Part shown: positions 1-64,000 of the stretch, piece after piece
How positions within the stretch are numbered: the stretch's first letter is position 1
Layout: each line of letters starts with the position of its first letter
Assembly (NCBI GenBank): GCA_030432235.1
Contig: JAUIHT010000001.1
Span: 496,001-560,000 of the forward strand
Reading direction: 5' to 3'
DNA: 64,000 bases
Origin: Verrucomicrobiia bacterium
GTDB taxonomy: Bacteria; Verrucomicrobiota; Verrucomicrobiia; Opitutales; Cerasicoccaceae
Made by a program: the position numbers and the translations under genes
Notes under the pieces: generated by a model
Told to the model about the DNA's origin: nothing
The model's database searches: none
The model's input: the letters and a program-made list of their open reading frames with translations, nothing else

Positions 1-262
1 TGTCGGAATAGTAACTCGAACCATTGAATTTGTATCCAAGTCGACTCACGTATTCTTCAAACTGCTCCGGGGAAATCTCTGCCTTCAAGGAATAGTTATA
101 GTCAGGAAGAAATCCTTCTTCCCAAGAAATTATTTCGATATTACTCGCCCCTTCTGGCAAAGCACCTTTTGGAGTCGGGTAAAGATATTCCCTGAACCAC
201 AATTGTCCGTAGCCGAATATCACTCCAATAAAGAACCACAGGGCAGGCTTATATTTTTTCAT
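1..262 (-). CDS. Hypothetical membrane-anchored or exported protein, partial
   Basis: The reading frame starts with ATG at 262 on the minus strand and stays open to the window edge, so the C terminus is missing. The 87 visible residues begin with Lys-Lys-Tyr-Lys and a hydrophobic stretch at about residues 6-22 (PALWFFIGVIFGYGQLWF), which looks like a signal anchor or uncleaved signal peptide. A soluble acidic part follows. The base composition is more AT-rich than in the next genes. I do not recognise a family. It lies 20 bases upstream of the stop codon of the J-domain gene on the same strand. Confidence 0.5.
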   Translation of the reverse strand, partial: MKKYKPALWFFIGVIFGYGQLWFREYLYPTPKGALPEGASNIEIISWEEGFLPDYNYSLKAEISPEQFEEYVSRLGYKFNGSSYYSD

Positions 263-281
263 TATGTCTAACTGCTGATCA

Positions 282-1229
282 TCAATACGCCGCCTTGAGC
301 TTCTCCCAGAGCGCTTTCTGTTCCTCCGTCGTGGCGGCGTCGACGATGACCTCCACGACGGCGTAGAGGTCGCCGCGGGTGCCGTCGGGCTTTTTCATGC
401 CGAGACCGCGCAGGCGCAGGCGGCTGCCGGACTTCGCGCCGGGTTTGACCGTGACGGCCACCTTCTGCTTGAGCGTGGGGATGGTCTTTTTGGCGCCGAG
501 AGCGGCCTCCCAGGGTGGGATTTCCAGGTCGTAAATGAGGTCCGCGCCGTCGACCTCGAAGTCCGGATGGCGTTCCAGGCGAATGGTTAAAAACAGGTCG
601 CCGGGGCCGGCCTGGCCGGGTGAACCTTTGCCCGCGAGGCGGATGCGCTGGCCTTCGCGCACTCCGGCGGGGATTTTCACCTTCAAGGTCTCGGTGGCGC
701 TGAAGCCCTCGCGACGGAAGCTGATCTGCTTTTCGCCGCCGTTATTGGCCTCTTCGAGGGTCACGAGGAGGTCGGCGGAGAGATCCGCGCCCTTGGATGG
801 GGCGCGCTGAAAACCGCCACCGTAGCCGCCGAAGTCCTCCGCGCCGTAGCCGCGCCCTCCCTGGGCGAAGCCCGCACCGCCGAAGAACTGCTCGAAGAAG
901 TCACTGAAGCCGGTGCCGCCGAAGTGGTACTCACGTGCGCCGGGGCCCATGCCACCCATACCGCCGCCCCAGCCGGGGGGCGGGGTGAAGTCGCCACCCT
1001 GCTGCCAGTTGGCGCCGAGCTGGTCGTATTTGGTGCGCTTGTCGGGGTCGCCGAGAACCTCGTAGGCCTCGTTGATCTCCTTGAACTTCTCCTCGGCGCC
1101 GGGCTTGTCCTTGGCATGGTCCGGGTGGTACTGGCGGGCCAGTTTGCGGAACGCCTTCTTGATGGCGTCGGCGGAAGCGTCGCGCTCGACCCCGAGGGTT
1201 TCATAGTAGTCTTTGTATTGTACGGCCAC
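282..1229 (-). CDS. cbpA: CbpA-type J-domain co-chaperone (DnaJ class II)
   Basis: This is a DnaJ-family co-chaperone that would stimulate the ATPase of DnaK through its J domain. The N-terminal J domain carries the HPD triad at residues 35-37 of the chosen start. A Gly/Phe-rich linker follows at about 75-150, then the two beta-sandwich C-terminal substrate-binding domains. The four CxxCxGxG zinc repeats of true DnaJ are absent, which fits the CbpA/class II type, and the 315-residue length is usual for it. I chose the GTG at 1229 because J domains begin within a few residues of KDYYxxLG; an in-frame GTG at 1271 would add 14 non-conserved residues. The gene is divergent from the HPr gene. Confidence 0.9.
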
Positions 1230-1344
1230 TGTGCTTCTAAATTGAGCAGGGCGGGGTCTGCGATCAAGCACGCTTCGGAAGATTTTTGCCCTGCTGTTTG
1301 TTTAAAACGCAACTCCTGGAGCGCTCCGGTGTCTTTTAGTCATT

Positions 1345-1614
1345 GTGAGAACCATAACCGTCGTCGTTCCCTGGGAGGAGGGGTTGCACCTGCGGCCAGC
1401 CGCTCGCCTGGTCAAGCTGGCCAAGTCCGTTCACTCAACGGTATCGCTAAAGGCAGGCGGGAAGGTGGCGGACGCCCGCAGCATCCTCAGTATTCTGTTG
1501 CTGGCGGCTTCCCTCGGTGCGGTTGTGCAGATCGATATCTGCGGCGTGGACGAGGTACAGGCCCAGGAGGCTATCGTGGAGATTTTCGAGGATGTCCTCG
1601 ATGAAAACGCCTAA
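1345..1614 (+). CDS. ptsH: HPr-family phosphocarrier protein
   Basis: An 89-residue HPr-like protein, the small phosphocarrier of the phosphoenolpyruvate phosphotransferase system. The active-site histidine lies at residue 15 in GLHLRPAARLV, exactly where HPr has it, and Ser46 sits in ARSILSIL at the position phosphorylated by HPr kinase in many bacteria, so both catalytic and regulatory functions may be intact. The start is GTG at 1345. No enzyme I or EII gene is nearby, so it could serve regulation or a distant PTS. Its TAA stop overlaps the TAG stop of the convergent HD-domain gene. Confidence 0.88.
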   Translation: MRTITVVVPWEEGLHLRPAARLVKLAKSVHSTVSLKAGGKVADARSILSILLLAASLGAVVQIDICGVDEVQAQEAIVEIFEDVLDENA

Positions 1615-2627
1615 AACGGTGCGCGGGAGCCCATGCCGACGGTGAGTTGGGCGATGAGGGCCTTGACCGCGGCAATGTTCTCCTCGACGGCGTCGAGGTA
1701 GGGATTTTGGCCGGTGTCGGGGTCAGTAAAGTACTGCCAGACGCCGCTGCACTGGTCGGTCATCTTCCAGTGGACAAATTTTTCCCAAAAGGCGGGAGTT
1801 TTCACGAGCATGTCCTCGTAGCTGGTAAAGGGGCGGTCCATGCCTTCGAGCCCCTGGAAATCGTAGCTTTCCTCGAACTCCTGATAGAGCAGGGGGAGCT
1901 TCTCGACGTAGCGCGGGTCGCTCATTTGCCCGATGAAGTCGGCGGTGCAGACGGCCTGGCCGAGCACTTTCTCCTTTTCGCTGGCAAAGCGCACCTTGGT
2001 GATGTCGCTGCGCGGACCCGTGCTGCTGATAAGGTGCTCGACGGCCACGATGGCGTCCTCGGGCCAACTGCGGCGGCTGAGGTACTCGCGGGCATGGCGG
2101 CAGCTGCGTGACTCGTGCACGTGGGTGTACTTGGCCCCGGTACCCTCGTCGTCGCCTTTTTCCTTCAGGTAGCCGATGTCGTGCAGGAGCATGGCGATGA
2201 GCACGACGTTGAAGTCTGCCTCGTCCAGCGCGGGCAGGGCGCCGGAGCGCTGCCGGTTGGCCAACAGGTGGAACAGGCACAGGGTGGCCTGCATGGTGTG
2301 CTCGATGTCGTGGTAGGCGGTATCCATCGGCAGGTAGCCGGGGTAGCGCCCCTCGAACATCGCCTCGACATTGTTGAAACGGGCAGGGATGTAACCCGTG
2401 TCCATCTCTGGAAACACCGACTTCTGCAAGGCCGCGATCCTTGCCGCGATCTCTTCCGGATTGAGAAAATTAATTTCCCGTAGCCGAATATTTGTCAGCT
2501 CCGAACTCACTACAGAATTGTTACTGGGTAAATTAGGGGCATACCCCCGGCTTGCAATAGTAATCTCATGGGCGAAGTGGCTTACCCACTGGCGAATGCG
2601 GCGAAGCAAGTGGTGTGCCCGCGTCAA
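1611..2627 (-). CDS. HD-domain metal-dependent phosphohydrolase
   Basis: A protein of up to 338 residues with the HD hydrolase signature: a first His in AYHDIEH, the HD doublet in LLHDIGYL, two further histidines (HVHES and VEHLISS) and a distal Asp in CTADFIGQMSD. These residues bind a divalent metal pair in HD phosphohydrolases that act on nucleotides or cyclic nucleotides; the substrate cannot be read from the sequence. The upstream 40 residues are not conserved-looking and start at a TTG (2627). A GTG at 2510 (VSSELTNIRL) is an alternative start. It is convergent with the HPr gene and shares its stop region. Confidence 0.75.
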   Translation of the reverse strand: MTRAHHLLRRIRQWVSHFAHEITIASRGYAPNLPSNNSVVSSELTNIRLREINFLNPEEIAARIAALQKSVFPEMDTGYIPARFNNVEAMFEGRYPGYLPMDTAYHDIEHTMQATLCLFHLLANRQRSGALPALDEADFNVVLIAMLLHDIGYLKEKGDDEGTGAKYTHVHESRSCRHAREYLSRRSWPEDAIVAVEHLISSTGPRSDITKVRFASEKEKVLGQAVCTADFIGQMSDPRYVEKLPLLYQEFEESYDFQGLEGMDRPFTSYEDMLVKTPAFWEKFVHWKMTDQCSGVWQYFTDPDTGQNPYLDAVEENIAAVKALIAQLTVGMGSRAPF

Positions 2628-2722
2628 TACGAAGGATTGAACCGAGGCGCCAGATGGGACTTTTGGCCTTATCGGTCGAACGGGCTTGTTATTTAGCCGT
2701 AAAAAAGATTCAATGGCTTTTC

Positions 2723-3217
2723 ATGAAGCGTACTACTGATATTCGCCTTTGCTGGCTCGCTGCTCTGGGCCTGCTTTTGTGTACCTCATCGGTTTGGGCC
2801 CAGTTCAAAATGCCCTCCCGCGTTTTTGAGCTGACAGAGCTCGATGAAGCCACGGCAAAAGCGCAGGAACGCGGTCAGCCCATCGCCTTCCTGCTGACCG
2901 ATTGCGAGTCGGACTGCGGTATCACCGAAAACGTTAGCGGCAAGATGATCGATGCCTTCAAGTCAAAGGCGGTCATCGTTTATGTGCCCCGTGGGACCAA
3001 GGAAAAGCTGCCGGAGGCCGTTTCGGAGAGTTTTCGCCAGGGCAAATACATCCCGAAGCTGTCGGTGTTCTCCAATGATTTGAAGACGCACTACGGCACC
3101 GTCATCTACGAGGACTACAAGTCCGAGCGGGAGGACGCCTTCGATCCGCTCCTGGATAAGCTGCGCGAAGCCAAGAAGGAGTCCAAGTCCGACAGCCTGT
3201 TCACGTCGAGCTGGTAG
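2723..3217 (+). CDS. Secreted thioredoxin-like protein
   Basis: A 164-residue protein beginning with a clear signal peptide (MKRTTDIRLCWLAALG, then a hydrophobic stretch ending in VWA before QFKM), so it is probably periplasmic. The mature part has a CxxxC pair in TDCESDC after a beta strand, and a later IPKLSVFS resembling the cis-proline segment of thioredoxin folds. This suggests a thioredoxin-like fold, although the spacing between cysteines is unusual. The ATG at 2723 was chosen because it begins the signal peptide; upstream in-frame codons encode unlikely sequence. It is divergent from the HD gene and convergent with dus, four bases away. Confidence 0.6.
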   Translation: MKRTTDIRLCWLAALGLLLCTSSVWAQFKMPSRVFELTELDEATAKAQERGQPIAFLLTDCESDCGITENVSGKMIDAFKSKAVIVYVPRGTKEKLPEAVSESFRQGKYIPKLSVFSNDLKTHYGTVIYEDYKSEREDAFDPLLDKLREAKKESKSDSLFTSSW

Positions 3218-3221
3218 TGCC

Positions 3222-4310
3222 TTAGCCGCTGGCGAATTCCTCCGCGCAGGTAGCCTTTCCGCGGTTTGTTTCGTGGTTGGGGCGTGCCACCAGGCCGGCA
3301 TAGGGCTCGTCGGCGAAGAGGATTTCGGCCCGGCCGTCTTCCACCAGATGGCGGTCGCAGCAGGCAAAAAACGCCTCCGCCGTACGGGTGCGGCGTATCT
3401 CGTGGAGAAAGGCGCCGTCGGGGTCGACGCCTTGCCCGACGAAGTTGAGGAATTTTTTCAGGTAGGAGACATGGCGATTCTCCGGGCTTTCTGGCTTGCG
3501 GGTTTCCTCCCAGAGGCGGTCGATGTAGCCGCGCACATCGCTTAGGGTGGGGCGAAAAACCGCCTGCCCCGAGAAACTTTCCCGAAGCTGACGGAAGATC
3601 CATGGGTTGCGGATGGCCGAGCGGCCCACCATGAGCCCCGCCACACCGGTTTCCGCGAGCACTTGTCTCCCCTTGGTGACACTGCTGATGTTGCCATTGG
3701 CCAAAACGGGGCAGGCCACGGTGTCGGCGGCGAGCTTAATCAAGTCGTAGTGGGGCTCGCCTCGGTACATTTCCTTGACCGTCCGCCCATGCACGCTGAG
3801 CAGATCGACGTGGTGGCGATTGATGCTCTCGAGAAAAATCGGGTAAGCGTCCCAGTCTTCGAAGCCCACGCGCATCTTGACGGTGAAAAGGCCATCGCCG
3901 CAGGCTGCGCGGAGCGTGGCGAGGATGGCGTCCATGCGCTCCGGATCACGCAGGAGGCCGCCGCCGACGTTTTTCTTGTACACCTTGGGCGCGGGGCAGC
4001 CGAGGTTGAGGTCGATTCCCGCGAGGGGGTAGCCGTCGAAGAGTTTGACCGTTCTTTCCAGATGAAAGAGGTCTTCACCGATGAGCTGGGCAAAGACGGG
4101 CCGCCCGCTGGGGTTGTCCGTGATGGACTCAAGTATGTGCGGCTCCAGCGTGGAGTGGTCGTGAACGCGGAAGTACTCCGTAAAAAAGTAGTCCGGTGGC
4201 CCGTAGCCGTTGACGATGCGCATGAAGGGCAGCGTCGTGACGTCCTGCATCGGCGCCAAGGCCGTGATCGGCTGCCCGGGGATGAGGGGCTGGGGGAGAG
4301 TGTGATTCAC
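3222..4310 (-). CDS. tRNA-dihydrouridine synthase family protein
   Basis: A flavin-dependent Dus enzyme reducing uridines in tRNA to dihydrouridine with NADPH. The TIM-barrel landmarks are present: APMQDVT near the N terminus, the catalytic-cysteine motif NLGCPAPKV, VKMRVGFED, VHGRT, LANGNISS and GLMVGRSAIRNPWIF for FMN phosphate binding. Length (362 residues) is normal. I chose GTG at 4310 because the nine extra residues of the longest frame are encoded by an intergenic hairpin (4320-4395). The subclass (DusA/B/C) is not certain. It is the last gene of a ruvC, bfn, dus series on the minus strand. Confidence 0.88.
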   Translation of the reverse strand: MNHTLPQPLIPGQPITALAPMQDVTTLPFMRIVNGYGPPDYFFTEYFRVHDHSTLEPHILESITDNPSGRPVFAQLIGEDLFHLERTVKLFDGYPLAGIDLNLGCPAPKVYKKNVGGGLLRDPERMDAILATLRAACGDGLFTVKMRVGFEDWDAYPIFLESINRHHVDLLSVHGRTVKEMYRGEPHYDLIKLAADTVACPVLANGNISSVTKGRQVLAETGVAGLMVGRSAIRNPWIFRQLRESFSGQAVFRPTLSDVRGYIDRLWEETRKPESPENRHVSYLKKFLNFVGQGVDPDGAFLHEIRRTRTAEAFFACCDRHLVEDGRAEILFADEPYAGLVARPNHETNRGKATCAEEFASG

Positions 4311-4319
4311 AATCGAATA

Positions 4320-4395
4320 TTGAACAGAAGCTCGCAAAGGGCGCAGAACCAGAAAACGAATGTGAACTTCGCGCTCTTTGCGAGCTTCTGTTCAA
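4320..4395. repeat. Intercistronic hairpin with 25-bp arms (9-base words)
   Basis: The arms 4320-4344 and 4371-4395 are complementary over 25 bases with a single G:T-type mismatch and enclose a 26-base loop. The right arm reads as degenerate 9-base words beginning with CTT. It lies between the stop of the bifunctional nuclease gene and the start of dus. It lacks a clean U-tract, so it is not a standard terminator. It could stabilise or process the mRNA, or be a repeat insertion. Confidence 0.8.
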
Positions 4396-4400
4396 AACAT

Positions 4401-4844
4401 TTACCCCTGTTGCTTCAAAATCCGTTCGAGGATTTCGGTCATGTCCTCGACGTTGTCGAGCACCTTGCGGGAGGCGTAGAGCGGGCGCTTGGACTGCAGG
4501 GCGAGCACAATGGAGTCGCTCGGGCGGGCGTCGACCTCGAGCACCTTGGTGCCGAGCTCGTTCTGCATGGAGAGGATGAGGCGCGCGTAAAAGGTACCGT
4601 CGTCGACATCGTTGATGATGACCCGCTCGACCTTGACCCCGAGGCCGTGGAAAATGCTGCCAATGAGGTCGTGGGTGAGGGGCCGCTCCTTCTTGACGTC
4701 GTTGATCGTCATGGAGATGGCGTTGCCGATATTCTGGTCTACATAGATGACGAATGTCTTCTCATCCCCGCCCAGGAAGATGGCGCACCCGTTGGACGTT
4801 GGCATGACGCCCTTGATGCTGACCTCGACCACGTCCTTTTGCAT
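4401..4844 (-). CDS. Bifunctional nuclease family protein (DUF151/BFN)
   Basis: A 147-residue BFN-domain protein; members in plants and bacteria have been described as having DNase and RNase activity, though bacterial roles are poorly defined. The family signature is visible in VSIKGVMPT near the N terminus, THDLIGSIFHGLGVKVERV in the middle and DARPSDSIVLAL towards the end, followed by a helical tail. ATG at 4844 (MQKDVVEVS) was chosen; the longer frame adds twelve non-conserved residues. It is between ruvC upstream and dus downstream, each junction occupied by a palindromic repeat. Confidence 0.85.
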   Translation of the reverse strand: MQKDVVEVSIKGVMPTSNGCAIFLGGDEKTFVIYVDQNIGNAISMTINDVKKERPLTHDLIGSIFHGLGVKVERVIINDVDDGTFYARLILSMQNELGTKVLEVDARPSDSIVLALQSKRPLYASRKVLDNVEDMTEILERILKQQG

Positions 4845-4895
4845 AAGAGGCAGTATCCGCCAAGTCGTTTGCGCGGGCAAGCGTGAAAGAGGGAA

Positions 4896-4983
4896 GAAGC
4901 TAAAAGTCTAAAGCCAAAAGCCCAAAGCTGGGTTCGCTAACTTTTCATCGCTTATCGCTTTCAGCTTTTAGCTTTCGACTTTA
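4896..4983. repeat. Intergenic palindrome of 7-base words (AAAGCNN type)
   Basis: The left half repeats words such as CTAAAAG, TCTAAAG, CCAAAAG and CCCAAAG. The right half holds the complementary words CGCTTAT, CGCTTTC, AGCTTTT and AGCTTTC in a 7-base register. AGCTAAAAG at 4898-4906 pairs perfectly with CTTTTAGCT at 4965-4973, with looser pairing beyond. It fills the gap between ruvC and the bifunctional nuclease gene and reaches the ruvC stop codon. Confidence 0.75.
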
Positions 4984-5568
4984 CGCTGTTTGCCTCCACG
5001 TTAGCGCGTGGCAAAGTGCTGCTGCTGCGGCGTCGGATTCGTCGAAGGGCAGCTCGGTGGCGATGCGCAGGTGCTGTTTGACCAGCGCGGCGACCTGCTC
5101 CTTGCTGGCGCGTCCGTAGCCGACCACGGCCTGTTTGATACGCAGCGGGGCGTACTCGTGGACGGGCAGACCCTCCGCGGCGGCGGGCCCGATGGCGGCC
5201 CCACGGGCCATGCCGAGGATTTGCGCGGTCTGGAAATTCTGCACGTAAATGGTCTGCTCCAGGGCGATGCAGTGCGGGCGATGACGTTCGATCAGCGCGC
5301 TGACGGCCCGATGGATTTCCCCGAGGCATTCCGATTGGGACAATTTCGGCTTCAGTTTCAAGGTGCGGCTGCCCAGCAGTTTGCCCTGGTCCACACCCTT
5401 GGCGAAGTCTACCAGAGCCAGGCCGGTGCCGCGCAGGCTCGGGTCGATGCCCAACACGAGGCCGCGAAACGTGGACGGCCCCATGGCCAGCGCCGGATGG
5501 GCCGACTGACCCGCCACCGGTTTACCGGTCAGCTTGGCCGTCCAGAGAGAGCGCGCGGATTTGGGCAT
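4981..5568 (-). CDS. ruvC: RuvC Holliday junction endonuclease
   Basis: RuvC resolves Holliday junctions with RuvAB during recombination repair. The RNase H-like fold residues are visible: the first acidic residue in GIDPSLRGTG, the Glu in CIALEQTIY, and the terminal pair in DESDAAAAALCHA. The arginine-rich middle region FQTAQILGMARGA is typical. From ATG 5568 the protein is 195 residues. A downstream ATG at 5484 (MGPSTFRGLVLGID) would give 167 residues and put the first Asp close to the N terminus as usual, so it is a serious alternative. Any start upstream of 5568 would translate the palindromic repeat and is rejected. Confidence 0.92.
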   Translation of the reverse strand: MPKSARSLWTAKLTGKPVAGQSAHPALAMGPSTFRGLVLGIDPSLRGTGLALVDFAKGVDQGKLLGSRTLKLKPKLSQSECLGEIHRAVSALIERHRPHCIALEQTIYVQNFQTAQILGMARGAAIGPAAAEGLPVHEYAPLRIKQAVVGYGRASKEQVAALVKQHLRIATELPFDESDAAAAALCHALTWRQTA

Positions 5569-5572
5569 GGAG

Positions 5573-5677
5573 TGAGCTAAAAGCGAAAAGCCGAAAGCAT
5601 AAAGCGGAAATCGTGCTGACGGAAAAACAGTCATTGATGGCTTTTGACTTTTCGCTTTTAGCTTTCAGCTTTTATCC
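5573..5677. repeat. Palindrome of 7-base words filling the ruvC/rluB divergent gap
   Basis: AGCTAAAAGCGAAAAG at 5575-5590 is perfectly complementary to 5648-5663 (16 bp), with further degenerate 7-base words on both sides (AAAGCCG, AAAGCAT, AAAGCGG on the left; GGCTTTT, GACTTTT, CGCTTTT on the right). It spans almost the whole region between the ruvC start at 5568 and the pseudouridine synthase ATG at 5678, so it must also contain or overlap both promoters. It is related in words to the repeat at 4896-4983. Confidence 0.8.
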
Positions 5678-6424
5678 ATGCCCGCGAAAAAGACAGTCGA
5701 TGCGCCGATGCGCCTGCAGAAGTTCCTGGCCGAGGCTGGGGTGGCTTCGCGCCGCAAGGCCGAGGAGATGATCCGCGAGGGCCGGGTGGAGGTCAACGGC
5801 GACCTCGCCACCATTGGCATGAGCGTGGGGCCGAAGGACAAGGTGCAGGCCGACGGGCGCACCATCCGCCTGCATAAGGCCAGTCGCTCGCTGACGCTCA
5901 TCATGAACAAGCCCAAGGGCGTGCTCTGCACGAACTTCGACCCCCACGACGCCCACACGGTGTTTACCATCCTGCCCGAAGAGCTGCAGCAGGAGCGCCT
6001 CTTCTGCGCCGGGCGGCTGGACAAGGACAGCGAGGGCATGCTGATTTTAACCAATGACGGTGACTTGGCCAATCGTATCACGCATCCCAGCGGAGGTGTG
6101 GTCAAACGCTACCGGGTCATGCTCAACCGCCCGCTCGACCGGGCCATCATCCCGAAGATGCTCCAGGGCGTGACCCGCGAAGGTGAGCTGCTTTACGCCT
6201 TGAAAATCATTCCCGCGCCGCTCGGGCCGGACAAGGAACTGCGCTGCGAAGTACACCTGCAACAGGGGCGCAAGCGCGAGATCCGGCGGCTTTTCGAAGC
6301 CTTCGGCTACCACGTCAAAAAGCTCAAGCGCATCCAGATGGGCAAGCTGGTCATGAAGAAGCTCCCGCCCGGCGCCGTGCGGCCTTTGAGCCAAAAAGAA
6401 TTGGAGTTGCTCTTCCAGTCGTGA
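5678..6424 (+). CDS. rluB: RluB/RsuA-family rRNA pseudouridine synthase
   Basis: A 248-residue pseudouridine synthase. The N-terminal S4 RNA-binding domain spans about residues 11-60 (MRLQKFLAEAGVASRRKAEEMI), followed by the catalytic domain with the nucleophilic Asp in GRLDKDSEGMLILTNDG and the family motifs KPKGVLCT and GRKREIRRLFEA. The RsuA/RluB/RluE/RluF group modifies uridines in rRNA; RluB (23S position 2605 in E. coli) is the most common member, so this is the best guess. The stop codon overlaps the ATG of the next gene by one base (TGATG), suggesting translational coupling. Confidence 0.88.
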   Translation: MPAKKTVDAPMRLQKFLAEAGVASRRKAEEMIREGRVEVNGDLATIGMSVGPKDKVQADGRTIRLHKASRSLTLIMNKPKGVLCTNFDPHDAHTVFTILPEELQQERLFCAGRLDKDSEGMLILTNDGDLANRITHPSGGVVKRYRVMLNRPLDRAIIPKMLQGVTREGELLYALKIIPAPLGPDKELRCEVHLQQGRKREIRRLFEAFGYHVKKLKRIQMGKLVMKKLPPGAVRPLSQKELELLFQS

Positions 6425-7419
6425 TGTCCAACACTTTAGGGAAAATGAGCAAGTTACTGGCCTGTCTCGCATGGATACCGGTTCTGGCCGCCATCCCGTT
6501 GGCGGCCCAGAGCGTTTCAATTTATCTGGAGCCCACCAAGGAGGGCACCATTTATTTCAAGGAGGACCTGGCGGAGCTCAACAAGCGCAATCCGCAGCCT
6601 TATCCGCCCGATCTACCCAAGACCGAGTGGATGACGGTACAGTACCCGGGGACCTACGTCGGCTACGTCCAGCCCGAAAGCATCAACGATGACATGACGG
6701 TGAAGCCCGGCACGGCCATCCTCGTGCGTCCGCTCGTGGGCGGGCGTACACTCGCGGTGGTGGACGACAGCATCGAGCCTCAAGTCATCGAAATGGGGCC
6801 CAACTGGTGCACGGTTTATTACGAAGGCGACGCGACAACCTTTTTCCCCTGGCCCTCGGAGCGTCCGCCCGAGCCCGTGGTGGCGGAAATTGTCACGGCA
6901 ACTTCAGCGCCCGCGGAAGGCGGCGAAATTGTCGCCGTGGCCGAAGCAGAGGAAGCTATTGTTCCCGTAATGACTGCTCCTGCCGCGCCGGCTCCGGCCA
7001 GCTCAGGAGCGGCTGCTCCGGCGTTCACAAGCGCTGCTTCGGCTCCCGTGCCCGCGCCACCCCCGCCCGCGACCTCCTCGGCCCCGCCTGAACTGGCGCC
7101 CATGGCCGCCGCCTCACGTCCCACTGTTCCCGTTTCACCGCCACCTCCGCCGTTGACCAGCAAGCAGGTCACCCGTGTCTGGGAGGGCAAGCTGGTCCGC
7201 AACAAGGGCCTCGATAAGCTTTTCAGCAAGGACTACCCGTACTATCTTGAGAACGCCGCGGGCGACCGCATCGCTTATGTCGATCTCTCCGAAACGCTGC
7301 TATTCCAGCCGGTGGAGAACTACTGGGGCGCTCAGGTTATCATCGACGGCACCGCCGAGAAACTGGTCGATACCACGCCGATTCTGATCAAGGCCCGCGT
7401 TATCCGCCCGAAGTTCTGA
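6424..7419 (+). CDS. Secreted Ala/Pro-rich protein of unknown function
   Basis: A 331-residue protein with an N-terminal signal peptide (hydrophobic ACLAWIPVLAAIPLAAQ, likely cut after LAA). The first domain, about residues 30-155, has two SH3-like segments (MTVQYPGTYVGYVQPE and AILVRPLVGGRTLAVV). A low-complexity Ala/Pro linker at about 160-250 follows, then a C-terminal domain (VTRVWEGKLVRNKG to the end) that resembles the first in length and strand pattern. I do not recognise a named family. A periplasmic or wall-spanning role is inferred only from the signal peptide and linker. It is coupled to the rluB gene. Confidence 0.7.
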   Translation: MSNTLGKMSKLLACLAWIPVLAAIPLAAQSVSIYLEPTKEGTIYFKEDLAELNKRNPQPYPPDLPKTEWMTVQYPGTYVGYVQPESINDDMTVKPGTAILVRPLVGGRTLAVVDDSIEPQVIEMGPNWCTVYYEGDATTFFPWPSERPPEPVVAEIVTATSAPAEGGEIVAVAEAEEAIVPVMTAPAAPAPASSGAAAPAFTSAASAPVPAPPPPATSSAPPELAPMAAASRPTVPVSPPPPPLTSKQVTRVWEGKLVRNKGLDKLFSKDYPYYLENAAGDRIAYVDLSETLLFQPVENYWGAQVIIDGTAEKLVDTTPILIKARVIRPKF

Positions 7420-7467
7420 CCTTACTGGGCGATTGACAAGTAAGGCATGCTGGGCATAATAAGAAGC

Positions 7468-7746
7468 ATGCTCAAAGTGAAGCTAACGGCGAAGCGCCAG
7501 GCCACATTTCCCGTCCATGTTTGCCAGTCCTTGGGTGTGAACCCTGGAGACGAGTTGTTGCTGGAGCCATTAAAGAATAACAACGGCTCCGAGGGCTGGG
7601 TTCTTAAGCCCGCCAAGGTTGGTGAATACCCACATTGGTTCGGCAGTGCCAGAAAGTATGCTCAAGGCAAAGACCATTCGATGAACGCTATTCGTGAAAG
7701 CATCGCGAGAGGGCGTAAGAAAGAGTGGCAGGAGAAATACGGATGA
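7468..7746 (+). CDS. AbrB/SpoVT-type antitoxin
   Basis: A 92-residue protein with an N-terminal swapped-hairpin AbrB-type DNA-binding domain: MLKVKLTAKRQATFPVHVC followed by LGVNPGDELLLEP, the classic pattern KxTxKxQxTxPxxVxxxLGVxxGDxL. The basic C-terminal tail (ARGRKKEWQEKYG) probably wraps the toxin. It is followed by a PIN-domain gene with an ATGA overlap, the standard order of a type II toxin-antitoxin pair, so it should neutralise that toxin and repress the operon. ATG at 7468 was chosen over the in-frame one at 7447 because the domain starts here. Confidence 0.85.
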   Translation: MLKVKLTAKRQATFPVHVCQSLGVNPGDELLLEPLKNNNGSEGWVLKPAKVGEYPHWFGSARKYAQGKDHSMNAIRESIARGRKKEWQEKYG

Positions 7747-8135
7747 CGGTCGGCCTGGACAGCAGTATCGTTGTCCGGCTGCTCATCGGCGAACCCGTTG
7801 AGCAAGCAAAAAAAGCCTATGCCTGGACGCAGGATACATTAGCCAGGGGAGGTCGGATTATCGTTAGCGATTTGGTGATCAGTGAGGTTTATTTTGCGCT
7901 GCAATCGCATTACGGCATTCCCAAGGAGGAGGCTTTGGACTTCCTGCGCGAGTGGCTAATTAATAGTGGCGTTACCCCGACTGGGCAGGCGGGGACAGTA
8001 TTGCGGCAGTCTACCGGCAGTGGTAATCCGGGTTTCGTCGACCGCTTAATCCACGCCGAGTATTCATCTCGCAATGCGACATTGCTAACCTTCGAAAAAG
8101 CAGCACGCAAGCTTGGCGGAGTGGAAGTGCTCTAA
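7743..8135 (+). CDS. PIN-domain ribonuclease toxin (VapC-like)
   Basis: A 130-residue PIN-domain protein, the likely RNase toxin partner of the preceding AbrB-type antitoxin (ATGA overlap). Acidic active-site candidates are Asp6 (VGLDSSIVVRLL), Glu48 (VISEVYFAL) and Asp100 (GFVDRLIHAEY). The fourth position, usually Asp in LLTFDxDF, is Glu118 in LLTFEKAARKL, and the following Asp is absent, so metal binding may be altered. Sequence and length otherwise match the VapC group. Confidence 0.85.
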   Translation: MTVGLDSSIVVRLLIGEPVEQAKKAYAWTQDTLARGGRIIVSDLVISEVYFALQSHYGIPKEEALDFLREWLINSGVTPTGQAGTVLRQSTGSGNPGFVDRLIHAEYSSRNATLLTFEKAARKLGGVEVL

Positions 8136-8177
8136 AAAGTTTTGCCAGCCCGGCGCGCTAGCGTTCAACTCGCTCGC

Positions 8178-9050
8178 ATGGAACTCATCGACGGCAATGC
8201 CATTTCGCGCGCTATCCTGGACGAAATCAAGGCCGAGGTCGCTGCCCTGAGCGGGCCGCCGCCCTCCGTGACCTTCGTACGCGTGGGGGAGGACCCAGCC
8301 TCGGTTTTCTACGTGGGCAAAAAACAGAAGGTGGCTGCGGAGCTCGGTATCGAGAGCCGCTTGCAGACCTTCCCCGAGAGCGTCACGCGCGAGGAGCTGC
8401 TGGGCTTCATCGACCAGTTAAACGCCGATCCGGGCGTGCACGGCATCCTGGTGCAGGCCCCGCTGCCGGATCACATCAGCGAGCGGGAAGTTTTTAATCG
8501 CGTGCATCCGGATAAGGATGTCGATGGCTTCAACGCCACCAATGTGGGTCGGCTTTGCCAGGAGGACCCCTCGGCCTTCGTCTCCTGCACGCCCGCGGGC
8601 ATCATCGAGTTGCTCCAACGCAGCGGGGTGGAGACCTCCGGCAAGAACGCTGTGGTGGTGGGCCGCAGCCTTATCGTGGGCAAGCCCGCCGCCCTGCTGC
8701 TGGTCATGAAGGCAGCCACCGGCAATGCCACCGTGACCATTGCCCATTCCCGCACGGACGACTTGGCCGCCGTATGCCGTCAGGCTGACATCCTCGTGGC
8801 TGCCATCGGCAGGGCCGGTCTCATTACTGCCGATATGGTCAAGGAAGGTGCAGTCGTCATCGACGTGGGTATCAACCGTGTCGACGACGCCACCAAGAAG
8901 AAGGGCTATCGCATCGTCGGCGACGTCGACTTTGACGCTGTCGCGCCCAAATGCCGCGCCATCACCCCGGTACCCGGCGGTGTCGGACCGATGACGGTCG
9001 CGATGCTGATGAAAAACACCCTGTCGGCCTACAAGCGGCAGCAGGCCTAG
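8178..9050 (+). CDS. folD: Bifunctional methylenetetrahydrofolate dehydrogenase/cyclohydrolase
   Basis: FolD oxidises 5,10-methylene-THF with NADP and hydrolyses the methenyl form to 10-formyl-THF, feeding purine and formyl-Met synthesis. The catalytic-lysine motif [26 protein letters not shown], the Rossmann motif [13 protein letters not shown] and the closing [16 protein letters not shown] are all present. The 290-residue length is normal. ATG at 8178 was chosen because [10 protein letters not shown] is the usual N terminus. It stands alone between the toxin-antitoxin pair and the RDD gene. Confidence 0.95.
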
Positions 9051-9062
9051 CCCCGTTTCCCA

Positions 9063-9683
9063 TTGAGCGAGCCCACTCCGCCGCCCCTGCCGTCGCGTTT
9101 GCCTCCCTTGGGCCCGCCTATCCCCTTGGCGGGGATGGGGCAGCGCCTCCTGGCTTTCGCCATGGATGTCATTCTGGTGGGCTTGTTTGCGAGTTTCCTG
9201 TTGGTGAAAATTCTCCTGCCTCGTGAGCAGCCGGAGGGGATGGAGCTGATTGTCCAGGCTTATCGGGAATACCAGACCATGGCCGAGGAAGCCCTCGCCG
9301 CCGGCGAGCCCATCCCGGACCCGCCCAAAGAGTGGGCCGAGGACGATGCCGTTTTCGATTTGGTGACTTACTGTCAGCAGACTCTTTTGCTGCTCTATTT
9401 TCTGTATTTTGGTGGCTGTGAATGGCTTATGCGTGGCAGTTCCCTCGGTAAGCGCACTTTTAGGCTGCGTAGCGCCTCCATCGGCAGCGCCTTGCCACCG
9501 ACGCCACTGCAGGGGCTGTTGCGTGGGGCCGCCAAGTCCTTCGCGCTGTTTGCCTCACCGCCTTTCACCTGGGTCATCCTGATTATCGCTCTTTTCATGT
9601 CTGGCCGTCGGGGAGCACACGATTTGCTGGCGCGAACTGTGGTTGTGCAGGAAAATCCCTCAGAAGAGGTAACTAAGGCTTAA
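9063..9683 (+). CDS. RDD-family membrane protein
   Basis: A 206-residue integral membrane protein with the RDD pattern: a Pro-rich cytoplasmic N terminus, then AFAMDVILVGLFASFLLVKIL with the membrane Asp, a soluble insert, a second hydrophobic helix (TLLLLYFLYFGGCEWLMRG), the SLGKRTFRLR segment and a third helix near 170-190. RDD proteins are poorly characterised; some are linked to ion or osmotic responses. The start is TTG at 9063, 12 bases after folD; an internal ATG at 9135 is possible. Confidence 0.75.
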   Translation: MSEPTPPPLPSRLPPLGPPIPLAGMGQRLLAFAMDVILVGLFASFLLVKILLPREQPEGMELIVQAYREYQTMAEEALAAGEPIPDPPKEWAEDDAVFDLVTYCQQTLLLLYFLYFGGCEWLMRGSSLGKRTFRLRSASIGSALPPTPLQGLLRGAAKSFALFASPPFTWVILIIALFMSGRRGAHDLLARTVVVQENPSEEVTKA

Positions 9684-9772
9684 TTTTCACCTTGCCCGCC
9701 CGAGTCTATATTACATAGCCTAACTACTTTTAGAAACGGCTTACAGAACCTTCTTTTTCACGATATTTCGCC
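9684..9772. other. Intergenic region, no clear element
   Basis: These 89 bases between the RDD gene and the REC-kinase gene are AT-rich and must hold the promoter of the latter, since the previous gene ends without a visible terminator. TATATT and GATATT occur, but no convincing -35 partner was found at the right distance. Confidence 0.4.
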
Positions 9773-10936
9773 GTGAGTGTAAAGCGTCCCGCCAGTATCC
9801 TCGTCGTTGACGACCAACCTATCAATATCAAGCTGCTTCAGCGAAAGCTTGAGCGCGAGGGTTACGAGGTATTGACAGCCTACAACGGCATCGAATGCCT
9901 TGAGTCGGTCGCCATGCGCAAGCCCGACCTCATCCTGCTGGATGTCATGATGCCCGAGATGGATGGCATCGAGACTTGTGCCAAGCTCAAGGAGAACGAA
10001 GACACCGAAGCCATTCCGATTATTTTCATCACCGCCAAGTCCTCCAAGGAGGGCAAGCTTGAGGGCCTGGGCGTCGGCGCGGTGGATTACATCACTAAGC
10101 CCATCGATCTGGAGGAAACGCTTGCCCGGGTAAAAACCCAGTTGCGCTTCCAGGAGATCAACCGCGAAAACCTCGACCTGCAGATGCGTCTGGCCGAGTC
10201 CCGCAAGACCGCCGCCATCGGCGCGATCACGCAGGGCATTGCCCACAATCTGAACAACCTCCTCGGCGTGGTCGTCGGTTACCTTGATTTGCTCAAGAAT
10301 GGCTTCGACAGCCCGGACATGGTCAAGCGCAGCGTCTCGCTGATGGACCAGGCCATCCAGCGCATGGTCAATATCATCCGCCAGCTCAGTACCATCGCGA
10401 CCAACGAGAAGGTCCAGCTGCTCGACGTGTCCCTGCCGGAATTGTTGGAGAGCACGGTAGAGCGTTTCAAGAGCGAGTACGGCGTCGATACCTCTATTAC
10501 GGTCAAGAACGACACGCCGCCCGGCTATACCATTCCGGCCAACGTCGAAGTCTTTGAAAGCCTCATCGGCAAGCTGCTCATCAACGCCTGGGAGGCTTAT
10601 CCCAAGAATGAGCCGGCGGAGAACCGCGAGGTCTGGATCGAGGCAAGCGTTCAGGAAGCCAGTGACAACGAATACCGCCTGGTCATTAATGTACACGATG
10701 ACGGCGCGGGCATTGACGACACCGTGCAGGATCATCTTTTCGAGCCTTTTATCACCACCAAGACCTCTGTCGGTCGTGGCCTGGGCCTGACTATGGCCCG
10801 GCACACCGCGCGCAATCTCCATGGCGAGCTGAACATCGCCAACAAACCCGACGGCGGTGCGGTTGCCACGTTCAGCTATCCCGTGCCGACTGCGCCCATG
10901 CCGGCGTCTGCGGGTATTGCCAGCCCTGAGGCATGA
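9773..10936 (+). CDS. Response regulator fused to a histidine-kinase core
   Basis: A 387-residue cytoplasmic protein with reversed two-component order. An N-terminal receiver domain comes first (VVDDQPINIK, phospho-acceptor Asp in LILLDVMMPEMDG, Lys in ITKPID). A dimerisation helix with the H-box GIAHNLNNLLGVV follows, then an ATPase domain (N-box LINAWEAY, G1 DDGAGID, G2 GRGLGLTMARHTA). It has no membrane segment or sensor domain, so its input is probably a phosphoryl group or a protein partner. The start is GTG 9773. Its stop overlaps the proC start by four bases, suggesting one transcript, though a functional link to proline is not obvious. Confidence 0.85.
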   Translation: MSVKRPASILVVDDQPINIKLLQRKLEREGYEVLTAYNGIECLESVAMRKPDLILLDVMMPEMDGIETCAKLKENEDTEAIPIIFITAKSSKEGKLEGLGVGAVDYITKPIDLEETLARVKTQLRFQEINRENLDLQMRLAESRKTAAIGAITQGIAHNLNNLLGVVVGYLDLLKNGFDSPDMVKRSVSLMDQAIQRMVNIIRQLSTIATNEKVQLLDVSLPELLESTVERFKSEYGVDTSITVKNDTPPGYTIPANVEVFESLIGKLLINAWEAYPKNEPAENREVWIEASVQEASDNEYRLVINVHDDGAGIDDTVQDHLFEPFITTKTSVGRGLGLTMARHTARNLHGELNIANKPDGGAVATFSYPVPTAPMPASAGIASPEA

Positions 10937-11736
10937 GGGGCATCGCCTTCATCGGAGCGGGGCGCATGGCCTCCGCCATGGTGGCGGGCCTGTTGCGTGA
11001 CGCTGTTTATCCGGCCGACGAAATTGCCTGTACCTGCGGAGAGGATCCCACCGGGCCCGAGCTGGCCCAGCGTACCGGTATTACCTACGAGCCCTCCGTG
11101 CAGGCGCTCATCGAGCGGGCCGAAACGATAGTGCTGGCCTGCAAGCCACAGCAGTTCGCCGCGCTCGATCCCGCTTTAGCGGAGTACTCCAAGGGGCGCT
11201 TGATCGTATCCATCCTGGCGGGCACACCGTTGGCGCGTTTGGCGGTGAAATTTCCCTACGCCCGCAATATTGTACGGGCCATGCCCAACACCCCCGGTCA
11301 GATCGGCCAGGGCGTGACTGGCTATGCCTCCCGTGATCCCCTGACGTCGGAGGACGATGCGTTGGCCAACCGTATCCTCGGTTCGCTTGGCCTCGTCGTG
11401 GCGCTGTCGGAGGACAAGCTCGATGCCGTGACGGCGGTCAGTGGCAGCGGCCCGGCCTACGTTTTTGAATTCACCGCCGCTCTGCGTGAAGCCGCCGAAC
11501 AGGCCGGCCTTCCGCCTGATGTCGCCGACATTCTGGCCAAGGAGACGGTGGTCGGCTCGGCCCTGCTCATGCGCGAGTCCGGCACCGACCCGGTGGAGCT
11601 GCGCAAAGCCGTAACTTCCCCCGGCGGTACGACCCAGGCCGCGCTGGAGTCCTTGGAGGCTGACGGTTTCCGCGCCATCGTCGACCGCGCGGTCCTGGCC
11701 GCGACCCGGCGTTCGGTGGAGTTGGCCAAGGCTTGA
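10933..11736 (+). CDS. proC: Pyrroline-5-carboxylate reductase
   Basis: ProC reduces 1-pyrroline-5-carboxylate to proline with NAD(P)H, the last step of proline synthesis. The N-terminal Rossmann motif FIGAGRMASAMVAGLL, CKPQQF, RAMPNTPGQIGQGVTGY and the C-terminal signature SGSGPAYVFEF...TSPGGTTQAALESLE are diagnostic. The 267-residue length is normal. It overlaps the REC-kinase gene by ATGA and precedes hldD by 37 bases. Confidence 0.95.
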   Translation: MRGIAFIGAGRMASAMVAGLLRDAVYPADEIACTCGEDPTGPELAQRTGITYEPSVQALIERAETIVLACKPQQFAALDPALAEYSKGRLIVSILAGTPLARLAVKFPYARNIVRAMPNTPGQIGQGVTGYASRDPLTSEDDALANRILGSLGLVVALSEDKLDAVTAVSGSGPAYVFEFTAALREAAEQAGLPPDVADILAKETVVGSALLMRESGTDPVELRKAVTSPGGTTQAALESLEADGFRAIVDRAVLAATRRSVELAKA

Positions 11737-11773
11737 TCTTTGCCCCGCAAGGCTATTTTCTGGTCGGTTTACG

Positions 11774-12763
11774 ATGGTATTGGACAAGAAGATACTCGTT
11801 ACCGGAGGCGCCGGCTTTATCGGGAGCGCGCTGGTTTGGGCGCTCAATCAGCGCGGGCTGGACAACATCCTCATCACCGACGTGCTCGGCTCGGATGAGA
11901 AGTGGCGCAACCTCGTGCCACTGAAGTTCGATGACTATCTGGAGGCCGACCTCCTGCCAGGCGCCCTGAAGAACCTGTCCGGTGAGATATCCGCCGTCTT
12001 CCATTTAGGCGCCTGCTCAGCCACGACGGAGCGGGACTGCCGCTACCTGATCGAGAACAATTACGAGTATACCAAGACGCTCGCGTCCTGGTCGCTGGGG
12101 CAGGGGGCGCGCTTCGTTTACGCATCCTCCGCCGCCACCTACGGTGATGGTGCCCAAGGCATGGATGATCGCCTGGAAGACCTGCACAGCTTGCGGCCGC
12201 TCAACATGTACGGCTACTCCAAGCACCTGTTCGACCTCTACGCAAAGCGTTACGGATTCCTTAAAGATATTGTTGGCCTCAAGTACTTCAATGTCTTCGG
12301 TCCTAACGAGGACCACAAAGGCGACATGCGTAGCGTTGTCCATAAGGCCTACGGACAGATCCGCGAGACCGGTCAGGTGAAGCTCTTCAAGAGCCATCAT
12401 CCTGACTATCGCGATGGCGAGCAGATGCGCGATTTCCTTTACGTGAAGGACGCCGTGGCCATGACCCTTCACTTGGCCGAAACGCCCGGTGTGGGCGGGC
12501 TCTTCAACCTCGGTTCGGGTAAGGCGCAGACCTGGCTGGACCTGGTGCGGCCCATCTTCGCTGCTCTCGAGCTGCCCGAGACCATTGAGTTTATCGACAT
12601 GCCGGAGGCCCTGCGCGGCAAGTACCAGTACTTTACCCAGGCCGACACCCATCACCTGAGTGAATCCGGCTTTGACGGATGCAAGTTCAGCCTCGCCGAA
12701 GCCGTCACCGACTACGTCAAAAATTACCTGACGGCGGACAAGCGCCTCGGGGATGAGGGGTGA
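11774..12763 (+). CDS. hldD: ADP-glyceromanno-heptose 6-epimerase
   Basis: HldD (RfaD) converts ADP-D-glycero- to ADP-L-glycero-beta-D-manno-heptose for the lipopolysaccharide core, which implies a Gram-negative envelope. It is an extended SDR with the NAD(P) motif TGGAGFIGSALVW, the substrate-region DEKWRNL, ASSAATYGDG and the catalytic YxxxK in MYGYSKHLFD, then KYFNVFGPNEDHKGDM, the usual HldD signature. The 329-residue length is normal. No other heptose genes are in the window. Confidence 0.93.
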   Translation: MVLDKKILVTGGAGFIGSALVWALNQRGLDNILITDVLGSDEKWRNLVPLKFDDYLEADLLPGALKNLSGEISAVFHLGACSATTERDCRYLIENNYEYTKTLASWSLGQGARFVYASSAATYGDGAQGMDDRLEDLHSLRPLNMYGYSKHLFDLYAKRYGFLKDIVGLKYFNVFGPNEDHKGDMRSVVHKAYGQIRETGQVKLFKSHHPDYRDGEQMRDFLYVKDAVAMTLHLAETPGVGGLFNLGSGKAQTWLDLVRPIFAALELPETIEFIDMPEALRGKYQYFTQADTHHLSESGFDGCKFSLAEAVTDYVKNYLTADKRLGDEG

Positions 12764-12778
12764 CGTTTCTGACCTCTC

Positions 12779-13183
12779 CTAAGCCTGGCCTGAGACGAGC
12801 AGTTCGGCGTCGTCGGGTTGGCCGTTGCGCTCCTTGAGGATGCGGCGGTTGCCGTCGGCCAGCACGAGAACCTTGGGCTGCCAGGTGGCGGCTTCTTCGG
12901 TGGTCATTTGGGCAAAGGCCATGATGACCAACAGGTCGCCCGGCTTACCCTTGTGGGCGGCCGCGCCATTGAGGGCAAAGGCGTGCGAGCCGGCGGGAGC
13001 CGGGATGGCGTAGGTCTCCAGACGCTCGCCGTTGGTGATGTTGCCGACCAGGATTTTCTCATTGGGCAGCAGCCCAATGCGCTCCATGTATGCGGCGTCA
13101 ATGGCCAAGCTGCCTTCGTAGTCTGCGCAGGCCTCGGTGACCTCCGCACGGAGGATTTTGCATTTGAGCAAATTGACTAACAT
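12779..13183 (-). CDS. panD: Aspartate 1-decarboxylase proenzyme
   Basis: PanD makes beta-alanine from aspartate for pantothenate and CoA. The proenzyme self-cleaves at Gly24-Ser25 to form the pyruvoyl group. From ATG 13183 the motif YEGSLAID places Gly at 24 and Ser at 25 exactly, which fixes the start and rejects the longer frame from 13228. [10 protein letters not shown] and [23 protein letters not shown] match the family. At 134 residues it is slightly longer than usual because of a short C-terminal tail. It is divergent from the phosphodiester glycosidase gene. Confidence 0.95.
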
Positions 13184-13207
13184 GGTATTGAGGATTTGTC
13201 CAAACCG

Positions 13208-14143
13208 ATGACTATGAAGCACTGTCACGTACCGTCAAACAGAAAGCGGTTTTGCCTGCTCTGGCTGGCGTGCCTGGCGGTGTTGTTTGCGTGGATTGCG
13301 CCAAGGCTCGCTGCGGATTCCCCCGCAGTGGCACAAGTGCCCGAGCGACCCGCACCGGATGATGAAAGACCTCTGCTGATGTGGTCGGCGCCGGGGTATG
13401 GGGGTGTGGATTTCCCGGTTCATGTGGCCCGGATTGCGGTGGGGCGACCGGATTTGGCAGTGGTTGCGGTGGCTCGTTCCGCTCCGGGCGATGCCAACAA
13501 GGCCCTGACGATGCTTCCGGTGGCCTTGGCGAAGGAAGGTGGCCTTTTGCTGGCGGTGAATGCCAACGCCTTCGACGAAGGTGGCGTCCTGGAAAAGCTG
13601 CTGGCGGAGCCAGGCCGGGCGGTTGGCTTGAGCGGGGTGGCCATCACCGGTGGGCATGTTTTCGAAGGCGCTTTTGATCGCTACGCTGCCAGCCTATGGG
13701 TGACTCCCGATGGCGGTATCGCTATCCGCATGCCCGATGAGGCCGAACCGCTGGACCTGCAGGGGGTGTCCAATGCGGTGACAGGTTTTCACCAATTGAT
13801 TCGGGGCGGGGAAATCCTCGACTGGGGCGCCCCGGTGGGGCCGAGTGCCGAGCGCATGGCGCGTAGCGCCGCGGGAGTATCCGCCGACGGACGATGGCTT
13901 TTTCTGGTGGTGACGGAGGGGCGCGGTGGCTTGTTTTCCAAGGAAGGATTTTCCGAGGCGGAGCTTGCGCGCCTGATGGCCGACCTGGGATGCGCGGAGG
14001 CGCTCATGCTCGATTGTGGCGGCTCATCCGCGTTGGTCGGGGACCTTGGAGAAGGGCTTCGCCTGCTCAACCGCCCGGAGAAAAACAAACCACGCCCGGT
14101 GCCTGTGCTTCTGGGCGTGCGGCTTACTGCGTCGGGCGACTGA
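13208..14143 (+). CDS. Phosphodiester glycosidase-family protein (NAGPA domain), exported
   Basis: A 311-residue protein with a signal anchor or signal peptide ([21 protein letters not shown]) and a NAGPA-type domain, the family that includes the enzyme uncovering mannose-6-phosphate and several bacterial envelope proteins. Visible family features are the substrate loop [29 protein letters not shown] and the closing [12 protein letters not shown]. The bacterial substrate is unknown; a wall or exopolysaccharide phosphodiester is plausible. ATG 13208 or 13214 could be the start. The last 20 bases overlap the convergent membrane-protein gene. Confidence 0.78.
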
Positions 14144-15137
14144 CGGAAAACCAGGAGGGCAGCACGTCTGGCACGAGATAAATTTCCTGATCTCCTACCA
14201 CGATGGCCACCACGGCGAACTCGCCGTCGGGGATGGAGAACTGGTCCGCGAGTTCGATAATTTGTTCGTGTACCACTTGGGATTCCATCACCTCGGGCAG
14301 GTCTGCGCCTTCGCCCTGTCGGAACTCATTCCAGGCTTGGAGAGCTGCGGCCCGGCCGCTGGTAGTGGCTCCCGTGCGGGGGGACAATTGGTTGAGGTAT
14401 GACCGCAACTGGCTCAGCCAGGCCAGATCGGCGGCATCGCGTGCCTTGTTAATGTCGTCCTGGTTGCGATTGGCGGTGTTATTTGGGTCGCGTTCCTTGA
14501 ACGCCTCGCCAGCTTCCTCCTGCAGAGATCGCAGAGCCGAGGGTTTGGGCGGATTACCGGCCTGTTCCAGCTTATCGTGAAAAGAGGACCACAGGCTGTG
14601 GCTCATGGAAAACACATTGGAGCTGCCAAACTCGCTTTCCAGCTTGTCGCGGGTGCCGAGCGTGTACCGGCCTGCCTTAGGGCGACTGAAGTAGATTGGA
14701 GCGGGGAACTTATCGAGGGCGTTGGCTTTGGGGGCCGGCTGGCTCTCGGCCGGGGAATTGATGACCTGGAGGAAAAGTTGCGACTGCCGGCTGGCACGCA
14801 TGATGTCCTCCTGGCTCAAGTTCGTGTAGTAGAGCAGGCGTGGTCGCTTTTGCAGCAGCTCGGTCAGGGAACTGATATCGCTGTCGACCTGGCGGGGTGG
14901 TTTCACCTCGACGATTTCTTCGGGGGCTTCGCGGCGGGCCTGGATCACCGTGTAGATCCAGTAGCCGAGTCCACACAGCAATACCAGGAGGAAGACCTGG
15001 ACGATGGGTGAGGTGCGGCGGCTGTCCGGCGGGGGTTGGTGATGCGCTTGATGCTGGGCTTCGCGGTTGGCGATTTCCTCGCGCACGGTATCGTCGACCT
15101 CGCGTTTTGGAGTAGGACCTAGGGGGTTGTTTTCCAT
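14124..15137 (-). CDS. Single-pass membrane protein of unknown function
   Basis: A 337-residue protein with a charged cytoplasmic N terminus of about 43 residues, one transmembrane helix (VQVFLLVLLCGLGYWIYTVI, about 46-65) and a large presumably periplasmic part rich in Gln, Asn and Ser with short helices. The C terminus (FSIPDGEFAVVAIVVGDQEIYLVPDVLPSWF) has a strand-rich look. I recognise no family. It follows the HtrA-like gene on the same strand by about 108 bases and may belong to the same envelope-stress operon, which is inference from position only. Confidence 0.65.
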   Translation of the reverse strand: MENNPLGPTPKREVDDTVREEIANREAQHQAHHQPPPDSRRTSPIVQVFLLVLLCGLGYWIYTVIQARREAPEEIVEVKPPRQVDSDISSLTELLQKRPRLLYYTNLSQEDIMRASRQSQLFLQVINSPAESQPAPKANALDKFPAPIYFSRPKAGRYTLGTRDKLESEFGSSNVFSMSHSLWSSFHDKLEQAGNPPKPSALRSLQEEAGEAFKERDPNNTANRNQDDINKARDAADLAWLSQLRSYLNQLSPRTGATTSGRAAALQAWNEFRQGEGADLPEVMESQVVHEQIIELADQFSIPDGEFAVVAIVVGDQEIYLVPDVLPSWFSVSRPTQ

Positions 15138-15245
15138 ACAGCGGAAAAGGGCTCCCTCCGTGATGGGCTAAAGTGCCGGTGGTGTGAAGCTTTAATATGG
15201 CGTGGGAGGCTTTTTAATAAAACCTTGTCCACTGCCAAACGCAGC

Positions 15246-16421
15246 TTATTCGCTCTCTGTTTTGACCTCCACCGGAGCAGAGGCATCCACAGGCGTTTCT
15301 TCGGCTTCTTCTGCAGCAGGTGTACTCTCGGCTGGCTCGACCGGCGCGGGTAGTGTTTCCGGCTCGGCTCCGACGCGTAATGGCCCGTCTTCGCCCTGCA
15401 TGGGCACTTGTACGCGTGCAGGCGGCATCGCGGAAATAGGTACTTCGCGGACCGTGGGCCTCATTTCCAGCTCCAGTTCCTTGTCGTCGCGTACGATTTG
15501 CACGGTGACGTATTCGTTGGGGCGGATGAAGAAGGAGGCGCTGCGCAAATCGTCGTCGGTGCGCACGGGGAAGTCTCCCACCTGCTTGAGGATGTCGCCT
15601 TTGAGGATGCCGGCCAAAGCGGCGGGGCTGCCTTCGCTGACTTCCTCGATCTCTACCCAGGGCCCGCTGGCCAGGCTGGAGGTCTGCCGTGCCTGGAAGC
15701 CGAAGTAGGCATAGGTTACCTTACCGGAGAAAAGGATGTCGTCGCGCACGCGCTGTACTGCCCGCGCGGGTAGAATCAGGCTGGAGCGAATTTCCGGCAG
15801 CGCCGCCACGATCATACCGACGAGGGAGCCGTTCAGGTCGAAGACGGGTGCTCCGCCTTCGCCGCCATCGTAGGGGATGTCTGAGCGCAGATAAACGGTG
15901 GGCAGGATGCGCTCGACATACTCGGTGTTCCAGCCGGAGACCATTCCGAGTGCGGGCCCGGGGTTCATGCCGAGCTCACAGGTGATGCCCAGCAGGAAGC
16001 TGCCTACAGCGGGCAGTTCCGGCCGTTCGGTGAAGCGTAGGAATTCGAAGTCCGACGGTAGCGTCAGAGCGCGGATGACGGAGATATTGGTCAGTGGATC
16101 GTGACCGACGGCTTCGCAGACGTAGGCGATGCCCTCGCGTTCGATCCAGATACGGTCGGCCCCGTAAACGACATTGGTATTGGTTAGGACGTGGCCTTCC
16201 TTACTGATGTAGAAGCCGGTGCCGACCAGCAGGACGTTCTTGGCCTCTTCGTTCTCGGTGTTGAAAGCCGAAATGACTTTGACCACGGCGCCCTTGTTCT
16301 CGTTGAAGACCGAGATGACGCGCTTTTGCAGGCTGTGAGCCGCTGCGCCCTCGGTTTGGGCAGGCAACGAACGCGCCGCCGTTAAGGCGGTAAGGACAGC
16401 CAGAAGCAGGGGAAGCCTCAT
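15246..16421 (-). CDS. HtrA-like PDZ protein lacking the catalytic triad (pseudoprotease)
   Basis: A 391-residue exported protein (signal peptide ending near LPAQ) with a chymotrypsin-like HtrA/Deg fold and one PDZ domain at about 230-320 (VEIEEVSEGSPAALAGILKGDILK), plus an acidic Glu/Pro tail. All three catalytic positions appear replaced. TNxHVV is TNTNVV (Asn83), DPxTDxxV is DPLTNISV (Asn112), and GNSGGP is GEGGAP (Gly189). It therefore probably binds rather than cuts unfolded peptides, as a sensor or chaperone. It sits 9 bases after the putative anti-sigma gene, the place where HtrA genes often occur in sigma-E operons. Confidence 0.85.
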   Translation of the reverse strand: MRLPLLLAVLTALTAARSLPAQTEGAAAHSLQKRVISVFNENKGAVVKVISAFNTENEEAKNVLLVGTGFYISKEGHVLTNTNVVYGADRIWIEREGIAYVCEAVGHDPLTNISVIRALTLPSDFEFLRFTERPELPAVGSFLLGITCELGMNPGPALGMVSGWNTEYVERILPTVYLRSDIPYDGGEGGAPVFDLNGSLVGMIVAALPEIRSSLILPARAVQRVRDDILFSGKVTYAYFGFQARQTSSLASGPWVEIEEVSEGSPAALAGILKGDILKQVGDFPVRTDDDLRSASFFIRPNEYVTVQIVRDDKELELEMRPTVREVPISAMPPARVQVPMQGEDGPLRVGAEPETLPAPVEPAESTPAAEEAEETPVDASAPVEVKTESE

Positions 16422-16430
16422 GGCGATAAA

Positions 16431-16964
16431 TCAGTAGATACCCGCCGCGTAACCGGTATGGGGAATAGCCGCGGCAATCGAACCACCTACGAACTGGACA
16501 TCCGGACGGTGAGCGGGGGTCATGGCACGGGAAGCGGGCACCTGGCGGTAGTTTTCCGTGGAAAAGGCCTCCTGAGAGGGAAGGGCGCTGACTACAAAGC
16601 TGGGCGAACCCACCGGCTGAGCCATGGCGGCCTCCTGCACTTGCGGGGTGACCACGGGGGTGGGCAAGGCGGCCACAGCCACTTGCGGGGCGGGTGTGGG
16701 TACCTTTAAAAGATCGTTGCTGACGGCCAGGCTCAGCGCGAAGGCGGCGGCGCCTGCCAGTGGCAGAGCGGCCTGCCAGCGGCCCAATACGGCCCAGAGG
16801 CTGCGGGTGCTCGGACGCTGCTTGACCAGGGTGCGGAGCGTTTTTTGGTGAAGCTCGCGGTCAAATTGCGCCCAGAAAGCCTCATCCGGCTGCTCGTGAC
16901 GCTTCAGGCGGAGCAGATCCTCCACCGTAACCGGTTGATCGTTATTTTGGTTTTCGTCAGGCAT
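16431..16964 (-). CDS. Putative anti-sigma factor, single-pass membrane protein
   Basis: A 177-residue protein. The N-terminal cytoplasmic part of about 60 residues contains EDLLRLKRHEQPDEAFWAQFDRELHQ, an amphipathic helical segment of the type anti-sigma factors use to clamp ECF sigma factors. One membrane helix follows (ALPLAGAAAFALSLAVS), then a Pro/Ala/Val-rich periplasmic tail. I infer the role from topology and from its place directly after the ECF sigma gene (22 bases) and before the HtrA-like gene; no named anti-sigma motif is certain. ATG at 16964 is preferred over the upstream TTG. Confidence 0.68.
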   Translation of the reverse strand: MPDENQNNDQPVTVEDLLRLKRHEQPDEAFWAQFDRELHQKTLRTLVKQRPSTRSLWAVLGRWQAALPLAGAAAFALSLAVSNDLLKVPTPAPQVAVAALPTPVVTPQVQEAAMAQPVGSPSFVVSALPSQEAFSTENYRQVPASRAMTPAHRPDVQFVGGSIAAAIPHTGYAAGIY

Positions 16965-16986
16965 ACTTGGCAAAGTTTATTAGCAG

Positions 16987-17619
16987 TTAGCGTTCCAGAT
17001 AGTCTCGTAAGCTGGCTTGCAGTTGCTGTTTGGCATAGTGGAGCCGGGAACGCACCGTCCCTACCGAGGTCTTCGTGATCTCGGCTATTTCCTGATGGCT
17101 CAACCCCTCTATTTCGAACAGTACCACAACGGTTCTATGTTTATGAGACAGTTTTTGGAGCGCCTCGTTCAATTTTTCCTGCAGCTCGCGCATGAAAGCG
17201 GGCTTTTCCGTCCGGCTCTTGGCTGCCAGCGCCTCGACTATGTCGCGGCTGGAAACCTCTTCGTCCAGGTTCTCCAGACTGAAGAAGCGGCGCACCCGGT
17301 TGCGCTTGAGATGTGAAATGGCGCCGTTGACTCCGATGCGGTACAGCCAGGTGAAGAAGCTGGACTTGCCTTTGAACTTGTTGATGGAGCGGAAGGCCTT
17401 GATGAAGGCTTCCTGGGTAAGGTCGTTGGCGTCCTCGCGATTGGAGGTCAAATTGTAGACGACGCTGTAGAGCCGCTCGCGGTATTTGAGGACGAGCTTA
17501 TCGTAAGCGGCGACGTCGCCGGCTTGCACCTGGCGCACGAGAGACATGTCCGTATCTTCCGATACGACACTATCGCCCGCAGTTGTGACGGGCCGGGTCA
17601 ATGCGCCGGTTTCAGCCAT
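16987..17619 (-). CDS. RNA polymerase ECF sigma factor (RpoE-like)
   Basis: A 210-residue group IV sigma-70 factor. Region 2 runs from DKLVLKYRERLYSVVYNLTSNREDANDLTQEAFIKAFRSINKFKG to FTWLYRIGVNGAISHLKR; region 4 includes LPHKHR-like LSHKHRTVVVLFEIEGLSHQE and the helix-turn-helix EIAEITKTSVGTVRSRLHYAKQQL. No region 1 or 3 is present. With the putative membrane anti-sigma factor and HtrA-like gene downstream it resembles a sigma-E envelope-stress operon. ATG 17619 (MAETGALTRP) was chosen; the frame extends ten residues further upstream. Confidence 0.9.
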   Translation of the reverse strand: MAETGALTRPVTTAGDSVVSEDTDMSLVRQVQAGDVAAYDKLVLKYRERLYSVVYNLTSNREDANDLTQEAFIKAFRSINKFKGKSSFFTWLYRIGVNGAISHLKRNRVRRFFSLENLDEEVSSRDIVEALAAKSRTEKPAFMRELQEKLNEALQKLSHKHRTVVVLFEIEGLSHQEIAEITKTSVGTVRSRLHYAKQQLQASLRDYLER

Positions 17620-17685
17620 TTGGATCAGTCTGCCTTTAATATCAGGCAAAAAGGGCCGGACTGCAACTCAAATTCATGGCCCGCA

Positions 17686-18705
17686 TTAGCGGGTGTAGCG
17701 GGCCATCTGGGCGCGGACAAAGCCGCTGAGCTGTAGCAGGTGCTTCGCGGGTGGGTAGCGCGGCTCGACGGCACGTAGGGCGGCCTCGGCGGCCTCGAGA
17801 TGCTCGTCGAAAATACGTTCCACCTCCCCGATGATGCCGTGCTGCTCGAGTCGGGCGAGGAAGCCGCTGGCATCGAAGCTGCCGTTGCCGGCGATCTTGG
17901 TGAGTTCCTGCCGGGTGAGGTGGCCTTTCTGCATGAGCAGCAGGGTGGGCAGGGTGAATTTGCCACTGGCCAGGTCGGTCCCGAGCGTTTTGCCGATTTT
18001 GGCCTCTTCTCCGGCCACGTCGGCCACGTCGTCGTAAATCTGGTAGGCGATGCCGAGACGCCGCCCAAACTCTCCGGCGGCCTTGGCGCAGTCCTCGTCG
18101 TAACCGGCCAGGCGGGCGCCGAGATGACAGGAGACGCGGAAGAGCTCCGCCGTTTTCAACTCGATGACGCGGAAATACTCCGCCAGGGGGAAATCGGTGT
18201 TGCCGCGCTCGAACGTCTGGCGGATTTCGCCCGCGCAAACCCGGCGGGTGGCCAGGGAGACCTCCCGGCAGACCTCGACGGTGGGAAACTCTGCTGCGAG
18301 CTTGAGGGCCTGTGAGAACAGGGCGTCTCCCAGCAGGACGGCCGGAGCAGTGCCCCAGCGGGCGCTGACGGTGTCGGAATTGTGCCGGAGGGTGGCGTCA
18401 TCCAGGATGTCGTCGTGCACCAGGGTGGCCAGGTGAACCAGCTCAATGACGGCCGCGGCCTGTACCAGCGCGGCTTCTGCCTCACCTTTGGCGGGCCAGC
18501 CGCCAAAGAAAACCAGCACCGGGCGGATACGTTTGCCCTGATTGCGCAGGCAGTAGGCCACGAGTTCGCGCAGCTCCTCCTCGAATTGCCCGGTTTGGTC
18601 CTCCAGGAATGCGGTCAGCGCGTCCAGCCGATCTTCGACTGGGGCGATGATAGCGTCAAAGCCTCCGGGGAGACTGGTGCGCTTGGATTCCGGTGTGGCG
18701 AGCAT
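17686..18705 (-). CDS. Polyprenyl (trans-isoprenyl) diphosphate synthase
   Basis: A 339-residue long-chain prenyl diphosphate synthase that condenses isopentenyl diphosphate units, probably for the menaquinone side chain or undecaprenyl-type carriers. The first Asp-rich motif is LVHDDILDDATLRH, the second YQIYDDVADVAG, and GKRIRPVLV and RVCAGEIRQTFE are typical. The product chain length cannot be read with confidence. The nearby menC/menE genes (14 kb away) show that menaquinone is made. It precedes the ECF sigma gene on the same strand by 66 bases. Confidence 0.9.
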   Translation of the reverse strand: MLATPESKRTSLPGGFDAIIAPVEDRLDALTAFLEDQTGQFEEELRELVAYCLRNQGKRIRPVLVFFGGWPAKGEAEAALVQAAAVIELVHLATLVHDDILDDATLRHNSDTVSARWGTAPAVLLGDALFSQALKLAAEFPTVEVCREVSLATRRVCAGEIRQTFERGNTDFPLAEYFRVIELKTAELFRVSCHLGARLAGYDEDCAKAAGEFGRRLGIAYQIYDDVADVAGEEAKIGKTLGTDLASGKFTLPTLLLMQKGHLTRQELTKIAGNGSFDASGFLARLEQHGIIGEVERIFDEHLEAAEAALRAVEPRYPPAKHLLQLSGFVRAQMARYTR

Positions 18706-18851
18706 TTTTAAATGTTACAAGTGGACGTCCTTGAAAGGAGGGCGGGTGGATGATAGAAAGTGGCGTGCCGGGTTGCCCCGGAAATGGATTTTTTCTTGTG
18801 AGTCCGTATGGTAGGTGAAACCTTCCAGCATTTACAGAACGAAATTTACCC

Positions 18852-19565
18852 ATGAGTCAAGAAGCCCTGCCTACTTCCTTACCTGCTGAAACCCCGATCG
18901 AGCCCCCCGCCGTGGATGCGATGCAGAATGATCCGCTGCTCATCCTGATCATGTTCGGCGCCAGTGTCTACCTGGCCTGGCTGTGGTGGCAGGACGCCCA
19001 GACGGCCAAAAACGGCAAGCCCAACCCGCGTGCTTTTCCCGGGGCGGTCTTTTGTTCGGGGGCTGCCATCGGGGTCGCGGTGGTAGGAGCGCTGGTGATT
19101 CTTGGCCTCGAGGTGGCCGGTGAATACGCCCTGGATTTGGTCGGACAGCAGCGCAACATCACGGCGCTGTCTCTGCTGGCCATCCTGAGCGCGGCATTTT
19201 TCGAGGAACTGATTTTCCGTGGCTACCTGGTGGTCAAAAACAAGGGCCGGGCGGCGCTCATCGGTAGCATCGTGGGCTTTTCGCTCATCTTCACGCTGGC
19301 GCACAATTATTTCTGGACGCTCGATTTCCCCGAGGGCGTTCCGGGCTGGCAGTTCTGGAACGGCGAGCTGAGCTTCGACTTCGGGCTGAAGGCATGGTTC
19401 TCCAGCGCGTTCTTTTTTATCAACTCGTTGTGGTTCTACGCCGTGCGCTTTTACAAGCTCAACCCGGCCCAGTCCCTGTTGCCTTGTGTGGCGGCGCACT
19501 TCGCCAGCAACCTCGGCGTCTTCCTCATCAAGCTTTTCCAGGGCCACGTCGTCGGGCTGTGGTAG
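18852..19565 (+). CDS. CPBP-family intramembrane glutamic protease
   Basis: A 237-residue protein with about five membrane helices and the three CPBP (Abi/CAAX prenyl protease) motifs: EELIFRG (EExxxR), IFTLAHNYF (FxxxH) and AAHFASNL (HxxxN/B). Members process prenylated or other membrane proteins, or act in bacteriocin immunity; the bacterial substrate here is unknown. The N-terminal 25 residues are Pro/Glu-rich and cytoplasmic. It is divergent from the prenyl synthase gene and ends six bases before the convergent EamA gene. Confidence 0.87.
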   Translation: MSQEALPTSLPAETPIEPPAVDAMQNDPLLILIMFGASVYLAWLWWQDAQTAKNGKPNPRAFPGAVFCSGAAIGVAVVGALVILGLEVAGEYALDLVGQQRNITALSLLAILSAAFFEELIFRGYLVVKNKGRAALIGSIVGFSLIFTLAHNYFWTLDFPEGVPGWQFWNGELSFDFGLKAWFSSAFFFINSLWFYAVRFYKLNPAQSLLPCVAAHFASNLGVFLIKLFQGHVVGLW

Positions 19566-19571
19566 GCGCCA

Positions 19572-20435
19572 TCAGCGCGTTGCTTTGGCCCGTGTAGCCA
19601 GCCATAGGGCGAGCGCGATGATGCCGCCGCCGATGAGCAAGCGTAGCAGGTTGGCGCTTTCGCCGAATATTATTAGCGAGACCAGCACGGCGAGCGGGAT
19701 CTTGACGTTGTTGAAGACCGCGAGCGTGGCGGGATTGGTTTTGACCGCGCCTTTGTTCCACCAGAAAAAGCACAGGCCGGAGGCCAGCACGCCCAGATAA
19801 AGCAGCACGCCCCATTGGCGGAGTGAGATGATGCCCAGGTCACCCCAGCCGCCATAGGCTGTGGTGGTGATCAGGCAGAGCATCACCGCGCCCATGTAGA
19901 GCAGTCCGAAGACCTGTGCGTCAAGGAGCTTGGTCTCTTGTTCGCGGTAGCGCTTATAGGCGACCTGGCCGAAAGCGAAACAGAGGTTGGATAACTGCAC
20001 CAGCGCGATGCCGGTCCAGGTTGCGTCCAGGGCACGCCCGTCGAAGACAATCACCGCCGCCCCGGCAGCGGCCAGCAGTGCCAGACCGAGATTACGCGGG
20101 CGGAAGCGCTGCTCCAGCGCGTCATAGAGCAGGGTGACAAAGAGTGGCGTGGTGACCGTCAAGGTGGCGACTTGATAGGCTTCCAGATAGCCAAAGGCGG
20201 CGATATAGAGGTTGTACATCAGCCCGTACTGCACGGCGCCGATGATGGCCAGCCAGGCGATGCCCCGCATCGAGACCGCCTTCAGGCGCAGAAACGGCAG
20301 GAAGATAGGGAGGCTGATGGCCAGTCTCAAACAGGCCACCAGATTCGCGTCCAACCCCGTCAACTCGCCCTTGATCAATCCATAGGAAAATGCCCAGATG
20401 AGCGAAACGAGCGCGAGGTACAGCATGGCAACCAA
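19572..20435 (-). CDS. EamA/DMT-family transporter
   Basis: A 287-residue protein with ten predicted membrane helices in two five-helix EamA repeats (LVSLIWAFSYGLIKG in the first and ALVQLSNLCFAFGQVAYKRY in the second), the pattern of drug/metabolite superfamily exporters. The substrate is unknown; relatives export amino acids, nucleotides or other metabolites. It starts one base after the stop of the LOG gene, so the two are almost certainly co-transcribed. Confidence 0.85.
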   Translation of the reverse strand: MVAMLYLALVSLIWAFSYGLIKGELTGLDANLVACLRLAISLPIFLPFLRLKAVSMRGIAWLAIIGAVQYGLMYNLYIAAFGYLEAYQVATLTVTTPLFVTLLYDALEQRFRPRNLGLALLAAAGAAVIVFDGRALDATWTGIALVQLSNLCFAFGQVAYKRYREQETKLLDAQVFGLLYMGAVMLCLITTTAYGGWGDLGIISLRQWGVLLYLGVLASGLCFFWWNKGAVKTNPATLAVFNNVKIPLAVLVSLIIFGESANLLRLLIGGGIIALALWLATRAKATR

Positions 20436-20436
20436 C

Positions 20437-21279
20437 TCACCCTTCGAGTTTATTGAGGGCCTCGGTGATGGTGTTGAAAGCCTCGTCGACGCTGTCGACG
20501 TAGCGGATGTAGTCCAGGTCGCTGGCGTGGCAGGTACCGAAGCGGACCATGGTCTTGAGGTTGAGCAGCTCGCTCCAGTATTCCTTGCCGTAGAGGATGA
20601 TGGGGATGGTGCGGGTGGCCTTGCGGGTCTTCATCAGGGTGTAGACCTCGAAGAGCTCGTCCATGGTGCCGATGCCGCCGGGGAAGACAACCAGCGCACG
20701 GGCCGGAAACATCAGCCAGAACTTGCGCGGGAGAAAGCTGTGAAAGTGGAAATAAAGCCCCTCGGAGATGTAGTCGTTGGGCTTCTGCTCGGAGGGGATT
20801 TCAATGCCGAAGCCGACCGAGCGACCGCCGGCTTCGAGTGCGCCGCGGTTGGCCGCCTCCATGATGCCGGGCCCCGAGCCGGTGGCGATGACGTAGTCGC
20901 GATCCGCCGGCAGGGTAGCGGACCATTTGGCGAGGCGGAAGGCCAACTCACGCGCGGCCTGGTAGTAGCGTGACATGTAGACGGCATCGGTAGCGTGGTC
21001 GAAGCCATCCCAATGTTTGCGGGTCTTGCGTTTGAGCTTTTTGAATTTCCGCTCAAACTGTTTCAATTCGCGTTCGGCCACATCGGGCGGCAGGATCTTG
21101 GCCGCGCCGAAAAAGACCAGCGTCTGCCGGATACCGGCGCGTTCCAGGCGCAGGGCGGGCTCAAGGAACTCCGGCTGCATCGCCAGCACGTCGTGTACAG
21201 CCTGGCTGACGACATCATAGCGTCCGTTGTAGACGGGTACGGAAGGGACCTTTTTCGGGGCGGCTTTCTTCTTCGGCAT
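20437..21279 (-). CDS. LOG-family nucleotide phosphoribohydrolase-like protein
   Basis: A 280-residue Rossmann-like protein of the LOG (TIGR00730) family. The motifs TGSGPGIMEAANRGA and PGGIGTMDELFEVYTLMKT are diagnostic; known members release free base from nucleoside 5'-monophosphates, including cytokinin precursors. The 80-residue N-terminal extension with basic MPKKKAAPKKVPS is longer than in short LOG proteins and is seen in a larger subgroup. ATG 21279 was chosen over the upstream frame start at 21327. It is paired with the EamA transporter. Confidence 0.85.
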   Translation of the reverse strand: MPKKKAAPKKVPSVPVYNGRYDVVSQAVHDVLAMQPEFLEPALRLERAGIRQTLVFFGAAKILPPDVAERELKQFERKFKKLKRKTRKHWDGFDHATDAVYMSRYYQAARELAFRLAKWSATLPADRDYVIATGSGPGIMEAANRGALEAGGRSVGFGIEIPSEQKPNDYISEGLYFHFHSFLPRKFWLMFPARALVVFPGGIGTMDELFEVYTLMKTRKATRTIPIILYGKEYWSELLNLKTMVRFGTCHASDLDYIRYVDSVDEAFNTITEALNKLEG

Positions 21280-21339
21280 GACGTGGCAAAAGCCGCCTGT
21301 GGTAGTGGTAAGACCGGCTACTGGCAAGGCGGGAATCGC

Positions 21340-21837
21340 CTATCCACTGCCCGGCAGGCGGTCCTCTTCCAGATAGAAGTCCAGTGACTGGTTGTCCCCG
21401 CGGATAATACCGGAGGACAAGTCGCCGTCGTCCATGGCCTCGTCGACACGCCTCTGCAGGTCGGCACTCATATCCGTGGCGGCCAGGATGATGGCGACGG
21501 AGGTGCCGTCACCCGGATCGTTAAAAGCGTAGTAGCCGTTGAGGGGACAGCCGTTAACCCAGTCGTCCGCGTTCATGTAGCCGTCCATCTCGGTGGGCAT
21601 AGTGCCCTGATCCCAGTGTGAACCGGGCCAAACGCCTTGCTCGAGGTTGTAACTCTGGAAGGCGCCGGCGAAGATGCGGAAGTTGTTCGAAATGGCGGAT
21701 GCCTGGCTGTTTTCGCGGACTTTCTTCATGCCCGGAATCGCCAGGGCCACGAGCATGCCGATGATGACCACAACGATCATGATTTCCACCAGGGTAAAGC
21801 CACGTAGGGGTTTGGCTGTTCTTTTGGAACAGTGCAT
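21340..21837 (-). CDS. Type II secretion/type IV pilin-like pseudopilin
   Basis: A 165-residue protein with a class III prepilin signal: a short basic leader ending in Gly (KPLRG) followed by FTLVEIMIVVVIIGMLVALAIPG, the methylated Phe, Glu5 and hydrophobic helix of GspG/H-type pseudopilins. The C-terminal part is short, acidic and Gly/Asp-rich (FNDPGDGTS), typical of the many stand-alone prepilin-like proteins in Verrucomicrobiota. No assembly ATPase or peptidase gene is near, so it depends on a machine encoded elsewhere. Confidence 0.85.
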   Translation of the reverse strand: MHCSKRTAKPLRGFTLVEIMIVVVIIGMLVALAIPGMKKVRENSQASAISNNFRIFAGAFQSYNLEQGVWPGSHWDQGTMPTEMDGYMNADDWVNGCPLNGYYAFNDPGDGTSVAIILAATDMSADLQRRVDEAMDDGDLSSGIIRGDNQSLDFYLEEDRLPGSG

Positions 21838-21899
21838 GACTCATAGCTTGGGGGAAACACCCCTGTATGGCAATGCAGAAGATAGCCTTAGTGAATCTA

Positions 21900-22532
21900 T
21901 CAGGGCGCCATATAACCGACGACGCTGGCTGCTTCCACCGCGAAGATGGCTTCGTCTTTCTGGACCACCAGATAGTAGCCGCTTCGGCGGATGACGTCGA
22001 CCGTCTGCCCTTTGCCGATGCCCACGCCGCCAATGACCTGGGAAATCACCACGACGGGCTTCTCCAGTACTATCCGGGCGGGCAGGGGTGTGTTCAAAGT
22101 AAAGGGAACCGGTGGTGGTTCGGCGATCACCAGCTCGGCGGGCGCAGCTTTGGCCAGCGTAGCGACGGGCTCCGGCTCGGCGGGCTCCGGTTCAGCAACC
22201 TCCTCCGGTAGCGGCATTGATGGCGCTTCTGCCTTAGGCTGAGGTAGTGCGTTTTCAGAGGGTACGGCGTTGTTTTTGTAAAACAGCCCGCCCACCGCGA
22301 TGAGGCTCAGCATTACCAGAGCGAAACCGAATATCTTCGCCGTCGCCTTGGGCGAACGCTTCTTCGTGTGGCTTGCCGGCGCACTCTCGGCGCTTGCCGT
22401 GCTTTGGCCACTGGGTGAAGGAATCCTTATCGTACCGCCCTTCATCCCCGGAGAACGGGAAGTGGCACTCATGCCGCTATCCAGCTGGATACCCGGAACG
22501 ATCTTGATACTCTTTGGATGGCTGTACCCCAT
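21900..22532 (-). CDS. Single-pass membrane protein with Pro/Glu-rich linker
   Basis: A 210-residue protein: a Ser-rich basic N terminus, a membrane helix at about 68-85 (IFGFALVMLSLIAVGGLFY), a PEPEP-type linker (VAEPEPAEPEPVA) and a C-terminal domain of about 70 residues with SH3-like strands (VIGGVGIGKGQTVDVIRRSGYYLVVQKDEAIFAV). It may sense or bind the cell wall, but that is only inference from the architecture. A second ATG at 22472 gives a shorter N terminus. It is upstream of the pseudopilin gene by 62 bases on the same strand. Confidence 0.6.
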   Translation of the reverse strand: MGYSHPKSIKIVPGIQLDSGMSATSRSPGMKGGTIRIPSPSGQSTASAESAPASHTKKRSPKATAKIFGFALVMLSLIAVGGLFYKNNAVPSENALPQPKAEAPSMPLPEEVAEPEPAEPEPVATLAKAAPAELVIAEPPPVPFTLNTPLPARIVLEKPVVVISQVIGGVGIGKGQTVDVIRRSGYYLVVQKDEAIFAVEAASVVGYMAP

Positions 22533-22661
22533 ATGCCATGGTGGTTACGTTTTCTGGTATAGCGTAAGCCTGGAGCAGCCGTCAATGGAAATTAATGTGA
22601 CAACCTTTCTTATGATACGAATAAGCGTTAATGCGGGCTAATGCGGGTTTGCTGTTTAGTG

Positions 22662-23411
22662 CTAGCCGCCAAGATTGACGACCTGGGAGGTGACTTGGGA
22701 CGCGGCGTCCGAGAGCAGGAAAACCGTGGTCTGGCCAGCGTCCTCGGGTGTCTGGAAACGGCCCAGCATGCGATGCTTTGCCCTCTCTTCCAGTTGGGCC
22801 TGGTCCCTGCCTTCGGCGACCTGGACTTCCAATTCCTTTTCGGTCAGGACCCAGCCGGGGTTGAGCAGGTTGATCCGGATATTTTCCAGGGCGTAGGCGT
22901 GCGCGAGGTTGCGCGTCAAAGTGAGCAGGCCGCCTTTGGATATGGAGTAGGCCAGTAGATTGGGGGAGCCCCCGTAAGCGTTGCCCGAGCCGATGTTGAC
23001 GATAGCGCCCCCACCGTTGGATTTCATCACGGGGATGGTGTGCTTGCAGCAAAACAGGGCGGGTTTGAGGTTGATGGCCATGACCCGATCGAAGAACTCC
23101 CCGGTGGTCTCCTCCAGGGTGCCACGAGGGAAGGCGCCGACGTTGTTGACCAGGCCGTCGATGCGGCCGAAGTCCGCGACGGTTTTTTTGATGAGAGCAC
23201 CGCAGGTCTCCTCGTCGGTCAGGTCGCCGCCAAAAAAGAGGGCTTCCCTGCCTTCGTTGACGAATGACCGGACGGCCTCCTGGCCGGTCGCCTCGTCCAG
23301 GTCCGCCAGGACAATTCTTGCACCGGCGGCGGCGACTGCCTCGGCGATGCCCCGCCCGATGCCATGGGCGGCGCCGGTGACGATGACGACTTTATCGTGC
23401 AGAGGCTTCAT
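22662..23411 (-). CDS. Short-chain dehydrogenase/reductase
   Basis: A 249-residue classical SDR. The cofactor motif TGAAHGIGRGIAEAV, acidic DLD after strand 2 (preferring NAD), NNVGAFPRG, the catalytic Ser in VNIGSGNAYGG and YxxxK in YSISKGG are all seen. It ends with SDAASQVTSQVVNLGG, where most relatives have DGG. The substrate is unknown; this group includes sugar and alcohol dehydrogenases. It seems monocistronic. Confidence 0.88.
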   Translation of the reverse strand: MKPLHDKVVIVTGAAHGIGRGIAEAVAAAGARIVLADLDEATGQEAVRSFVNEGREALFFGGDLTDEETCGALIKKTVADFGRIDGLVNNVGAFPRGTLEETTGEFFDRVMAINLKPALFCCKHTIPVMKSNGGGAIVNIGSGNAYGGSPNLLAYSISKGGLLTLTRNLAHAYALENIRINLLNPGWVLTEKELEVQVAEGRDQAQLEERAKHRMLGRFQTPEDAGQTTVFLLSDAASQVTSQVVNLGG

Positions 23412-23457
23412 GCTGGTGCTTGTGTGAGATAGGAGCAGATCATCAATCGAATGAGCA

Positions 23458-24123
23458 CTAGGTTATCGTGGGTCTGGAAAACTGGCTTTCCGCCGCAGCG
23501 CAGAATGTATCGACGGGATGGCCTATCGCCGCGATGAACCGCTCCCAGTCGTTTTTTGCCACCCCCACATCGACTTCCTCATCGAAGCTCATTTTGCCCT
23601 TTCTGCTGCTCAGTCCCGTGCCGATAAAATTACCCGACATATAACCGATGAGGCCGCCAATCAGGGAGCCGATAAAAAACAGGCCGATCGTAAGGTAGAT
23701 GCTGATCCGTCTCAAGATGAGCACTTGAACGAGCAGGCCGGCGATGCCCAGAACCAGGCAGCCGATGACACTGAAGGTTTTTTGAAAACTGTGCGTCACT
23801 TCAACCTCAAGCGAGTTTGCCGAGACTCTTTTGGCGTTCTTCGACGTTGCGCTGAGCATGATGTAGTCGACAGGGACCATCCCCTGACCACGCACATTTA
23901 CCAAATCCCGATTGAGGATCACGGATAATTGACATTCAAAATGCCCGTTGATGGCAAGAGCGGCTCCGGAGTCATTCAGATCGGTGATCTGCCAACCGTC
24001 CTCTTCCCGGAGGTTCGACTTCATGATCGCGAATAGATCCGAAAACAGGGCATGGCATCCTGCTTCCAGCTCTTCCTTGGGGAGTTGGTCCGGCCTGATC
24101 TTTCTCGTGTACCGGAAGGGCAT
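23458..24123 (-). CDS. Hypothetical membrane protein with two helices
   Basis: A 221-residue protein whose N-terminal half is soluble (to about residue 105), followed by two adjacent membrane helices (VIGCLVLGIAGLLVQVLIL and IYLTIGLFFIGSLIGGLIGYM) and a soluble C terminus. The helices are Gly-rich. I recognise no family. It lies between the SDR and glutamate decarboxylase genes on the same strand; no functional link is evident. Confidence 0.6.
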   Translation of the reverse strand: MPFRYTRKIRPDQLPKEELEAGCHALFSDLFAIMKSNLREEDGWQITDLNDSGAALAINGHFECQLSVILNRDLVNVRGQGMVPVDYIMLSATSKNAKRVSANSLEVEVTHSFQKTFSVIGCLVLGIAGLLVQVLILRRISIYLTIGLFFIGSLIGGLIGYMSGNFIGTGLSSRKGKMSFDEEVDVGVAKNDWERFIAAIGHPVDTFCAAAESQFSRPTIT

Positions 24124-24156
24124 GGCTGTGGGTTAATCAGGCATACTTGACTGCTC

Positions 24157-25554
24157 TCAGCAGATCTTACCCTTGCCGGACTGATTCGCGAGCATGGTGG
24201 AGAACTCCTGGGCCTCGTCCTTGAGCTTTTTCCAGCACAGTTCGATATCCTGGGCGAACTTCTCGGCCATGTCGCGGGTGAAGTTTTCCTTCACCACCAT
24301 GCGGAGCACGTGGACGGTGTCGGCCTTGGGTGGGAGCGGGTAGGCCGGGACGATCCAGCCGTACTGACGCAGCAGGTCGCTGAGCATATAGACGACTTCC
24401 TTGGGCAGCTTGCGGTCTTTCAGGCGCACGGTGACGGTGGGCAGGTACTTCGACTCGTTGAGTAACTCGAAGTGGCCCAGCTCGAGGAGCTTCTTCTCCA
24501 GGTACTGTGCGTTCTCCATGATATTGGTCATGATCTTGCGGTAGCCTTCCTTGCCGAGGCGCAGGAAGTTGTAGTACTGCAGGAGCACCATGCTGGAGGC
24601 GCGGGAGAAATTCAGCGAGTAGTTGGGCATGGAACCACCGAGGTAGGTGATGTTGAAGACCAGCTCCTCGGGCAGGTCCGAGCGGTCGCGGAAGATGACG
24701 GTGCCGCAGCCGGGGAAGACGAGGCCGAACTTGTGGTTGGAGGTGTTGATGCTACGCACCTGCTCCAGGCGGAAGTCCCACTCGACCTCGGGGTAGAAAA
24801 ACGGCGCGACGAAGCCGCCGCTGGCGCCGTCCACGTGGATGGGGATGTCCCAGCCCTTGTCCTTTTTCAGGCCCAAAAGGTATTCGTTGACGCCTTTGAC
24901 GTCGTCGAGCTGCCCGGTGAAGGTGGTGCCGACCACGCAGCCGACCGCGCAGGTGTTTTCGTCGACGTACTCAGGGAGCTGGTCGGCGGTCATGTAGAAC
25001 TGGTCCTCCTTCAGCGGGACGACGCGCATCTCGACATCGAAATAGCGGGCAAACTTTTCCCAGCAGGTGTGCACATCGGCGGAGAAGACCACGTTGGGCT
25101 TGTCGGTGGGTTTTCCGGCGGCCTGCATCTTCTTTTTCCAAGACCACTTGTGCGCCAGCAGGCCGAGCATGATGGCCTCGGACGAGCCGATGGTGCAGGT
25201 GCCGACCGGGTCCTTGTCCTTGGGGGCGTTGAACATACGGCCCATCATGCTGACGACGCGCTGGTGGATTTCCTCGGTCTGTGGGTACTCGTCCTGGTCG
25301 ACGATGTTCTTGTCCGCCGTCTCTTGCAGGAGCATGCGGGCCTCGGGCTCCATCCAGGTGGTGACGAAGGAGGCGAGGTTGAGCGCGGGGTTGCCGTCGA
25401 GCTGCATCTCGTCGTGGATGATGCGGTAGGCCACGCGGGCATCCATGCCCTCATCGGGGATGTCGAACTTGGGCACGCCACCGGTCATGTGGCGGTCGGC
25501 ATAGGCAAAGTGCAGGTTCTGGTCGTCTTCAGGTCGGTGCTTAACGGTGTGCAT
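24157..25554 (-). CDS. gad: Glutamate decarboxylase
   Basis: A 465-residue PLP enzyme converting glutamate to GABA and CO2, consuming a proton; it often serves acid resistance. The group II decarboxylase signatures are present: [35 protein letters not shown] with the PLP-binding Asp, and the Schiff-base Lys in [14 protein letters not shown]. The sequence matches GadA/B closely in order and length. No GABA antiporter gene (gadC) is nearby, so acid-resistance use cannot be inferred from context. Confidence 0.94.
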
Positions 25555-25645
25555 GGTGGGTCGTCTTCAGGTTGGGATTAATGAGTCCCAAGGTCATACC
25601 CACCGCCAAAAAAGAGTGCAAGGGGAAAGGGGTCGGGGAGGGGGC

Positions 25646-25909
25646 TTAGCCGTTGCGCATTTCAGGTTCAAAAAGGTCTGAGCTTGCCATTGCCATTCTA
25701 GCAAGCGGCTCCGGTAGTATAAACCACTGTTGATGACTGTATGCGTGAGGAAAGCCATTTGGACTTTCTTCACTTGGATTCCATGTCACACCCACTTCGC
25801 CATCTGCGTTGTGGGCAATGGCGAATGCTTCAGTTTCGACTAGATATCCTGTTACTTGAAAGCGTGATGTTGATTCCAGAGTTTGCTCTAAACGTTTTTC
25901 CGTATGCAT
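25646..25909 (-). CDS. Small hypothetical protein
   Basis: An 87-residue frame starting with ATG at 25909 and preceded by an AAAGGA ribosome-binding site at a good distance, unusual in this window where Shine-Dalgarno sequences are weak. The product is soluble, acidic and tryptophan-containing (VTWNPSEESPNGF, HQQWFILPE). No family is recognised. Its composition is more AT-rich than its neighbours. It follows the 319-residue unknown gene on the same strand by 27 bases and may be its operon partner. Confidence 0.55.
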   Translation of the reverse strand: MHTEKRLEQTLESTSRFQVTGYLVETEAFAIAHNADGEVGVTWNPSEESPNGFPHAYSHQQWFILPEPLARMAMASSDLFEPEMRNG

Positions 25910-25936
25910 ATCATTCCTTTCTTCTTAAAGTTTTTC

Positions 25937-26896
25937 TCACTCCGCGGGTCTTTGCACGGTGACGGTATCACTGCCGTTTTCGTTGCCGGTGTCGAGGATG
26001 ACGTAGACGCGGTAGTTGGCGGAGTCGCCCGGGGCCTCGAGGCCAGCCGTGGTGGTGAACTCGCGCGGGTCCTCCGGCTGGAGTGAGGCGAGCACCTGCT
26101 CGTCGCCTGTGGAGTAGGGGGTGACGGGGCTGGTGCGCAGCTCATACTTTTGCAAATTAGCATCGGTAGACTCGCTGAAGGTGATGCGGGCCAGCCCGGC
26201 GGAGGCATCCCACACGCCCTGCGCGGTGACCTGCTGCGGGGTGTGGCCGGGCAGCGGTGTGACGCGCGGCAGGGTCTGCACGATGGGGCTGCCGGGGGCA
26301 AAGAGCGCCTCGATAACGCGGCGGTAGCCCACTAGGATGGGCAGCACCTCCTCCTGGATGGCGTTGCGCTCGTCCCGCGCCAGCTTGACCTCCTGCTCGT
26401 TGTCGTAGTCGGTCACATAGGCCTCGTTCAGCGTCTCCAGGTCGGTCTCGAAGGTGGCGCGGTCATAGCCCTCGGCCAGCAGGAAGGGGTCGGGCGCCTG
26501 TGCCGTGTTGATTTTTCCCCACAGGCTGGCCATGTCGATCAGCGGCTTGGTAAAGTAGCTCTGCGCACTCGTCGGGCGCGGCACCTCCGGCAGTCCATTG
26601 ACAAAAGGCGTGCCCGGCAGCAGCCCGCGCACCCGGCGGTTGAAGTCGTTCACATGCGCGATCATGACCGTCTTCTGCTGGGCCAGGGTGGCGTTGCCGA
26701 TTTCCACATCGTTGATACGGTCTTCCACCTTGGCCCGGGCCGCCTCCAGCGCGTCACGGGTGTTCTCCAGCTCGCCCCGCGTCGTGCCCTGCGGCGGCAC
26801 CGTGATGGGGCTACCCTGCACGCCCTCGGCGTCCTCCCAGTGCGCGAGGAAGAGGTTGATGGTCGGAATATAAGAGCTCGGTCCGGAGATAGGCAT
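25937..26896 (-). CDS. Hypothetical protein, coiled-coil plus fibronectin-like C terminus
   Basis: A 319-residue protein without signal peptide. The first 200 residues are helical with heptad-like segments (TRGELENTRDALEAARAKVEDRIN). The C-terminal 100 residues are strand-rich (GLARITFSESTDANLQKYELR) and look like a fibronectin type III-like fold. The N terminus MPISGPSSYIPTINLFLAHW resembles hypothetical proteins I have seen in planctomycetes and Verrucomicrobiota, without known role. It is followed by the small 25646-25909 gene and preceded by the degenerate heptad repeat tract. Confidence 0.65.
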   Translation of the reverse strand: MPISGPSSYIPTINLFLAHWEDAEGVQGSPITVPPQGTTRGELENTRDALEAARAKVEDRINDVEIGNATLAQQKTVMIAHVNDFNRRVRGLLPGTPFVNGLPEVPRPTSAQSYFTKPLIDMASLWGKINTAQAPDPFLLAEGYDRATFETDLETLNEAYVTDYDNEQEVKLARDERNAIQEEVLPILVGYRRVIEALFAPGSPIVQTLPRVTPLPGHTPQQVTAQGVWDASAGLARITFSESTDANLQKYELRTSPVTPYSTGDEQVLASLQPEDPREFTTTAGLEAPGDSANYRVYVILDTGNENGSDTVTVQRPAE

Positions 26897-27130
26897 GGAA
26901 AGGCAAGGGTTGTCGGATTACAAGTTGTCAGAGTGAGTGGCCCGCACACGAATGGGTGTGTCGGACAGAGCCTAGTCAAAGCCCGTCGGCTCCCTTGCCA
27001 AGCTTAAATTATGATAAAATAAGCCCAAAATGATTAAAATAAGCGCTATCAACTTACGATTACGTGACAGCGCGCCACAATTCCCGAGCAGATACCACAC
27101 ACTACGACGCAACCCCGGCCCAAGCGACCC
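26897..27130. other. Non-coding stretch upstream of the 319-residue gene
   Basis: No convincing gene. It holds a small hairpin (CACAC, six-base loop, GTGTG, around 26945-26960) and an AT-rich patch at 27004-27045 that could contain a minus-strand promoter. No known RNA family was recognised. Confidence 0.4.
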
Positions 27131-27330
27131 CATCGTGAGCTAAATAGGCCTCATCGGTCAATCATGCAGCTCTGTTGGTCAAAGATGTTACTCCAGCGGA
27201 CAAAAGAACGACGGCATCGGAGCCCAAAAGTCCCACATCGACAGCCGATGCCCGCTTATAAATCACCGATGGAGCCAGATAAGTGCCCGATGGAGCAACA
27301 TTAGCCATAGATGGTCTAAGGTAATCTGCC
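27131..27330 (-). repeat. Degenerate 21-bp tandem repeat tract (heptapeptide-repeat remnant)
   Basis: The motif CATCG/GATGG recurs at exact multiples of seven: plus-strand CATCG at 27131, 27152, 27215 and 27236 (weaker matches at 27173 and 27194) and GATGG at 27269, 27290 and 27311 minus one base each, i.e. GATGG words 21 bases apart. Read on the minus strand the tract translates into seven-residue units ending in PS (LRPS, VAPS, LAPS) before decaying into stops. It is probably the relic of a heptad-repeat gene. Flanking sequence to 27466 shows no gene. Confidence 0.55.
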
Positions 27331-27466
27331 GCTCAGTTGCAGTTGGCCTCCACAAACTACGCATTCGCCGCTGCTGCAATGTAGCAACAAATGCCTTAGC
27401 ATTGCTACCTGCGATTGCGTCCCTTTCACCGTTGCGCTTGCCACCAAACCCGCTTCCATCGCAGTC

Positions 27467-28147
27467 GTGAAAGCACTGTTAGCGCGGCATCGGATGAAGT
27501 TCAGCCTGGGGCTGGTCCTGCTGATTATCGTGCTGGCGGTGCTGGTGGCCTATGGCGGGCCCATTGGCCACTGGGCTTCCCGAGTTTCCGAGTGGTGCGT
27601 CGACCTGGTGCGGGACGCGCCGTGGTGGGTGTTTTACCTGGGCATGGCGCTGATTCCCATCGCGGGTATCCCCATCGTGCCGTTTTACCTGGCCTCGGGG
27701 GCGGCTTATGGCTTCTGGGGCAGCCTTTTTGGGGTCGGTTTGGCCATCATGCTTAACCTCGTCGTGTCCTATTGGCTCGCGCGCTGGTTGCGGGGGCCGG
27801 TCAGCCGGCTGCTGGCGCGGGCGGGCTGGCGTGTGCCGGAGATTCCGCCGTCCGAATACGTGCCTTTCACCATTCTGGTGCGGCTGACCCCGGGCGCGCC
27901 GTTGATGGTCCAGAATTACATCCTGGGGCTGGCCGGTGCGCCGTTTGCCACCTACCTGCTGGTGTCCTGGGTGGCCGAGATGCTCATCGCCTCCGGCTAT
28001 ATCATCACGGCGGAATCACTATACGCCAAGAATTGGAGTTTTCTTTTTGCGGGAATCGGTCTGATAGTTTTTGTTATCTTACTCACGCGTTTCCTGCGCC
28101 GAAGCATGAAGCGCCGCAACCTACCCGACCTGCAGAAATCCGAATGA
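27467..28147 (+). CDS. TVP38/TMEM64 (VTT-domain) family membrane protein
   Basis: A 226-residue membrane protein with about five helices and the VTT/SNARE-associated domain core: IPIVPFYLASGAAYGFWGSLFGVGLA, then FTILVRLTPGAPLMVQNYILGLAG, matching the conserved FxxxRxxPxxPxxxxNxxxG pattern. DedA-like relatives act in membrane lipid or polyprenyl phosphate flipping. The start is GTG 27467 (a downstream ATG at 27494 is possible). Its stop overlaps the start of the AsmA-like gene by ATGA, so the two are coupled; both families relate to membrane lipid movement. Confidence 0.85.
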   Translation: MKALLARHRMKFSLGLVLLIIVLAVLVAYGGPIGHWASRVSEWCVDLVRDAPWWVFYLGMALIPIAGIPIVPFYLASGAAYGFWGSLFGVGLAIMLNLVVSYWLARWLRGPVSRLLARAGWRVPEIPPSEYVPFTILVRLTPGAPLMVQNYILGLAGAPFATYLLVSWVAEMLIASGYIITAESLYAKNWSFLFAGIGLIVFVILLTRFLRRSMKRRNLPDLQKSE

Positions 28148-31100
28148 AGCCCGTCACCCGTCGCCGCCTGAAAATCGCCTCCGCCGTTATTGGCGTGCTG
28201 ATAGTGGTGGCCATTGTTGTCGCTCTGTTGCCGGGCTTTCAGCGCGGTGTGATTCTGGGGCAATTACAGAAAATAGACCCCGACGCCTCTCTGGAGCGCA
28301 TCCATGTCACCCCGTTTTCCGCCGAGGTGAAAGGGCTGCAGTTACGGACGCCGCAATGGGCCGTCGCGCTGGAGTCGCTCGAAGCGGAGATTTCACCGTG
28401 GAGCCTGCCCTTCAAGCACCTCAAGGTCGAGTCCGCCACGGTCACGGGGCTGGCTGTCGAGATCACCTCGCTGGAGGAGGCCGACGATCTCGATGAGGAA
28501 GAGGATCAGCCTATCCCCGGCCTGCTGGCCCTGACCGAGACCGGCTTCAAGCTCAGCCTCGACAACCTCACGGCTGACGTTGCGGTGACTTTGCCCGAGC
28601 TGGAGACGACGGTCCAGGTGACGGGTGGAGGCCTGGCGCCGGAGGCCACAGGCGCTTTCTCCATCGAACCTTTGACGCTCAACCTTCCCGGTCAGGAGCA
28701 GCTTCGCCGCGTCACCGTGACGGGGACTCTGGAGCTGACCGAGGCCGAACGCGGTGCCATCGACCGCATTGTCTGGGACATGAAAGCGGTGGCCGAGGGC
28801 GCGCTCTTTGACGAAGAGGCCGTCCTGCTTGTCTCCGGTGAGCTGGATGATGCAGGCGCCCCCAACGACGAGGACGATGAGGGTCCGGTGTATCCTCCGG
28901 AGAATTTGAAACTGACGGTTCGCGAGTCCGGGGAGGGTGACAGCCCACTGCTGGACCTCGAGTCGGAACTGGTGGACAACGGCCGCAAGTTCAACGCCAG
29001 CTTTTCCCTGGCCGCTAACAACGCCACGCTGGACCCCTTCGCCCTGGCCCTTGACCTGCCCGAATTCCACGGCACCGGCGAGGGCCACCTGACCTGCGAC
29101 CTTTATTCTCTGGAAGGCGAATCTACCATGCGGCTCGACGCCGAGCTGTCCGAGCTAGAGCGTATTTCGCAGGTGCTCGCGGGGGTCGGCGCGCTTAAAG
29201 TCGAGGAGAACCACGCCCTTACCTTCGACAGCGAAAAAATCGTCCTGAGCGAATTCGCTTTTGCCGTGACCCAGCCCGGCAACGCCACCGTCCTCGATGT
29301 GGCCATCAGCAATCCGCTGACCTTTCGCCTGCTCGACGCCGGAAGCGTCCTGGAAGGCCTCAGCGGGAAATGGCTGACCCTCGCCGTGGAGGTGCCTCTG
29401 GACTGGTTCGACCCGCTGCTGGGCGGCTTCGAGATGGAAGGCGGGGACTTGGCCGGCAAGCTGACTTTCGCCGGCAGCCCTCTCGAAAAGATGACCGTGG
29501 CCGCGCCCGAGCCCCTGCGCGTGGACAACGCTTCTATCTACCGTGACGACACGCAGTTGCTCGACAAGGTGTCGATGCGCCTGACGCCCGCCGCGGAGGT
29601 GGCGCCCAAGCAGATCCGTGTCAGCATGACCGGGGTGCGCATCCAGGCCCGTGGCCAGGACTTGCTGACCAGTGACGCCAAGGCCCTACTAGACCTGACT
29701 GCCCCGGAAGGCTTCCGTGCGGCTATCGACGCGGAGATGGAAGCCTTTGCGCGCGGCATTGTGCAGCAGGAGTTGGAGGCCGAAAAGAAGAGGGACAAGG
29801 AAACGCCGTTCTCAGCGGCGCGTCGTCGCATCGCTGCGGCCAATCAGGCCATGGGGCAGGCCAGCCTTAAGATGACGGTCAAGGCCAGTGCCGTGCCCGA
29901 CCGCCTTACCGCCGAGTCCGTTTCCCTGCGTCTGACCCGGCTCGAGGACAACGAAGCCCTCGCCGACGTTGGGCTGGCTGCGCCGGTGACGGCCGTTTTC
30001 GACGAAGAGGCGGTGTCTTTCGACGGGCTCGACGGCCCCTGGCTGAAAGCGGCTTTTACCGGCATGCCCGTATCCGTGCCGGCTATCTTTGTCGATGACC
30101 TGGACTTGAGCGGGGGAGACATCAAGGGTGCCTTCGTCCTTGGCGCCAACGAGACTCCGGGCGGTTTTCAACTGGAGTTTACGGAACCCCTGAACATCAC
30201 GGCTCTCTCGGTGGCGCGGGAGGAGCAGACGTTACTGAGTGAGGCCGATGTCCATCTCACGGCGAAAATGGATTACCAACCGGGCCGGTTGCAGGTTCAT
30301 CTTGCCGACTTCGTTGCCAGTAGTAACCAGCAGCTCCTGCTGTCTGGAGGCCTGGATTCGGACATTGCCCTGAAGCAGTTCCAGCCACAGCGGGTAACTT
30401 TTCGCGGAACGGGTCGCGCGGGGCTGAATGGCCTGCTGGCCCAGCCGCTTCTGAAGCCCTACCTGGTCAAGCCGCTGTCGCAACCCATCGTCGCCACGAT
30501 GGCCGTCGATGGCGAAAGTGACTTGAAGAGCCTTAAATTGTCGCGCCTGGAAGGTGCGGTCGTCGTGCAGGATGGCGCGGAGCTGGCGAACTTCAAAGCG
30601 GTGGATGATTTTGTTGTCACGCAGTTGGCCATGGACGGTTTGCCTGCCGCGCTGGAGTCCGTGCAGGGCAGCGGCACGCTGATGTCGCGTGGCTTCCCGC
30701 TTTGGTTGCCGTTGAGCTTCGTCCAGGCGGATCCCTGGTTGGTCACCTCCGGCACGGTTGACAGCGCCTTTAATTGGCAGGTGGGGCAGGGCAAGGCAAC
30801 ACTCACGCCGACTGAGGATTTGAAGGTGAACGCGCTTGGTGTCAGTAAGGCGGCCAAGCCTTTCCTGGAAAAAGTATCCGTCGAAACGCGGCCCTCGATT
30901 GCCCTGACGGGGCAGGACGCCAAGGTTACTGTGGATGCCATCCGTCTGAGTGCCGCCGGGGCGGAACCCCTCACGGGCGATCTGGCGACGACCGTGGCTT
31001 TTGAAAAGGACTTCCCTGTACAAAGCCTGGCCGCGCACATGAGCGGGCCAGTTGCCCCTTGGTTCCGTCAGCCGCTGATGCCGAAAAACGCGCTCAGTGG

Positions 31101-32682
31101 CGGGGCCTTGAATGCCTCCGCCAAGGTAGCAGGGGACGGCAAGGCGTCCTTTGACGCTTCGCTCGACAACGTGGCCTTCGGCGGCAAGACGCCCTACATC
31201 AAGTCGGCCTATGCGGAAGGCAGCGTGCAGATTAACACCGGTGGGTTGAAAATCACCGGCACGGTGCCTGCCACCCTCGAAACGGTGGATGGCACCACCG
31301 ATGCCAAGACGGAGTTCACCTATATCGTTGAGAACGGCGAACCTTCGTCTACGCTGGTGGTCAACGGCAAGCTCCTCCGCCTGGCGGATTTCCAGCACAT
31401 CGCGCGGGCCTTCGTCCCTGTGGTTCAAGTCAAAGCGGGTAAGCACAAGAAGACGGAATTGCCTGGCGGTTTGTCCGAGGCGGGTACGCGGGAGAAGTTG
31501 CCGCCCTACGAGCAGGAGGCCGCCGAGCACGGCGCGCATCCGCAAAAAAGTGTGGCTGCCGCCGAAAACAAATCGAGGGAGGAGGCCACGGAAGAAGCCG
31601 AGGATGAACCCGCGCCCGAGGAGATTGACTTTGCCAAGCTGAGTGAGGAGGCGGCCAAGCCCAAGGCTACCGATCCGGACAAGGAGCCTTTCTGGAAGGA
31701 TTTGCCGCATACCGCCGTCGGCTTCCGCTTTGAGGAAGTGCTGTACCGTGGTTACGTACGCTTTAGCGAGGTCGCGGGCGAGGCCACGGCCCACCGCGAG
31801 TACCTGAGTCTTGACGCCTTTTCCGCGCGCTTCCACGAAGCCTCCATCGAGGCCAAGAGCCGCCTCGACTGGAACGAGGACGCCATGCCCAAGCCATATG
31901 CTCTGCAAAGCAATGCGCAGGTCAAAGACTTCGACTTGAGTGCCTTCTTCGGCGAGCTGGTACCGGGCGAAAAGCCGCGCGTTGAGGGGCTCTTTAGAAT
32001 GAGCGCCGATGCCGGGGGGAGCTTTCCATCGGTTCCGCAGGCACGTAATTTCGTAACTTTCGCCCTCGACCTCGAGAGCCGCAGTGGACTGTTTCGCGCC
32101 ATTCCGCCCAACAGCGGCCTCGCGCAGACTACTTCCGGCACGGCGGCCTTTTTCGGCGAGGTTTTTTCCTACGTGCCGACCAGCGTGCTCGGTATGGGAA
32201 CGCTGTCGCGACTGGTCTCCTACATGCGTGAAGTACCCTACAAGCTTGTCTCGCTCAACATCGTGCGTGAGACAGACCTCAATATACGCATCGAGCGCAT
32301 GGAGGTGCGTAGCGACCAGATGCTCATCCTCGGGCGCGGCGGCATCCTCTACGAGGAGGATGTCGACCTGCTCGATCAGCGCTTCGACCTCACTGCCGCC
32401 ATGGATGCTCGCGGGGAGTTTGCTGCCATCCTCAGTGGCCTGGGGCTGCTGACCGACAAGCCTGCGGGCAACAACTTCTGGCGCGGCTTCGACTTCCGCA
32501 TCTGGGGTTCGCTGGCCAAGCCGAAGACGAACTTTGACAACATCGTTACGCAGGCCAGCTCCGGTACGCTGACGCGCAACGTGACCAACCCCTTCCACGG
32601 CATCTGGAGCAACATCAAGTACGGTGGCGAGGGGCCCGAGCCGGAGGACGAATCCGGGCCGCCCGCCAAGGACCAGCCGTGA
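28144..32682 (+). CDS. Very large AsmA-like (TamB/AsmA-type) envelope protein
   Basis: A 1,512-residue protein with a cytoplasmic MKPVTRRRLK start, one membrane helix (IASAVIGVLIVVAIVVALL) and a long repetitive beta-strand-rich periplasmic part with alternating short strands (LRVDNASIYRD, LTADVAVTLPE), the pattern of AsmA-family beta-groove proteins that carry phospholipids between membranes. A charged Glu/Ala/Lys-rich insert lies at about 1,100-1,180. The C-terminal AsmA_2-like region includes SVLGMGTLSRLVSYMREVPYKLV, ILGRGGILYEEDVDLLDQRFDL and IWGSLAKPKTNFDN. ATG 28144 overlaps the TVP38 stop, and its own stop overlaps the menC start. Confidence 0.85.
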   Translation: MKPVTRRRLKIASAVIGVLIVVAIVVALLPGFQRGVILGQLQKIDPDASLERIHVTPFSAEVKGLQLRTPQWAVALESLEAEISPWSLPFKHLKVESATVTGLAVEITSLEEADDLDEEEDQPIPGLLALTETGFKLSLDNLTADVAVTLPELETTVQVTGGGLAPEATGAFSIEPLTLNLPGQEQLRRVTVTGTLELTEAERGAIDRIVWDMKAVAEGALFDEEAVLLVSGELDDAGAPNDEDDEGPVYPPENLKLTVRESGEGDSPLLDLESELVDNGRKFNASFSLAANNATLDPFALALDLPEFHGTGEGHLTCDLYSLEGESTMRLDAELSELERISQVLAGVGALKVEENHALTFDSEKIVLSEFAFAVTQPGNATVLDVAISNPLTFRLLDAGSVLEGLSGKWLTLAVEVPLDWFDPLLGGFEMEGGDLAGKLTFAGSPLEKMTVAAPEPLRVDNASIYRDDTQLLDKVSMRLTPAAEVAPKQIRVSMTGVRIQARGQDLLTSDAKALLDLTAPEGFRAAIDAEMEAFARGIVQQELEAEKKRDKETPFSAARRRIAAANQAMGQASLKMTVKASAVPDRLTAESVSLRLTRLEDNEALADVGLAAPVTAVFDEEAVSFDGLDGPWLKAAFTGMPVSVPAIFVDDLDLSGGDIKGAFVLGANETPGGFQLEFTEPLNITALSVAREEQTLLSEADVHLTAKMDYQPGRLQVHLADFVASSNQQLLLSGGLDSDIALKQFQPQRVTFRGTGRAGLNGLLAQPLLKPYLVKPLSQPIVATMAVDGESDLKSLKLSRLEGAVVVQDGAELANFKAVDDFVVTQLAMDGLPAALESVQGSGTLMSRGFPLWLPLSFVQADPWLVTSGTVDSAFNWQVGQGKATLTPTEDLKVNALGVSKAAKPFLEKVSVETRPSIALTGQDAKVTVDAIRLSAAGAEPLTGDLATTVAFEKDFPVQSLAAHMSGPVAPWFRQPLMPKNALSGGALNASAKVAGDGKASFDASLDNVAFGGKTPYIKSAYAEGSVQINTGGLKITGTVPATLETVDGTTDAKTEFTYIVENGEPSSTLVVNGKLLRLADFQHIARAFVPVVQVKAGKHKKTELPGGLSEAGTREKLPPYEQEAAEHGAHPQKSVAAAENKSREEATEEAEDEPAPEEIDFAKLSEEAAKPKATDPDKEPFWKDLPHTAVGFRFEEVLYRGYVRFSEVAGEATAHREYLSLDAFSARFHEASIEAKSRLDWNEDAMPKPYALQSNAQVKDFDLSAFFGELVPGEKPRVEGLFRMSADAGGSFPSVPQARNFVTFALDLESRSGLFRAIPPNSGLAQTTSGTAAFFGEVFSYVPTSVLGMGTLSRLVSYMREVPYKLVSLNIVRETDLNIRIERMEVRSDQMLILGRGGILYEEDVDLLDQRFDLTAAMDARGEFAAILSGLGLLTDKPAGNNFWRGFDFRIWGSLAKPKTNFDNIVTQASSGTLTRNVTNPFHGIWSNIKYGGEGPEPEDESGPPAKDQP

Positions 32683-33659
32683 GTGCCCGCTTGCAGTGGA
32701 GGCGCTACCGGCGTGCCTTCCGTGCTCCGCTGCAGGTCAGCGGACGAACTTGGTTCGAGCGTGAGGGCATCATCATTCGCCTGGATAAGGACGACGGCTC
32801 GGTTGGTTTCGGGGAGATTGCACCAGTGCCCTGGTTCCCGGTGGAGTGCCTCGAAGAAGCAGGTGTTTTTCTGGATTCGCTGGGCGGCGTTTATGACGGT
32901 TCGAAAATCGAGACGCTTCCCTGCACGTCGTTTGCCCTCGGGTGCGCCATGAGGCCTCCTGCTGCCACGTCCACCGAGCCGTTGCCCTGCTCCGCGCTCT
33001 TGCCGGCGGGGGAGGCGGCAGTTGAAACAGCGCGCCTGGCGCTCGATGCCGGTTATACGACTTTGAAGTGGAAGATCGGCGTGCTTGAGCCGGAGCGTGA
33101 ATGGAAACTGGCGGGGGCGTTGCTCGACTGTATTACGGACGTGATACAGTTGAGGTTGGACGCCAACGGGGGGTTGACGACCGACTCGTTGCGTGGGTGG
33201 GGGAGGGTGCTCTCCGGCGCGCCGGTGGAATTTATGGAGCAACCTTTGCCCATGGGCAGAGAACAGGAGGCGGTGGACCTCTGCGCGGAGGCGGGCCTGC
33301 CCCTGGCCTTCGACGAGTCCGCCTGTACAATGACCGCGCTGAGGGAGTTGTCGGCGCGCTTTCCGGAGGTGACTTATGTGATCAAGCCGAGTCAGGCGGG
33401 CGATCCGGGTTCGCTGTGTGATTTCCTCGCGGGTAGTCCGAAGCTCAAACGTGTTTACTCCTCGGCTTTCGAAAGCGCGATCGGCTTCCAGGCTGTCTGG
33501 CATCTGGCGGCCTCCGACAAGCAGTCTTCCGGCGCGTGTGGTTTTGGCACGGATGCTTATTTTGAAGACGACGGTTTCGGTGTGCAGAGCACGGCTCCTC
33601 TCTTGGAGTCATCGCTGATGACCGATGAAAGGCTGGAGGCGTTATGGAAGCGTCTATAA
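32679..33659 (+). CDS. menC: o-Succinylbenzoate synthase
   Basis: MenC, an enolase-superfamily dehydratase of menaquinone synthesis. The barrel residues are visible: the Lys pair in TLKWKIG, metal ligands in LRLDANGGL, EFMEQPL and LAFDESA, and the second catalytic Lys in TYVIKPSQAGD. The 326-residue length fits. It begins with GTG overlapping the TGA of the AsmA-like gene and overlaps menE by 16 bases, so it is tightly coupled. This shows the classical (o-succinylbenzoate) menaquinone route, at least in part. Confidence 0.9.
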   Translation: MSARLQWRRYRRAFRAPLQVSGRTWFEREGIIIRLDKDDGSVGFGEIAPVPWFPVECLEEAGVFLDSLGGVYDGSKIETLPCTSFALGCAMRPPAATSTEPLPCSALLPAGEAAVETARLALDAGYTTLKWKIGVLEPEREWKLAGALLDCITDVIQLRLDANGGLTTDSLRGWGRVLSGAPVEFMEQPLPMGREQEAVDLCAEAGLPLAFDESACTMTALRELSARFPEVTYVIKPSQAGDPGSLCDFLAGSPKLKRVYSSAFESAIGFQAVWHLAASDKQSSGACGFGTDAYFEDDGFGVQSTAPLLESSLMTDERLEALWKRL

Positions 33660-34960
33660 CCAGTTTTCGCGAGCGGCTACGCGCTCCATGGATCGTTGGC
33701 ACCGACCCGGCGGCATCCCTGGCGGCTTTTGACCAAGCGGTGGAAACGCTTTCGGCCAAAGGCGGTCCGGTGGTGATTGGGCTGCGCGATGACCCGTCGT
33801 TTCTCTGGCACACGCTCGCGGCGTTGGCCTTGCGGCGACCTTGCATTCTCGCCACGGGCTCCTGGCCCGCCGATATGCTCCGCGAGCTGCGGCTTCCCGT
33901 GGATACGGTCCTTGGTGACATTCCCTGGCTTTCCTATCAGGAGAGGCAGAAAAAAGTGTCTTTGCCTTCGGGGGCTTTATTAATAGCCACCGGCGGCAGC
34001 GGGGGAAGGTTGCGCTTTGCCCGGCATGACTGGAAGACGCTGCTGGTTGCTGTCGAGGGCTATCGGCAATTTTGGCAGGCAGAGTGCATTGATGTGGTCA
34101 ATGTGCTGCCGCTGCACCATGTCGGCGGGCTTGTCCCGGCGATGCGCAGTTTTGTGACGGGTGGGCAAGTTGTGCTGACGGTCTGGAAGGAGGTCGAAGC
34201 CGGTACGTTCCCGGTGTTGCCTTCGCCCAATACCCACATCTCACTTGTGCCGACTCAACTCACGCGTTTGCTGGCATCAGAGGCGGCCTGTGAGTGGCTG
34301 CGTGGCTTCGGCGTGGTCTTGATTGGGGGAGCGATGGCATCGGCGGTTTTGCTGGAAGAGGCCATGACGGCGGGCGTCCGGCTGAATCTCGCGTATGGGA
34401 TGACTGAAGCCTTGGGCACGGTTGCGATTCAGAGGACCGTATTTCCGCCGACCAAGGAGGCCCATCGTGGGGCGTCTCCTTGGGCTGATGTTTTACCGCA
34501 CTGGCACGTTCAAGTCGTTAAAAGGGAGGTCCAGCTTGCCGGTGAGGCACTTTTCAAAGGTTACTTGCCGGGTGAGACGCGCACGGACGACTGGCACGCT
34601 ACCGGCGATATTGGGAGCATGACGTCGGATGGGCGATTGGTTGTCTTTGGTCGCAAAGACCGCATCATTATTACCGGCGGGGAGAAGGTGAACCCCATTC
34701 TGGTCGAGGAGGCCCTGCGCTCAACAGGCTTGTGTCGCGATGTTGCCGTGTTTGGAGTGGAGGATGCGGAATGGGGGCAGCGCGTCGTTGCTGTGCTGGA
34801 AGGCGAACCGATCGACGCCACACGACTTAGCGCTTCTCTTCGCTCAAAACTCCCCGCTTTTACCATTCCGAAGGCCTACCGCTTCGTGGAAAAGCTGCCG
34901 CGTAACTCAGTGGGAAAGCTGGATGTGGAGGTACTGCAAAGCCTGGCGGGTAAAGCCTGA
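33644..34960 (+). CDS. menE: o-Succinylbenzoate-CoA ligase
   Basis: A 438-residue adenylate-forming enzyme activating o-succinylbenzoate with CoA. Motifs: the phosphate loop is ATGGSGGRLRFARH, a variant of the usual STGTTGxPK; YGMTEALGT; TGDIGSMTSDGRLVVFGRKDRIIITGGEKVNP; and the C-terminal catalytic Lys in PRNSVGKLD. It is short and divergent for the family, so a related acyl-CoA ligase would be possible, but the overlap with menC makes MenE the best call. Intergenic space to the GSCFA gene is 47 bases. Confidence 0.87.
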   Translation: MEASITSFRERLRAPWIVGTDPAASLAAFDQAVETLSAKGGPVVIGLRDDPSFLWHTLAALALRRPCILATGSWPADMLRELRLPVDTVLGDIPWLSYQERQKKVSLPSGALLIATGGSGGRLRFARHDWKTLLVAVEGYRQFWQAECIDVVNVLPLHHVGGLVPAMRSFVTGGQVVLTVWKEVEAGTFPVLPSPNTHISLVPTQLTRLLASEAACEWLRGFGVVLIGGAMASAVLLEEAMTAGVRLNLAYGMTEALGTVAIQRTVFPPTKEAHRGASPWADVLPHWHVQVVKREVQLAGEALFKGYLPGETRTDDWHATGDIGSMTSDGRLVVFGRKDRIIITGGEKVNPILVEEALRSTGLCRDVAVFGVEDAEWGQRVVAVLEGEPIDATRLSASLRSKLPAFTIPKAYRFVEKLPRNSVGKLDVEVLQSLAGKA

Positions 34961-35007
34961 TTCATCTTTGTACTGGACCAGCCTCTTGAATGCCATAAAA
35001 CGCCCCT

Positions 35008-36069
35008 ATGGATAGTCCACAGGGTAAGCCAAAACACCCTTACAAGAATTTGCCGAAACATTGTTTTTGGAAAAATGTAGCCGCAGGTCGCCATCCGATG
35101 GAGATTACGGATTGGTACATCGGTAAATATAAGATTACCAATAAGGTTATTGCGACGGCAGGCAGTTGCTTTGCCCAGCATATCGGGCGGCACCTGTATA
35201 AAAACGGGTTTCGTTATCTGGATACCGAGCCGCCTCCTTCTTTCATGAAGCGGGAACGTCACAACGACTTTGGCTACGGCATATACTCCGCCCGCTACGG
35301 TAACATTTATACGGCTAAGCAGCTATTACAGCTTTTTGACCGGGCACATGGTGAATATGTGCCCGAGGAGCTCTACTGGGAAAAAGACGGCGGGTATGTC
35401 GACCCTTTCCGACCCACCATCGAGCCCAAGCCTTTTGTGGACAAGGACGAGCTCGATGCGCAGCGGAATTACCACTTGTCTTTTGTACGTGAGATTTTCA
35501 CCAAGGCACATATCTTTGTGTTTACTCTGGGGCTGACCGAAGGTTGGGTGAACAAGAATGACGGAGCGGTATATCCTGTGGCGCCCGGAGTCTCAGGCGG
35601 CAGCTACGATCCGAAGAAGTACTTCTTCAAAAACTTTCGCTTCAATGAAATCCAGGCGGACCTGATCAAGTTTATGGAGAAGGTCAAGACCATCAACCCG
35701 GCGATGCGTTTCCTCTTCACCGTGTCGCCGGTTCCTCTTATGGCGACGGCGACGAATCAGAATGTCATCGTAGCGACTTCGTATTCCAAGAGCGTGCTGC
35801 GGGCTGTCGCGGGTACCCTGGCCGAGCGCTACAAGTTTGTGGATTATTTTCCTTCCTACGAAATCATCACCACGCACGTAAATCAGGGTATGTTTTACAA
35901 CCCTGACAAGCGTACCATCGCGGACTACGGTGTTGAACATGTCATGAGTCAGTTCTTCAAGGCACACCCCCCGCCGCGAAGAGCTAAAAAGAGACCGGTT
36001 GAGGAAGACGACGCATTCGATGTTCAATGCGATGAAGAACTGTTGGAGGCATTTGGAGAAAAAGCATGA
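35008..36069 (+). CDS. GSCFA-domain protein
   Basis: A 353-residue protein of the GSCFA family, which was named for the motif seen here in IATAGSCFAQHIGRHL and which is related to SGNH/GDSL hydrolases. TLGLTEGWVNK and FTVSPVPLMATATNQNV are further conserved stretches. These enzymes are thought to act on polysaccharide acyl groups, but no substrate is known here. It overlaps the following SGNH-like gene by ATGA. Base composition is lower in GC than that of menE or proS, hinting at acquisition as a two-gene unit. Confidence 0.85.
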   Translation: MDSPQGKPKHPYKNLPKHCFWKNVAAGRHPMEITDWYIGKYKITNKVIATAGSCFAQHIGRHLYKNGFRYLDTEPPPSFMKRERHNDFGYGIYSARYGNIYTAKQLLQLFDRAHGEYVPEELYWEKDGGYVDPFRPTIEPKPFVDKDELDAQRNYHLSFVREIFTKAHIFVFTLGLTEGWVNKNDGAVYPVAPGVSGGSYDPKKYFFKNFRFNEIQADLIKFMEKVKTINPAMRFLFTVSPVPLMATATNQNVIVATSYSKSVLRAVAGTLAERYKFVDYFPSYEIITTHVNQGMFYNPDKRTIADYGVEHVMSQFFKAHPPPRRAKKRPVEEDDAFDVQCDEELLEAFGEKA

Positions 36070-36788
36070 AACTATTCATTACAGGCGACTCCCACATAGC
36101 GGCAATAAAACGGGGCTACCATATCCTCAAAGGGCAGAACGACAGCTTTGGGGGACTGGAGATCGTGTTCATGCGTACGGACAGCGAGATGCGAAAGTCC
36201 ATGTATATCGATGCGCTTACACCGAAACTGCCGAAGTATATTTCGCTTTATCTGCGTGAGTTGAGAAAGCTGAAGCTGGAGTTCCATAACCCGGATATGT
36301 GGGTCGGCTTATCCGGGCCCATGATGGACTCGTTCGTGACACGGCGTCCGGATTTGGATAAATACGCCTTTTCAGATGCCGATACGGAGGGCATTCCCGT
36401 CTCCAAAGCCATGCGAGAAGCGATTGTTCTGGATGATCAGCATCATCATCTGGAGCTCATCCGCGAACTCAAAAAAGCGGGGGCCAAGGTGTTTGTTATC
36501 GAAGCGCCGCTACCGTTCCTGGAATTGTACGAGAAGCTCAATTTGCCCCCGGAAAAAAAGGTGGTGCCGTTCAGTCAGCTTTATCGTCAGCGGGTCAAAC
36601 AAGCTCTTGCGGAGATGGACGTACCTCTGATTGAAATACCCGAGCACTGCGTCAATGACCGGGGAGGTATGAAAATCGAGTACCATGTGGGCAAAGAAGA
36701 CGACTTCCATCATTGCTCACCGGAGTACGGTGTGCTGATGCTGAAAAAGATCATCGATCATTTTACCAAAGTTACGAGCACAGCGTAG
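36066..36788 (+). CDS. SGNH-like hydrolase, partner of the GSCFA protein
   Basis: A 240-residue protein with an N-terminal block-I motif FITGDSHIAAIKRG (GDS with the nucleophilic Ser) and a C-terminal block-V-like EDDFHHCSPEYG with Asp and His in DxxH spacing, together a plausible Ser-His-Asp triad. The middle FHNPDMWVGLSGPMMDSF may contain blocks II/III, but the Gly and Asn are not clear. No signal peptide. It overlaps the GSCFA gene by four bases, so the pair probably acts on the same substrate. Confidence 0.7.
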   Translation: MKLFITGDSHIAAIKRGYHILKGQNDSFGGLEIVFMRTDSEMRKSMYIDALTPKLPKYISLYLRELRKLKLEFHNPDMWVGLSGPMMDSFVTRRPDLDKYAFSDADTEGIPVSKAMREAIVLDDQHHHLELIRELKKAGAKVFVIEAPLPFLELYEKLNLPPEKKVVPFSQLYRQRVKQALAEMDVPLIEIPEHCVNDRGGMKIEYHVGKEDDFHHCSPEYGVLMLKKIIDHFTKVTSTA

Positions 36789-36794
36789 GCCGGC

Positions 36795-38300
36795 TCAATA
36801 GGCTTTGGCGAAGACGACGCGCTGCGGACTTTCCTTGCCGGTGAAGGGGCAGGTGCCGGGCTGGTCGTCGTGCTCAAGGGGGATGCAGCGGATTGTTACC
36901 TTGTGCTCTTTGGCCAGGGCGTCCTCGTCCTCGGCGGAGCCGGCCCAGTGACACAGGGCGAATCCACCATGGATCTCCGGCTTATCGGCGTTCCTGGGTG
37001 TGAAGTATTTTACAAAGTCTTCCTTGGAGTCGATGGAGACGGTGTTCTCGGTCCGGTAGGCCTGGGCGCGTGCCAGGAGGTTGTCCTGGATTTCGTCGAG
37101 GCGCGCGACGAGGGTGTCGATAAACTCGTCGACGTTCACGCCGCTCTTTTCGCCGGTATCGCGGCGCTGGAGTAAGACGGAATTGTTGGCCAGGTCCTTG
37201 GGGCCGACCTCGGCGATGAGCGGGATGCCCTTCTTGACCCAGCCCCAGCGCTTTTCGCCGCCGCGCAGGTCACGTTTGTCCAGCTCTACGCGCAGGGCGT
37301 GGCCGTGGTAGGCTTTTTCCTCGATGCGCTGCTTGAGCTTGTCGCAGAACTCCAGCACGGCGGCGGAGTCGTCCCCGCGCAGGACGGGCAGGATGGCGAC
37401 GTGGCTGGGGGCGAGCTTGGGCGGCAGGATGAGGCCGTCGTCGTCGGCGTGCGTCATGATCATGCCGCCGATGAGGCGGGTGGAGACGCCCCAGGAGGTG
37501 GTCCAGGCATATTCCAGCTCCCCGCTTTCGCTTTGGAATTTGATATCAAAACCTTTGGCGAAGTTTTGGCCGAGGAAGTGGCTGGTGCCGGCCTGCAGGG
37601 CCTTACGGTCCTGCATCATCGCCTCAATGCAGTAGGTGTGGTCGGCCCCGGGGAAGCGTTCGCCGGCTGTCTTTTCGCCCTTGATGACGGGCATGGCCAT
37701 CCAGTTCTCGGCAAAGTCGGCATAGACATCGAGCATCTTGCGGGTCTCTTCCATGGCCTCCTCGCTGGTGGCGTGGACGGTGTGGCCCTCCTGCCAGAGG
37801 AACTCCGCGGTGCGCAGGAACAGACGCGTGCGCATCTCCCAGCGGACGACGTTGGCCCACTGGTTAATCAATAAAGGCAGGTCGCGGTAGCTCTGGACCC
37901 ACTTCGAGTAAACCTCGCCGATGATGGTCTCCGAAGTGGGGCGGACGACCAATGGCTCTTCGAGGGGGCCGGCGGGCTTCAGGCCGCCCTGGCCGTCGTC
38001 CTCCAGACGGTGGTGGGTAACCACGGCGCACTCCTTGGCAAAGCCTTCGACGTGCTTGGCCTCGCGCTCAAGGTAGCTTTTGGGGATAAAGAGCGGGAAG
38101 TAGGCGTTGCGGTGTCCGGTGGCCTTGAACATGCCGTCGAGGACGCGCTGGATGTTTTCCCACAGTTCGTAGCCCCATGGCTTGATGACCATGCAGCCGC
38201 GTACGGGCGAATTTTCCGCCAGATCGGCGGCTTTGATGACTTGCTGGTACCACTCGGGGTAGTCCTCGGCGCGGGTAGGCGTGATTGCGGTCTTGGGCAT
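36795..38300 (-). CDS. proS: Prolyl-tRNA synthetase, eukaryote/archaea-type (ProS type 3)
   Basis: A 501-residue class II aminoacyl-tRNA synthetase charging tRNA-Pro. The N terminus YPEWYQQVIKAADLAENSPVRGCMVIKPWGYELWE, motif 2 RWEMRTRLFLRTAEFLWQEGHT and motif 3-region TSWGVSTRLIGGMIM match the type without the bacterial editing insertion. The C-terminal zinc-like domain with Cys in ALCHWAGS, IRCIPLE and GTCPFTG and the closing Tyr (FAKAY) are hallmarks of the archaeal/eukaryotic type. It is upstream of, and divergent from, the GxxExxY element. Confidence 0.93.
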   Translation of the reverse strand: MPKTAITPTRAEDYPEWYQQVIKAADLAENSPVRGCMVIKPWGYELWENIQRVLDGMFKATGHRNAYFPLFIPKSYLEREAKHVEGFAKECAVVTHHRLEDDGQGGLKPAGPLEEPLVVRPTSETIIGEVYSKWVQSYRDLPLLINQWANVVRWEMRTRLFLRTAEFLWQEGHTVHATSEEAMEETRKMLDVYADFAENWMAMPVIKGEKTAGERFPGADHTYCIEAMMQDRKALQAGTSHFLGQNFAKGFDIKFQSESGELEYAWTTSWGVSTRLIGGMIMTHADDDGLILPPKLAPSHVAILPVLRGDDSAAVLEFCDKLKQRIEEKAYHGHALRVELDKRDLRGGEKRWGWVKKGIPLIAEVGPKDLANNSVLLQRRDTGEKSGVNVDEFIDTLVARLDEIQDNLLARAQAYRTENTVSIDSKEDFVKYFTPRNADKPEIHGGFALCHWAGSAEDEDALAKEHKVTIRCIPLEHDDQPGTCPFTGKESPQRVVFAKAY

Positions 38301-38315
38301 AGAGGGGAAGGAGTT

Positions 38316-38387
38316 TCACGCAAAGAAGCAAAGCAGCAAAGACATTTTTTACGGAATAAATCTTGGCCGCTTAGCTGCTCGGCGTGA
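38316..38387. repeat. Hairpin copy 1 of 8-base words, left of the GxxExxY gene
   Basis: The words GCAAAGAA, GCAAAGCA and GCAAAGAC run in an 8-base register at 38320-38343. They are followed by a short AT-rich loop and complementary words ending in GGCGTGA at 38381-38387. Arms match at 20 of 26 positions. GCAAAGCAGCAAAGAC (38328-38343) recurs exactly at 38791-38806, right of the nuclease gene, in direct orientation. Confidence 0.85.
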
Positions 38388-38400
38388 TGTTTAGTGTATT

Positions 38401-38784
38401 ATGATGGAAAATAATATTGGTAAAATAGTCGTAGATGCTTCGATAAAAGTTCATAATGCTCTTGGACCTGGGTTACTGGAGCATGTTTATGAAATTGTGT
38501 TGGCAAAAGAGCTTGAGAGCCACGGACTACGGGTTTGTCGGCAAGTGCCTGTGAAAATTGAATATATGGGTGAGGTATTTGAGGAGGGTTTTCGTGCGGA
38601 TTTGATTGTTGAAGACAAAGTTATCATCGAACTGAAATCCGTGGAAGCACTCAATAAAGTCGCAGCAAAACAGCTATTCACCTACCTGAAACTAACTCGC
38701 GTCAAACTCGGGTTTGTTTTGAATTTTGGTCAGGGACTCATGAAAGACGGTATCCAAAGAGTCGTATGTGGTCTCGAGGACTAA
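38401..38784 (+). CDS. GxxExxY protein (PD-(D/E)XK nuclease-like)
   Basis: A 127-residue member of the GxxExxY family, named for the motif visible in LGPGLLEHVYE. The nuclease core is suggested by EEGFRADLIVEDKVIIELKSVEAL, which gives Asp, then Glu-x-Lys in the PD-(D/E)XK pattern, and by QLFTYLKLTRVKLGFVLNFG. The function is unknown. It has the lowest GC content in its surroundings. It is flanked on both sides by copies of the same 8-base-word hairpin, so gene plus hairpins may form a small mobile unit. ATG 38401 is followed directly by a second ATG. Confidence 0.85.
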   Translation: MMENNIGKIVVDASIKVHNALGPGLLEHVYEIVLAKELESHGLRVCRQVPVKIEYMGEVFEEGFRADLIVEDKVIIELKSVEALNKVAAKQLFTYLKLTRVKLGFVLNFGQGLMKDGIQRVVCGLED

Positions 38785-38790
38785 CCTTAG

Positions 38791-38848
38791 GCAAAGCAGC
38801 AAAGACTTTTGGGGCATAACCGCTTGGCTGCTTTGCTGCTTGGCGTGA
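38791..38848. repeat. Hairpin copy 2 of 8-base words, right of the GxxExxY gene
   Basis: GCAAAGCAGCAAAG at 38791-38804 pairs at 13 of 14 positions with 38831-38844. It has the same layout and orientation as copy 1 at 38316-38387, starting with the identical 16 bases and ending with the same GGCGTGA. The outer ends of the whole unit (38316-38343 and 38821-38848) are also inverted repeats, matching at 23 of 28 positions. Confidence 0.85.
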
Positions 38849-38851
38849 GAC

Positions 38852-40240
38852 TTATTCAGGGATGTTTTCAGCAACATCCTCCAGCGGGTAGGTCCAAATC
38901 TCCGACAGGGTGGGGTGGTACCAGTGCGTGTCGAGGAGCTGCCGCGCGGTGGCGCCGAGGCTGACGGCCACGCTGAGGGCGTGGATGAGCTCGGAGGCGT
39001 CCTTGCCTACACACTCGGCGGCAAGGATGCGTCCGGTGGTTTTCTCCGCGTGGACTTTCACGTAGCCGTACTTGGCCTCCATGAGGATGCTCTTGCCGTG
39101 GTCGTCGAAGGGGTAGTCCGCCGACACGTAGGCGATGCCGCGCTTTTTGATTTCTTCCTCGGGCAGGCCGACATAGGCCACCTGCGGGTCGGTGAAAATG
39201 ACGCCCAGCAGCGTGTCGTAGTTGACGGGCTTGGCCGGTCGCCCGAAGGCATGACGCGCGGCCAGCTCGCCCTGCAGGATGGCGATGTGGACAATCTCGT
39301 GCGGCCCGGCGATATCCCCGGCGGCGTAGACGTGGAAGTTGCTACTTTGCTGGTGCTCGTTCGTGGCGATGTGGCCGGAGCCGGCCAGGTCGATCCCGGC
39401 GGCTTCGAGGTTGAGGTTTGCCGTGTTGGGCTTGCGCCCGAGGGCGTTGAAGAGGTGTTTGGCGGACTTGACCATGCGCTGCCCCTGATGGTCGAAGTAG
39501 ACGCGCACGCCGCCGTCGCCGGTGGCCTCGATGCGATTCAGCTTGGTATCGGTGACGAGGTCGATGCCTTCATCCTTGAAGGCTTCTTCGACCACGGCGG
39601 AAGCCTCGGGTGAAACTTCCTTGAGGATACGCGGGCTGCGCTGGATTTGTGTGACTTTCGTGCCGATGCGGGCGAGGAACTGCGCCAGCTCGCAGGCTAC
39701 GATGCCACCGCCGAGCACGATGACGGACTCCGGTACCTCGGAGAGGTCGAGGATGTCGTCGCTGGTCCAGACGGGTACCTTGTCCAGACCGGGTACGGGC
39801 GGGAAGTTGACCGTCGAGCCGGTGGCCACGAGGATTTTTTCCGCCGTCAGGACGGTGCCGTCTTTCAGGGTGACTTCCCGCTCCCCGGTGAATTTTGCCG
39901 GTTGCTGGAAAAGGTCGAACTTGCCGCCGGTGAGCTGCTCCTGGCGGTATTCAGCGAATTCGCCGATGGTGCGCAGCTTACGCTGATGCAGCAGAGGCAT
40001 GTCCACGCTGGCCTGTGGGATGTTGAGGCCGAAGGCGCGTGCCTTTTGCGCCAGGTGCAGGACCTCGGCGGAGTAGATGAGTGTTTTCGAGGGCATGCAG
40101 CCGCGCAGGATGCATAGCCCGCCCAGTTCCTTCGCGCCGTCGACCACCGCCACGCTCTCGGTGAACTCCAGTGCGGTGCGGGCGGCGGCGTAACCGGCGC
40201 TGCCGCCACCGAGGACCAGAAAATCGTAGTGCTTGCTCAT
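38852..40240 (-). CDS. Pyridine nucleotide-disulfide oxidoreductase (FAD-dependent)
   Basis: A 462-residue flavoprotein of the dihydrolipoamide dehydrogenase/mercuric reductase type. It has the FAD motif FLVLGGGSAGYAAART, a redox disulfide in GGLCILRGCMPSKT (CxxxxC), the NAD motif VIVLGGGIVACELAQFL, the FAD signature FHVYAAGDIAG and the C-terminal catalytic His in HWYHPTLSEIW. The substrate is not clear: no acyl-carrying 2-oxoacid dehydrogenase or merA N-terminal domain is nearby. ATG 40240 was chosen because the FAD motif starts at residue 7. Confidence 0.88.
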   Translation of the reverse strand: MSKHYDFLVLGGGSAGYAAARTALEFTESVAVVDGAKELGGLCILRGCMPSKTLIYSAEVLHLAQKARAFGLNIPQASVDMPLLHQRKLRTIGEFAEYRQEQLTGGKFDLFQQPAKFTGEREVTLKDGTVLTAEKILVATGSTVNFPPVPGLDKVPVWTSDDILDLSEVPESVIVLGGGIVACELAQFLARIGTKVTQIQRSPRILKEVSPEASAVVEEAFKDEGIDLVTDTKLNRIEATGDGGVRVYFDHQGQRMVKSAKHLFNALGRKPNTANLNLEAAGIDLAGSGHIATNEHQQSSNFHVYAAGDIAGPHEIVHIAILQGELAARHAFGRPAKPVNYDTLLGVIFTDPQVAYVGLPEEEIKKRGIAYVSADYPFDDHGKSILMEAKYGYVKVHAEKTTGRILAAECVGKDASELIHALSVAVSLGATARQLLDTHWYHPTLSEIWTYPLEDVAENIPE

Positions 40241-40312
40241 GGATAAATGCTCTGATGAGATAGGTGCCAGCGCGGATATGTTGCCGCGTAGTCCAATATT
40301 GATTTTCCCGCC

Positions 40313-41860
40313 ATGTCTTGCAAAACCCAAACGCTTTTTTGTCTGATTTTTACCTGTGCCGCGCCGCTATTTGCCGCGCCGCCCCCCGCGCCTGAATTCG
40401 ACTATGCTGACCCGCCACAGGGGCTCTTTGTCGATGAGTGGATGGAGATGCGGCTGGGCGAGGGGAAGGTCGGCTGGTCCCATACCACCTTCACGCGCCG
40501 GGGAGACGAAGTGCACGCACGCAGCGATTCGTACATGAAGATGGCGCGTGGGGCCATCCCGATTCAGGTCGAGACCTCCGAGCGTACCGTGGAGAGCGTC
40601 GATGGTCAGCCGCACAACTTTGAGACGCATATGAAGCTTTCCGGCCAGGACATCGTGACGATAGGCACGGTGCTGGACGGCAAGGTGTCCGTCACGACCA
40701 AGGGCCCCGGCTACGCGGATACCCAGGAGTATGCCTTCCCGGAAGGCGCGCTCATGACCTGGGGTCTGGCGCAGAAGACCTTCGAGGAGGGCATTGAGCC
40801 CGGGACCGAGTATTCGGTGATGATGTACAGCCCCAGCATGAGCGCGCAGCAGGCGTTGCCGGGCACGGTCAGCATCGGTGAGCCGGAAACGTTCGATTAC
40901 TTCGGCACTGCCATGCGTGGGCCCAAGGTGACGACCACCCTGCACGCCGGGCCGGCGGAGATCGTTACCAACGGCTGGGCGGACGAAAATGGGCGGCTGC
41001 TTGTGACCAAGATGGACATGATGGGCATGCCCCTGACCATGGTGGTGGTCGATCAGGAAACGGCCCTGGCGGACTTCGTGCCGCCGGAGTTTTTCGTCTC
41101 CAATCTTATTCAGCTCAAGCGAGCCATCCCGCCGGACGCCGACGAGGTGACCTATGCCCTGCGGCTCAAGAGCGGCGACTTCAACGAGGCGCTCCCGCCG
41201 GAAACGAAAACCCAGAGCGTCCAGTTTAACGACCGTAGCGGGGTCGTCCGGGTGAAGGTGCGCCGGGCCGAGCATATGGAGCTCAACACGGGAGTGAACC
41301 TGTCCCTGAGCGGTACGTTCGTGCCCTATATGAAGGCCAATCTGGTCATCAACAGCAAAGACCCGGCAGTCATCGCCCTGGCGAAAAAGTCCCCCGCCAA
41401 TAAAGAGGAGAGCGCCTTGGAAAAAGCCTACGCGTTAACGCATTTCGTCAACCGCTTCATCGAGGAAAAGCACCTCGGGATCGGCTTTGCCACCGCCAGC
41501 GAGGTGGCTCAGGATCCGCAGGGCGATTGCAGCGAGCACGCCGTGCTGCTGGCCGCCCTGGGCCGGGTGGAGGGCATCCCCAGTCGCGTGGCCGCCGGGC
41601 TGCTTTACCTGCCGAGCTATGAGGGCCACAAGGACATCATGGGCTACCATATGTGGACACAGTTCCACATCGGCGGGCAGTGGCTCGACTTCGACGCCAC
41701 CACCGACGAGCAGGTTGCCGGCCCCACTCGCATCGCCTTGTACTACTCTTCGCTCCAGGACGAGTCCCTGGCGCAACTCGGCCTCGCTCTTATTGATACC
41801 ATCGGGAACCTGGACGTCGAGGTCGTCGAGGTGAAAACAGAAGCCACAGAGGAGCAATAA
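40313..41860 (+). CDS. Exported transglutaminase-like protein
   Basis: A 515-residue protein with a signal peptide (MSCKTQTLFCLIFTCAAPLFA) and a C-terminal transglutaminase-core domain: catalytic Cys in PQGDCSEHAVLLAALGR, His in GYHMWTQFHIGGQW, Asp in LDFDATTDEQ. The N-terminal 300 residues are strand-rich and resemble the domain often preceding this core in bacterial periplasmic proteins. A protease or amidase role on peptides is more likely than cross-linking, but this is inference. It is divergent from the flavoprotein and three bases from the convergent GNAT-nitrilase. Confidence 0.85.
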   Translation: MSCKTQTLFCLIFTCAAPLFAAPPPAPEFDYADPPQGLFVDEWMEMRLGEGKVGWSHTTFTRRGDEVHARSDSYMKMARGAIPIQVETSERTVESVDGQPHNFETHMKLSGQDIVTIGTVLDGKVSVTTKGPGYADTQEYAFPEGALMTWGLAQKTFEEGIEPGTEYSVMMYSPSMSAQQALPGTVSIGEPETFDYFGTAMRGPKVTTTLHAGPAEIVTNGWADENGRLLVTKMDMMGMPLTMVVVDQETALADFVPPEFFVSNLIQLKRAIPPDADEVTYALRLKSGDFNEALPPETKTQSVQFNDRSGVVRVKVRRAEHMELNTGVNLSLSGTFVPYMKANLVINSKDPAVIALAKKSPANKEESALEKAYALTHFVNRFIEEKHLGIGFATASEVAQDPQGDCSEHAVLLAALGRVEGIPSRVAAGLLYLPSYEGHKDIMGYHMWTQFHIGGQWLDFDATTDEQVAGPTRIALYYSSLQDESLAQLGLALIDTIGNLDVEVVEVKTEATEEQ

Positions 41861-41862
41861 TC

Positions 41863-43497
41863 TCAATCTTCGGCGTCATGCTCGGGGGCGCGAACGCGGA
41901 GCTTGCCGGGCTTGCCGGGCAGGGCGTCGGGATCATCGGCGAAGTGAGCCTGCAGGGAGAATAGATCGCGGCGGCGGTCGAGCATGGGCGTGACACTGCC
42001 GGCATGGCGGGAGCGGTAGAGGTCGCCTATATCCAGGTCCGAGACCAGTAGCATCTCGACATTGCTGTCGCCTTCGGCCTTGATACCGTCACGGGAGTGC
42101 TCGAAGTCGCTGGGGCTGAAGATGCCGGCGCGGCCGTAATGGATGTCCATGGCCGGCACGCTGGGGAGGTTGCCGATGACGCCGGTGGTGACGACATAAA
42201 CCTGGTTCTCGACGGCGCGGGCCTGGCTGCATACGCGCACGCGCTGGTAGCCCTGGCGGTCATCGGTGCAGTAGGGCACGAAGATGATCTCGGCGCCGTT
42301 ATCGGTCAGGTGGCGGGCGGCTTCGGGGAATTCGGAATCGTAGCAGATGAGGATGCCGACTCGGGCCTTGGGGGTTTGAAATACCTTGAGGGTGTTGCCG
42401 CCGGTGATGCCCCAGTAGCGCTTTTCCGACGGGGTGATGTGGAGCTTGGGCTGTAGCTCGTAGCTGCCGTCGGGGAAGACCAGCGGGCAGCAGTTTTCCA
42501 TCACGCCGTTGCGCTTGATAGGGTGGCTGCCGGCGATGATGTGGATGCCGTACTCGCTGGCCAGGCGCGACATGAGTGCGAGGAAGTCGTCGGCCAGTTC
42601 GGACAGCTTTTCGATGCCCTCAAGCGCAGGCAGGTTACGCAGCTCGGGCTGCGAAAGGAGCTGCACGGAGAAGAACTCGGGGAAGACGACGAAGTCCGCG
42701 CGGTAGTCCATGGCGGTTTCGACAAAGTACTCGGTCTGGTCGGCGAAATCCGCGAAGGTCTCGACGCGGCGCATCTGGTACTGCACGCAGGCGACACGGA
42801 CCTTGCGCCCGTCAGCGCGCTCGACCTCCTCATAGGCGGGGTTGAGCCACTCGATGAGCGAGGCGTTATCGAGGCTGTTGGGGTCGGTGATGTAATGGCG
42901 CAGGATGCCGCGTACCACGAAGCCTTCACGAAGTTGGAAGCTGAGCACGAGGTCCTGGAGATCGCCGTTTTCCACCTGCCGCACGTATTCCTCGGGCGGC
43001 ATCTTGTCGGCGTGCTTGCTGTAACCGTGGAGCCGCCCGCCGGCGAGGATGCGGCGGAGGTTGAGCCGCTGACACAGCTCCCGCCGGGCCTCGTAGAGCA
43101 GGTGCCCGACGCCCTGGCCGCGCATGTCCGGATGTACGAAGACGTCGGCACCGTAGAGGGTGTCGCCTTGCGGGTCGTGGTTGTGGAAAAAGCCGCCGTC
43201 GGTGATGCCGCTGTAGGTGTGGGCGCGGTAGGGGTTGTCGCCGAAGTCCACGATGAGGCTGGAGATGCCGCCGACGATGCGCCCGTCCTGCTCGGCCAGG
43301 ATTTGACCCTGCGGGAAAAGTCGCATGTGGCTGCGCAGGTGGGCGGGGTCCCAGACTACGTCCTCCTCCGCCATGGCGGGGAAGCAGACCTTGTTCAGCT
43401 CGACCAGTTCGGGGATGTCGGCCTCGCGGGCTTGGCGAAGCGTGACGGTGGGTGCGGGTTCTTTGGGCACGTTGTTACTTTTATTCAATCCTCTCAT
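41863..43497 (-). CDS. GNAT acetyltransferase fused to a carbon-nitrogen hydrolase
   Basis: A 544-residue two-domain protein. The N-terminal GNAT domain (to about residue 200) has the acetyl-CoA loop VHPDMRGQGVGHLLYEARRE; the C-terminal nitrilase-superfamily domain has the Glu-Lys-Cys triad in VVFPEFFSV, LHITPSEKRYW and GILICYDSEFPEAARH. This fusion is a known family of unknown substrate, perhaps an amidase with an acyl-transfer step. The ATG at 43497 was chosen; the frame extends 14 residues upstream. It is downstream of glnA on the same strand, separated by an intrinsic terminator, and both handle amide nitrogen. Confidence 0.88.
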   Translation of the reverse strand: MRGLNKSNNVPKEPAPTVTLRQAREADIPELVELNKVCFPAMAEEDVVWDPAHLRSHMRLFPQGQILAEQDGRIVGGISSLIVDFGDNPYRAHTYSGITDGGFFHNHDPQGDTLYGADVFVHPDMRGQGVGHLLYEARRELCQRLNLRRILAGGRLHGYSKHADKMPPEEYVRQVENGDLQDLVLSFQLREGFVVRGILRHYITDPNSLDNASLIEWLNPAYEEVERADGRKVRVACVQYQMRRVETFADFADQTEYFVETAMDYRADFVVFPEFFSVQLLSQPELRNLPALEGIEKLSELADDFLALMSRLASEYGIHIIAGSHPIKRNGVMENCCPLVFPDGSYELQPKLHITPSEKRYWGITGGNTLKVFQTPKARVGILICYDSEFPEAARHLTDNGAEIIFVPYCTDDRQGYQRVRVCSQARAVENQVYVVTTGVIGNLPSVPAMDIHYGRAGIFSPSDFEHSRDGIKAEGDSNVEMLLVSDLDIGDLYRSRHAGSVTPMLDRRRDLFSLQAHFADDPDALPGKPGKLRVRAPEHDAED

Positions 43498-43520
43498 CGA
43501 AACAAGCCTCGCTATGCAAT

Positions 43521-43553
43521 AAAAAACGGCGCCCCGCACTGGGACGCCGTTTG
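43521..43553 (-). terminator. Intrinsic terminator of glnA
   Basis: On the minus strand a 12-bp stem (AAACGGCGTCCC against its complement, one mismatch, five-base loop) is followed by a TTTTTT run. It lies 26 bases past the glnA stop and before the GNAT-nitrilase start, separating the two transcription units. Confidence 0.88.
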
Positions 43554-43578
43554 AAAGTGAGTCGCGAAGGAGCGAAGC

Positions 43579-44595
<1,017 letters not shown>

Positions 44596-44685
44596 TGTCT
44601 TCTGGTTTATGGTTAGGGTTGTCAGTCCCGCCCAAAGGTGTTGCCTTGGGTTGTAGAGTGAAAGTTACACGGGACGGTAGAGCAT

Positions 44686-44705
44686 AAAAGCAGTCTCCGT
44701 GCCAC
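44686..44705 (-). promoter_or_regulatory. Putative sigma-54 promoter of glnA
   Basis: The minus strand reads TGGCAC, five bases (GGAGA), then CTGCTTTT. The GG and GC doublets are ten bases apart, the spacing required for the -24/-12 promoter of RpoN. One base differs from consensus in the -12 element. Transcription would start near 44678, about 83 bases before the glnA ATG. No enhancer site was identified. Confidence 0.65.
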
Positions 44706-44748
44706 CTGCAATCGCTATTTTAATCAAAAAAATTTCATTAGTTTTCCT

Positions 44749-45204
44749 ATGCACGAAATGAAGGATTCCAGCGTCGCCCTCGTCCGTATCGGGTATGATG
44801 GGCGGGTGCACAAGTACTACCGCGGTCCGTTGGCCAAAGAGCGTTTTGAAAACGAGCGCCGCGTGCTGCGCTATCTGGAGGAAAAGGGCTGCGACTTCGT
44901 GCCGCGCATCATCGAGGAAGACGAGGAGAAGCTCTACCTGGCCACGACCAATTGCGGAGCCAAGGCCGATAAGGTCAGCGAGGAGAAGATGAATATACTC
45001 TTTGAGGAGCTGGCCGGCTACGGCGTGGAGCATGGTGACCGGGCCGCGCGCAACGTCACCTACAGTCCGCAGGCAGGGCGCTTTTGCCTCATCGACTTTG
45101 AGTTCGCCACCATCACCGAGACCGGCGAGGGCCTAACCGTGGGTCACGCCGAGGAGGCCGCCCAGGAACTCAAGCGCCTGCGTCAGGAGCGTGAGTTGGG
45201 CTAG
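44749..45204 (+). CDS. Minimal protein kinase-like protein (Bud32/RIO-like)
   Basis: A 151-residue protein with the core of an atypical kinase. Lys22 (VHKYYRGP) and Glu36 (FENERRVLRYLEE) may form the Lys-Glu pair, Asp97 and Asn102 lie in the catalytic loop VEHGDRAARNVTY, and Asp116 in LIDFEFAT replaces DFG with DFE. The gatekeeper and hinge region is short, and the C-lobe is almost absent, as in Bud32 and RIO types. The substrate is unknown; a small-molecule kinase is possible. It is divergent from glnA. Confidence 0.68.
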   Translation: MHEMKDSSVALVRIGYDGRVHKYYRGPLAKERFENERRVLRYLEEKGCDFVPRIIEEDEEKLYLATTNCGAKADKVSEEKMNILFEELAGYGVEHGDRAARNVTYSPQAGRFCLIDFEFATITETGEGLTVGHAEEAAQELKRLRQERELG

Positions 45205-45253
45205 ATGAAATGCTCTTATACCATCTCTCAATTGATTTGAGGCGTTTATTTTA

Positions 45254-45321
45254 ACTACGGATTACACTGATAACACGGATACAAGATAAAAAATATCCGT
45301 GCCCATCCGCGTAATCCGTGG
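45254..45321. repeat. Palindrome of 9-base words (ACACGGAT type)
   Basis: The left half has TACGGATTAC, ACTGAT and CACGGATA in a 9-base register; the right half has ATCCGTGCC, CATCCGCGT and AATCCGTGG. ACGGATTAC (left) and CACGGATA (left) each have exact complements on the right. It lies in the convergent gap between the kinase-like gene and the secreted-protein operon and may also end both transcripts. Confidence 0.8.
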
Positions 45322-45352
45322 TCAATAGCCTTATTTCTTTTGAGAATAGGTA

Positions 45353-46381
45353 TTACAGGGCATCTTCGCCCTGAATGTAGCCATCGCTGCCGCCGAATAA
45401 ATAGTAGAAGTCGGCATCGCTCCGGCTGAAGTCGATATCGAAGTAGTACCAGCCTTCGTCCAGGGAGGTGTCTTGCGGTTTCAGGTAGAGGGAGCTGCCG
45501 AGGGATTGGCTGGTCCACATCCACCCTTGGACTTCGCCGCTGTTGATGTACACCCAGCTGGACGCTGAGGTATTGCCCGGCGTTCCGCCGTAGAGCCAGC
45601 CAAGCTCGTCGTGGAACATCCAGGGCCAGCCCTCCGTGTTGACCGAGCCGAACCAGGAGTAATACCAGTTGCCGCCGAAATCAAAAGAGACATCGGTAAT
45701 CAGGCTGACATCCGCGATGGTACCGCCACCGCTGCCAGAGCCACCGTCGCCTCCGCCGGAGCCATCTCCCCCACCAGAGCCATCGCCACCTCCGGAACCG
45801 TCCCCGCCACCGGAGCCGCTTCCACCGCCACCACCGCCCGAGCCGGTGCCGCCAATGGTCAGCGAGGCCAGGCCGGAAGCAGCGGGCACGGTGCCGCCGG
45901 CGTCTACGGTTACCATATGAACGCTAACGAGGGAGCCGTCGGACGGGATGGTCCATGGTGCGCTACCGTCTTTCTCCTCGCCGGAGACAGGGGAATAGCG
46001 GCCATAGGCAGTGCTAGCACCGGGCGCGGAGGCACTTGTGGTGAGGGTGGGGTACCAGAATAGGGCTATCGGATCCCCGGAAGAAACGTCTCCGCTTAAA
46101 TTAAGGATTTGGATGCTTTGGAGGAAACTGCCGTCGCCTCCGCCGCCACTCAGGTTACCCGAAAAGATGATCTCGTCGTCGCCGCTGACAAAGGTAGTAG
46201 CGGTGGGGTCGCCTATGGTTGCATCATCCGTGGAAACTACCACGAGAACGCGCCCACTCTCCGGCATCGCCGTACCACTGCTGGTCTTGAGCAGGCTGGC
46301 GCCCAAGTTGATAGTGACGCTGCCCTGCGCACAAGGGAGCAAAAGGGATAGGATAAGTCCAAAGAGAGCTACTTTTCGCAT
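45353..46381 (-). CDS. Secreted protein: PEP-CTERM paralogue with W-rich C-terminal module
   Basis: A 342-residue protein with signal peptide (MRKVALFGLILSLLLPCAQG). Its first 170 residues are clearly paralogous to the upstream PEP-CTERM protein (VTINL start, DDEIIFSGN, SGDPIALFWYPTLT, ASGLASLTI). Instead of the PEP-CTERM tail it has a flexible linker of repeated GGGDGS units (about 190-225) and a tryptophan/tyrosine-rich module (GNWYYSWFG, FHDELGWLYG, GWMWTSQSL). The same module type is in the 56202-58007 protein. The module probably mediates surface attachment, which is inference. It has its own promoter and no PEP-CTERM anchor. Confidence 0.75.
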   Translation of the reverse strand: MRKVALFGLILSLLLPCAQGSVTINLGASLLKTSSGTAMPESGRVLVVVSTDDATIGDPTATTFVSGDDEIIFSGNLSGGGGDGSFLQSIQILNLSGDVSSGDPIALFWYPTLTTSASAPGASTAYGRYSPVSGEEKDGSAPWTIPSDGSLVSVHMVTVDAGGTVPAASGLASLTIGGTGSGGGGGGSGSGGGDGSGGGDGSGGGDGSGGGDGGSGSGGGTIADVSLITDVSFDFGGNWYYSWFGSVNTEGWPWMFHDELGWLYGGTPGNTSASSWVYINSGEVQGWMWTSQSLGSSLYLKPQDTSLDEGWYYFDIDFSRSDADFYYLFGGSDGYIQGEDAL

Positions 46382-46392
46382 GGGAATCACTA

Positions 46393-46420
46393 ATATTATC
46401 GGTAGCTTTGTAAAAAACAA
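46393..46420 (-). promoter_or_regulatory. Putative promoter of the W-rich paralogue
   Basis: Minus-strand TTGTTT (46415-46420), 16 bases, TAATAT (46393-46398), then 11 bases to the ATG at 46381, so the 5' leader would be about four bases. The -35 box overlaps the U-tract of the upstream terminator. Confidence 0.5.
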
Positions 46421-46445
46421 GCCCCTCTATTTTTAGAGGGGCTTG
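46411..46445 (-). terminator. Intrinsic terminator after the PEP-CTERM gene
   Basis: A perfect 12-bp stem (CAAGCCCCTCTA and complement, four-base loop) with a TTTTTT run on the minus strand, 25 bases past the stop of the PEP-CTERM gene. It ends the TIGR02597/PEP-CTERM transcript before the next gene. Confidence 0.92.
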
Positions 46446-46469
46446 CCGATGAAAATATTCCGTATTCTC

Positions 46470-47090
46470 TTAGCGTCTGCGTCGCAGAAGCGCCAGACCC
46501 AGGAAGCATACCCCGGCAAGTGCCGCGTAGGTGGCAGGCTCCGGGACTACCGTTAGGCTTGCGACACCGTCTGCATCAGGTGTACTGCCACCTTGTGAGT
46601 CAGTAAGATATACCAAAGTTGTGGATCCGGAGTCTGCGGGTGTTACCCAACTAGGACTATAACCCGTAGGGACGGGATTGTCGAAGTAGTTGAAAATACT
46701 ACCGCCCGCCAGCGAGGTATCAGCACTAGTTAGGCCAGGAAACCAGTAGATTGCAACGGGATCTCCTGCGGACCAATTCCCCGTTAGGGAAAGACCTGAC
46801 GCTGCAATTGAAAAGGCTCCTTCGCTACCGTCACCACTGGCATCTGTTTTAAAGACAATTAAGTCATCGCTACCGCCAAGAAAACTGCCAGCTTGTGCTG
46901 AATCTCCGGCATTAATGGTTGAAGTAAAGCCATTTTGATCGGTATCGGCAACAACCAGCATCAGCGTTGAGTTGGGAGCGAGAGTAGACGTACTGCTACC
47001 AAAGATATCCCCACCCACGATGTTAATCGTGACTGTTCCGTGTGCCAAGGGCGCTACTGCTGCAAGAAGTAGAGTGCTAATTAGTTTCAT
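46470..47090 (-). CDS. PEP-CTERM sorting-domain protein
   Basis: A 206-residue exported protein with signal peptide (MKLISTLLLAAVAPLAHG) and the C-terminal tripartite sorting signal: VPEPATY, a hydrophobic helix (AALAGVCFLGLALL) and RRRR. This tail is recognised by exosortase in bacteria with extracellular polysaccharide, so the protein is probably anchored or exported with the matrix. The middle is Asp/Ser/Gly-rich. It is the second gene after the TIGR02597 protein and is paralogous with the next gene in its N-terminal 170 residues. Confidence 0.92.
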   Translation of the reverse strand: MKLISTLLLAAVAPLAHGTVTINIVGGDIFGSSTSTLAPNSTLMLVVADTDQNGFTSTINAGDSAQAGSFLGGSDDLIVFKTDASGDGSEGAFSIAASGLSLTGNWSAGDPVAIYWFPGLTSADTSLAGGSIFNYFDNPVPTGYSPSWVTPADSGSTTLVYLTDSQGGSTPDADGVASLTVVPEPATYAALAGVCFLGLALLRRRR

Positions 47091-47102
47091 GTTCAGTTAG
47101 GT

Positions 47103-48209
47103 TTATTGTAGATAGTTGGGAACCCCTTGCCATTCTTCACTGCCAGGGGTTGGGGTGGCTACTTTACGAACTATGTAACCTTTCCCGGGTTGGAAGATTG
47201 GTTGATCGCTGACAGTTTGAGTGGTGTCGCCGACTTTATACCACCCATGGCCTGCTAAACCGGAGCCGGTGTAATAAAAGTAGGTATCGGACGGGGCTTT
47301 GTTTTGTGCTACCTGTGTGTTGTCAAATACGAGCAATTGGTCTTGGATCAAGAAGCGATTTGTAGTGGGAGTAAAGGCCCCTGATTCGTATAAATTAGAG
47401 TCCGTTAACGTTACATCTACTGGAACCGTTACTGCCACAAAATTATCTTGGGCTTCATTCGCCATGAGAGTATTTATGGGCAGCGCAAACCCAGACATTT
47501 GTACGGCCCCAGCAAACACAATTTCTGTGCTGCTGCTTAACTTATTGCGAAGAATGAAATATGTGTCCGGGTAAAGCACTGTGTCGTTGGCTTTGACATC
47601 AGTATTACCAAGTTCATACCAGCCATCACCTTGCAGTTGTGAGCCTTGGTAGTAGAAGAAGGTGCTGGTGGGGGCTAAGTTGATGCCCGCCGTTACTTGG
47701 TCAGGAAGGAGAACTTCAGAATTTGTAATGAAGCGGTTCGTTGAAACATGCACGCCCTCTCCGTCAGGAAATACCGTATTCAAGGTCCAGTAGGGGATGA
47801 TGCGTAGAATGTCACCGGTGCCGTCTGCGACCGTAGTCATGATGCCGTCGAGGGTGTCGCCAGCCAAATCGAGCGTCAGCGTGCTGCTGCCATTGGCAGT
47901 AACGGTGAAGTAGCTACCTTCTTTGCTGCCGGAGGCAATGAGAACGTAATAGGTGTTCGTTTGGTCGGGGGAGGAGTAAACGAATTGGTCCGCAGTCCAG
48001 TCGGGCGTACCGTCGACCGTGATGACGTTGCTGGCAATGGAATTGATGCGGCCTTCGAAGTCCGCTGCGCGGTGGAGAGGCACGCTCAAGATGGTGTCAG
48101 AGTTGCCGAGTGCGGTAACCTTCATCGCGCCGACGGGGTCGGTGCTGACGCCAAAAGCGGGTACAGATAATAGAAGAGAGAGGACTATGTGTGGGAAATA
48201 TGTACGCAT
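47103..48209 (-). CDS. TIGR02597-family secreted protein
   Basis: A 368-residue exported protein (MRTYFPHIVLSLLLSVPAFG). It resembles the TIGR02597 family, known mainly from Verrucomicrobiota and often adjacent to PEP-CTERM genes. Features are the opening SDTILSVPLHRAADFEGRI, YYVLIASGSKEGSYFTV and two repeats of FxYYxGSxLxGxGWYxLGxT (about residues 188 and 311). Its role is unknown. It is the first gene of the operon, followed after 12 bases by the PEP-CTERM gene. The family call is from pattern memory. Confidence 0.75.
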   Translation of the reverse strand: MRTYFPHIVLSLLLSVPAFGVSTDPVGAMKVTALGNSDTILSVPLHRAADFEGRINSIASNVITVDGTPDWTADQFVYSSPDQTNTYYVLIASGSKEGSYFTVTANGSSTLTLDLAGDTLDGIMTTVADGTGDILRIIPYWTLNTVFPDGEGVHVSTNRFITNSEVLLPDQVTAGINLAPTSTFFYYQGSQLQGDGWYELGNTDVKANDTVLYPDTYFILRNKLSSSTEIVFAGAVQMSGFALPINTLMANEAQDNFVAVTVPVDVTLTDSNLYESGAFTPTTNRFLIQDQLLVFDNTQVAQNKAPSDTYFYYTGSGLAGHGWYKVGDTTQTVSDQPIFQPGKGYIVRKVATPTPGSEEWQGVPNYLQ

Positions 48210-48219
48210 GGTAATTTGA

Positions 48220-48249
48220 GTTATACCACTTGGAGATCGTGGCAGACAA
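48220..48249 (-). promoter_or_regulatory. Putative promoter of the TIGR02597/PEP-CTERM operon
   Basis: Minus-strand TTGTCT (48244-48249), 18 bases, TATAAC (48220-48225). Only ten bases separate the -10 box from the ATG at 48209, so the leader would be three to five bases. The stretch 48250-48421 up to ppk2 shows no further gene. Confidence 0.55.
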
Positions 48250-48421
48250 GTTTATTTCGATCTATTCAGCAACTTTGATGGGGCTTTGAAGACTTTATTT
48301 TTATTTTAGCTGTTTAATTTGACGACGCTTTCTTTGTTAAACCGTCAAGCTGAAGCTAAATTCAGGCCAATTGAGCCTGCGCTTGACGCCTGCGGAGCGG
48401 CCCTGCAGTCTACCGCCCCAG

Positions 48422-49222
48422 ATGGACTGCTATCGCGTTGAACCAGGCAGCAAGGTCAAGCTCTCCAAGTGGGATCCGCAGGACAAGCAGTTCTGCCCGG
48501 AAGGCAAGGAGGCGGGCCAGCAGAAGCTGGACGAAATCAAACAGGAGCTCTACGACCTTCAGGTGCGGCTGCACGCCGAGCACCAGCGGAAGGTCTTGGT
48601 CGTGCTGCAGGGCATGGATACGGCGGGCAAGGACGGCACTATCCGCAACGTTTTCGGCGGTCTGGACCCACAGGGCGTCCGGGTGGAGACCTTTGCCAAG
48701 CCCAGCCCGCGAGAGCTGGACCACGATTACCTGTGGCGCGTGCACTACCGGGTGCCGTCAAAAGGGCAGCTGACTATTTTTAACCGCAGTCACTACGAGG
48801 ACGTGCTGGCCGTACGGGTGCGTCACCTGATGCCGAAGTCTGTCTGGTCCAGGCGTTTCGAACACATCAACTCCTTTGAGCGGATGTTGGTGGACGAGGG
48901 GACGGCGGTGATTAAATTTTACCTGCACATCAGCTTCGACGAGCAGCGGGAGCGCCTGATTTCCCGTCGAGAGACCCCTCGCAAGCAGTGGAAGCTCATC
49001 CCGCAGGACGTGGAGGACCGCAAACTATGGCCCCACTACATCGACGCCTACGAAGACACGCTGGCAAAAACCACGACGGAGCATGCCCCCTGGTATGTGG
49101 TTCCGGCCAATCGCAAATGGTACCGCAATCTCGTCGTGGCCAGCCATGTGCTTGAGCTGATGCGCAAGATGGACCCGCAGTACCCGAAGCCCGACTACGA
49201 TGTGTCGGCGATTGAGATTTGA
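48422..49222 (+). CDS. ppk2: Polyphosphate kinase 2-family phosphotransferase
   Basis: A 266-residue PPK2 enzyme transferring phosphate between polyphosphate and nucleotides. The Walker A motif is in VLQGMDTAGKDGTIRNVFGG, the lid and Walker B region in IFNRSHYEDVLAVRV, followed by RRETPRKQWKL and EDTLAKTTTEHAPWYVVPANRKWYRN. The form FNRSHYEDVL matches the TIGR03709 group. The ATG at 48422 was chosen over the longer frame. It is convergent with zwf across a palindromic repeat. Confidence 0.92.
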   Translation: MDCYRVEPGSKVKLSKWDPQDKQFCPEGKEAGQQKLDEIKQELYDLQVRLHAEHQRKVLVVLQGMDTAGKDGTIRNVFGGLDPQGVRVETFAKPSPRELDHDYLWRVHYRVPSKGQLTIFNRSHYEDVLAVRVRHLMPKSVWSRRFEHINSFERMLVDEGTAVIKFYLHISFDEQRERLISRRETPRKQWKLIPQDVEDRKLWPHYIDAYEDTLAKTTTEHAPWYVVPANRKWYRNLVVASHVLELMRKMDPQYPKPDYDVSAIEI

Positions 49223-49312
49223 TAAACGCTTAACGCTGAATAGTTGTAAAACACGGGTTGTGTCTGGCATGTCGACACTGAGCGTTTAGCGTTAAGCATT
49301 CAGCGTTTATTT
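49223..49312. repeat. Palindrome of 7-base words (AACGCTN type) between ppk2 and zwf
   Basis: Left words AAACGCT and TAACGCT (49224-49237) face right words GAGCGTT, TAGCGTT, AAGCATT and CAGCGTT (about 49280-49307) in a 7-base register. GCTTAACGCT occurs on the left and its complement AGCGTTAAGC on the right. It fills the convergent gap and may act as a bidirectional terminator. Confidence 0.75.
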
Positions 49313-49313
49313 A

Positions 49314-50861
49314 TCAGCCGGGTCTGCGCCACTCGTGGTGGGAGGACCACAGGAGCTTGTCGGAGGCGAGGGGGCCCCAGGAGCCACAGGGATAGCTTTG
49401 CAGGCCCTTGCGACCGATGCTTTCCCAGTAGTGCAGGAGGGGTGTGTACAGGCCCCAGGAGGTTTCGGTCTCGTCCCCGCGGATGAAGAGTGTCGAATCC
49501 CCGATCATGCAGTCGAGGATGAGCCGCTCGTAGGCCTCGGGGGTGTTGGAGCCGAATGTGGTGGCGTAGCGGAAGTGCATCTTGACCGGCTGCGTGCGGG
49601 TTTCCAGGCCGGGGATCTTGGAGTTCATCAGCAGTGTCGTGCCTTCGTCCGGCTGGATTTGGATAACCAGCGTGTTGTTGGCCAGGTCGAAGCGGTTCGG
49701 GTCGGAGAAGAGGATGCCGGGGGGCTGCTTGAACTGGATGGCGATCTCGGAGACGCGGTTGGCCAGTCGCTTGCCGCTGCGCAGGTAGAAGGGCACGCCC
49801 TGCCAGCGCCAGTTGTTGATGGAAAAGCGCAGGGCGGCGAAGGTTTCCGTGGCGGAGTCCTGCGGTATGTCCTGCTCCTGCAGGTAGGCCGGGGCGCGTT
49901 CGCCGTCGATCAGGCCTTCGTCATACTGGGCGCGGACTGCGTCGGAGTCCTCGCCTTCGAGCTGGAGGGGTTGGATGGCTTTGAGCAGCTTGACCTTTTC
50001 GTCGCGGATAGCCTCAGCGCCCAGCGATACCGGAGCCTCCATCGCGGTGAGGGCGAGCAGCTGCATGGTGTGATTCTGCAGCATGTCGCGGGTGGCGCCG
50101 CTCTGGTCGTAGTAGCCGCCGCGGGTGCCGACGCCGAGGCTCTCGGCCACGGTGATCTGCACGCAGTCAACGTAGTTGCGATTCCAGAGAGGCTCGAAAA
50201 TGCTGTTGGCAAAGCGGAGCACCAAGAGGTCCTGCACGGTTTCCTTGCCGAGATAGTGGTCGATGCGGTAGACCTGATGCTCGTTGAACTGATTGGTAAT
50301 GATGGTGTTAAGCTCCTTGGCGGAGTCCAGGTCGCGCCCGAAGGGCTTTTCGATGATGACCTTCGAGGCCAGATCGGTGCCGTTACCGTGTCCGGCCAGG
50401 CCGCTGGAGCCCAGGTTTTCCAGGATGGGCTTGAAGACGGACGGGGGCGTGGAGATGTAGAAGAGAAACTGCAGGTCGCGCCCGGCGTCCTTCTCGATCT
50501 TGAGCATGCGCTTTTTCAGCGCTTCGAAAGCCTTGGGGTCGTCATAACCGCCGGCGTGGTAGCCTACATTGGGTTTGATGTGGGACCAGAGCTCGTCGAT
50601 GAGCGGGCGGCGGGAGAATTTTTTCAGGTTATCTTCACAGTCCTGCTGGAAATCCGCGTCGGGGATGTCCTTGCGGCCGTAGCCGAGCAGGTAGAATTCG
50701 GACGGCAGCAGGCTGTCCACGCCAAGGTTGTAGAGCGCGGGCACGAGCTTGCGGGCGGTCAGGTCGCCGGAGGCCCCGAAGATGACGATCACGGTGGGCG
50801 GCGCTCCGCGGTGTTTGCTGAGACCTTCGAGGAACGGATGGCGTGCGGTGTCTTCTGGCAT
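49314..50861 (-). CDS. zwf: Glucose-6-phosphate 1-dehydrogenase
   Basis: A 515-residue G6PDH, first step of the oxidative pentose phosphate pathway, making NADPH. The dinucleotide motif IFGASGDLTARKL, the catalytic signature RIDHYLGKETVQ, the substrate Lys in KVIIEKPFGRD and the C-terminal PYPCGSWGP-like SYPCGSWGP are seen. The length is normal. No pgl, gnd or opcA gene is nearby. It is read alone on the minus strand. Confidence 0.95.
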   Translation of the reverse strand: MPEDTARHPFLEGLSKHRGAPPTVIVIFGASGDLTARKLVPALYNLGVDSLLPSEFYLLGYGRKDIPDADFQQDCEDNLKKFSRRPLIDELWSHIKPNVGYHAGGYDDPKAFEALKKRMLKIEKDAGRDLQFLFYISTPPSVFKPILENLGSSGLAGHGNGTDLASKVIIEKPFGRDLDSAKELNTIITNQFNEHQVYRIDHYLGKETVQDLLVLRFANSIFEPLWNRNYVDCVQITVAESLGVGTRGGYYDQSGATRDMLQNHTMQLLALTAMEAPVSLGAEAIRDEKVKLLKAIQPLQLEGEDSDAVRAQYDEGLIDGERAPAYLQEQDIPQDSATETFAALRFSINNWRWQGVPFYLRSGKRLANRVSEIAIQFKQPPGILFSDPNRFDLANNTLVIQIQPDEGTTLLMNSKIPGLETRTQPVKMHFRYATTFGSNTPEAYERLILDCMIGDSTLFIRGDETETSWGLYTPLLHYWESIGRKGLQSYPCGSWGPLASDKLLWSSHHEWRRPG

Positions 50862-50916
50862 GGCTAGTGTAGTACTGAGTTAAGTGGGATTGAGCACTTC
50901 GGTGAATCGGAATGCC

Positions 50917-51330
50917 TTATAGTGAAATGTTCTGATGATGATGAAGATCAAAAAGTCCGTCTTGGCAAAGACTTACTTCGACAAGATCGAAACGAATTTG
51001 TGACGGGGTCTCACGCAGGCCTGCCACGTAGGCCCGGCTGGCACGCTTGAAGGCAGTGCGTTTGCGTTTGGTCAGGCTGTGGACGCCGGGGGCCAGCGCA
51101 CTTTCGTCCCGCGTACGCACCTCGACGAAAACGAGGCTGTCCCCGTCGCGGCAGACCAGATCAATTTCGTCGCGGCCATGTCGCCAATTGCGGGTGACGA
51201 CCTTCAGGCCGGCTTTGCGCAAAGCTTTCTCCGCCTCCTTTTCGCCGAAACGCCCCCGTGCCGCCCGGTCGCTTTTTGGGGGCGTGTCTTTGGGCCCAAG
51301 GAATTTCTCCAGCAAAGCGGGCAAAGGCAT
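50917..51330 (-). CDS. yraN: YraN/UPF0102-family endonuclease-like protein
   Basis: A 137-residue protein of the YraN family with a PD-(D/E)XK-like core: GEKEAEKALRKAGLKVVTRNW, then GRDEIDLVCRDGDSLVFVEVRTR, where Asp, Glu-x-Arg and the helix follow the nuclease pattern. Function is unresolved. ATG 51330 was chosen; the longer frame adds an unlikely 27-residue leader. It is divergent from the radical SAM gene. Confidence 0.88.
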   Translation of the reverse strand: MPLPALLEKFLGPKDTPPKSDRAARGRFGEKEAEKALRKAGLKVVTRNWRHGRDEIDLVCRDGDSLVFVEVRTRDESALAPGVHSLTKRKRTAFKRASRAYVAGLRETPSQIRFDLVEVSLCQDGLFDLHHHQNISL

Positions 51331-51482
51331 GGAGCCTATTTTTCCAGATGCATGCCCGCTGTCTACGCTAATCTTCCAGATTAGGCGGGCTTTAATGAAA
51401 TTCAATCTCAATATTAAGCTTCCTTATTGGGTAGGTGTTGTGCAAGCTAAAGAAAACAAGACTCAGTATCATTCCATTGGCC

Positions 51483-52883
51483 ATGAAAGTTGAAGATTGC
51501 TACGTACGGGAAGGCGCAGACGCGCTCACGGCGGCATTTGAGGTTCCCGAGTCCGCCCCTCCTCATGGGCGCGGCATGGGCGGACCGGCCCCGGTTTTAA
51601 TCACGGAGCCGTTTCAGCAGTGGGCTGGCGAGCGCTTTAGCGCGCGCACATCCCGGCCCCTGAATCTGTACCTGCATGTGCCGTTTTGCCGTCATCGCTG
51701 CCTGTTCTGTCCGTTTTATCAAAACCGTGTGCATGAAGATTTCAGTGCGGGATACCGCGATTTGCTGTTGCGCGAAATTCATCTCATGGTCGAGGCGCTC
51801 GGGGCTCAGGCGAAGAGCAGACCGGTGCAGTCCGTCTTTTTTGGCGGCGGAACACCGAGCGATATGGAAGCGGAAGACCTGGCCGAGGTGCTGACGGCGC
51901 TGCGGGAGGGATTCCTCATCAACGATGAGACGGAAATCACGGTAGAGGGTCGCGTGCGCGGCTTTAGCAGTGAGAAAGCGGAAGCCTGGGTGGCGGCGGG
52001 GGCCAATCGTTTCTCGCTCGGTTTGCAGAGTACCGAGGTTTTGCTGCGGCGGCGTTTGGGGCGCTTGGCTGACCGGGATGAAATCAAGCGGACTTTGACA
52101 GGGCTGAAGGCGACCGGCGCGCTGGTCATCGTCGACCTGATGTTCGGCCTGCCGGGGCAGACGGAGGTGTCACTGCGCGAGGATGTACGTTTTCTGGCCG
52201 AGGAGACACCCATCGACGGCCTCGATCTCTATGAGCTGATCCAGTTTCCGGGCAGTCCCCTCGCCAAGGCCATGGCCAACGGCACCGCACGGCTCGGGGA
52301 GGCGGCTGACCGCAAGGGGCGTGCCCGGATGTTCGGCGGGGCAGCACATGTCCTGGGCGAATACGGGTATGAGCATTTTACGCCCCAGCACTGGCGCCGT
52401 ACCGAGCGCGAGCGTTCCGTGTACAATCGTCTGGCCAAAGCGGATGCCGACATCCTGCCCTTCGGGGTTTCCGCCGGTGGCTCGCTCGACGGGATTTCCC
52501 TTCAGCACGAGCGCGAACTGACCCGCTTCGAGGAGCGCTTGAACTCCGGAGAGTTTCCTTTTCGAGCGGCGAGTCCGCCGTATTCCCCCGTGAACCGCTT
52601 TCGGCTAAAGCTGGCTGAGGCTATCGAAGGGAGAACCTTGCCGCCTCTGGCGGAATGGCCGAAATCGGCTGCGACCTGGGCGCCGGGCCTTTTGAGAAAC
52701 TGGGAGCAGGCCGGCTTGCTGGAAAAGCGGCGGAATCGGACCACCGCGCCTGTCCTGACCTTGGCAGGGAGTTTTTGGGCGAAGCATTTGCAGCGTCTCA
52801 TCCTCGGTTGCCTGACGGCGCCATCGGCGGATGGAGGCCACTCCCAGGGTGGGCATCCGCACGGGAAACCGCCTCATTCGTAA
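51483..52883 (+). CDS. hutW: HutW/ChuW-like radical SAM protein
   Basis: A 466-residue radical SAM enzyme of the HemN/HutW group. Cys69, Cys73 and Cys76 in [17 protein letters not shown] form the 4Fe-4S site; FFGGGTPS is the SAM-binding GGE-like motif and [10 protein letters not shown] follows. The FYQN ending of the cluster motif resembles ChuW/HutW, which opens heme anaerobically, rather than HemW or HemN. No other heme-uptake gene is nearby, so a HemW-like role remains possible. ATG 51483 was chosen over the frame start at 51435. The stop is 65 bases before carA. Confidence 0.72.
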
Positions 52884-52948
52884 GGAAACGAGATAAATTC
52901 GCTTTTTCGTTTGCCAGTGGCGGGTGGTGGCTATTCTTTCCTCCGCTA

Positions 52949-54106
52949 ATGTCCGGACAACGATATGGGGTGCTCGCTTTGGAAGACGGCAGCGTTTTCC
53001 GGGGCCGGGCTTTTGGCGCGGAAAAGACCGTCACGGGGGAGGCTTGTTTCAACACCTCCATGACGGGGTATCAGGAGATCCTGACGGATCCCTCTTACTT
53101 CGCGCAAATAGTGGCCATGACCGCGCCACAGATAGGCAATTACGGGATCAATCCCGACGACGAGGAGTCCGATGGGCCCAAGGTGTCGGGATTTGTCGTG
53201 CGCGATCTGAGCCCGGTGACGAGTAGCTGGCGCAGCCGCGAGGCCCTGCCCGAATACTTGGAGCGGCACGGCATCCCCGGCCTCGAAGGTGTCGACACCC
53301 GCGCTCTGACCAAGCGCCTGCGCGTTGACGGTGCGATGAAGGCTTGCCTGAGCACGATGGATATTTCCGACGAGGAAGCTGTGGCCAAGGCCAAGGGCTG
53401 GAGTGGCCTGGAAGGCGTGGATTACGTCAAGGATGTTACCGCCAAGGCTGCCTACGGATTTGAAGTCTCGCCGGAGCTTTCTGGTCCGTTCCTGGTCGAG
53501 GGCACCAAGCTTTACAAGACCGGCAAGCATGCCAAGCGCTACAGCGTTGCCGCCTTCGATTTCGGGGCCAAGCGTTCCATTTTTCGCAAGCTGGTCCACC
53601 ACGGCTTCGACGTGCACGTGCTGCCCGCCACCGCCAAGATGGAGGAGGTTGACGCGCTTAAGCCCGATGCGGTCTTCCTCAGTAACGGCCCTGGCGACCC
53701 GGCAGCGGTGACCTACGCCCATGAGACCGTAAGGAAGATTTTGCCCAAGTACCCGACCTTCGGTATCTGCCTGGGCCACCAGATCATCACGCATGCCTTG
53801 GGGGCGCGCACCTTTAAGCTGAAATTCGGTCACCGCGGCGGTAATCAGCCGGTCAAGAATATCGAGACCGGCGTGGTTTCCATCACCTCACAGAACCACG
53901 GCTTCGCCTCCACCCGCGAGGAGTTGGAAAAGCATGACGCTGTCGTGACCGAGCTGAACCTCAACGACGACACCGTCGAAGGTCTGCGTCACAAGGAACT
54001 GCCGGTCTTCAGTGTACAGTACCACCCCGAGGCCGCCCCCGGCCCCAACGACGCCGATCCGCTCTTCGAGCAGTTCTACGACATGGTTGCCAAAGCCAAG
54101 GCATAG
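52949..54106 (+). CDS. carA: Carbamoyl-phosphate synthase small (glutaminase) subunit
   Basis: A 385-residue CarA that releases ammonia from glutamine for carbamoyl phosphate (pyrimidines and arginine). N-terminal [39 protein letters not shown] and the class I glutamine amidotransferase triad, Cys in [10 protein letters not shown] and His/Glu in [12 protein letters not shown], are clear. ATG 52949 is used; a frame open upstream to 52655 is not coding. The TATTCT box 11 bases before the ATG could be a -10 element. CarB is not adjacent. Confidence 0.95.
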
Positions 54107-54116
54107 CCTTGCCAGT

Positions 54117-54250
54117 GACCTGGGGCTACGCGCCCCAGACCCGCGGTGCGTGACCGCACGGGACAATCTTTGCGGCAAAACACGATGCATAGCATCGAGG
54201 ATTCTCAAGGCTGGCCTTGAGCGAGGGTCCGGGGCGAGTAGCTCCGGGTC
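54117..54250. repeat. 134-bp element with 26-bp terminal inverted repeats, all hairpins
   Basis: The ends 54117-54142 and 54225-54250 are inverted copies matching at 22 of 26 positions, and each end folds on itself (CTGGGGC/GCCCCAG; CCGGGGC/GCTCCGG). Between them are three more perfect hairpins: GTGCG/CGCAC (54146-54159), CGATGC/GCATCG (54183-54197) and TCAAGGC/GCCTTGA (54205-54220). It exactly fills the convergent gap of carA and ilvB. It resembles a miniature mobile element or structured RNA. Confidence 0.78.
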
Positions 54251-54255
54251 TCTAC

Positions 54256-55935
54256 TCAAGCCAGTGCGGGCGTGTGGCGGATCATATCGCGATTGGCGCC
54301 TCCGGGTGGGACCATGGGCAGGACCTGTTGTTGGACGCAGATGGGGGCGTTGATCAGGACCGGCCCCGGCATGGCGAATGCACGTGCGAGGGCGGAATCG
54401 ATGTCCGGTTCGTGGGCGAGGTCGACCGCCTCCATGCCCATGGCGCGGGCCATCATGGCGAAATCCGGCCCGTGCTGGAACTTGGACGCGATGAGGCGTT
54501 TGCCGAAGAATAAGGTCTGCTGTTGATGGACCAGCCCGAGCGACTGGTTGTTGAAGATAATGACCTTCAGGTCTGCCCCGGCCTCGGCGGCAGTGACCAT
54601 CTCCTGATTGTTCATTAAAAAGCTGCCGTCGCCGCTGATGCAGACGACCGGGCAGCCCGGCTCAGAGAGGGCCGCACCCAGGGCCGCCGGGAAGCCGAAG
54701 CCCATCGTGCCCAGTCCGCCGCTGGTCAGCCACTGGCGTGGACGGCAGAGCGGGAAGGCCTGCGCGGTCCACATCTGATGCTGGCCGACATCCGTGGCGA
54801 CGATGGCGTCGCGTCCGGCATGACGAGCGATGGCGCGGATGAGTCCATAGGGCATGGCGGGATCGTCCGCACCGGGCATGTGCATGGGATGGGCGGTCTT
54901 GAGCTCGGCGACGCGGGCGTTCCAGCGCGGACGTGTGTCCTCCGGCAGGATGGGCAGCAGGTCTTTCAGAAAGCGCCCTATGTCGGCACGGACGGCCAGT
55001 GTGGGCATGCGGATTTTACCCAGCTCGGAGGCGTCGATGTCGATGTGGATGACCTTTGCGCCGGGGCAGAACTCCGCGACCTTGCCCGTGGCGCGATCAT
55101 CAAAGCGAGCTCCCAAGGCGATGAGCAGGTCGCACTCCTCCAGGGCGAGGTTGGTAAACGGCGCGGCGTGCATACCCAGCATACCCAGGTACTGTGGGTG
55201 GTCGGTGGGCATGGCCCCGAGCGCCATCAGCGTGCTGACGGTCGGCAGATGGGAACGCTCCGCCAGTTCGACGGCCTGCTCGGCGGCCCCGCTATGGATG
55301 ACGCCGCCGCCCAGGTACAGGATAGGCCGCTGAGCGGAAGCGATCATGGTTGCGGCCTCGGTCGCGGCTTCGTCGCGGGGCTCTGGGACGGGGTCTGCCT
55401 GACCGCAGTCGGGCCAGGCGTCAAATGCGATCTCGGCCAACTGGACATCTTTGGGGATATCGATCCAGACCGGGCCGGGGCGGCCGCTGATAGCGATGCG
55501 GAAGGCTTCCGGGATGACGGTCAGCAGCTCCTCGGCGGATTGGACGAGGTAGTTGTGCTTGGTCACGGGTAGGCTCATGCCGAAGACGTCGACCTCCTGG
55601 AAGGCGTCGGTGCCGATGAGCCCACTGGGAACCTGCCCGGTGATGCAGACGACCGGAATGGAGTCCAGCTTGGCATCGGCGATGGCGGTGAGTATGTTGG
55701 TGGCGCCGGGCCCGCTGGTGGCGAGGCAGACGGCGGGGCGTCCGGTCGAGCGGGCCATGCCCTGCGCGATAAAGCCCGCCGCTTGCTCATGGCGGGTCAA
55801 AACGTGGCGGATTACGGGCCGGCGGGAAAGCGCATCGTAGAGGGGCAGGTTGGCCCCACCTGGGATGCCCGCAATCAGGCGAATCCCCTCGCGTTCCAGC
55901 AGGCGGATAACTAAGTCGGCTCCGGTCATTTTCAT
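54256..55935 (-). CDS. ilvB: Acetolactate synthase large subunit
   Basis: A 559-residue thiamine-diphosphate enzyme condensing pyruvates to acetolactate (or 2-acetohydroxybutyrate) for valine, leucine and isoleucine. Signatures: GIPGGANLPLYDAL, the catalytic Glu in LTRHEQAAGFIAQGMAR, LATSGPGATNILTAIADA, and the ThDP motif ISGDGSFLMNNQEM ending in IIFNNQSLGLV. No regulatory subunit gene (ilvN) follows. ATG 55935 was chosen; the longer frame would translate the attenuator. An upstream leader peptide and terminator (55990-56127) predict control by charged Val/Leu-tRNA. Confidence 0.93.
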   Translation of the reverse strand: MKMTGADLVIRLLEREGIRLIAGIPGGANLPLYDALSRRPVIRHVLTRHEQAAGFIAQGMARSTGRPAVCLATSGPGATNILTAIADAKLDSIPVVCITGQVPSGLIGTDAFQEVDVFGMSLPVTKHNYLVQSAEELLTVIPEAFRIAISGRPGPVWIDIPKDVQLAEIAFDAWPDCGQADPVPEPRDEAATEAATMIASAQRPILYLGGGVIHSGAAEQAVELAERSHLPTVSTLMALGAMPTDHPQYLGMLGMHAAPFTNLALEECDLLIALGARFDDRATGKVAEFCPGAKVIHIDIDASELGKIRMPTLAVRADIGRFLKDLLPILPEDTRPRWNARVAELKTAHPMHMPGADDPAMPYGLIRAIARHAGRDAIVATDVGQHQMWTAQAFPLCRPRQWLTSGGLGTMGFGFPAALGAALSEPGCPVVCISGDGSFLMNNQEMVTAAEAGADLKVIIFNNQSLGLVHQQQTLFFGKRLIASKFQHGPDFAMMARAMGMEAVDLAHEPDIDSALARAFAMPGPVLINAPICVQQQVLPMVPPGGANRDMIRHTPALA

Positions 55936-55989
55936 GATAGTATTGTCTGGTTGAGTGTTGGACCCACCGGAGGCATTCGACGCGGATAA

Positions 55990-56024
55990 AAAAAGAACCC
56001 CCGCCGAACGCATTCGGCGGGGGT
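55990..56024 (-). terminator. Attenuator terminator in the ilvB leader
   Basis: A 12-bp perfect stem (ACCCCCGCCGAA and complement, four-base loop) followed on the minus strand by TTCTTTTTTT lies 54 bases before the ilvB ATG, inside its own leader. The loop and inner stem (56009-56016) are complementary over eight bases to leader codons at 56061-56068, giving an alternative antiterminator. Confidence 0.92.
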
Positions 56025-56049
56025 CTTGGAAAGTCTTGTGAAAGTTCTT

Positions 56050-56127
56050 CTAGGCCCGTGCGAATGCGGTCGAGGTTACGAGTACCACGACTACGCTTAC
56101 GAGCACGGTTACGAAGTTGAACTTCAT
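56050..56127 (-). CDS. Leader peptide of the ilvB attenuator
   Basis: A 25-codon frame, ATG at 56127 and TAG at 56050-56052. It encodes eight valines (positions 6, 8, 10, 12-15, 17), two leucines and three threonines; codons 10-17 read VSVVVVLV. The GCA TTC GCA codons 21-23 contain the antiterminator arm, close to the stop, so a ribosome that finishes would mask it and a ribosome stalled on Val/Leu codons would free it. It plays the part of ivbL in E. coli. The sequence could also be read as a signal peptide, but nothing follows it. Confidence 0.85.
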   Translation of the reverse strand: MKFNFVTVLVSVVVVLVTSTAFARA

Positions 56128-56138
56128 GATTAGCAGTC

Positions 56139-56167
56139 TATCAATACTTCGGGCAGAGCCTTGTCAA
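56139..56167 (-). promoter_or_regulatory. Promoter of the ilvB leader
   Basis: Minus-strand TTGACA (56162-56167) is a perfect -35 box. After 17 bases comes TTGATA (56139-56144), and 11 bases later the leader ATG. The mRNA would therefore start about five bases before the leader peptide. Confidence 0.7.
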
Positions 56168-56201
56168 AGGCAAATTCTCATAAAAGGCGCCGTGTCGGGC
56201 C

Positions 56202-58007
56202 TTACTGACGCCGATGGATGCCGATGGTGGCGCTGATGGTGGAGTACCCACCCTGGCCGTTCATGGTGGCGTCGTGGCTCCAGATGTTGTCTGTGGGGAA
56301 GCCGTAGTCGAACTGCTGTTGGTTGACGCTGGTGGGCATGGGCGAGACCGTGCGATTGCTGGCGCTGCCGATGATGGAGCTGTCGTGGATGAGCTTGGAG
56401 TAGACGCTGAAGCGAACGTTGCTGTTGGACGTGCTATAGTACGAAGCCGCGTCGGTCCAGGCTGAGGGCGTCCACATGCCGTTGCTGGTACTGGGATTTG
56501 CTTCCACGCTGGGGAAGTACGTGCCCAGGATGTTGGCCCAGCCTTTGAAGTCGTCTGACGTGTGGGCATAGCCGCGCAGGATGGCCGACTGGATGTCGTT
56601 GACCAGTACGTTGGTGACGTTGGCCTGGGAGAAGAGGTCGTAGCTCTTGCCCGTGTAAGTGGACGGGTCGATGGTGAACGAGGTTACCATGCTCGTACCG
56701 CTCTTGTCGTAGGTATTGATCGTCCATACTGGTTTGGCGGGGGCGGCGTTCGCAGTGATGACGCCGTAATAGCCGTCTGTTGTTTGCTGACTGACCTGGA
56801 TGGGGTATTTGATACCCGTTGCCCCGGCGGCGCGGTATTGGGTGGTCAGGTAGGTGAGGTAAGTGTCGAAAAACGCCTGCCAGGCAGCGGGTTTGTTGTG
56901 GACGTCCATGTAGCGGAAGGGGGACAGGATGCGGTACACATCGCTACCGCTCTTGACCACCGAATCCTTCCAGTCCACGCCGCCGAAGGGGTTCCACGTG
57001 GCGCTATCGAAAGTGGCGGCGATGGCCTTTGTGGGTTTGATGATACCCACCGGGCCGCGCAGGTTACCCCAGGAGGAGCCTACTTTGAAGACACCTTCCA
57101 CCGTCATGGGAATGGACAGGAAGTCCACCGTGGTGGTGTTGAGCGTGAGGGTGCCACCGGTGTAGGTGAACTCCACCTTGTCGACGATAAAGTCCCCCGT
57201 CAGGAAATCGATGAACTCCGCAAAGGGTGGGATGGAGGTGCCACTGGTTTTCCAGGAGCTCCAGCCCGCGTGGCTGAAGGGCGATTCAGCCACGTAGACC
57301 CGGCTGTCCACCAAGTCGTTGTTAGGGATGATGACGTATTTGCGGATGGGCTTTTTTCCGGTCTTCTTGGCTATTTGTGAGGTGTCTCCGGTGTAGGCCG
57401 GCAGATCTTCCCAGGGAATGAAGCAGGGCTTTACCTCCGCGTTATTGCCCGGGGTGTACATCGTCAGTGGCAGGGTTTTTAGCGGGGTGCCTTTGTGGGG
57501 ATTGGTGGCTTTCTTCTGGAAACCCCAATAGTTAGCGCCGTTGTTACTGGTGATACACACGCCGCTGATGGGCTGGCTGTCAAATTGTTCAAAGACAAGG
57601 TAGTACTCGCCCTTAGCGAGCTTGGGCATGGTGTCCTTGCGCGGCGACGTAATCCAGCTCTGTCCACTATTCAGGTAGAAGCTGCGCTCGTCGTTGATCG
57701 AGCTGCCGTTGTCGAAATAGACCCAGCCCAGGACATCTCCGTTACCGGGAGAGTCGACCGGGAAAGAGCACCAGAACCAAGGGTAAGAGGACTGGGAGGT
57801 CCACATCCAGCCGAACTCGTTGTGGTCGTAGACAAAGTAACCGCCATCTCCGGCATCGGCGACGGTGAGCGTGCCGAGCTTGTTGTGGACGATGTCGGGC
57901 AGAACTCCATCGTAGTCACCCAGCCAAGGCAGGTCTTGGGCGGCCAGCGGCAGGACGCCCAGGCAGACGGATAGGAGGACGTATCTGAAAGCAGAGGAGA
58001 GTATCAT
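56202..58007 (-). CDS. Exported protein with W-rich module and GH64-like (beta-1,3-glucanase) domain
   Basis: A 601-residue exported protein (signal peptide MILSSAFRYVLLSVCLGVLPLAAQ). Residues 40-110 form a Trp/Tyr-rich module (HNEFGWMWTSQSSYPWFW) like that in the 45353-46381 protein. The remainder resembles the GH64/thaumatin-like beta-1,3-glucanase fold: YVIIPNNDLVDSRVYVAESPF, TTTVDFLSIPMTVEG, IYSKLIHD-like VYSKLIHDSS and FDYGFPTDNIWS. The family call rests on remembered motifs, and catalytic acids were not assigned. A glucan-binding or -degrading role outside the cell is plausible. Confidence 0.6.
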   Translation of the reverse strand: MILSSAFRYVLLSVCLGVLPLAAQDLPWLGDYDGVLPDIVHNKLGTLTVADAGDGGYFVYDHNEFGWMWTSQSSYPWFWCSFPVDSPGNGDVLGWVYFDNGSSINDERSFYLNSGQSWITSPRKDTMPKLAKGEYYLVFEQFDSQPISGVCITSNNGANYWGFQKKATNPHKGTPLKTLPLTMYTPGNNAEVKPCFIPWEDLPAYTGDTSQIAKKTGKKPIRKYVIIPNNDLVDSRVYVAESPFSHAGWSSWKTSGTSIPPFAEFIDFLTGDFIVDKVEFTYTGGTLTLNTTTVDFLSIPMTVEGVFKVGSSWGNLRGPVGIIKPTKAIAATFDSATWNPFGGVDWKDSVVKSGSDVYRILSPFRYMDVHNKPAAWQAFFDTYLTYLTTQYRAAGATGIKYPIQVSQQTTDGYYGVITANAAPAKPVWTINTYDKSGTSMVTSFTIDPSTYTGKSYDLFSQANVTNVLVNDIQSAILRGYAHTSDDFKGWANILGTYFPSVEANPSTSNGMWTPSAWTDAASYYSTSNSNVRFSVYSKLIHDSSIIGSASNRTVSPMPTSVNQQQFDYGFPTDNIWSHDATMNGQGGYSTISATIGIHRRQ

Positions 58008-58014
58008 AGGTTGT

Positions 58015-58043
58015 TTATTAAGTTGAAGATTGAGAGGCGACAA
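58015..58043 (-). promoter_or_regulatory. Promoter of the GH64-like gene
   Basis: Minus-strand TTGTCG (58038-58043), 17 bases, TAATAA (58015-58020), with only seven bases to the ATG at 58007. Transcription should start at or one base before the ATG, giving a leaderless mRNA. Confidence 0.6.
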
Positions 58044-58085
58044 GCTGTTAGAGCGTCCTTGAGCCACCAATATTCCCCCCCAGGC

Positions 58086-59012
58086 TCAAGCGATTCTGGG
58101 GGCCTGAGGCGATTCGGAGGCGGGCTTGTCTCCGTGCGGATGAAGCACGACCGGCAGGCTCAATGCGAAGAGCGCGTTGACCAGCTTGACCAACAGCCAG
58201 AGCACCGCCAGGGGAAGCAGGATGACCTGGATGACGAATATCCCAGCGAAGAGCCACGTCAGCGTGAGCAGGTTCTCGATGATGTCGCCGAGGTTGGCGC
58301 TCATCTGACCGAGGGCGTCCTTGAGCGCGGTGGCTTTCTTCTCAATGAAGACGCGGCTGTTACTGACCGTGCCCCAGAAGCCGTCGCTTTCGGGGAAGTC
58401 GATTTCACGCAGCGTCTGCCAGTTGCCGGTGTCGAGGGCCAGCTCGGCATTGGCGCGCTGAATCTCGCCGGCGAAAAAGTGTTCGAGCAGGTAGTCGTTG
58501 GCCGCGGAGGTCAGCGGCAGGAGGAAGCGTGCCACCAGGATGAGAGCGCACACCCGCAGCAGGAAATACTGCAGGCGCTTGGTGCGTTGCCCCGGAATCA
58601 GTGCCGCGAGGGAAAAACCTATCAGGACGATGCCCAGCAGCGTGGGGGCGAGCGAGACCCCCATCTCGTAGGCAAGTTTCTGGATGCCCAGTGAGACAAT
58701 CGCGGTCACGAGCACGTTGGAGAGCCGCTCGGTCATGTCGTCGATGGGGTCGAGCACCTTGCCCGCCGCCAGCGAGATGCCCAGGCCAGCCGGCTCGAGT
58801 TGCACCTCAGAATCCCCGATGACGGACACGGTGGCGTTGATTACCCGACAGGTCGCATAGGCGACCCCCGCCTGGGTCATGGCCGATTCGAAATAGGCGT
58901 CCGCCGGAGCGTCGACCACCGGCACCTCCCGGCCGGGAATCAGCAGAAGAAGGATGGCCAGGACGAATCCAAGGCCGGCGCGCGCCAGTCGTGTTTGCAG
59001 GGAAGACATCAT
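58086..59012 (-). CDS. Hypothetical polytopic membrane protein
   Basis: A 308-residue protein with about six hydrophobic segments: one near the N terminus (AGLGFVLAILLLLIPG), two or three between 100 and 170 (LAPTLLGIVLIGFSLAALIPG, VCALILVARFLLPLTSAA) and a hairpin near 255-292 (LTWLFAGIFVIQVILLPLAVLWLLVKLVNALFALSL). The region between 180 and 250 is soluble. No family is recognised. It is downstream of hicA on the same strand by seven bases. Confidence 0.65.
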   Translation of the reverse strand: MMSSLQTRLARAGLGFVLAILLLLIPGREVPVVDAPADAYFESAMTQAGVAYATCRVINATVSVIGDSEVQLEPAGLGISLAAGKVLDPIDDMTERLSNVLVTAIVSLGIQKLAYEMGVSLAPTLLGIVLIGFSLAALIPGQRTKRLQYFLLRVCALILVARFLLPLTSAANDYLLEHFFAGEIQRANAELALDTGNWQTLREIDFPESDGFWGTVSNSRVFIEKKATALKDALGQMSANLGDIIENLLTLTWLFAGIFVIQVILLPLAVLWLLVKLVNALFALSLPVVLHPHGDKPASESPQAPRIA

Positions 59013-59019
59013 GCCCTGC

Positions 59020-59259
59020 CTATAAGGTGTCGATAATCGCTTGTCGTGAACATCCTTTATGCTCAGACACCGCGCGCAGGATACTGTTCAAAGTTCCAAT
59101 GCGAAGAGGCTTGTGAGCGGGAACTGAAACACGGTGAGCTCCCGGCTTATCTGTATCCAGAATGATGTGGCTGCCGCTCTGATGGACGATGGTGTAGTCC
59201 CACTTGCGGCAGAGCGTCTGCGCCAAGTCAATGCCGTTGAGATTTCTCGGGAGCTTCAT
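59020..59259 (-). CDS. hicA: HicA-family mRNA interferase toxin
   Basis: A 79-residue HicA-like double-stranded RNA-binding-fold toxin. The catalytic His is in HQSGSHIILDTD, and VPAHKPLRIGTLNSILRAV is the family signature; LPRNLNGIDLAQTLCRKWDY is the usual N terminus. It would cleave mRNA unless bound by HicB. It follows hicB by 57 bases on the same strand. Confidence 0.88.
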   Translation of the reverse strand: MKLPRNLNGIDLAQTLCRKWDYTIVHQSGSHIILDTDKPGAHRVSVPAHKPLRIGTLNSILRAVSEHKGCSRQAIIDTL

Positions 59260-59316
59260 GGTATCAGTCCACCCACCTTAGTAGCGAATGTAAATACCAA
59301 GGTACTGGAAATATGA

Positions 59317-59520
59317 CTACACGGTAACCACTTCATCTCGAACCATATGCAGGCGGATGCTTACGGGCTTGGGTTTGTCGAAAAAGTAAGCTTCGGTGGC
59401 GTCCCTGACCATGGCACGCAACTCCTCCCAGGTGTCTCCTTGGGTGATGATACTTTCGGTCAGGCATTCGGCGACGTAGCCGCTGTCCGCTTCCTGGGTT
59501 ACCTCGAATACGAGTTCCAT
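59317..59520 (-). CDS. hicB: HicB-family antitoxin
   Basis: A 67-residue partial-RNase-H-like HicB antitoxin: ELVFEVTQEADSGYVAECL, then IITQGDTWEELRAMVRDATEAYF, the classical HicB fold with GDTxEEL. No C-terminal DNA-binding domain is present, unlike many HicB proteins, so operon autorepression may need another factor. It precedes hicA, the reverse of the most common gene order. ATG 59520 was chosen over the frame start at 59547. Confidence 0.85.
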   Translation of the reverse strand: MELVFEVTQEADSGYVAECLTESIITQGDTWEELRAMVRDATEAYFFDKPKPVSIRLHMVRDEVVTV

Positions 59521-59682
59521 TTTTCTATGCTTATCGGCTTGCGGCATCTTCTCAATGCAAAATAACGCCTTAAAACGACCCCCGAAAAAAGCCTTTTCAG
59601 GTGGGGGCTGGCTGTGTGAGAATTGACGGAATTTTGGGAGAGCGTCCGCGCTCTGCGGTTCTTCTCCCGCTAACTATTGCTT

Positions 59683-61026
59683 ATGAAAATCGTTGTCGTT
59701 GGAGCCGGAGAGGTAGGCCGCTTCCTTTGCCAGACTTTGAGCGAGTCGGGCCACGATGTTATCGTGATTGAAAGTTCGGGGACCACCGCCCAGGAGGTCG
59801 ACGAGGCCGCCGATGTGCGTGTGCTGGAGGGCAACGGCGCGTCTGCGGAGCTTCTCAAGGATGCCGGGGTGGGTGAGTGCGACTTCTTCCTAGCCATGAC
59901 CAGTGACGACCGCACGAACCTGATTTCCAGTTCGCTGGCCAAGGCGCTGGGCGCGCGGGTAACCATTGCCCGCATCCACGACCAGACCTATTCGGACAAC
60001 TCCCACGTCAACTACCAGTTGCACTTCGGCATCGACTTCCTCATCAACCCGGAGGCGCTCAGCGCGGTGGCGCTGGCCAAGGCCATCCGGCATCCCGGGC
60101 GTGTGGCGGTGGAGAACTTCGCCCGCGGGGAAATCGAGGTACAGCAGGTGCGCGTCAGCCCGAAGTCGAAGTACGTGGGCAAGCGATTCGGGGAAATGCG
60201 GCTGGGGCAGGGCGTGTACATCGGCCTCCTCCAGCGGGAGGGCCAGATTGAGATTCCCACCCCCGACTTAGTCCTGCAGGCGGGTGACCTCGCCACGCTT
60301 TTCGGACGCACGGACATGGTTAACGAAATCCGGCAAAAGATGGAGCCGGCCAGCCAGACCGATCTGGTGCGTGTGGTGCTCTTCGGTGGGTCGGAAACCA
60401 CTATTGCGCTGGTGCGCCTGCTCAAGAATCCGCGCTTCAAGATTCGCGTCATGGAAAGCGATGCCAAGCTGTGCCAGCAACTGGCCGAGCGCTTTCCGCA
60501 TGTCACTGTCATCCACGGCAGTGCCACCAGCCTGCGCCTGATGGAAGAAGAGCAAATCGGCAGTGCCGACTATTTCGTGGCCTGCACCAAGGACGACGAG
60601 AACAACATCATGACCTGTCTGCAGGCGCGCAAGCTCGGCGCATCCCACGTGCAGTTGGTCATCAACAAGCCTGACTACGAGGAGGTCCTCGACGAACTGA
60701 AAAACACCTTGGGAGTCGAGTTGGCGGTGGCGCCGCGCACGGCCACGGTCCAGGAGGTCATGCGCTACATTTCGCGCGAGTCCAGCCAGGAGCTGGTCGA
60801 GCTGCCGGACAATTCCGGCAAAATCCTCGAAGTCCGCGTGGCCGACCACAGCCCGATGGTGGGCAAGGCCATCCGCAATATGCCGAGCGGCGTTGTCGTG
60901 GTGGTGCTCATGCACAAGTTCCAGGCAAAGCTGCCTGCCGCCGATGACGTCATTTTGGCCGGTGACCGTCTCGTCGTCATCGTGCGCGAGGACAAGGTCA
61001 AGGAACTGCTCAATATGCTCACGTAA
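59683..61026 (+). CDS. trkA: Trk potassium uptake regulatory protein TrkA
   Basis: A 447-residue cytoplasmic protein with two RCK units. The first has the NAD motif IVVVGAGEVGRFLCQTL with acidic IESSG, the second RVVLFGGSETTIALVRLL; each is followed by a TrkA-C domain (EIEVQQVRVSPKSKYVGKRF and GKILEVRVADHSPMVGKAI). It gates the potassium channel TrkH encoded next. ATG 59683 is preferred over the TTG at 59677. The gap to trkH is filled by a large inverted repeat. Confidence 0.94.
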   Translation: MKIVVVGAGEVGRFLCQTLSESGHDVIVIESSGTTAQEVDEAADVRVLEGNGASAELLKDAGVGECDFFLAMTSDDRTNLISSSLAKALGARVTIARIHDQTYSDNSHVNYQLHFGIDFLINPEALSAVALAKAIRHPGRVAVENFARGEIEVQQVRVSPKSKYVGKRFGEMRLGQGVYIGLLQREGQIEIPTPDLVLQAGDLATLFGRTDMVNEIRQKMEPASQTDLVRVVLFGGSETTIALVRLLKNPRFKIRVMESDAKLCQQLAERFPHVTVIHGSATSLRLMEEEQIGSADYFVACTKDDENNIMTCLQARKLGASHVQLVINKPDYEEVLDELKNTLGVELAVAPRTATVQEVMRYISRESSQELVELPDNSGKILEVRVADHSPMVGKAIRNMPSGVVVVVLMHKFQAKLPAADDVILAGDRLVVIVREDKVKELLNMLT

Positions 61027-61027
61027 T

Positions 61028-61164
61028 GAAGTGCTCTAGTGCTTGGTACTTAGTGCTTCGTTTTTCATTTATGACTTACCGTTCTATGCCAGAGCCAAGC
61101 GTCAGGCCCTACATACCAAAACACTCCCAAACCAAGCACCAGGCACCAAGCACTAGAGCACTTC
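61028..61164. repeat. Large palindrome of 7-base words between trkA and trkH
   Basis: GAAGTGCTCTAGTGCTTGG at 61028-61046 is perfectly complementary to 61146-61164 (19 bp). Counting 36 bases inward, 32 positions pair. The arms are built of 7-base words AGTGCTT, GGTACTT, AGTGCTT on the left and AAGCACC, AGGCACC, AAGCACT on the right. It occupies the whole intercistronic space from the TAA of trkA to just before trkH. Confidence 0.9.
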
Positions 61165-61171
61165 TCTCGGC

Positions 61172-62665
61172 ATGAACTACCGTATCCTTTTCAAGCTGCT
61201 CAGCGTCATCATGTCGACCGTGGCGCTGGCCTTCCTGGCCAGTTATACGGTGGGCGCGGTGTTTTTTGCCGGGCCGGATGAGTCCGATTTCATGGACGAG
61301 TGGTGGCTGAGCATCGGCATCGCCGGACTGCTGGCAGTGCTCTTTCGCGTGCTGGGCATGGGGGCCAGCCCCAAGATTTTTCGTAAGGAGGGACTGGCCA
61401 CCATCGGCCTGGGCTGGATTCTGGCGAGCCTGGTCGGAGCGCTGCCCTATGCTCTGTGCGTGCCGGGGGTGTCCGTGGCGGATGCCATCTTTGAATCGGC
61501 ATCGGGGCTGACCACGACCGGGGCCTCCGTCATTGCCGAGATTGAGTCGATGCCGCACAGCATCCTGTTCTGGCGCTGCCTGAGCCAGTGGATCGGCGGC
61601 CTGGGTGTGGTGGTGTTCTTCGTGGCGTTACTGTCCTTTCTCGGCGCGGGCGCGAAGATACTGTATTCCAATGAGTCCAGTGGCCAGTCCGCCGATATCG
61701 AGTCGGGCCGCATTCAGAAGGGCGTCTGGCAGATTCTCTGGCTCTACGTGTTGCTGTCGGCTTTCTGCGCGGCGGCTTTCCGTCTGGGTGGCATGGGCTG
61801 GTTCGACGCGGTCTGCCACATGTTCACGACGCTGTCGACGGGTGGTTTCAGCAACTACAACACCAGCTTCGGCGCCTTTGAGAGTCCCGCGCTGGAGTGG
61901 ATTGCGATTGTTTTCATGGCCCTGGGCGGCACGAGTTTTTTCTACATGATCCGTGTCGTCACGCGCCGCAACTGGGGCGCCTGCAAGCACACCGAGGTCA
62001 CGGCCTATTATGGGATAATCATAGCCGTCTCCCTGCTCATTGCCTGCATCCTGTACTGGCACATGAACAACATCATGTTTCGTGAGCCCATGTCGTTTGG
62101 CGAGGCCCTGCGCACTTCCACCTTTCAGGTCATCTCGATTATGACCACCACCGGCTTTACGACGGTGGACTACCAGAGTTGGCTGCCGGTCACGCACACG
62201 ATCTTCCTCGGGTTGATGATCATCGGGGGCTGCTCCGGCTCGACGGGGGGTGGCGTCAAGGTCGTGCGTGTGGTGGTGGCATTGAAAATCAGTCTGCGGC
62301 AAATCGAGCAGGCCTTCCGCAGCCATGTCGTTCGCCCCATCCGTATGAACGGGCGCGCGCTCGATACGGAGGACCAGGATACCGTCCTGCGCATCCTCCT
62401 GCTTTACACGCTGATTTGTCTGGGTTCCTTGCCGATCATCGCCGTGCTACAGGTCAACATGAGCTTCGAGGGTTCCATTGCCGCCATGTTCGCCTGCTTC
62501 TTCAACATCGGACCAGGCTTCGCCGAGGTCGGCCCGGCGGCCAACTACGATTTCATGGAGCCATTCACGAAGCTATTCCTTTCGCTCCTCATGATTATGG
62601 GTCGCCTCGAAATCTACGCCGTCCTCGTGCTCTTCTCGCCCTCCCTCTGGCGTAAGTTCCACTGA
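61172..62665 (+). CDS. trkH: Trk potassium uptake channel TrkH
   Basis: A 497-residue membrane protein of the TrkH/KtrB family. The four pore loops with filter glycines are visible: SGLTTTGASVI, TTLSTGGFSNYN, IMTTTGFTTVDY and FFNIGPGFAEVG, each after a pore helix, giving eight outer helices plus two N-terminal ones. It moves K+ into the cell under control of TrkA. The ATG at 61172 is eight bases after the palindrome. Confidence 0.95.
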   Translation: MNYRILFKLLSVIMSTVALAFLASYTVGAVFFAGPDESDFMDEWWLSIGIAGLLAVLFRVLGMGASPKIFRKEGLATIGLGWILASLVGALPYALCVPGVSVADAIFESASGLTTTGASVIAEIESMPHSILFWRCLSQWIGGLGVVVFFVALLSFLGAGAKILYSNESSGQSADIESGRIQKGVWQILWLYVLLSAFCAAAFRLGGMGWFDAVCHMFTTLSTGGFSNYNTSFGAFESPALEWIAIVFMALGGTSFFYMIRVVTRRNWGACKHTEVTAYYGIIIAVSLLIACILYWHMNNIMFREPMSFGEALRTSTFQVISIMTTTGFTTVDYQSWLPVTHTIFLGLMIIGGCSGSTGGGVKVVRVVVALKISLRQIEQAFRSHVVRPIRMNGRALDTEDQDTVLRILLLYTLICLGSLPIIAVLQVNMSFEGSIAAMFACFFNIGPGFAEVGPAANYDFMEPFTKLFLSLLMIMGRLEIYAVLVLFSPSLWRKFH

Positions 62666-62716
62666 TGGTGTGTAGCCGATACCCAAGGCTCAGCGATGAA
62701 GTTGATGAGACATATC

Positions 62717-64000
62717 CTAGAGCGTTTCTTCCACCACGACCCGGTAAAAGACTGCGCTATCGCCCGGTTCTGCTAAAGCCGCGACTTGTTCGGTAATGTC
62801 TCCTTCGAAGTCTACGCCGTCGAGCACTTGCCAGCTATCCGGGTCGGCAATGTCATGGGTCCACTCGACATGAAAGCTGCAATCCGCACTGTGAGGACCG
62901 TAGTGCAAGCGCGTCACGCCTGATTCGGTAGTGAGCCATGTGTGGAGGCGTTCCTGGCTACTGACCCAGCTAGTGCCAAGCCGCCTCTCAAGCGCATCCG
63001 GCCAGCCGTCACCATCCGCATCTCCAGGTGAGCCATAGAGCGCCTGCGAAGGGTAACCCATCCAAGTCGGCGCGGTAAAGCCGCTGGCGCCTGCGTAGAA
63101 ATAGACGGTGAAGCCGTCGGCTACTTTATAAAATGGGCTAAAGCCTAAAACCATGGGAGCATTACCCTCAAAAATAACGAAGGCGAGTATGTCGCAATCA
63201 CTAATCATGCCACTTCCTATATAGATTACACTTGCAGGTATTGAGAGGCTGTCGAGAGAGTCGCAATTGTTGAAAGCATTGCTTGAAATGTAAGCGATGC
63301 CGTTGCCAAGAGTGACTTTTTCCAGTGAAGCACAGTTTTCAAATGCTGAAGGCCCGATGTTGGTGACACTTTCGGGGACGATAAAGCTGGTAGTCGATTT
63401 AGCGACGGGATATGCGAGCAACTGAGTCAGGTTTTTGTTGTATAGTATACCATCTTGGCTGGCGTAAGAAGTATTCCCTATGGCTACTTCGAAACTGCTG
63501 AGTGAAGTGCAGCCGCTAAATGTTGAATATCCAATGCTTGTGACGCTGTCCGGAATGCTAATTGTCGTGAGAGAATTGCAGTCTCTAAAGGCATCGTGAC
63601 CGATGGTAGTGACGCCGTTCTCGATGATGACACTGCTGAGAGAATTGCAACCACTGAAAGCGCTATAATCGATACTAGTGACGCTATCGGGAATTACTAA
63701 AGTAGTGAGTGAACTGCAGCCATTGAAGGCGTCGTAACCGATACTAGTTACGCTGTTTCCGATGGTGACGCTGGTTAGGGAAGCATTATTGAAAAATGCT
63801 CCATAACCGATACTGATGACACTGTCGGGAATGGTAATTTCGGTAATTGCGCTGCACTGATAAAATGCATGATTGCCAATGCTTGTAACGCTGTTACCCA
63901 TTATTACATTACTGAGAGAACTGCAGCCACTAAAGGCACTATATTCGATACTCGTGACGCTGTCAGGGATGACAATAGAGGTGAGTAAAGTGCAGCCACT
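62717..64000 (-). CDS. BspA-type leucine-rich-repeat surface protein, 3' part
   Basis: An open frame that runs through the window edge, so the N terminus and signal peptide are missing. At least 427 residues are visible. About eleven tandem 23-residue LRR_5 (BspA/TpLRR) units read like SLTSVTIGNSVTSIGYDAF and SLTTISIPDSVTSIG; the matching 69-bp DNA repeats are visible. A Ca-binding-like GDADGDGWPDALERRLGTS segment follows, then a domain ending in VFYRVVVEETL, as in other verrucomicrobial surface proteins. It likely binds host or polysaccharide partners outside the cell. Confidence 0.87.
   Translation of the reverse strand, partial: SGCTLLTSIVIPDSVTSIEYSAFSGCSSLSNVIMGNSVTSIGNHAFYQCSAITEITIPDSVISIGYGAFFNNASLTSVTIGNSVTSIGYDAFNGCSSLTTLVIPDSVTSIDYSAFSGCNSLSSVIIENGVTTIGHDAFRDCNSLTTISIPDSVTSIGYSTFSGCTSLSSFEVAIGNTSYASQDGILYNKNLTQLLAYPVAKSTTSFIVPESVTNIGPSAFENCASLEKVTLGNGIAYISSNAFNNCDSLDSLSIPASVIYIGSGMISDCDILAFVIFEGNAPMVLGFSPFYKVADGFTVYFYAGASGFTAPTWMGYPSQALYGSPGDADGDGWPDALERRLGTSWVSSQERLHTWLTTESGVTRLHYGPHSADCSFHVEWTHDIADPDSWQVLDGVDFEGDITEQVAALAEPGDSAVFYRVVVEETL

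Follow-up and report, generated by a model that had tools for sequence, protein, structure and literature searches.

Here we describe a gene for a GxxExxY nuclease which, together with the repeats around it, probably represents a widespread minimal mobile element whose nuclease acts at the DNA level on the palindrome of its own short word; the catalytic step is one that we infer. The gene lies in a stretch of 64,000 nucleotides from a Verrucomicrobiia bacterium, referred to below as the window. GxxExxY proteins form a common, sporadically distributed nuclease family of 'unknown' role, and intergenic repeats of the CGCAAAG, CACAGAG and CACGGAT type are likewise common and unexplained; the latter are now tied to the former. 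As a candidate function we propose a one-gene mobile element in which the word repeats are the cognate site of the nuclease. Judged from a limited literature check and from its anatomy, the unit of GxxExxY gene and word palindrome appears to be a minimal mobile element of a kind not described before: a search that covered the open-access literature delivered no paper linking GxxExxY to repeats.

The nuclease gene and its hairpins in the window

The following features were assigned in the window.

38314..38342, plus strand: 5' arm of the left hairpin and outer 5' arm of the element (TTTCACGCAAAGAAGCAAAGCAGCAAAGA; the word GCAAAG three times with period 8), found by repeat and arm detection
38361..38387, plus strand: 3' arm of the left hairpin, degraded, with the terminus GGCGTGA, recognized by eye
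38401..38784, plus strand: open reading frame (ORF) of 127 amino acids for the GxxExxY / PDDEXK_3 nuclease, with G24-x-x-E27-x-x-Y30, D67, E77-x-K79 and Q91 intact, from profile matches, alignment and a model with pLDDT 95
38790..38806, plus strand: partial 5' arm of the right hairpin (GGCAAAGCAGCAAAGAC), found by repeat detection
38821..38849, plus strand: 3' arm of the right hairpin and outer 3' arm of the element (CGCTTGGCTGCTTTGCTGCTTGGCGTGAG), from the inverted pair 38307-38341 / 38823-38857

The first-pass annotation had placed the gene between two direct copies of one hairpin, and both were recovered: the 16-mer GCAAAGCAGCAAAGAC occurs twice in identical form, at 38328 and 38791, and each hairpin terminates in GGCGTGA (38381 and 38842). 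At its outer ends the unit has inverted repeats, as had also been noted; they pair over 35 nt (38307-38341 with 38823-38857) and are 83% complementary. The best inverted match between the two flanks of 110 nt scores 20.0, against a maximum of 16.5 in 2000 dinucleotide shuffles, none of which (0/2000) equals it. The left side reads TTTCACGCAAAGAAGCAAAGCAGCAAAGA...TCTTGGCCGCTTAGCTGCTCGGCGTGA and the right side GGCAAAGCAGCAAAGAC...CGCTTGGCTGCTTTGCTGCTTGGCGTGAG; the left hairpin is degraded, and the right hairpin lacks the outer part of its 5' arm. This arrangement of hairpin, gene and hairpin is a minority variant, relatives mostly having the gene in the loop of a single palindrome. Three further loci (L072, L039 and L199) resemble the window in that direct copies of the arm or hairpin flank the gene, which is not inside one palindrome.

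From their translations, we take the neighbors to be proS (36795-38300, minus strand) and a dihydrolipoamide-dehydrogenase-like (lpd-like) gene (38852-40330, minus strand). The GxxExxY gene is antisense to both, a position shared by only 7 of 135 GxxExxY genes including this one, versus 95 of 135 that are co-directional with both neighbors. Because the gene order proS-lpd is found solely in the genome of the window among those searched, its own site yields no informative empty site. In genome G008, where proS and the lpd-like gene lie in separate places, a gene-less CACGGAT hairpin is present upstream of the former and another downstream of the latter (L346, L361). The window itself also holds three gene-less word-iterated hairpins (4889-4996, 5575-5663 and 61028-61164), with words of the classes seen beside the IVP genes treated below (AAAAGCC, TAGTGCTT).

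The protein matches PF13366 (PDDEXK_3, E 8e-40) and TIGR04256 (GxxExxY, E 4e-39), with scores well above the curated cut-offs (133 bits versus 35 and 136 bits versus 22). In the family alignment G24, E27, Y30, K79, Q91 and N108 are invariant and D67 and E77 nearly so. The predicted model is a confident PD-(D/E)XK fold (pLDDT 95) whose best structural match is Cas4 SSO0001 (Z 9.4), followed by restriction enzymes and Hjc Holliday resolvases (Z about 6-7). The modeled fold fits a DNA nuclease and leaves the substrate unfixed. The window protein shares 75% identity with that of L139 and 62-64% with proteins from Planctomycetota and Roseiflexus, versus 28-39% with the other copies compared from its own genome; on these identities, kinship among the proteins is unlike kinship among their hosts.

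Palindromes beside other GxxExxY genes

In the usual layout the ORF occupies the loop of one palindrome, the arms of which consist of three to four copies of a 7-base word of the class CRCRRAK. Among 96 arm pairs the median arm length is 30 nt, and the median distances are 7 nt from the 5' arm to the start of the ORF and 9.5 nt from its stop to the 3' arm. Three or more copies of a 6-mer, spaced by 7-11 nt, occur in 63 of the 96 5' arms, as compared to 121 of 1920 dinucleotide-shuffled arms. Most words fit CRCRRAK, among them CACGGAG, CGCAAAG, CACAGAG and CGCGGAT; the word is GGGAAG in one clade and AGCAAAG in another. A typical element, L145, reads CCCGCAGAGACGCAGAGGCGCAGAG-ATG ... TAG-CTCTCTGCGTCTCTGCGTCTCTGCGGG.

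The genome of the window carries four GxxExxY genes, all four beside word-iterated repeats and each with a distinct word (CACGAAG, GCAAAG, CACGGAT, CACAAAG). Within the host order the family is present in 19 of 36 genomes. With flanks of 260 nt and an arm score cut-off of 14, inverted arms surround 58 of 75 intact GxxExxY genes versus 5 of 418 random spans from the same loci; with flanks of 100 nt the figures are 49/75 versus 6/261 neighboring genes. About a quarter of the GxxExxY genes in the order are without a detectable arm pair. A second sample of 80 loci from more than 15 phyla, including Verrucomicrobiota, Planctomycetota, Chloroflexi, Desulfobacterota, Cyanobacteria, Bacteroidota, Acidobacteria, Armatimonadota and Alphaproteobacteria, was gathered with 8 closer proteins, 27 diverse proteins having given no conserved stretch. 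Here arms scoring at least 12 surround 42 of 77 GxxExxY genes versus 6 of 541 other genes. The enrichment of palindromes beside other family members that the first-pass annotation had anticipated is thus clear in both samples, and its remark that GCAAAG-type repeats precede other GxxExxY genes proved correct for loci from many phyla. Chance association caused by abundant intergenic repeats was considered and is ruled out by the control genes at the same loci.

Statements on whole genomes are based on pattern searches and samples. Triple CRCRRAK arrays were found phylum-wide in 61 of 102 genomes with GxxExxY and in 6 of 93 without it (Fisher 3e-16), the control matches being few. The excess persists after stratification by host family (z 3.1, stratum counts tallied by hand).

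Movement, landing sites and known systems

The unit of arm, ORF and arm is mobile and has defined ends at different sites. Two copies in one genome, L026 and L040, lie 2.3 kb apart; their ORFs are identical at 364 of 381 positions (95.5%), their flanks are unrelated, and on either side homology stops where the arm has its outer end, as it does in the pair L124/L133. Since the homology of L026 and L040 is confined within the outer arm ends, the arm-ORF-arm unit is what moves. No target-site duplication is evident in this pair, and no clean filled and empty pair of very close strains was found.

Five intergenic sites that hold an element in some relative were compared across as many as 19 relatives; they were located with a chimeric query of five gene starts, which had no other use. 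A single hairpin had been expected to remain where the gene is absent. At each of the five sites other relatives have either a gene-less word hairpin, mostly of another word, or nothing. Upstream of topA, GxxExxY elements are present in G001, G005, G006 and G009, gene-less hairpins in G003, G004 and G007, and neither in G002 and G008. Upstream of pheT, GxxExxY elements occur in G005 and G009, an IVP (PF05635) element in G007 and gene-less hairpins in G004, G006 and G008. The topA hairpin of G003 matches the arm of the pheT element of its sister species G005 at 33/33 nt, and G003 retains a decayed, internally deleted copy of the gene of that element. L254 is another internally deleted copy, which keeps the C-terminal GxxExxY codons. 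On account of these two copies, gene-less hairpins are at least partly deletion derivatives. Movement is not frequent, because elements can be kept at one site across genus-level divergence.

Genome G116 has 182 CGCGAAG triple-word sites, and the arms of its sole detected GxxExxY gene are of ACAGAT type. Considered as a case of amplification in trans, it gave no support for this, and some palindromes are therefore not accounted for by a nuclease that shares both their word and their genome. The CGCGAAG triples on contig C1 of this genome are often clustered at a spacing of 130-165 bp; they lie mostly on the minus strand up to 1.7 Mb and on the plus strand at 2.4-3.0 Mb, suggesting an orientation with replication.

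Genes for PF05635 proteins (23S rRNA intervening sequence proteins, IVP; four-helix bundles) are also found in word-iterated palindromes (L082-L111, for example L095, L093, L091, L109 and L111). Arms scoring at least 14 surround 9 of 27 IVP genes versus 5 of 418 random spans. Their words (GGCTGTGG, AAAAGCC, TGGGTT, GGTGCTT) are of a class unlike that of GxxExxY; CRCRRAK words are present in 55 of 96 GxxExxY arms versus 0 of 9 IVP arms. Both genes co-occur in 17 genomes, with one only in 1 and 2 genomes and neither in 16 (Fisher 6e-7). The parallel suggests a general, overlooked class of elements. Upstream of pheT (L067, L070, L101) and gltD (L035, L102) in several relatives, GxxExxY and IVP elements occupy one and the same gap in different species, as if these gaps were landing sites common to both.

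Among the known systems close to it, REP-RAYT (TnpA_REP) likewise has short intergenic palindromes around a lone nuclease gene, and numerous copies that are gene-less; the basis proposed for it is that the enzyme recognizes the palindrome (PMC8266576). The likeness, proposed in the first-pass annotation, extends to the bracketing palindrome, which is also present in the genome without the gene, and it ends at the enzyme: RAYT is an HuH Y1 transposase, whereas only PDDEXK_3/GxxExxY, a PD-(D/E)XK nuclease, was found here. Moreover, the arms are iterated 7-base words, the gene is usually inside one palindrome, and a genome may have several words, each with its own GxxExxY copy. Gene-less copies can match an element's arm, as in the topA hairpin of G003, with G116 as the counter-example. 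The GxxExxY element works like REP-RAYT and, having no HuH Y1 enzyme, is not a member of it.

The intervening sequences (IVSs) of 23S rRNA with an S23p/IVP ORF (PF05635) are likewise selfish elements with the ORF in a hairpin loop (PMC4990558). Unlike these, GxxExxY is unrelated to S23p, uses another word class and occupies intergenic sites between protein genes (proS and the lpd-like gene in the window), not rRNA. Insertion sequences and MITEs share the single gene between inverted repeats, the movement as a unit and the internally deleted relatives; GxxExxY differs in that profile searches of the window protein found no known transposase domain, in the iterated-word arms that evolve in concert, in the far smaller size of about 0.46 kb and in that no target-site duplication was seen. 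Nucleases of the Cas4 / Hjc type have the same fold and pattern of catalytic residues, but GxxExxY is the minimal core only and has no CRISPR context at the loci read; the function is not given by this fold alone.

Words, nucleases and alternative explanations

The words belong to the nuclease and track the protein, whether or not sites and hosts are related. Among elements at different sites, the more similar the proteins, the more similar the words (Spearman 0.277, maximum of 500 permutations 0.174), and this also applies when the host family is compared with all other bacteria (Spearman 0.286; maximum 0.178, 0/2000 permutations). Sharing a genome scarcely raises the similarity of words (0.125, versus 0.108 between genomes), and covariation of protein and word within genomes is no more than suggestive (p 0.076).

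Words also change in concert at an orthologous site, which lies upstream of an SDR gene. The elements there (60-78% amino acid identity of GxxExxY) have retained four words per arm in 2-4-2 spacing, and purifying selection on their ORF is strong (dN/dS 0.05-0.2). L021 has the word CACAAAG, L001 CACGAAG and L013 CACAGAG, and the words of L036 are mixed. Between L021 and L001, 7 of 8 words are changed at position 4, versus 3 of 48 cells for all other positions (Fisher 4e-6, a value that is too small as the two arms are not independent); between L021 and L013 position 5 differs in 8 of 8. A change shared by all words would not come from independent point mutation with compensation between arms. 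It is unusual for eight dispersed words of a single locus to change jointly, and this indicates active rewriting.

According to the proposed explanation, the element is a palindrome with arms of about 30 nt, each of three to four copies of one 7-base word, enclosing a single GxxExxY PD-(D/E)XK gene. The unit of about 0.46 kb moves into intergenic sites, mostly within operons and in the same direction, and internally deleted copies remain as gene-less hairpins. The nuclease would recognize its cognate word in the palindrome as DNA, in a cruciform or a fold-back single strand, and then nick; repair from the opposite arm, or from a word one register off, would rewrite the arms. Rewriting templated in this way would keep the arms palindromic and shift all words together, and the repair may sometimes copy the palindrome or the element to new places. 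Nicking with fold-back repair would explain arms intact at saturated synonymous divergence, the iteration of words, their concerted change and the covariation of protein and word. The more specific reading, that the DNA address of the nuclease is its own palindrome word, that nicking and fold-back repair rewrite the arms so that specificity and address co-evolve, and that the unrelated PF05635 IVP reached the same architecture with a different word class, is put forward tentatively, as possible rather than probable. The first-pass annotation had GxxExxY nucleases create, move or maintain palindromes: movement is borne out by element copies whose homology stops at the arms, maintenance indirectly by concerted word change and covariation, and the protein itself may cut, create or move the palindromes, or act in trans in the way proposed for RAYTs. 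Should a short word in hairpin DNA be what the protein reads, the natural protein-word pairs from many phyla would be a ready specificity code.

The main rival supposes that word palindromes are intergenic elements that move independently or arise again and again, through host repair or another enzyme, and that GxxExxY is one of several small genes which colonize their loops in the manner of a homing parasite that targets the palindrome. The occurrence of the unrelated PF05635 in palindromes of this kind, built from other words, speaks for it, as do the intergenic sites holding GxxExxY, IVP or gene-less hairpins in different relatives, and G116, rich in palindromes of a word that its GxxExxY does not use. 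However, we consider it unlikely, given that the class of word varies with the family of the protein (CRCRRAK in 55/96 versus 0/9 arms), that words follow the GxxExxY lineage across hosts, that triple-word arrays are rare in genomes without GxxExxY and that element copies move together with their arms.

Compared to an element acting on DNA, a role in RNA is improbable, in which the arms would pair once transcribed and thereby control how the ORF or the operon is processed or translated, as in 23S rRNA IVSs. The layout is the same, with the ORF in a hairpin loop (PMC4990558), the ORF starts close to the arm (median 7 nt), most genes are co-directional with both neighbors (95/135), and penultimate words resemble Shine-Dalgarno sequences. 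If arms were kept for pairing in the transcript, mismatches that are G-U-compatible in sense RNA would be expected to outnumber those of the opposite type; 74 were counted versus 106, which gives no signature of sense-RNA pairing, and selection for a sense-RNA hairpin was dropped as unsupported. Pairing, moreover, neither needs identical words nor explains their concerted change. In the period-8 arms of L061, L145, L165 and others the penultimate word places GAGG or GGAG about 8 nt 5' of the ATG, and the arm may double as Shine-Dalgarno sequence in these elements.

Least probable is that host regulatory or structural palindromes (terminators, mRNA stabilizers) hold a stably resident gene whose movement is incidental: several sites are common to genera and the protein is under strong purifying selection, but presence is patchy, sites are empty, gene-less or replaced in sister species, a duplicate stands at a new site (L026/L040), and the close relatives of the protein are in distant phyla (75%, 62-64%) while the co-resident copies compared share 28-39%.
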